From the NCBI GenBank assembly GCA_949902685.1, contig CATLDS010000005.1:1-14150 (forward strand): a DNA stretch of 14,150 bases. The letters run 5' to 3'. Of this stretch, positions 1 to 14,150 are shown one piece after another. Under the pieces are notes generated by a model, which did no database searches, was not told the DNA's origin, and was given only the letters and a program-made list of their open reading frames with translations. Numbering within the stretch: the stretch's first letter is position 1; each line of letters starts with the position of its first letter. Source of the stretch: an uncultured Christensenellaceae bacterium (GTDB lineage Bacteria; Bacillota; Clostridia; Christensenellales; UBA1242). Made by a program: the position numbers and the translations under genes.

Positions 1-91
1 CAGCACAAGCCACCACCATCAATCCAATCATAACAGCATAGACATAGTTTAATATTGCACCTTTCTTTTGTGATGAGTTGGTTTTATTCAT
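1..91 (-). CDS. Partial gene (N-terminus only), possible membrane protein
   Basis: This is the first 30 codons of a minus-strand gene that leaves the window at its left edge. It starts with ATG at 91-89 behind a strong ribosome site (GGAGGAGAT, 8 nt or so upstream). The fragment has a short polar, lysine-bearing head (MNKTNSSQKKG) followed by a hydrophobic stretch beginning AILNYVYAVMIGLMVVACA, so it looks like a first membrane helix. Polysaccharide flippases often start with a similar KKGAIL-type segment, but 30 residues are too few to assign a family. It lies 52 nt downstream of the gene ending at 144 with no clear terminator between, so the two may be co-transcribed. Confidence 0.6.
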   Translation of the reverse strand, partial: MNKTNSSQKKGAILNYVYAVMIGLMVVACA

Positions 92-143
92 ATCTCCTCC
101 TTGTGATGATATTTGCCCGATTTCTAAGTATTAAACATCAAAA

Positions 144-563
144 TTAAAAACTTCCTAAAATTAATGGCCATCCTATGACCGAATAATCCTCATAGTAAGC
201 GATCTGTAAATTAACTTTTTCGTTAAATACACTAACTTCTCTATCTAAAAGGTCTGTATGTGCATATATTATAACCGCTCCACTTTCAATATACTCAGTC
301 TTTATAACTTTCGCTCGCAGAGTCTTAATTGCAGAAGCTGGCTCGAAATTATCTATTCTCATACTTTCCCCAATCACATTCTGCACTCTACTCTGTCCCT
401 CGTTCATATAACAGAAGCCTAAACTTATACTATGCTCATCTACCACAGTCTCTGTGTAGTAGACGTACTCACCACTAAAGTAATTCGTCAAACTAAACTG
501 AGGTTCACCTCTCCCACTTAATAAGATTACAAAAAGTGTAGCAACTAAACAAAATTTCTTCAT
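144..563 (-). CDS. Small exported protein of unknown function (139 aa)
   Basis: The protein begins with a lysine pair and a hydrophobic run (MKKFCLVATLFVILLSG), a typical Sec signal peptide, so it is probably exported or anchored outside the cell. The rest is about 115 residues of alternating hydrophobic and polar residues with many valines, tyrosines and isoleucines, suggesting a beta-rich or mixed fold; no catalytic motif is apparent. It ends with a conserved-looking aromatic/glycine tail (VIGWPLILGSF). There is no clear Shine-Dalgarno before ATG at 563, which is unusual for this window. A terminator for the upstream minus-strand gene lies at 605-632, so this gene would need its own promoter; I could not identify a convincing one. 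I do not recognise the family. Confidence 0.65.
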   Translation of the reverse strand: MKKFCLVATLFVILLSGRGEPQFSLTNYFSGEYVYYTETVVDEHSISLGFCYMNEGQSRVQNVIGESMRIDNFEPASAIKTLRAKVIKTEYIESGAVIIYAHTDLLDREVSVFNEKVNLQIAYYEDYSVIGWPLILGSF

Positions 564-604
564 GTAATGAATATTTGACGCTTTTATCTTATTTAATCAA
601 ATTC

Positions 605-632
605 AACAAAAAAGTGGAATTTAATCCACTTT
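605..632 (-). terminator. Intrinsic terminator of the 306-aa gene
   Basis: On the minus strand the hairpin AAAGTGGA / TCCACTTT (arms 625-632 and 611-618, 6-nt loop) is followed by a run of six T. It overlaps the stop codon of the gene ending at 631. Confidence 0.8.
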
Positions 633-1551
633 ACACACCAAACACACCATATAGATATAAGTAGGATAACAAACTATCACTGTGTTTTAAATATTCTTTT
701 ATTTTCATTATAATAGACTCAATCTCACATTCATCTTGTGGATTGATATGCTCAAGTAATTCAATTCTTGTACGTTTCACGAGAAGAGATAGATTGTCTA
801 AATTTAATTTTATTAATCGTATTAAAATCGCGTTTTGATTCATTGCATAGTACTTATCGATTAGTTCACTATCTTCACGTGCACTCTTGTACGTATCCAC
901 CAGTCCTACAGTCTTAGATTTAACTGCATCTATTATTACAGCATACGCACTAATTAATATATAGTCTACAACAGACAACAATCTATACGGAATATGACAC
1001 TCGCTGATAATCTCAATATCAAAAAAAGATATACGCCCTTTAACGCTCTCTATCAATTCAATAGTTCGGTCTTGCGAAATTTTACCAATCTCAAAATTGA
1101 TATTAGTGTCTTCACTCGATTGTAAACATTCATTAAATCTATTAAAATATACACTAGGCAGAACTTGAGTATCAATGCAATCTTTATCTAACATGAGATA
1201 GTGTTGTGATTTAATATCGTCAATTCGCTCTTTAGCATAATAAGGTAGACAACTACTATCTGTCGGCATATAGACATTAACAAATTCTCCACCATCTATA
1301 TTAGCATTCAAAAAACTGTCTACACTGCATTTAAAAATCAATAACCTATATCCATTGTTAAGTTCGGTTAAATCCACATTATTTATATCTATTTTATTAA
1401 AAATACAATCATTTTTAATACATTCATAAATTGCACTTATCTCATCATTTGACACCGAATCATCGTACAATAACATGACTTTTTGAAATCTAGCTTTATT
1501 GTATAAAATTTCCTCCAATCTATCTAAGTGATTATTAATAACTATTTCCAT
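631..1551 (-). CDS. Conserved-looking hypothetical protein (306 aa), family not recognised
   Basis: The open frame continues to 1893, but that extension runs antisense through the whole front half of acpP and through its promoter, and its extra residues are low-complexity. I therefore place the start at the internal ATG at 1551-1549, giving 306 residues that begin MEIVINNHLDRLEEIL. A TTG six bases upstream is an alternative; no good ribosome site is seen at either. The first 90 residues alternate predicted strands and helices (KVMLLYDD, RLLIFKC), as in a Rossmann-like domain. Residues about 190-250 form hydrophobic helices (ISECHIPYRLLSVVDYILIS), and the tail is helical and charged. There is no signal peptide. 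The pattern faintly resembles polyol dehydrogenase-like folds, but I see no metal or nucleotide motif. It is divergent from acpP across 140 bp. Confidence 0.65.
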   Translation of the reverse strand: MEIVINNHLDRLEEILYNKARFQKVMLLYDDSVSNDEISAIYECIKNDCIFNKIDINNVDLTELNNGYRLLIFKCSVDSFLNANIDGGEFVNVYMPTDSSCLPYYAKERIDDIKSQHYLMLDKDCIDTQVLPSVYFNRFNECLQSSEDTNINFEIGKISQDRTIELIESVKGRISFFDIEIISECHIPYRLLSVVDYILISAYAVIIDAVKSKTVGLVDTYKSAREDSELIDKYYAMNQNAILIRLIKLNLDNLSLLVKRTRIELLEHINPQDECEIESIIMKIKEYLKHSDSLLSYLYLYGVFGV

Positions 1552-1643
1552 AAACAATATTTTATCATTTATTTTTATCTTGGGCGAAGGATAAAATAAA
1601 GAAATAACTAAAATTTTGCTCAATTTTGTCACAAATAAAAAAA

Positions 1644-1674
1644 TTGCTTTACTTTTAACCCTAATTTCTATAAT
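1644..1674 (+). promoter_or_regulatory. Promoter of acpP
   Basis: A perfect -10 TATAAT lies at 1669-1674. The best -35 candidates are TTGCTT (1644-1649, 19-nt spacing) or GCTTTA (1646-1651, 17-nt spacing). Transcription would start near 1681, leaving a very short leader that contains little more than the ribosome site AGGAGG (1683-1688). Confidence 0.65.
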
Positions 1675-1693
1675 ATTATTATAGGAGGCTATG

Positions 1694-1918
1694 ATGGAAG
1701 ATAAAGTTATCACTTTAATTGCTGAAAAATTAGGTAAAAAGAAAAATGCTATCACTCTTAAATCTAGACTTGTAGAGGATTTAGGCGCAGATAGTTTGGA
1801 CGTTGTTGAACTCGTTATGACATTTGAAGATGAGTTTGGAGTTAGTCTACCTGATGAGGATGTCGCTAAAATGAAAACCGTCGGCGATGTCATCGATTAT
1901 ATTAAGAAATTAAAATAA
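1694..1918 (+). CDS. acpP: Acyl carrier protein
   Basis: The product is the small acidic carrier that holds growing acyl chains as thioesters in type II fatty-acid synthesis in the cytosol. The signature GADSLD is present; its serine (residue 34 from the chosen start) is the site that receives the 4'-phosphopantetheine arm, followed by the usual VVELVMTFEDEFG helix. The length of 74 residues is normal for the family. Two ATG codons lie in tandem at 1691 and 1694. AGGAGG ends at 1688, only 2 nt before the first but 5 nt before the second, so the second is the likelier start. No fab genes flank it; it stands alone between a divergent gene and a convergent one, with its own promoter and terminator. 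It could serve phospholipid synthesis or a dedicated pathway; the generic role is most likely. Confidence 0.95.
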   Translation: MEDKVITLIAEKLGKKKNAITLKSRLVEDLGADSLDVVELVMTFEDEFGVSLPDEDVAKMKTVGDVIDYIKKLK

Positions 1919-1920
1919 AA

Positions 1921-1948
1921 AATGAACCTTTTATTAGGTTCATTTTTT
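1921..1948. terminator. Bidirectional intrinsic terminator between acpP and the convergent gene
   Basis: The stem AATGAACCT (1921-1929) pairs with AGGTTCATT (1936-1944) around a 6-nt loop and is followed by T residues on the plus strand (to 1948). The flanking A-run upstream gives a T-run on the minus strand too, so it can stop both acpP and the gene ending at 1957. Confidence 0.88.
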
Positions 1949-1956
1949 ACTTACTT

Positions 1957-2547
1957 CTAATTAAACTTAGCTTGCTCTAGGTATGAATATAAACTTGAGA
2001 AATTTGCTTTAAGTTTATAAAATTTAGAGTAGCCACCCTCGTTATACGGCTCATTAGTATTAGGCTTGTAACTAGGGATAATATACACTTTAGTCTCTTC
2101 AACACCAGTAGTATTAGATACCTCAAATACTAATTCTTTGTAATAATAAGTCTTGTTATCTGCATCCTTGTATTCTTTCTTACCCACCATTAATTTCTGT
2201 GGATTAGCATAAGTTAAATACACATAGAATTTACCATTCTCTTTCTTTATAGAAGACGTACCATTCGGGGTAGTTGTCTCCACCTCTGCAGTATCAAATA
2301 AAGTACCCGAGAACATTGCTGTCAAAGTATTTTCTTTACTAGCATCATTGATTAAAGACACTATTTTATTTGCCTGCTCTCCTGTAGGATCTTGATTGAG
2401 TGAACTATTCGCATAACTCACTGTAACCTCATCTGGAGTAGCAAAATTCACACCATAACTACACTTAATATTCGCCATAATAATTGTAGCTACTATTAAT
2501 ACTCCTATTATTGATAAACTGACTATTGCTGTAATTTTTTTTGCCAT
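1957..2547 (-). CDS. Membrane-anchored extracytoplasmic protein of unknown function (196 aa)
   Basis: Residues 5-26 form one strongly hydrophobic segment (ITAIVSLSIIGVLIVATIIM) after MAKK, so the protein is a single-pass membrane protein or has an uncleaved signal. The cysteine at residue 29 is not in a lipobox context. The remaining 170 or so residues are polar, rich in Asn, Thr, Tyr and Lys, with predicted beta strands (KFYVYLTYANPQKLMVGKK, YYYKELVFEVS), consistent with an extracellular beta-rich domain. The ATG at 2547 has a good ribosome site (AGGAG, 8 nt upstream). It lies 62 nt downstream of ftsH in the same direction and has its own promoter candidate in that gap. Function is unknown; I see no enzymatic motif. 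Confidence 0.75.
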   Translation of the reverse strand: MAKKITAIVSLSIIGVLIVATIIMANIKCSYGVNFATPDEVTVSYANSSLNQDPTGEQANKIVSLINDASKENTLTAMFSGTLFDTAEVETTTPNGTSSIKKENGKFYVYLTYANPQKLMVGKKEYKDADNKTYYYKELVFEVSNTTGVEETKVYIIPSYKPNTNEPYNEGGYSKFYKLKANFSSLYSYLEQAKFN

Positions 2548-2574
2548 AAATTTCTCCTAAACTTTAGTTATTTC

Positions 2575-2603
2575 ATTTTACATTAAAATCAAAATTAAAT
2601 CAA
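2575..2603 (-). promoter_or_regulatory. Candidate promoter of the membrane-anchored protein gene
   Basis: On the minus strand TTGATT (2603-2598), a 17-nt spacer and TAAAAT (2580-2575) form a plausible promoter in the gap after ftsH. The surrounding sequence is very AT-rich, so a chance match is possible. Confidence 0.45.
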
Positions 2604-2609
2604 GCGATT

Positions 2610-4787
2610 TTATTTATTCTCGCCATCATCCTGTTTTTTATCTTGATTTGGCATTTTTTCTTTAGTTTCTTCTTCTGTGTCCTCTTTATGAGTGGTTAAA
2701 AGTTCTTTTTCAGTTTCTTTTTTAATATTATCCAAATCTTGTTTGGTTATAACTCCCGCTTTGAACAATGCTTCTGCCGTATCTAATCTCGATTTTAAAT
2801 CACGATTTTTATGCTCTATCTCAGCCTCTTTTTTAGCACGCTCTTGATACTCACGCTTCTCTTTCTCTTTTTTATCAATAGCAATCTCGACATCCTCTAC
2901 ATTAGCGCCATTGTACAACATCTCAAATTCTTCTTGATAGATTGTTTCTTTATCTATCAAAATCTTAGCAACCTTATCAATCACATCTCTCTTCTCTGTG
3001 AGAATTTTCCTTGCTTGTGCGTGTGCGTTGTCAACAATCTTTTTAACCTCTTCATCTATAACATTTGCTAGTTCTTGGCTATATGCTAACTGTCGCTGAT
3101 AATCACGTCCTACGAATATTTGGTCACCTTCTCCAAAACTGATGAGCCCCAACTTCTCCGACATTCCCCATTCAGCAACCATTTTACGAGCAATTTTGGT
3201 GGCACGTTCAATATCATTAGAAGCACCTGTTGTGATGTCATCTAACATAATTTCTTCTGCAGTTCTACCGCCTAACATCATAGTGATAGAATCTAAAATC
3301 TTTTTCTTAGGCATATGAGATCTATCATTTTCGTCAAAAGTAAGTGTATAACCTCCAGCCATACCACGTGGAATAATAGAAATCTCTTGAACATTGTCAC
3401 AATTAGGCAAACTCTCCGCTATAATTGCATGACCCGCCTCATGAACCGCAGTGATAAATCTGTCTTGCTCTGTAATCACTCGTGATACTTTCTTAGGTCC
3501 CATAAGGACTTTATTTAAACCTTCTTGTATATCTACCATTGTAATTTTATATCTTCCGTCTCGTGCTGCAAGTAATGCGGACTCGTTCAATACGTTCTCA
3601 ATATCTGCACCAGCAAGTCCACTGGTAAGTCTCGCTATACGCTTGAAATCCACATCTTCGCTCATTGGCTTATTCTTTGCATGAACTTTGATAATCTCTT
3701 CACGACCTTTTACATCTGGTAAATGTACATATACCTGTCTATCAAAACGTCCCGGACGAGTAAGTGCTGGATCTAGTACATCGGCTCTATTAGTAGCCGC
3801 AAGTACAATAATACCGCTATTAGACTCGAAACCATCCATTTCAACAAGCAACTGATTGAGTGTCTGCTCTCGTTCATCATTACCGCCACCCATACCAGCT
3901 CCACGTTGACGACCAACTGCATCTATCTCATCTATGAATACGATACATGGAGAATGAGCCTTCGCGCTTTCAAATAAATCTCTAACACGACTAGCACCGA
4001 CACCGACATATAACTCTACAAAATCACTACCCGAAATACTAAAGAACGGCACTTTGCTCTCTCCAGCAACTGCTTTAGCAAGCAATGTCTTACCAGTTCC
4101 TGGCGGACCAACCAAAAGTACACCTTTAGGTATACGTGCACCCAATTCCGTGAAACGAGATGGTGACTTTAAGAATTCTACAATTTCCTTTAATTCTTGT
4201 TTCTCTTCTTCTGCTCCAGCCACATCTGTGAATTTCACATTAGAAGATACAACTAATTTAGCCTTCGATTTTCCAAAGCCAAAACCTTTATTACCATTAG
4301 ACATTGATTTGAATAAGAAAATGGCAATAACCACGATAACGCCAACACTTAGGTATGGCATAATCTTACTGAACCATGGCTCTTGAGCATAAGAGTAATT
4401 GGCTTCTATAAGGATTACACCCTCTTTTAAAACCTTATTTCCTTCTTCATCCACGGTATAATTATTCTCATCAGCCTTGATTTTATCGTTGTATTCATCT
4501 ATAAATGCTGTAAGTTCATTAACACTCATAAAAGTACAGTAAGCATCTACTTGTTTAGGGAAATCTTTTTCTTTAACTCCGCCAACTTTTCTAATTCTAA
4601 TAGTGTAGCCATATACATCGATTTCTTCTACTTTGTTAGTCTCTACCATTGTTTGAAATTCAGTATAACTAATTCTCTTAGAAGTATTATTGCTAGATAC
4701 TACCCAATAGATAATACCTACAATTACTAATAGTGTAAGTATATACAATAGCGCCGATTTCCACGGACTACTTTTTTTATTTTCCAT
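2610..4787 (-). CDS. ftsH: ATP-dependent zinc metalloprotease FtsH
   Basis: FtsH is a hexameric membrane protease that unfolds and degrades misassembled membrane proteins and some regulators, using ATP. All hallmarks are present (numbered from the first of two tandem ATGs): membrane helices near 11-31 and 143-160 flanking an extracytoplasmic loop, Walker A GPPGTGKT at 228-235, Walker B with DEID at 287-290, the second region of homology around TRPGRFDRQ at 344-352, and the zinc site HEAGH at 450-454 with the third ligand Asp in SNDIERA at 526. At 725-726 residues it is longer than the usual 610-650, owing to a highly charged, Glu/Lys-rich, probably coiled tail from about residue 640. The ribosome site GAGGTGA abuts the first ATG (4790), so the second ATG (4787) has the better spacing. 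Hpt and TilS genes, frequent FtsH neighbours, are absent here. Confidence 0.97.
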
Positions 4788-4806
4788 CATTCACCTCTAG
4801 GATTAT

Positions 4807-4835
4807 ATTATATCATAAGTTGAAAATATTAACAA
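4807..4835 (-). promoter_or_regulatory. Promoter of ftsH
   Basis: On the minus strand TTGTTA (4835-4830), a 17-nt spacer and TATAAT (4812-4807) lie about 20 bases upstream of the ftsH start. A second overlapping TATAAT is at 4807-4802. Confidence 0.75.
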
Positions 4836-5161
4836 ATATTTCCAATGAAAAGTTTACTTCTAGATAAAAGTTATTTAATATTGCCCATAATTATTAATTA
4901 TTTATCTTTTTTCGGGAATAATTTAATTAAACTAATTATGGATGATATAATAGATACTACAACGCTTAAATCAGTTCATATAGCACAAAGATTTCTACCA
5001 CTTGCACCAAACTTATTAAAATGTAAATTATATTATCTATTGTATCATGGCAACGCAATGCACAATCAGCAACTTTCCATTAATAACAGAATAATATTAA
5101 ATAGCTTGCCAATTGTCAAATGAATATTGTATCTAGCATTCAGTTATTTTGTCAAAATTCG
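4836..5161. other. Intergenic region without a supported gene
   Basis: This 326-nt stretch lies between the divergent promoters of ftsH and the cvpA-like gene. A 92-codon open frame (4845-5123, plus) has no ribosome site, no recognisable product and a composition like the surrounding AT-rich spacer. I see no T-box, riboswitch or tRNA in it. It might be the remains of a decayed gene. Confidence 0.5.
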
Positions 5162-5190
5162 TTTACAAAATAGATTGCATGTGCTAAAAT
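5162..5190 (+). promoter_or_regulatory. Promoter of the cvpA-tyrS unit
   Basis: TTTACA (5162-5167), a 17-nt spacer and TAAAAT (5185-5190) precede the ribosome site AGGAGA (5201-5206). The predicted leader is only about 17 nt. Confidence 0.75.
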
Positions 5191-5213
5191 AATCGTATTA
5201 AGGAGATTAAGTT

Positions 5214-5993
5214 ATGTTATCTACCATTGGAATAATTATTGACGTAGTATTAGTCGCTATACTTGTTATATTCGGTATAATCGGCTTTAAGAAGGGATTA
5301 TTCAAATCTTTACTATCATTATTTAGTTGGGTAGTATGTATTGCTGTCGCTATATTTACAGCTAAATATGTGGCTGGCTGGATTAACGGAATATATGATT
5401 TCAATAGCCTTATTGGCGCACAGATAGAAAAGGGTCTAGCTGGTATGGGAGACGTATTCTCTCAAAAAGTTAATGAGTTTGAAAGCAAGGATGCTATCTT
5501 AGCAGCGATTGCTAATGTTCCTAATATTAACGGAGCATTATTGCAGTTAATTAAAATAGTGTTCACTAATGCCGCTTTTGATGCTACTAGCACTGCTACT
5601 GTAGGTAATTTAGTAGGTGTAAGTATCGGTCAAATGTGTATGGTAGTAATATCTGCTATACTTGTATTCATCGTACTTAAGATTGTTATCGCATTGTTAT
5701 CTAAACTATTTGATAACATTTCACGTATCAAAATAATCGGCGGTCTTAATAAGATCTTCGGTCTATTGTTTGGACTAATCAAGGGTGTATGTGTAATATT
5801 CATATTCAATGCAGTATTGGTTGCTCTATCTATGATACCTGCTGTAAATAATACTATTACTCCAGTTATTCAAGACAATACCAAGATAGAAAAAGTAATA
5901 TACAACACTACTGATAAATTGGTAGGTAAATATATAATTGACGGCAACGTTATTCAAAATTGGATAACTGACCTATGGAACTCTAGAGGATAA
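5214..5993 (+). CDS. CvpA-family integral membrane protein
   Basis: The N-terminus has the CvpA signature: an aspartate inside the first membrane helix (IGIIIDVVLVAILVIFGIIG), then a glycine-lysine-glycine turn (GFKKGLF) and a second helix (residues 32-52). Two more hydrophobic segments lie near residues 132-162 and 183-208, preceded by the family's GGLNKIFGLLFGLIKG motif around 176-191. The family is four-helix inner-membrane proteins, named for colicin V production, with a proposed role in envelope homeostasis in various bacteria; no enzyme activity is established. At 259 residues it is somewhat longer than the usual 160-220, with an insert of about 70 residues between helices 2 and 3 (roughly 55-128). 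ATG at 5214 sits 7 nt after AGGAGA. Only one base separates its stop from the tyrS start, so the two are almost certainly translationally coupled. Confidence 0.85.
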   Translation: MLSTIGIIIDVVLVAILVIFGIIGFKKGLFKSLLSLFSWVVCIAVAIFTAKYVAGWINGIYDFNSLIGAQIEKGLAGMGDVFSQKVNEFESKDAILAAIANVPNINGALLQLIKIVFTNAAFDATSTATVGNLVGVSIGQMCMVVISAILVFIVLKIVIALLSKLFDNISRIKIIGGLNKIFGLLFGLIKGVCVIFIFNAVLVALSMIPAVNNTITPVIQDNTKIEKVIYNTTDKLVGKYIIDGNVIQNWITDLWNSRG

Positions 5994-5994
5994 T

Positions 5995-7224
5995 ATGTTA
6001 TACGAGACATTAAAGGATAGAAATTTATTATATCAATCGACAGACGAACAAGCACTTAAAGAACTACTTAATAAAGGTAAAGCAACTGTCTACTGTGGCA
6101 CAGACCCCACGGCAGACAGTTTGCATATAGGACATTGTGTACCATGCACTATTCTTCGTAGATTTCAGCAGGCTGGACATAAAGTCTTGATTTTAGTAGG
6201 CGGTGCTACTGCTGCTATCGGTGACCCTACAGGTAAAACGGATATGCGTCCTATGCTCACTCAAGAACAATTGGCTCACAATATTGAAGGTATCAAGAAG
6301 GCATATAGCATTTTCTTAGATTTTGACGGAGATAATCCTGCAGAAATCGTGAACAATGCAGATTGGTTTAAGGGTTATGATTATGTTGACTTCATGCGTA
6401 ATGTAGGTGTACATTTCAATGTTAATAAGATGATTAGCAATGAGATATATGCCAATCGTCTTGCTGAAGGCGGACTTACTTTCTTCGAAATGGGTTATAT
6501 GTTGATGCAGGCATACGATTTCCTTCATCTAAATGAAAAGTATGGTTGTAATCTAGAATGGGGAGGCGCTGACCAGTGGGGAAACATTGTCGCAGGTACT
6601 GAACTAGGTAGAAAAATGAATTTCTTGGATGGCAAAAATCGTGTCATGATTGGTGCAACCAATCCACTACTCTTAACTCCAGAAGGTAAGAAAATGGGCA
6701 AAACTGAAAAGGGTGCTATCTGGATAGAGAAAGAGAAAATATCAGCATATGATTTCTACCAAGGAATATATCAAACACCTGATGCCTGTGTAGAGATGAT
6801 GTATGCTCTATTCACAGACATTCCTATGGATGAAGTACGCAACATGATTAAGACAGACATAGTAGATAGCAAGAAACGTCTAGCCTACGAAATAACTAAA
6901 TTCGTTCGTGGAGAAGATGATGCTATACAGGCTCAAAATATGTCAAACAATTTATTCGCCTCACAGACCATCAATAAAGACAATGCCCCTACATTTGAAA
7001 TAGAAATCGAAACTGATACTATTGGTGTACTTGACCTACTCCTCAACGCTAAATTCGTATCTAGTAAAGGCGAAGCACGTAGATTAATCGAACAGAATGG
7101 TCTATCAATGGACGGAGAGATAATAAAAGATGCGAATATGCAGATTAACAGATCTGCCTTAATAGACGGAATATTATTCAAAAAAGGTAAAAAGAATTAT
7201 CTTTTAATAAAATTATATAACTAA
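5995..7224 (+). CDS. tyrS: Tyrosyl-tRNA synthetase
   Basis: This cytosolic class I enzyme attaches tyrosine to tRNA-Tyr. The class I signatures are visible: HIGH at residues 44-47, the GGADQWGN substrate pocket at 190-197 and a KMSKS-type loop written KMGKT at 233-237. The C-terminal S4-like RNA-binding domain occupies about residues 343-409 (GVLDLLLNAKFVSSKGEARR). The length of 409 is normal. The ribosome site AGAGGA (5985-5990) lies inside the end of the cvpA-like gene, 4 nt before the ATG. Many Firmicutes tyrS genes carry a T-box leader; none is present upstream of tyrS or of the promoter of the cvpA-tyrS pair, so expression seems tied to the shared promoter. No obvious intrinsic terminator in the plus direction follows; the hairpin at 7267-7292 mainly serves ychF. 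Confidence 0.97.
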   Translation: MLYETLKDRNLLYQSTDEQALKELLNKGKATVYCGTDPTADSLHIGHCVPCTILRRFQQAGHKVLILVGGATAAIGDPTGKTDMRPMLTQEQLAHNIEGIKKAYSIFLDFDGDNPAEIVNNADWFKGYDYVDFMRNVGVHFNVNKMISNEIYANRLAEGGLTFFEMGYMLMQAYDFLHLNEKYGCNLEWGGADQWGNIVAGTELGRKMNFLDGKNRVMIGATNPLLLTPEGKKMGKTEKGAIWIEKEKISAYDFYQGIYQTPDACVEMMYALFTDIPMDEVRNMIKTDIVDSKKRLAYEITKFVRGEDDAIQAQNMSNNLFASQTINKDNAPTFEIEIETDTIGVLDLLLNAKFVSSKGEARRLIEQNGLSMDGEIIKDANMQINRSALIDGILFKKGKKNYLLIKLYN

Positions 7225-7261
7225 ACAATAACTGTATTAATTTACACTAAATATAAAAGAA

Positions 7262-7292
7262 GAAAAAAGCTTTATCATGAAAGATAAAGCTT
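7262..7292 (-). terminator. Intrinsic terminator of ychF
   Basis: The 10-bp stem AAGCTTTATC (7267-7276) pairs perfectly with GATAAAGCTT (7283-7292) around a 6-nt loop. On the minus strand it is followed by a T-run (7268-7262), placing it downstream of ychF. It may also slow transcription of tyrS, but its plus-strand tail is weak. Confidence 0.8.
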
Positions 7293-7332
7293 ATTTGCTA
7301 GTTTCAAAATCTACAGCAGTTAACTTACTTTT

Positions 7333-8427
7333 TTACACATTAAACTTGAATACAATAATGTCACCGTCTTGGACGATATAATCTTTTCCTGCACTCGTGA
7401 TTTTGCCTTTCTCACGACAGAGATTGTAATCTCTAAGTGTAATAAGGTCATCATATTTTACTACATCTGCACGAATAAACCCTCTCTCAAAATCTGTATG
7501 AATTTTCCCTGCAGCCTGTGGAGCACGTGTACCCTCTCTAATGGTCCATGCACGCACTTCTTTCTCACCAGCGGTGATGAAACTAATCAGTCCCAATAAA
7601 TGGTAACTCGCAACTATCAATTTATCCAGTCCACTAGCATCTATACCTAACTCTTGCTTGAACATCTCTCTATCTTCTGCTGGCATATTGATAAGTTCTT
7701 CCTCTGTCCTAGCGCATAGTGAGATAACTTCAGCCTCTTCTGTTTTGGCAATAGTTTTGATTTTTTCAATATTGTCCTTTTGGAAGTCATCTAATTCATC
7801 ACTAGTATTGGCAACGTAAATTATCGGCTTCGTAGTGATGAGGAAAAATCCGTCTACTATCTTCTTCTCTTCCGCATCCACCTTAAGCATTCTAGCTGGT
7901 TTACTATCTTTTAGAAGTTCTAATATCTTATTAAGTAATTCGTATTCTTTCTGCGTATTAATGTCTGCAGAGCCACCATGCACTATCTTTCTAATCTTCT
8001 CAATTCGTCTCGTCACTGTATCAATATCTGCTAAGATTAACTCTAAATTAATAGTCTCAATATCTCTAGTAGGGTCAATGCTACCCTCCACATGAATAAT
8101 CTTATCATTCTTGAATACTCGAACTACATGAACTATCGCATCTACTTCTTTAATATGACTTAAAAATTTATTGCCAAGTCCAGCCCCTTCACTAGCCCCT
8201 TTAACTAACCCTGCAATATCCACAAACTCTATCTGTGCTGGAATGATTTTATTAGTATTATAAAGTTTAGCAAGTTCATTCAATCTATTATCTAACACAT
8301 CCACGACACCTACATTTGGCTCTATGGTACAAAATGGATAGTTCGCACTCTCTGCTCCCGCCTTAGTAATCGCATTAAATAATGTACTTTTGCCTACGTT
8401 TGGTAAGCCCACTACTCCTAGTTTCAA
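7333..8427 (-). CDS. ychF: Redox-regulated ATPase YchF (Obg-like, TGS domain)
   Basis: YchF belongs to the Obg-like P-loop GTPase superfamily but prefers ATP; it associates with ribosomes and has been linked to translation and oxidative-stress responses. The P-loop GLPNVGKST is at residues 7-15, the G3 element DIAGL at 70-74, and the altered G4 region (YVANTSDE, about 204-211) lacks the NKxD guanine-specificity motif, as expected for this family. The C-terminal TGS domain occupies about 279-363 (ISFITAGEKEVRAWT onward). The full length of 364 matches the family. The start codon is TTG (8427-8425), 8 nt after AGGAG, with no better in-frame ATG. It is convergent with tyrS and divergent from uppP. 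Confidence 0.96.
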   Translation of the reverse strand: MKLGVVGLPNVGKSTLFNAITKAGAESANYPFCTIEPNVGVVDVLDNRLNELAKLYNTNKIIPAQIEFVDIAGLVKGASEGAGLGNKFLSHIKEVDAIVHVVRVFKNDKIIHVEGSIDPTRDIETINLELILADIDTVTRRIEKIRKIVHGGSADINTQKEYELLNKILELLKDSKPARMLKVDAEEKKIVDGFFLITTKPIIYVANTSDELDDFQKDNIEKIKTIAKTEEAEVISLCARTEEELINMPAEDREMFKQELGIDASGLDKLIVASYHLLGLISFITAGEKEVRAWTIREGTRAPQAAGKIHTDFERGFIRADVVKYDDLITLRDYNLCREKGKITSAGKDYIVQDGDIIVFKFNV

Positions 8428-8440
8428 TTCAATATCTCCT

Positions 8441-8510
8441 TTCTTGTAATAAAGTATATAGTCTCAATAATATTATTATACAAGTACAATAATACAATAA
8501 AGTGAGAAAA
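8441..8510. promoter_or_regulatory. Divergent promoter region of ychF and uppP
   Basis: The 90-bp gap is almost pure A/T. A perfect TATAAT lies on the minus strand at 8480-8475, with a weak -35 (CTTTAT, 16 nt away), probably for ychF. TACAAT-like boxes on the plus strand could serve uppP, but no good -35 is visible. Confidence 0.4.
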
Positions 8511-8517
8511 TTTTCAA

Positions 8518-9267
8518 GTGAATGATATAATTAAGTATATTTTAATAGGTTTAATACAAGGTTTGACCGAATTTTTACCAATCTCTAGCAGTGGTCATAT
8601 AGTTCTATTTGGTTCGTTTTTTGATATTGACAACCTAATGTTAGTGAGCATAGTCGCTCATGTCGGTACGCTATTCGCTGTACTGTTTTGTTATAGGAAG
8701 CGAATATTTGGACTAATAAAAAGACCGTTCAACAAAACCAATCTAAATCTCATCATTGCGACAATTCCTACTGTAATAATGGTGCTACTTTTCAATTCCT
8801 TCTTAGAAGATAATTTCTCCACGCACACTCTTATATGGGGATTTCTAATATCTGCAGTACTACTAGTAATAGCTGACTTTAAAAAGGATAGTTATCGCCC
8901 AGTCACCAAACGTTCATCTCTATACATGGGACTAGCACAGGGACTAGCACTTCTACCAGGTATCTCACGTAGTGGCTCAACCTTAGTGTGTGGACTGCTA
9001 GTAGGAGTAGAAAAAAATGAAGCACTAGATTTCTCCTTCCTAATGAGCATACCAGTGATAATCGCTAGCGCAGTGTACGAGTCAATCAAACTATTCTCTA
9101 CACAAATCACAGTGAATTGGTTGGGAATGTTCTTAGTACTCATATCTTCATTCATATTCGGTATCATATCAATTAAACTTATGCTAAAGATAGTTAAGAA
9201 AAACAAACTGTATTATTTCTCTATTTACCTTATAGTACTTAGTCTACTTATACTATTCTTTAGATAA
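8518..9267 (+). CDS. uppP: Undecaprenyl-diphosphatase UppP (BacA family)
   Basis: The protein is a multi-pass membrane phosphatase that converts undecaprenyl pyrophosphate to the monophosphate carrier needed for peptidoglycan and other wall polymers; overproduction gives bacitracin resistance. The two active-site motifs are intact: QGLTEFLPISSSGH (residues 14-27, with Glu18 and His27) and PGISRSGST (147-155, with Arg151). Several hydrophobic helices fill the rest. At 249 residues it is slightly shorter than the usual 265-280. The start is GTG at 8518 because the family begins only about 12 residues before the first motif; the ribosome site (AAGTGAG) is weak. It has a terminator at 9267-9294 and no operon partners. 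Confidence 0.95.
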   Translation: MNDIIKYILIGLIQGLTEFLPISSSGHIVLFGSFFDIDNLMLVSIVAHVGTLFAVLFCYRKRIFGLIKRPFNKTNLNLIIATIPTVIMVLLFNSFLEDNFSTHTLIWGFLISAVLLVIADFKKDSYRPVTKRSSLYMGLAQGLALLPGISRSGSTLVCGLLVGVEKNEALDFSFLMSIPVIIASAVYESIKLFSTQITVNWLGMFLVLISSFIFGIISIKLMLKIVKKNKLYYFSIYLIVLSLLILFFR

Positions 9268-9294
9268 AAAAGAGAGTTCTAAAACTCTCTTTTT
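9267..9294. terminator. Bidirectional terminator between uppP and the convergent gene
   Basis: AGAGAGTT (9271-9278) pairs with AACTCTCT (9283-9290) around CTAA, extended by flanking A and T runs. The plus-strand T-run ends uppP, and the minus-strand T-run ends the gene at 9293, whose stop codon overlaps the stem flank. Confidence 0.88.
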
Positions 9295-10249
9295 AATCTG
9301 CTGGATGTGGATCAAAATAAATTTCATCATGTCTAATTTCCTCATATTTTTCCTCTTCAAGACTAAATATATGTTGATAAACCTCATTTGTGCTATTAGG
9401 AAGTATCTTTAAGATTTCAATCACTCGATGTAAATATGCACTGCCAAATGAAGCATATATTTCTTGTTCTGCCATTTTCTTCAATGAATTCAAATTTCGT
9501 TGATAAAGTGGATTATCTCTCTCATTCAATTTAAATGCTTTATTTAATTCTCTTAATTGTTTTGATACATACTCTAGTTGAGCAATCTTCTTAGCCATTC
9601 TTGTCTCAAAAGTGTCAATGAGATTTTCTTGAGTAAGTACAGCTTTCTCTACAGGGAAAGAATATAATACCTTTCCTGCTTTTGTATATACTCTAAACTC
9701 AGATTCTCCTTTTACAAATATAACCTCATCTAAAATCAAGAATGGACACTTCATATCAAAAGCAAGTCTCTTATCGTAGTAAGATTTATAGTCTTCCTCT
9801 TTATATTCATACTCAATCGGTATGATTGTTTGACCAAATTTACCAATTATTCCAAATTTGCCATCCTGCTCAACAATCGCAAGGTCGTATTTAAAGTTAG
9901 ATGCATTATCATATATACAAGGAATTATTTCTTTAGAATATTCGTTATAGAAGCCATATTTATTCCTACCTTTAAATACATCTTTGATCTTCAGTCTGTC
10001 GCAATGATACTCTTTACTCATTATGACATAAAATTCGCTTTCTTCCGTTATTCCACCCCAAATTGGGCCAAAACAGTCCATAGCATGCACAAAGCAACTT
10101 TTACCCACATCTTCATCACTCGAAGTATAGCGCAAGAAGGTGTTTCTATTATACTGGTCACTCGCACTAGCAAAGGCACAATTAACTAAATTATCAAATG
10201 TATTTGCTTGCTCTGTTTTTTTCTTTACTATTTTCTTAAGTATTGACAT
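9293..10249 (-). CDS. WG-repeat-like protein of unknown role (318 aa)
   Basis: The longer frame begins at 10273, but that ATG overlaps a perfect -10 box, so it would not be transcribed. The ATG at 10249 is correct: it has GGAGAAAG about 10 nt upstream and gives 318 residues starting MSILKKIVKKK. There is no signal peptide, suggesting a cytosolic protein. Residues about 97-150 carry two WG-type repeat units (KYGFYNEYSKEIIPCIYD, KFGIIGKFGQTIIPIEYEY), the beta-hairpin repeat written as WG/FG plus a following IIP-x-x-YD element. The C-terminal third (about 200-300) is helical and highly charged (FETRMAKKIAQLEYVSKQLRELN). WG repeats are found in many bacterial proteins of unknown function, so the role is unknown. 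It stands alone between two terminators. Confidence 0.8.
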   Translation of the reverse strand: MSILKKIVKKKTEQANTFDNLVNCAFASASDQYNRNTFLRYTSSDEDVGKSCFVHAMDCFGPIWGGITEESEFYVIMSKEYHCDRLKIKDVFKGRNKYGFYNEYSKEIIPCIYDNASNFKYDLAIVEQDGKFGIIGKFGQTIIPIEYEYKEEDYKSYYDKRLAFDMKCPFLILDEVIFVKGESEFRVYTKAGKVLYSFPVEKAVLTQENLIDTFETRMAKKIAQLEYVSKQLRELNKAFKLNERDNPLYQRNLNSLKKMAEQEIYASFGSAYLHRVIEILKILPNSTNEVYQHIFSLEEEKYEEIRHDEIYFDPHPAD

Positions 10250-10271
10250 AAATTTCTTTCTCCATGCACGC

Positions 10272-10299
10272 ATTATATCACAAATTCTCGATATGTCAA
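10272..10299 (-). promoter_or_regulatory. Strong promoter of the WG-repeat gene
   Basis: On the minus strand a perfect TTGACA (10299-10294), a 16-nt spacer and a perfect TATAAT (10277-10272) are present. Transcription would begin near 10265, which confirms the ATG at 10249 as the true start. Confidence 0.85.
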
Positions 10300-10348
10300 T
10301 GCCCCTTAAAAAATTTACTATAAATAAATCAACTCTGCATATTACACG

Positions 10349-10373
10349 AAAAAAAAAGAGGTAAAAACCTCTT
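10349..10373 (-). terminator. Intrinsic terminator of the lipoprotein gene
   Basis: AAGAGGT and ACCTCTT (10356-10362 and 10367-10373) form a 7-bp stem with a 4-nt loop. On the minus strand it is followed by nine or so T, directly after the stop codon of the lipoprotein gene. Confidence 0.85.
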
Positions 10374-10377
10374 CTCT

Positions 10378-11298
10378 CTATTCTTGAACTTCAACTGCAC
10401 TAACTACATAATAAGTAGTCTCGTCTACAACTTCGATATTCACTTCGTAACCTTCAGCATTTTTGTTAGCTAAAGTCTCATCAGTAAATTTACCTCCAGT
10501 AACACTTACATTAGCATTTGCCAAATCGTTACCATTAGAAGCAGTTAATTCACCATTGAATGTACCATTCTTGATAACAAGTATTGTCTTTTCTTCCCAA
10601 TCAGCGAAATCTTTAGCTCTATTGTGAGCACCATACTCGATTTTACCAGTAACAACACCAGTGAAAGTCTCATCAAATGTAACAGCAATGCCGTCATCGT
10701 ATTGACCTTGAGCATTCATGCCGTACCATAAATCAAATGCCACCTGACCCTCTGGTGCGATTAGTTGACTATTACCCTTGATAGTAGCAGTACCAAAGTT
10801 ATTACTTAATACATAAGTACATACCTTACTAGTATTTTCATTAGTTCCGTCTAGTTTCATATTGTCAACAGTAAGATTAGAATAGTTCTGTAGCATTATT
10901 TTGCAACCGTTCTCTCCTTGTTTGATAGTACCATTCTTAAGTGTGACATTAGCACCCTTCAAAAATTGGAAACCGTTAGTCTCAGTACCAGTAGATCCTA
11001 CCATACTACCATCTAATGTATATGTATGACCATTAAAGTCTAGAGTAACAGATTGTGTACCTAACACCCTCACTCCATTACCTGTGATGTCTGCATAAAG
11101 TTTAACAGTAGCGTTAACTCCAGCATTCTCCACTGCTTCATCTAGCGTGTCATACCATGTAGTCTTGTTCTCACCCAGTTTAACGACAGACACTTTTCCC
11201 TCTGGCTCATTGTTTGGTGGAGTATCTCCACAAGCCGTAAACATGAAGCCACAACATAAAACTAGTAATGCACATAACGTAACTTTTAATTTATTCAT
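10378..11298 (-). CDS. Surface lipoprotein with beta-helix-like repeats (306 aa)
   Basis: The start is ATG at 11298, preceded by GGAGGT; the longer open frame up to 11325 overlaps the -10 box and is not credible. The signal peptide ends in FTAC, a lipobox with the lipid-bearing cysteine at residue 23, so the protein is exported and anchored to the membrane. After a flexible Pro/Asn linker the body is a succession of short strands with Asn and Gly turns (VKLYADITGNGVRV, SVTLDFNGHTYTL, NVTLKNGTIKQGENG, NLTVDNMKLDGTNEN, TATIKGNSQ), the pattern of a right-handed parallel beta-helix as in pectate-lyase-like folds. Such proteins often bind or cleave polysaccharides, but no catalytic residues can be assigned here, and similar lipoproteins in gut Clostridia remain uncharacterised. 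Confidence 0.8.
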   Translation of the reverse strand: MNKLKVTLCALLVLCCGFMFTACGDTPPNNEPEGKVSVVKLGENKTTWYDTLDEAVENAGVNATVKLYADITGNGVRVLGTQSVTLDFNGHTYTLDGSMVGSTGTETNGFQFLKGANVTLKNGTIKQGENGCKIMLQNYSNLTVDNMKLDGTNENTSKVCTYVLSNNFGTATIKGNSQLIAPEGQVAFDLWYGMNAQGQYDDGIAVTFDETFTGVVTGKIEYGAHNRAKDFADWEEKTILVIKNGTFNGELTASNGNDLANANVSVTGGKFTDETLANKNAEGYEVNIEVVDETTYYVVSAVEVQE

Positions 11299-11323
11299 AT
11301 TACCTCCTATTCTATCTACGAGC

Positions 11324-11332
11324 ATTATAACA
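11324..11332 (-). promoter_or_regulatory. Extended -10 promoter of the lipoprotein gene
   Basis: On the minus strand TATAAT (11329-11324) is preceded by TGT, making an extended -10 (TGnTATAAT). No good -35 is seen, which is typical for extended -10 promoters. Confidence 0.65.
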
Positions 11333-11360
11333 TATTTATTTTATCTACTATAATGAAATG

Positions 11361-11380
11361 TATTCAATAAATGTTGAATA
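11361..11380. promoter_or_regulatory. Perfect palindrome upstream of the lipoprotein promoter
   Basis: TATTCAA (11361-11367) and TTGAATA (11374-11380) form a perfect inverted repeat with a 6-nt centre, about 30 bp upstream of the -10 of the lipoprotein gene. It could be an operator, but AT-rich palindromes arise by chance. Confidence 0.35.
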
Positions 11381-11522
11381 GTTAGACATATTGTAGAAAT
11401 ATAACGAAAATGTTTGAATTTAATACTTTACTACTGAGTCTATAATATCAACAATCATTATTAATATCATCATCTAATATAAATACGAATAATTATCCAT
11501 AGATATACCAACCATAATATCA

Positions 11523-11553
11523 GGTTAAAAGACCTAAGTCAAGTCTTTTGACC
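11523..11553. promoter_or_regulatory. Imperfect hairpin with direct repeats before the small XRE gene
   Basis: GGTTAAAAGAC (11523-11533) can pair with GTCTTTTGACC (11543-11553) with one wobble. The same element holds a direct repeat GACCTAA (11531-11537 and 11550-11556) and a TTGACC -35-like box (11548-11553) that lies 18 nt from TATTAT at 11572-11577. It could be an operator for self-regulation. The remaining intergenic sequence from 11381 to 11522 shows nothing I can assign. Confidence 0.4.
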
Positions 11554-11577
11554 TAATTTGTAGTAAAAATTTATTAT

Positions 11578-11787
11578 ATGGAATTTATTAAAATAATCAA
11601 GCAAATTATGTCGAATAATAACCTTAGTCAAGAGGGACTAGCACGTATTATAGGCGTCAATCAAACAACTGTCAGTCAATGGTTACTAGGTAGGAAAAAA
11701 CCAAATTTCGACAATATTATGGTATTTTATGAGAAGTTCGGTGTTACGCCTAACGAATTTTTTGGTATTGAGACATTTATAGACTAG
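11578..11787 (+). CDS. Small XRE-family DNA-binding regulator (69 aa)
   Basis: The whole protein is a single helix-turn-helix domain of the Cro/C1 (XRE) type: a first helix (FIKIIKQIMSNNNLS), then QEGLARIIGVNQTTVSQWLLG, where the recognition helix includes NQTTVSQW, and then helices 4-5 (DNIMVFYEKFGVTPNEFFG). No extra ligand or oligomerisation domain is present. ATG at 11578 is required to include the first helix. It lies directly after a TATTAT -10-like box with no ribosome site, so translation may be leaderless or the promoter may be elsewhere. The gene ends 15 nt before the -35 of the OLE RNA promoter, so it could regulate the RNA or itself. The target is unknown. Confidence 0.85.
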   Translation: MEFIKIIKQIMSNNNLSQEGLARIIGVNQTTVSQWLLGRKKPNFDNIMVFYEKFGVTPNEFFGIETFID

Positions 11788-11801
11788 ATAATTGAACTAT
11801 C

Positions 11802-11830
11802 TTGACATTTTTTTATACATATGCTAATAT
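11802..11830 (+). promoter_or_regulatory. Strong promoter of the OLE RNA
   Basis: A perfect TTGACA (11802-11807) is separated by 17 nt from TAATAT (11825-11830), which carries the extended -10 dinucleotide TG (11822-11823). An overlapping TATAAT (11828-11833) is an alternative. The predicted start near 11837 lies three bases before the first strand of the RNA's closing helix. Confidence 0.85.
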
Positions 11831-11836
11831 AATAGT

Positions 11837-12410
11837 ATCACGAAGGTGCAGTATTCTAGTCAACTAACGAGAATGAGGATGCCGAAATAAGCATCGATGG
11901 CACAACTATGAAGTTCGTGGTGCTGGCTTTGGTTGCCCAAACTGGGGCTGGTGCTGGGAGTTAAGATTTTTGGGTAGCATATAACGGCATATATGCCACC
12001 ACCCAATTATCGCGGAGACCTAAGTGGGTAAAGACGATTTGAATACATATCCAATTTATCGCTTGGGTTAGAAACCTGCATATGGCGAAAGTTATGTGCA
12101 GTGTAGCCTGCTTTGAGTGGACACATTGGGATTGAGCGACAACTTATATAAACTAAAGTACACGGAATATATAAGTTGCTCATGAAATTTTGTTCGCAAA
12201 ATAAAGATAAGTTCTTGTGATGTTGCCAAGGAAAACTTCTAGACTGTTCGTAAGAGATTTCTAAGGGATTATAGTGTGGTCTCAGTGGCGATTCGGTGCA
12301 AGTTCTACGTGAAGGGAAACCGCTCGGCTGGTAACGGAAGAGTGTAGAATTGGGAAATCCAACCGAACCTTATGCCGCAAGGTTTACTTTAGGAATTACC
12401 TTCGTTATTT
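11837..12410 (+). ncRNA. ole: OLE RNA (ornate, large, extremophilic RNA)
   Basis: No reading frame of note exists on either strand here, yet the region is less AT-rich than its surroundings and densely structured. The two ends pair perfectly: ACGAAGGT (11840-11847) with ACCTTCGT (12398-12405). Inside I find many helices: GATGC/GCATC (11878-11895), TTGGGT/ACCCAA with an inner GCATATA/TATATGC (11970-12006), CTGCATA/TGTGCAG (12076-12101), GAGC plus AACTTATATA with TATATAAGTT plus GCTC (12134-12181), ATTTTG-TTCG-CAAAAT (12187-12202), TTCTAC/GTAGAA (12303-12349) and AACCTT/AAGGTT (12366-12384). Size (about 570 nt), a strong promoter, and an OapA-family gene directly downstream fit OLE RNA, which forms a membrane ribonucleoprotein with OapA and is implicated in stress resistance such as cold, alcohol and magnesium tolerance. 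Identification rests on architecture and partner; I cannot run a covariance search. The exact 3' end is uncertain. Confidence 0.85.
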
Positions 12411-12418
12411 TAAATATA

Positions 12419-12439
12419 GAGTTGTATCAATTACAACTT
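12419..12439 (+). promoter_or_regulatory. Hairpin between OLE RNA and oapA
   Basis: AGTTGTA (12420-12426) pairs with TACAACT (12432-12438) around a 5-nt loop. There is no U-tract after it, so it is not a classical terminator. It lies just before the oapA start and could mark the RNA 3' end, act as a processing site or influence translation. Confidence 0.5.
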
Positions 12440-12449
12440 GTTGATATAT

Positions 12450-13007
12450 ATGAAAGAAAAAAAGAAAAAATCAAAAACACCTAAAGCATGGGTATGGCCA
12501 GTGAAGATATTTATACTAGCCATACTTCTTTCGTTATCGTTCAGCATAATCAGTGAACTAGCACTGGGTAATGCTAGCATAATAGTATCCGTATTGGTAA
12601 TATTGACGTTTATCGCGGTTAGTATATTGTTCGACATGCTCGGTCTAGCAGTAGCATCTAGCAATATTGAAACATTTACTGCCATGGCATCACGAAAAAT
12701 TAAAGGCAGTAAGCAAGCCATCGCTCTAAATAAAAACGCTGACAGAGTATCATCCATATGTGCGGATGTGATAGGTGATGTGTGTGGTATTCTATCAGGT
12801 GCTGCCGGTGCTAGCATCCTCACTAAGATTGCTTTAGCATCTCACGGAGATTTCATTCAAATATTGATCGCATCCTCTGTCTCCGCTGTAATAGCAGGAC
12901 TTACTATTTTCGGTAAAGCGAGTTTAAAACGATATGCTATCAAACACTCAAGCGAAATAACTTTGAAATTCGCTAAATTCATCAATTTCTTCACCAGAAA
13001 AGATTAG
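12450..13007 (+). CDS. oapA: OLE-associated protein OapA (membrane protein, 185 aa)
   Basis: The product is a small multi-pass membrane protein that anchors OLE RNA to the cell membrane in characterised systems. After a lysine-rich head (MKEKKKKSKTPK) come hydrophobic helices at about 18-39 and 44-69, a polar segment with the family signature (FDMLGLAVASSNIETF at 61-76, then KNADRVSSICADVIGD at 95-110), and further helices about 111-130 and 137-157 before a basic tail. Proteins of this type are often annotated as CorB-like Mg/Co transporters because of resemblance to the DUF21 membrane domain. I chose ATG at 12450; a frame extension to TTG at 12438 runs into the preceding hairpin. No Shine-Dalgarno is visible. 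It is almost certainly co-transcribed with the RNA. It overlaps the convergent gene by 4 bp. Confidence 0.85.
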   Translation: MKEKKKKSKTPKAWVWPVKIFILAILLSLSFSIISELALGNASIIVSVLVILTFIAVSILFDMLGLAVASSNIETFTAMASRKIKGSKQAIALNKNADRVSSICADVIGDVCGILSGAAGASILTKIALASHGDFIQILIASSVSAVIAGLTIFGKASLKRYAIKHSSEITLKFAKFINFFTRKD

Positions 13008-13282
13008 AATATCTTATCCCATTCGTTATTCCACATTTGCAATTCTTTCCCCATACGAATGCCTAAACTCAAAGTATAAGAGCCCCTTACACGCTCCCTC
13101 TCTTCATAGTATTCAAAAAGATGAAATAAGAGAGTGTCAAGGGCTCTTTTTTCTTCCTCATTAAGTAATTTATATAAATTCTCTCTAGTCTGCTTAATAT
13201 CTAAATAAAACTCACTATCTTCCTCTTTCACTATAGGCAACTTCTGTAACATAAAATCATAAATAGTATTCTGTAAATTCAT
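13004..13282 (-). CDS. Small helical protein, DUF6809-like (92 aa)
   Basis: The protein is acidic and predicted all-helical, with a middle segment RENLYKLLNEEEKRALDTLL and a C-terminal segment ERVRGSYTLSLGIRMGKEL. This layout (helical hairpin followed by a glycine-containing LGIRMG motif) resembles DUF6809, a family of small proteins of unknown function in Firmicutes and their mobile elements; the match is by eye. Two ATGs are in frame at 13288 and 13282. GGGAG lies 1 nt before the first but 7 nt before the second, so I prefer the second. It is transcribed from a perfect promoter, divergent from the double-XRE gene, and its 3' end overlaps oapA by 4 bp. It carries the oapA terminator on its opposite strand. 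Confidence 0.7.
   Translation of the reverse strand: MNLQNTIYDFMLQKLPIVKEEDSEFYLDIKQTRENLYKLLNEEEKRALDTLLFHLFEYYEERERVRGSYTLSLGIRMGKELQMWNNEWDKIF
13078..13152 (+). terminator. Intrinsic terminator of OLE-oapA, inside the convergent gene
   Basis: AAGAGCCC (13078-13085) pairs perfectly with GGGCTCTT (13141-13148), and the following bases complete a run of six T (13147-13152). Inside, CTCTCTT (13098-13104) pairs with AAGAGAG (13128-13134) and TTCAT with ATGAA, so the whole 71 nt fold into one long hairpin. It is on the plus strand, about 70 nt after the oapA stop, and no other terminator exists for that unit. Confidence 0.65.
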
Positions 13283-13300
13283 ATTCATTCTCCCGATAGT

Positions 13301-13329
13301 ATTATATATCTGCTTTCTTTATATGTCAA
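13301..13329 (-). promoter_or_regulatory. Perfect-consensus promoter of the DUF6809-like gene
   Basis: On the minus strand TTGACA (13329-13324), a 17-nt spacer and TATAAT (13306-13301) match consensus at all twelve positions. The spacer is occupied by the first copy of a 19-nt direct repeat, suggesting a strong promoter held under repression. Confidence 0.9.
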
Positions 13330-13361
13330 TTATTTTAATAACATATCTGCTTTCTTTATAT
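13306..13361. repeat. Two 19-nt direct repeats, likely operators
   Basis: ATATCTGCTTTCTTTATAT occurs at 13306-13324 and again, identically, at 13343-13361, 37 nt apart start to start. The first copy fills the spacer of the minus-strand promoter; the second lies just upstream of the -35 of the plus-strand promoter. An inverted half-site CAGATAT at 13384-13390 overlaps the plus-strand -10. The likely binder is the adjacent XRE protein. Confidence 0.75.
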
Positions 13362-13364
13362 TAT

Positions 13365-13393
13365 TTTCCAAAGATAAATAAAACAGATATAAT
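13365..13393 (+). promoter_or_regulatory. Promoter of the double-XRE gene
   Basis: TTTCCA (13365-13370), a 17-nt spacer and a perfect TATAAT (13388-13393) lie so close to the ATG at 13400 that transcription should start at or within a base or two of the start codon. Confidence 0.7.
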
Positions 13394-13399
13394 AAAAAT

Positions 13400-13828
13400 A
13401 TGAATAAATTTGTAAAAAGATTAAAACTATTAATGAAAGATTATAGATATACCAACTTAGATTTGGCAAACAAACTTAGTATTCCAGTAGGAAGAATAAA
13501 AAGTTGGAAATCATCTCAATCAATACCTAAATTAGATATAGCAGTTAAATTAGCAAATGAATTAAATTGTTCGCTTGATTATTTGTTTGGAAAAGTGGAG
13601 ATTGATGAATTTACAAAATTTAAAAATACTCCAACTTTTAAACATCAACTACATAAGTATATGACTGAACGGGATGTAACTCAGTATAAATTAATTAAAG
13701 ATAAAATTTGTCACGCGGATAGTTTCACCAGATGGTTTAAAGAAGATTGTGTTCCAAATATGTCCAATGTAATCAAACTTGCAGATTACTTCAATCTCAG
13801 CATTGATGAATTTGTAGGAAGATTGTAA
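13400..13828 (+). CDS. Regulator with two tandem XRE helix-turn-helix domains (142 aa)
   Basis: Two Cro/C1-type DNA-binding domains sit in one chain. The first spans about residues 5-64 (VKRLKLLMKDYRYTNLDLAN, recognition helix around IPVGRIKSWKSS, closing LANELNCSLDYLFG). The second spans about 80-142 (FKHQLHKYMTERDVTQYKLI, around HADSFTRWFKED, closing LADYFNLSIDEFVGRL). Both end with the same helix 5 pattern (L-x-SxDxxxG), so they probably arose by duplication, though the second is diverged. There is no other domain. It could bind two adjacent sites as a single chain, which fits the duplicated operator upstream. ATG at 13400 has no ribosome site and the -10 box lies only 6 nt away, so the message is probably leaderless. 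It is divergent from the DUF6809-like gene and likely regulates both. Confidence 0.85.
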   Translation: MNKFVKRLKLLMKDYRYTNLDLANKLSIPVGRIKSWKSSQSIPKLDIAVKLANELNCSLDYLFGKVEIDEFTKFKNTPTFKHQLHKYMTERDVTQYKLIKDKICHADSFTRWFKEDCVPNMSNVIKLADYFNLSIDEFVGRL

Positions 13829-13834
13829 ATATAT

Positions 13835-13861
13835 AAAAAACGAGATTAATTCTCGTTTTTT
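13835..13861. terminator. Bidirectional terminator between the double-XRE gene and gltX
   Basis: AAAAAACGAGA (13835-13845) pairs with TCTCGTTTTTT (13851-13861) around a 5-nt loop, giving a T-run in each direction. The gltX stop codon lies in the loop. Confidence 0.9.
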
Positions 13862-14150
13862 ATTTTATCTATTAGTTCGTTTAGCCTGTTCTTGCAAATA
13901 TCTAAGCCAAGGATCAGCATGATTGAATATAGGTCTGGACTGTTGACTTTTCCTGTCATTGCAAGACGCACAAATTTGGATGCATCAGTTATATTACCTG
14001 CATATTTAGTTGGGTCTTGCTTATATGTCTTATTATCAGTGAAATGATGTCTAAACGCAACCGACTTTAAGTTATCAAACCATACACTATTATTCTCTGC
14101 CTCTAGATAAGTATCTCTATATTCTATTAAGAAATCCATTATTGCTTGTT
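13846..14150 (-). CDS. gltX: Glutamyl-tRNA synthetase, C-terminal part (5' end outside window)
   Basis: The frame stays open through the right edge (codons for Q-A-I precede the first in-window Met at 14139), so this is the last 100 residues or so of a longer gene. The segment matches the all-helical anticodon-binding end of class I glutamyl-tRNA synthetases: a first helix (YRDTYLEAENNSVWFDNLKS), then an ASKFVRLAMTGKVNSPDLYS element equivalent to the family's LRVALTGKxxSPxLF signature, and a final LGLDICKNRLNELI helix. The catalytic part is not in view, so discriminating and non-discriminating forms cannot be told apart. It ends in a bidirectional terminator. Confidence 0.85.
   Translation of the reverse strand, partial: QAIMDFLIEYRDTYLEAENNSVWFDNLKSVAFRHHFTDNKTYKQDPTKYAGNITDASKFVRLAMTGKVNSPDLYSIMLILGLDICKNRLNELIDKIKNEN

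Follow-up and report, generated by a model that had tools for sequence, protein, structure and literature searches.

An OLE RNA with its OapA partner in a small-genome bacterium, and relatives with a shortened RNA or with the protein alone

The 14,150 bases of DNA analysed here, called the window in what follows, carry a well-preserved addition to the OLE class of RNAs from a host with a very small genome, and we consider it practically certain that the structured stretch and the gene downstream of it are a genuine OLE RNA and its OapA partner. OLE is among the largest structured bacterial RNAs. What is new here is a family of bacteria in which the parts of the OLE-OapA system have been separated by evolution; the mechanism itself comes from the literature. 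First described almost two decades ago, OLE is still reported to lack a known biochemical function, and the published high-resolution models comprise domain 1 only (PMC11332333, PMC12265935).

The OLE RNA of the window and its neighbourhood

A scan of the 14,150 bases against 4,227 Rfam families gave one match at the gathering threshold, OLE (RF01071), at 11827-12418 on the + strand (349 bits for a threshold of 50, E 1.5e-99), which spans model positions 1-616 and is the sole OLE match in the window's own genome. This score, about seven times the curated threshold, bears out the first-pass annotation, which had proposed an OLE RNA from the letters alone. The non-coding stretch of about 570 nt seen at that stage measures 592 nt by the model and 566 nt from P1 to P1, and no + strand ORF of at least 60 aa lies between an HTH ORF (11578-11787) and oapA. 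The host, rightly taken to be uncultured, is a MAG of 751,161 bases in 162 contigs with 84% completeness, whose five named near relatives are one 'Clostridiales bacterium' (SIG390), three 'uncultured Clostridia bacterium' (Lapin MAGs) and one 'uncultured Christensenella sp.'; OLE occurs in 26 of the 34 listed genomes of the window's genus code. A search of 11780-13007 for phage or plasmid origin gave no match.

The conservation of the RNA was followed in 71 OLE loci drawn from the window's family, 65 of them distinct including the window. The alignment holds 62 sequences, again with the window, L075, which has no domain 1, and L045 and L057, which are truncated at the 5' end, being omitted, and the Rfam pairs, 129 of which are standard among the 148 present in the window copy, were projected onto it from that copy (in our codes, g stands for genus, f for family, G for genome and L for locus). 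The perfectly complementary 8-nt ends remarked on at first pass, ACGAAGGT at 11840-11847 and ACCTTCGT at 12398-12405, are the strands of helix P1, which is 95.5% paired in the 62 sequences with two-sided changes in six of its eight pairs, as against 34-60% for a slid strand, so that the complementarity is more than chance. P2, in our own reading of the helix, joins 11849-11859 (CAGU, a 3-nt bulge and CUAG) to 12239-12246 (CUAG and ACUG); it is nearly invariant, with 99.8% of the cells paired, two-sided change in one of eight pairs and the 5'-strand CUAG in 62/62. P3/P3.1, also our own reading (11861-11877 with 12206-12228), is absent from the drawn Rfam structure; it has 12 bp in the window and pairs in all 62 sequences over 10-15 bp, the mean duplex energy of P3 being -12.3 kcal/mol versus -5.3 for shuffled strands and -5.4 for strands from random species. 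This is the helix proposed to cross the membrane (PMC12265935). In the long helix of domain 2 (12256-12397) pairing reaches 96.6% and 9 of 11 pairs show two-sided change, and the remaining domain-2 helices are 93-100% paired, except for a 4-bp hairpin at 12248-12255 (75%), which is weakly paired together with P4 (52%) and the tip of P9 (63%); the slid-partner control over the Rfam helices gave 0-67%. Covariation across the 62 sequences holds for P1, P3 and most Rfam helices, in keeping with the many internal helices of the first reading. Because the window OLE has the stems that we read as P7 (17 pairs) and P8 (13 pairs), it is not of the variant 2 (RF39) type.

The loops of the published dimer, whose names are from the literature and whose placement for L5.1 and L6.1 is ours, are kept in the window copy. 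L5.1 (GCCCA, 11935-11939), the intermolecular kissing partner of L6.1, and L6.1 itself (GGC, 11986-11988) are found in 62/62 sequences, and the self-complementary kissing loop L9.3 is GUAC (12158-12161), a palindrome in the P9 loop. Such a palindrome is present in 57/62 sequences (shuffled mean 20.2, maximum 30), mostly as GGCC (25) or GTAC (18, the type of the window), with GCGC and others besides. The palindromes given in PMC12286853 are GGCC, GAUC and AGCU; GUAC and GCGC widen this covariation and lend support to the self-kissing dimer. The fourth dimer contact, L4, is A-rich yet variable in this family. An AUCGAU palindrome, which we take to be the published P4a site for OapA by our own reading, the exact letters not coming from a paper, is kept in 12 of the 62 sequences and lost in the window, which suggests that two-site docking of OapA may not apply here.

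The strong promoter claimed at first pass stood in part. Upstream of the RNA on the + strand (11802-11833) are TTGACA (11802-11807), 17 nt, and TAATAT (11825-11830), overlapped by an exact TATAAT (11828-11833). As a consensus match this is no better than chance, a scan of the region finding 5 where 4.7 +/- 2.0 were expected, but the -10 box is conserved in place: a TATAAT with at most one mismatch starts 4-16 nt before P1 in 60/62 scorable loci, as against 9/62 in a control 300 nt upstream. The transcript would start near 11838-11840. Taken together, the window copy looks functional by its sequence.

The ORF at 12450-13007 on the + strand, of 185 aa with an ATG start 31 nt past the OLE match, is oapA, the OapA-family gene that had been placed directly downstream. 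Its homologues do neighbour OLE: in 61 of the 65 distinct loci, the window included, oapA comes after OLE on the same strand, and in 57 of the 65 it starts 14-223 nt past the OLE match. The exceptions number four, with oapA upstream in L074, on the opposite strand in L075, and about 1.5 and 2.1 kb downstream in L022 and L026. Among 21 fetched loci of more than 5.3 kb from the window's genus, uppP is within reach in 16, mostly together with ychF and tyrS as in the window; in genera g5, g6, g11, g12, g19, g26, g31 and g36 argR comes next after OLE-oapA, usually with recN further along and xseA or proS ahead of the pair. Three genomes of the window's genus (G092, G199 and G221) have an OapA that groups with that of genus g34 instead, which suggests transfer of the cassette.

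The OapA protein and its possible partners

Pfam recognises in the window OapA only CNNM, below the cut-off (23.6 of 28.4 bits), which agrees with the weak homology to CNNM published for OapA (PMC11332333). The protein is 38-74% identical to the OapAs of related OLE loci. AlphaFold2 on 22 family members gave a mostly helical model (pLDDT 81.5), whose best match by Foldseek among solved structures is the archaeal CNNM protein MtCorB bound to Mg2+-ATP (7m1t; probability 1.00, TM 0.51, E 5e-3), no match being found at E <= 0.001. MtCorB (entry 7M1U) is also among the top matches reported for the OapA of H. halodurans (PMC11332333). The predicted fold is thus CorB/CNNM-like, without CBS or CorC domains.

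Two motifs of the protein are worth distinguishing. The DxxxD motif (D106-D110, 12765-12779, + strand) is kept in 133/133 OapA rows, and every row has basic residues at the core lysine positions 156 and 160. The basic patch R82-K83-I-K85-G-S-K88 (12693-12713, + strand) is conserved together with OLE linkage: R82, K83 and K88 are all basic in 88/97 OLE-linked OapAs (63/69 in the window's family, 25/28 in other families), in the single g7 genome (1/1) and in both g4 genomes (2/2), which have an OLE without domain 1, and in 4/33 unlinked OapAs (g26 2/3, f8 2/2, the rest 0/28). Two of these 33 OLE-less rows (L100 of G059 and L112 of G263) belong to genomes that have OLE and another OapA elsewhere. 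The three residues were chosen after viewing the family alignment, the other families serving as the check (25/28 OLE-linked, 2/12 OLE-less). The trend runs the same way everywhere except in g26 and f8, but on the OapA tree the OLE state changes only six times, and a tree-based test of the patch is not significant because just three contrasts stand on well-supported branches. We propose the patch as a candidate RNA contact, on the grounds of its conservation.

OapC, of the L7Ae family, is given for about 45% of OLE hosts and OapB for about 60% (PMC11332333). A search for an L7Ae-family protein found none in 15 family genomes, among them that of the window at 84% completeness, and gave matches in 5/5 order relatives with larger genomes. 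The sequences flanking the OLE kink-turn persist in the alignment, and their retention without an L7Ae-type candidate fits the cryo-EM view that the RNA makes the turn unaided. The hairpin of about 20 nt that we read as P13, the OapB site, has shrunk to 2 nt in the window copy and is short in 59/62 sequences including it, the placement of P12.2/P13 being our own reading of a published description without a numbered map. A KOW search gave one or two matches in every genome and has no power to separate OapB from L24 or NusG. Spo0A_C was found in 15/15 family genomes tested, and these small genomes can therefore not separate OLE from Spo0A.

MpfA was followed through its CorC_HlyC domain. In 190 genomes with a completeness of 90% or more and contamination of no more than 5%, the domain was found in 1/68 OLE-positive genomes, in 15/78 with OapA without OLE and in 30/44 with neither; the unit counted is the genome and not the independent event, and like the other associations of OLE, OapA and MpfA these figures are not independent of phylogeny. 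The lone OLE-positive match (G248) is a 174-aa frame at the start of a contig. By these domain counts OapA, whether accompanied by the RNA or not, tends to be found in genomes that lack MpfA.

RNA without domain 1 and protein without RNA

The window's relatives offer two natural experiments, an RNA without domain 1 and an OapA without detectable RNA. They emerged from surveys of 297 family genomes and 200 order genomes, in which OLE was found in 98 and 100 genomes, respectively, 3 of them shared, under stricter filters than those of the single-locus searches.

The first concerns genus g4. Both of its genomes (G003 and G044, 90% and 76% complete) carry an OLE without P3-P9, scoring 107 and 96 bits, which from its sequence we class as a domain-2-only variant and not as a standard member. 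The RNA is roughly 240 nt long, and P2 leads through a 5-bp tetraloop hairpin (UCUUG-ACCC-CAAGA in one genome, UGCUC-GUAA-GAGUA in the other) to P10. The two RNAs are identical at 143 of 205 shared positions; 42 of 54 domain-2 pairs are standard in both, 12 by compensatory change, as against 10-14 with slid partners, and P1 has 15 and 13 bp, G-U included, in letters that differ between the genomes. No separate domain 1 was found elsewhere in G003 or G044. In G003 oapA adjoins OLE on the opposite strand and overlaps its end; in G044 the two are on different contigs. The g4 OapAs are sister to that of g7 (100*), where OLE includes domain 1 and P7 is reduced, so that domain 1 has most likely been lost in g4.

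By the span of the hits, as tabulated and not by individual alignment for the others, these two genomes are the only ones with a domain-1-less OLE among the 98 family and 100 order positives. Short hits in G119, G179 and G256 of the family and in G315, G329, G458 and G480 (two pieces) of the order proved to be OLEs truncated where a contig stops. When 396 order genomes were scanned by pattern for the short form, none turned up, in a sample that contained neither g4 genome and so no positive control; the better negative is the covariance model with its stricter filters, which found no domain-1-less OLE in the 200 order genomes. Nor did we find such a form in the accessible parts of the OLE and OapA literature, a body that does not include the Science 2025 cryo-EM paper (Wang et al.). 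The classes of Fernando and Breaker (2024) stop at 235 bits on their own model, and in the accessible part of that paper only variants 1 and 2 are named (PMC11332333); this limit probably drops forms that score 96-107 on the Rfam model.

The second natural experiment is far more widespread. OLE and OapA have been called 'almost mutually inclusive' in published work. From the side of the RNA, an OapA match accompanies OLE in 98/98 OLE-positive family genomes, and only 2 of the 100 OLE-positive genomes of the order sample (G336 and G376) gave none. From the side of the protein the neighbourhood is not universal, many OapAs of the family being without OLE. With a profile built from 22 OLE-linked OapAs, which in a protein search retrieved at least 3118 proteins at E <= 1e-10 among at least 7999 candidates, 210 of the 297 family genomes match (G227 lies at the edge of a contig, and the hits in G020, G123, G137 and G290 are weak or split), and 112 of them have no detectable OLE, 72 of these in g34. 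The order sample has OapA in 123/200 and OLE in 100/200 genomes, and the 25 genomes with OapA and no OLE hit fall into the window's family (8), f6 (10), f8 (2) and scattered places (5). The OLE-less OapAs match the profile at about 1e-34 to 1e-68 and hold the DxxxD motif in 33/33 sequenced rows. No OLE was found near the OLE-less oapA at E <= 1 in 30 loci (19 of the 20 fetched family loci, L100 missing, with L116, eight of ten from f6 and both from f8), and in 32 loci the stretches that separate the OapA match from the closest ORF of at least 80 aa do not exceed 493 nt, 56 of the 64 being shorter than 320.

Among the 20 fetched OLE-less family loci 13 lie beside argR, 12 of these also by xseA, that is, in the place where sister genera hold OLE-oapA; the six fetched from g34 have the order xseA-proS-oapA-rplT. 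In g26, L067 reads xseA, an xseB-like ORF (the name is our own reading), OLE, oapA and argR, and L094 and L096 have the same gene order minus OLE; L095 has a different ORF before oapA and argR-recN after it. All three OLE-less loci of g26 have a box resembling TATAAT immediately ahead of the probable start codon, and their OapAs form a single clade with the OLE-linked one (99*). In g34, OLE-linked and unlinked OapAs are in distinct clades; each of the 27 g34 genomes with OLE has two or more OapA matches, and in the two inspected (G059 and G263) one of these is the unlinked type at xseA-proS.

Proposed mechanism, rival explanations and comparison with known systems

The window would very probably hold a functional OLE ribonucleoprotein locus, as judged from sequence. 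The promoter directly upstream would make an OLE RNA of roughly 570-580 nt, and oapA would be read 31 nt downstream. By analogy with published work on Halalkalibacterium halodurans and with the cryo-EM structures, two OLE RNAs would pair through their L5.1, L6.1 and L9.3 loops and the dimer would dock on OapA dimers in the membrane. There, OLE would act as the RNA regulator of a CNNM-type divalent-metal transporter and contribute to tolerance of Mg2+ and of general stress, again as suggested by the H. halodurans literature, the RNA replacing the CBS and CorC domains of MpfA. We lean slightly towards this metal-transport mechanism for OLE-OapA. To it we add two proposals of our own, that OapA would be the transporter and OLE a removable regulator, for which we see the case as evenly poised, and that domain 2 (P1, P2 and P10-P15) would be the indispensable part of OLE. 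It is similarly balanced whether evolution in the window's family has been dismantling the OLE machine, with g4 keeping domain 2, OapA and the basic patch, and sister lineages keeping OapA alone, often at the old place of OLE.

The rival that survives best holds that OLE is a ribozyme and OapA merely its anchor. Published authors have speculated so from the size and conservation of the RNA (PMC11332333, PMC12265935), and the conservation of domain 2 even where domain 1 is lost speaks for it; on the other hand, the accessible OLE literature reports no catalytic activity, and OapA exists without detectable OLE and so seems more than an anchor. We regard the ribozyme as unlikely, though still the most serious competitor. 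Less probable again is that the OLE-less OapA-like proteins are a separate family, uninformative on OapA, as the distinct clades of g34 might suggest: the OapA-specific DxxxD in all 33 rows, the strength of the profile matches, the argR neighbours of 13 of the 20 loci and the nesting of the g26 forms in one clade argue for common membership. The spacing of oapA, 31 nt past the match in the window and 14-223 nt in 57/65 loci, would suit a long cis-acting, riboswitch-like 5' leader, but this reading is very improbable, since L074, L075, L022 and L026 do not fit it, G044 has the two on different contigs, and OLE is a separate abundant RNA in H. halodurans (PMC12265935). That OLE is a remnant decaying as the genome shrinks, for which a 0.75 Mb genome at 84% completeness, the putative P13 hairpin cut to 2 nt and the widespread OLE-less OapAs of the family could be cited, is hardly credible in view of the compensatory change in genus and family, the invariant L5.1 and L6.1 and the conserved -10 box.

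The domain 1 replaced in g4 is the seat of the cryo-EM dimer, of the supposedly membrane-crossing P3 and of the P4a site for OapA. Should evolution have dismantled the OLE machine in this way, domain 2 with P2 would be the working core of OLE, membrane crossing by P3 would not be essential, and OapA would be a transporter regulated by OLE yet independent of it. The g4 and OLE-less forms provide small constructs with which the role of domain 2, membrane crossing and metal transport by OapA alone can be tested. The window itself adds a small-genome host in which the OLE complex would persist without a detectable OapC of the L7Ae type.

Compared with the known systems, the window RNA resembles the OLE of RF01071 (H. 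halodurans, Clostridium acetobutylicum, C. botulinum) in spanning model positions 1-616, in its helices and single-stranded blocks, in L5.1, L6.1 and a palindromic L9.3, and in the adjacent oapA; it differs in the putative P13 hairpin (OapB site), down from about 20 nt to 2, in the loss of the putative P4a palindrome, and in an L9.3 that reads GUAC instead of one of the three published sequences (PMC12286853). With OLE variants 1 (TANB77) and 2 (RF39) it shares an uncultured host of reduced genome, and with variant 1, if our reading of P13 holds, the loss of the OapB site, which is often absent there too (PMC11332333); unlike variant 2 it keeps P7 and P8, the published bit-score classes belonging to another model and being inapplicable to the Rfam score. 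The window OapA has the DxxxD of H. halodurans OapA and, in the MpfA/CorB/CorC (CNNM) family, its best fold match in MtCorB, but at 185 aa it is too short to contain the CBS and CorC_HlyC domains by which MpfA is defined. Finally, the g4 OLE (L075/L081 and L077), from the same family of genomes, has P1, P2 and the domain-2 helices in common with the window OLE, whereas its P3-P9 are absent and a 5-bp tetraloop hairpin stands in their place.

Short and enlarged forms of the OLE RNA

The OLE RNA of genus g4 measures about 240 nt and lacks the whole of domain 1 (P3-P9) in both genomes of the genus. These short RNAs lie on contig C45 of genome G003 (locus L075, about 1541-1791, and also L081) and on contig C24 of G044 (L077, about 5990-6227), and their domain 2 shows compensatory changes in the two genomes. 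In the order survey, large insertions relative to the model are carried by the OLE matches of G325 (831 nt; C13, 9146-9976) and G472 (789 nt; C151, 20250-21038).

oapA genes unlinked to the OLE RNA

The gene encoding the OapA membrane partner occurs without a linked OLE RNA in loci L094-L113, L116 and L125-L136. Within the family, argR adjoins 13 of the 20 unlinked oapA genes that were retrieved, and in sister genera OLE-oapA stands at the same place. Genus g26 comprises one OLE-positive species versus three OLE-less ones. In its OLE-less loci L094, L095 and L096, a TATAAT-like box is found about 10 nt 5' of the likely oapA start codon; it is as if a leaderless oapA mRNA were now driven by the former OLE promoter.

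Surroundings and possible mobility of the cassette

In the window, a 94-aa ORF without Pfam match (13004-13288, minus strand) is convergent with oapA, its 3' end overlapping the oapA stop codon. Near the contig end, an ORF with an Anticodon_2 domain (13846-14139, minus strand) is probably part of a glutamyl-tRNA synthetase; in the window's genus, matches turn up again at many OLE loci. The Spo0A C-terminal domain is retained in all 15 family genomes tested (about 0.75-1.4 Mb; e.g. G000, G170, G019).

An OapA of the type of genus g34 is present in three genomes of the window's genus (L020 in G221, L025 in G092 and L029 in G199), which suggests that the OLE-oapA cassette moved horizontally within the family.
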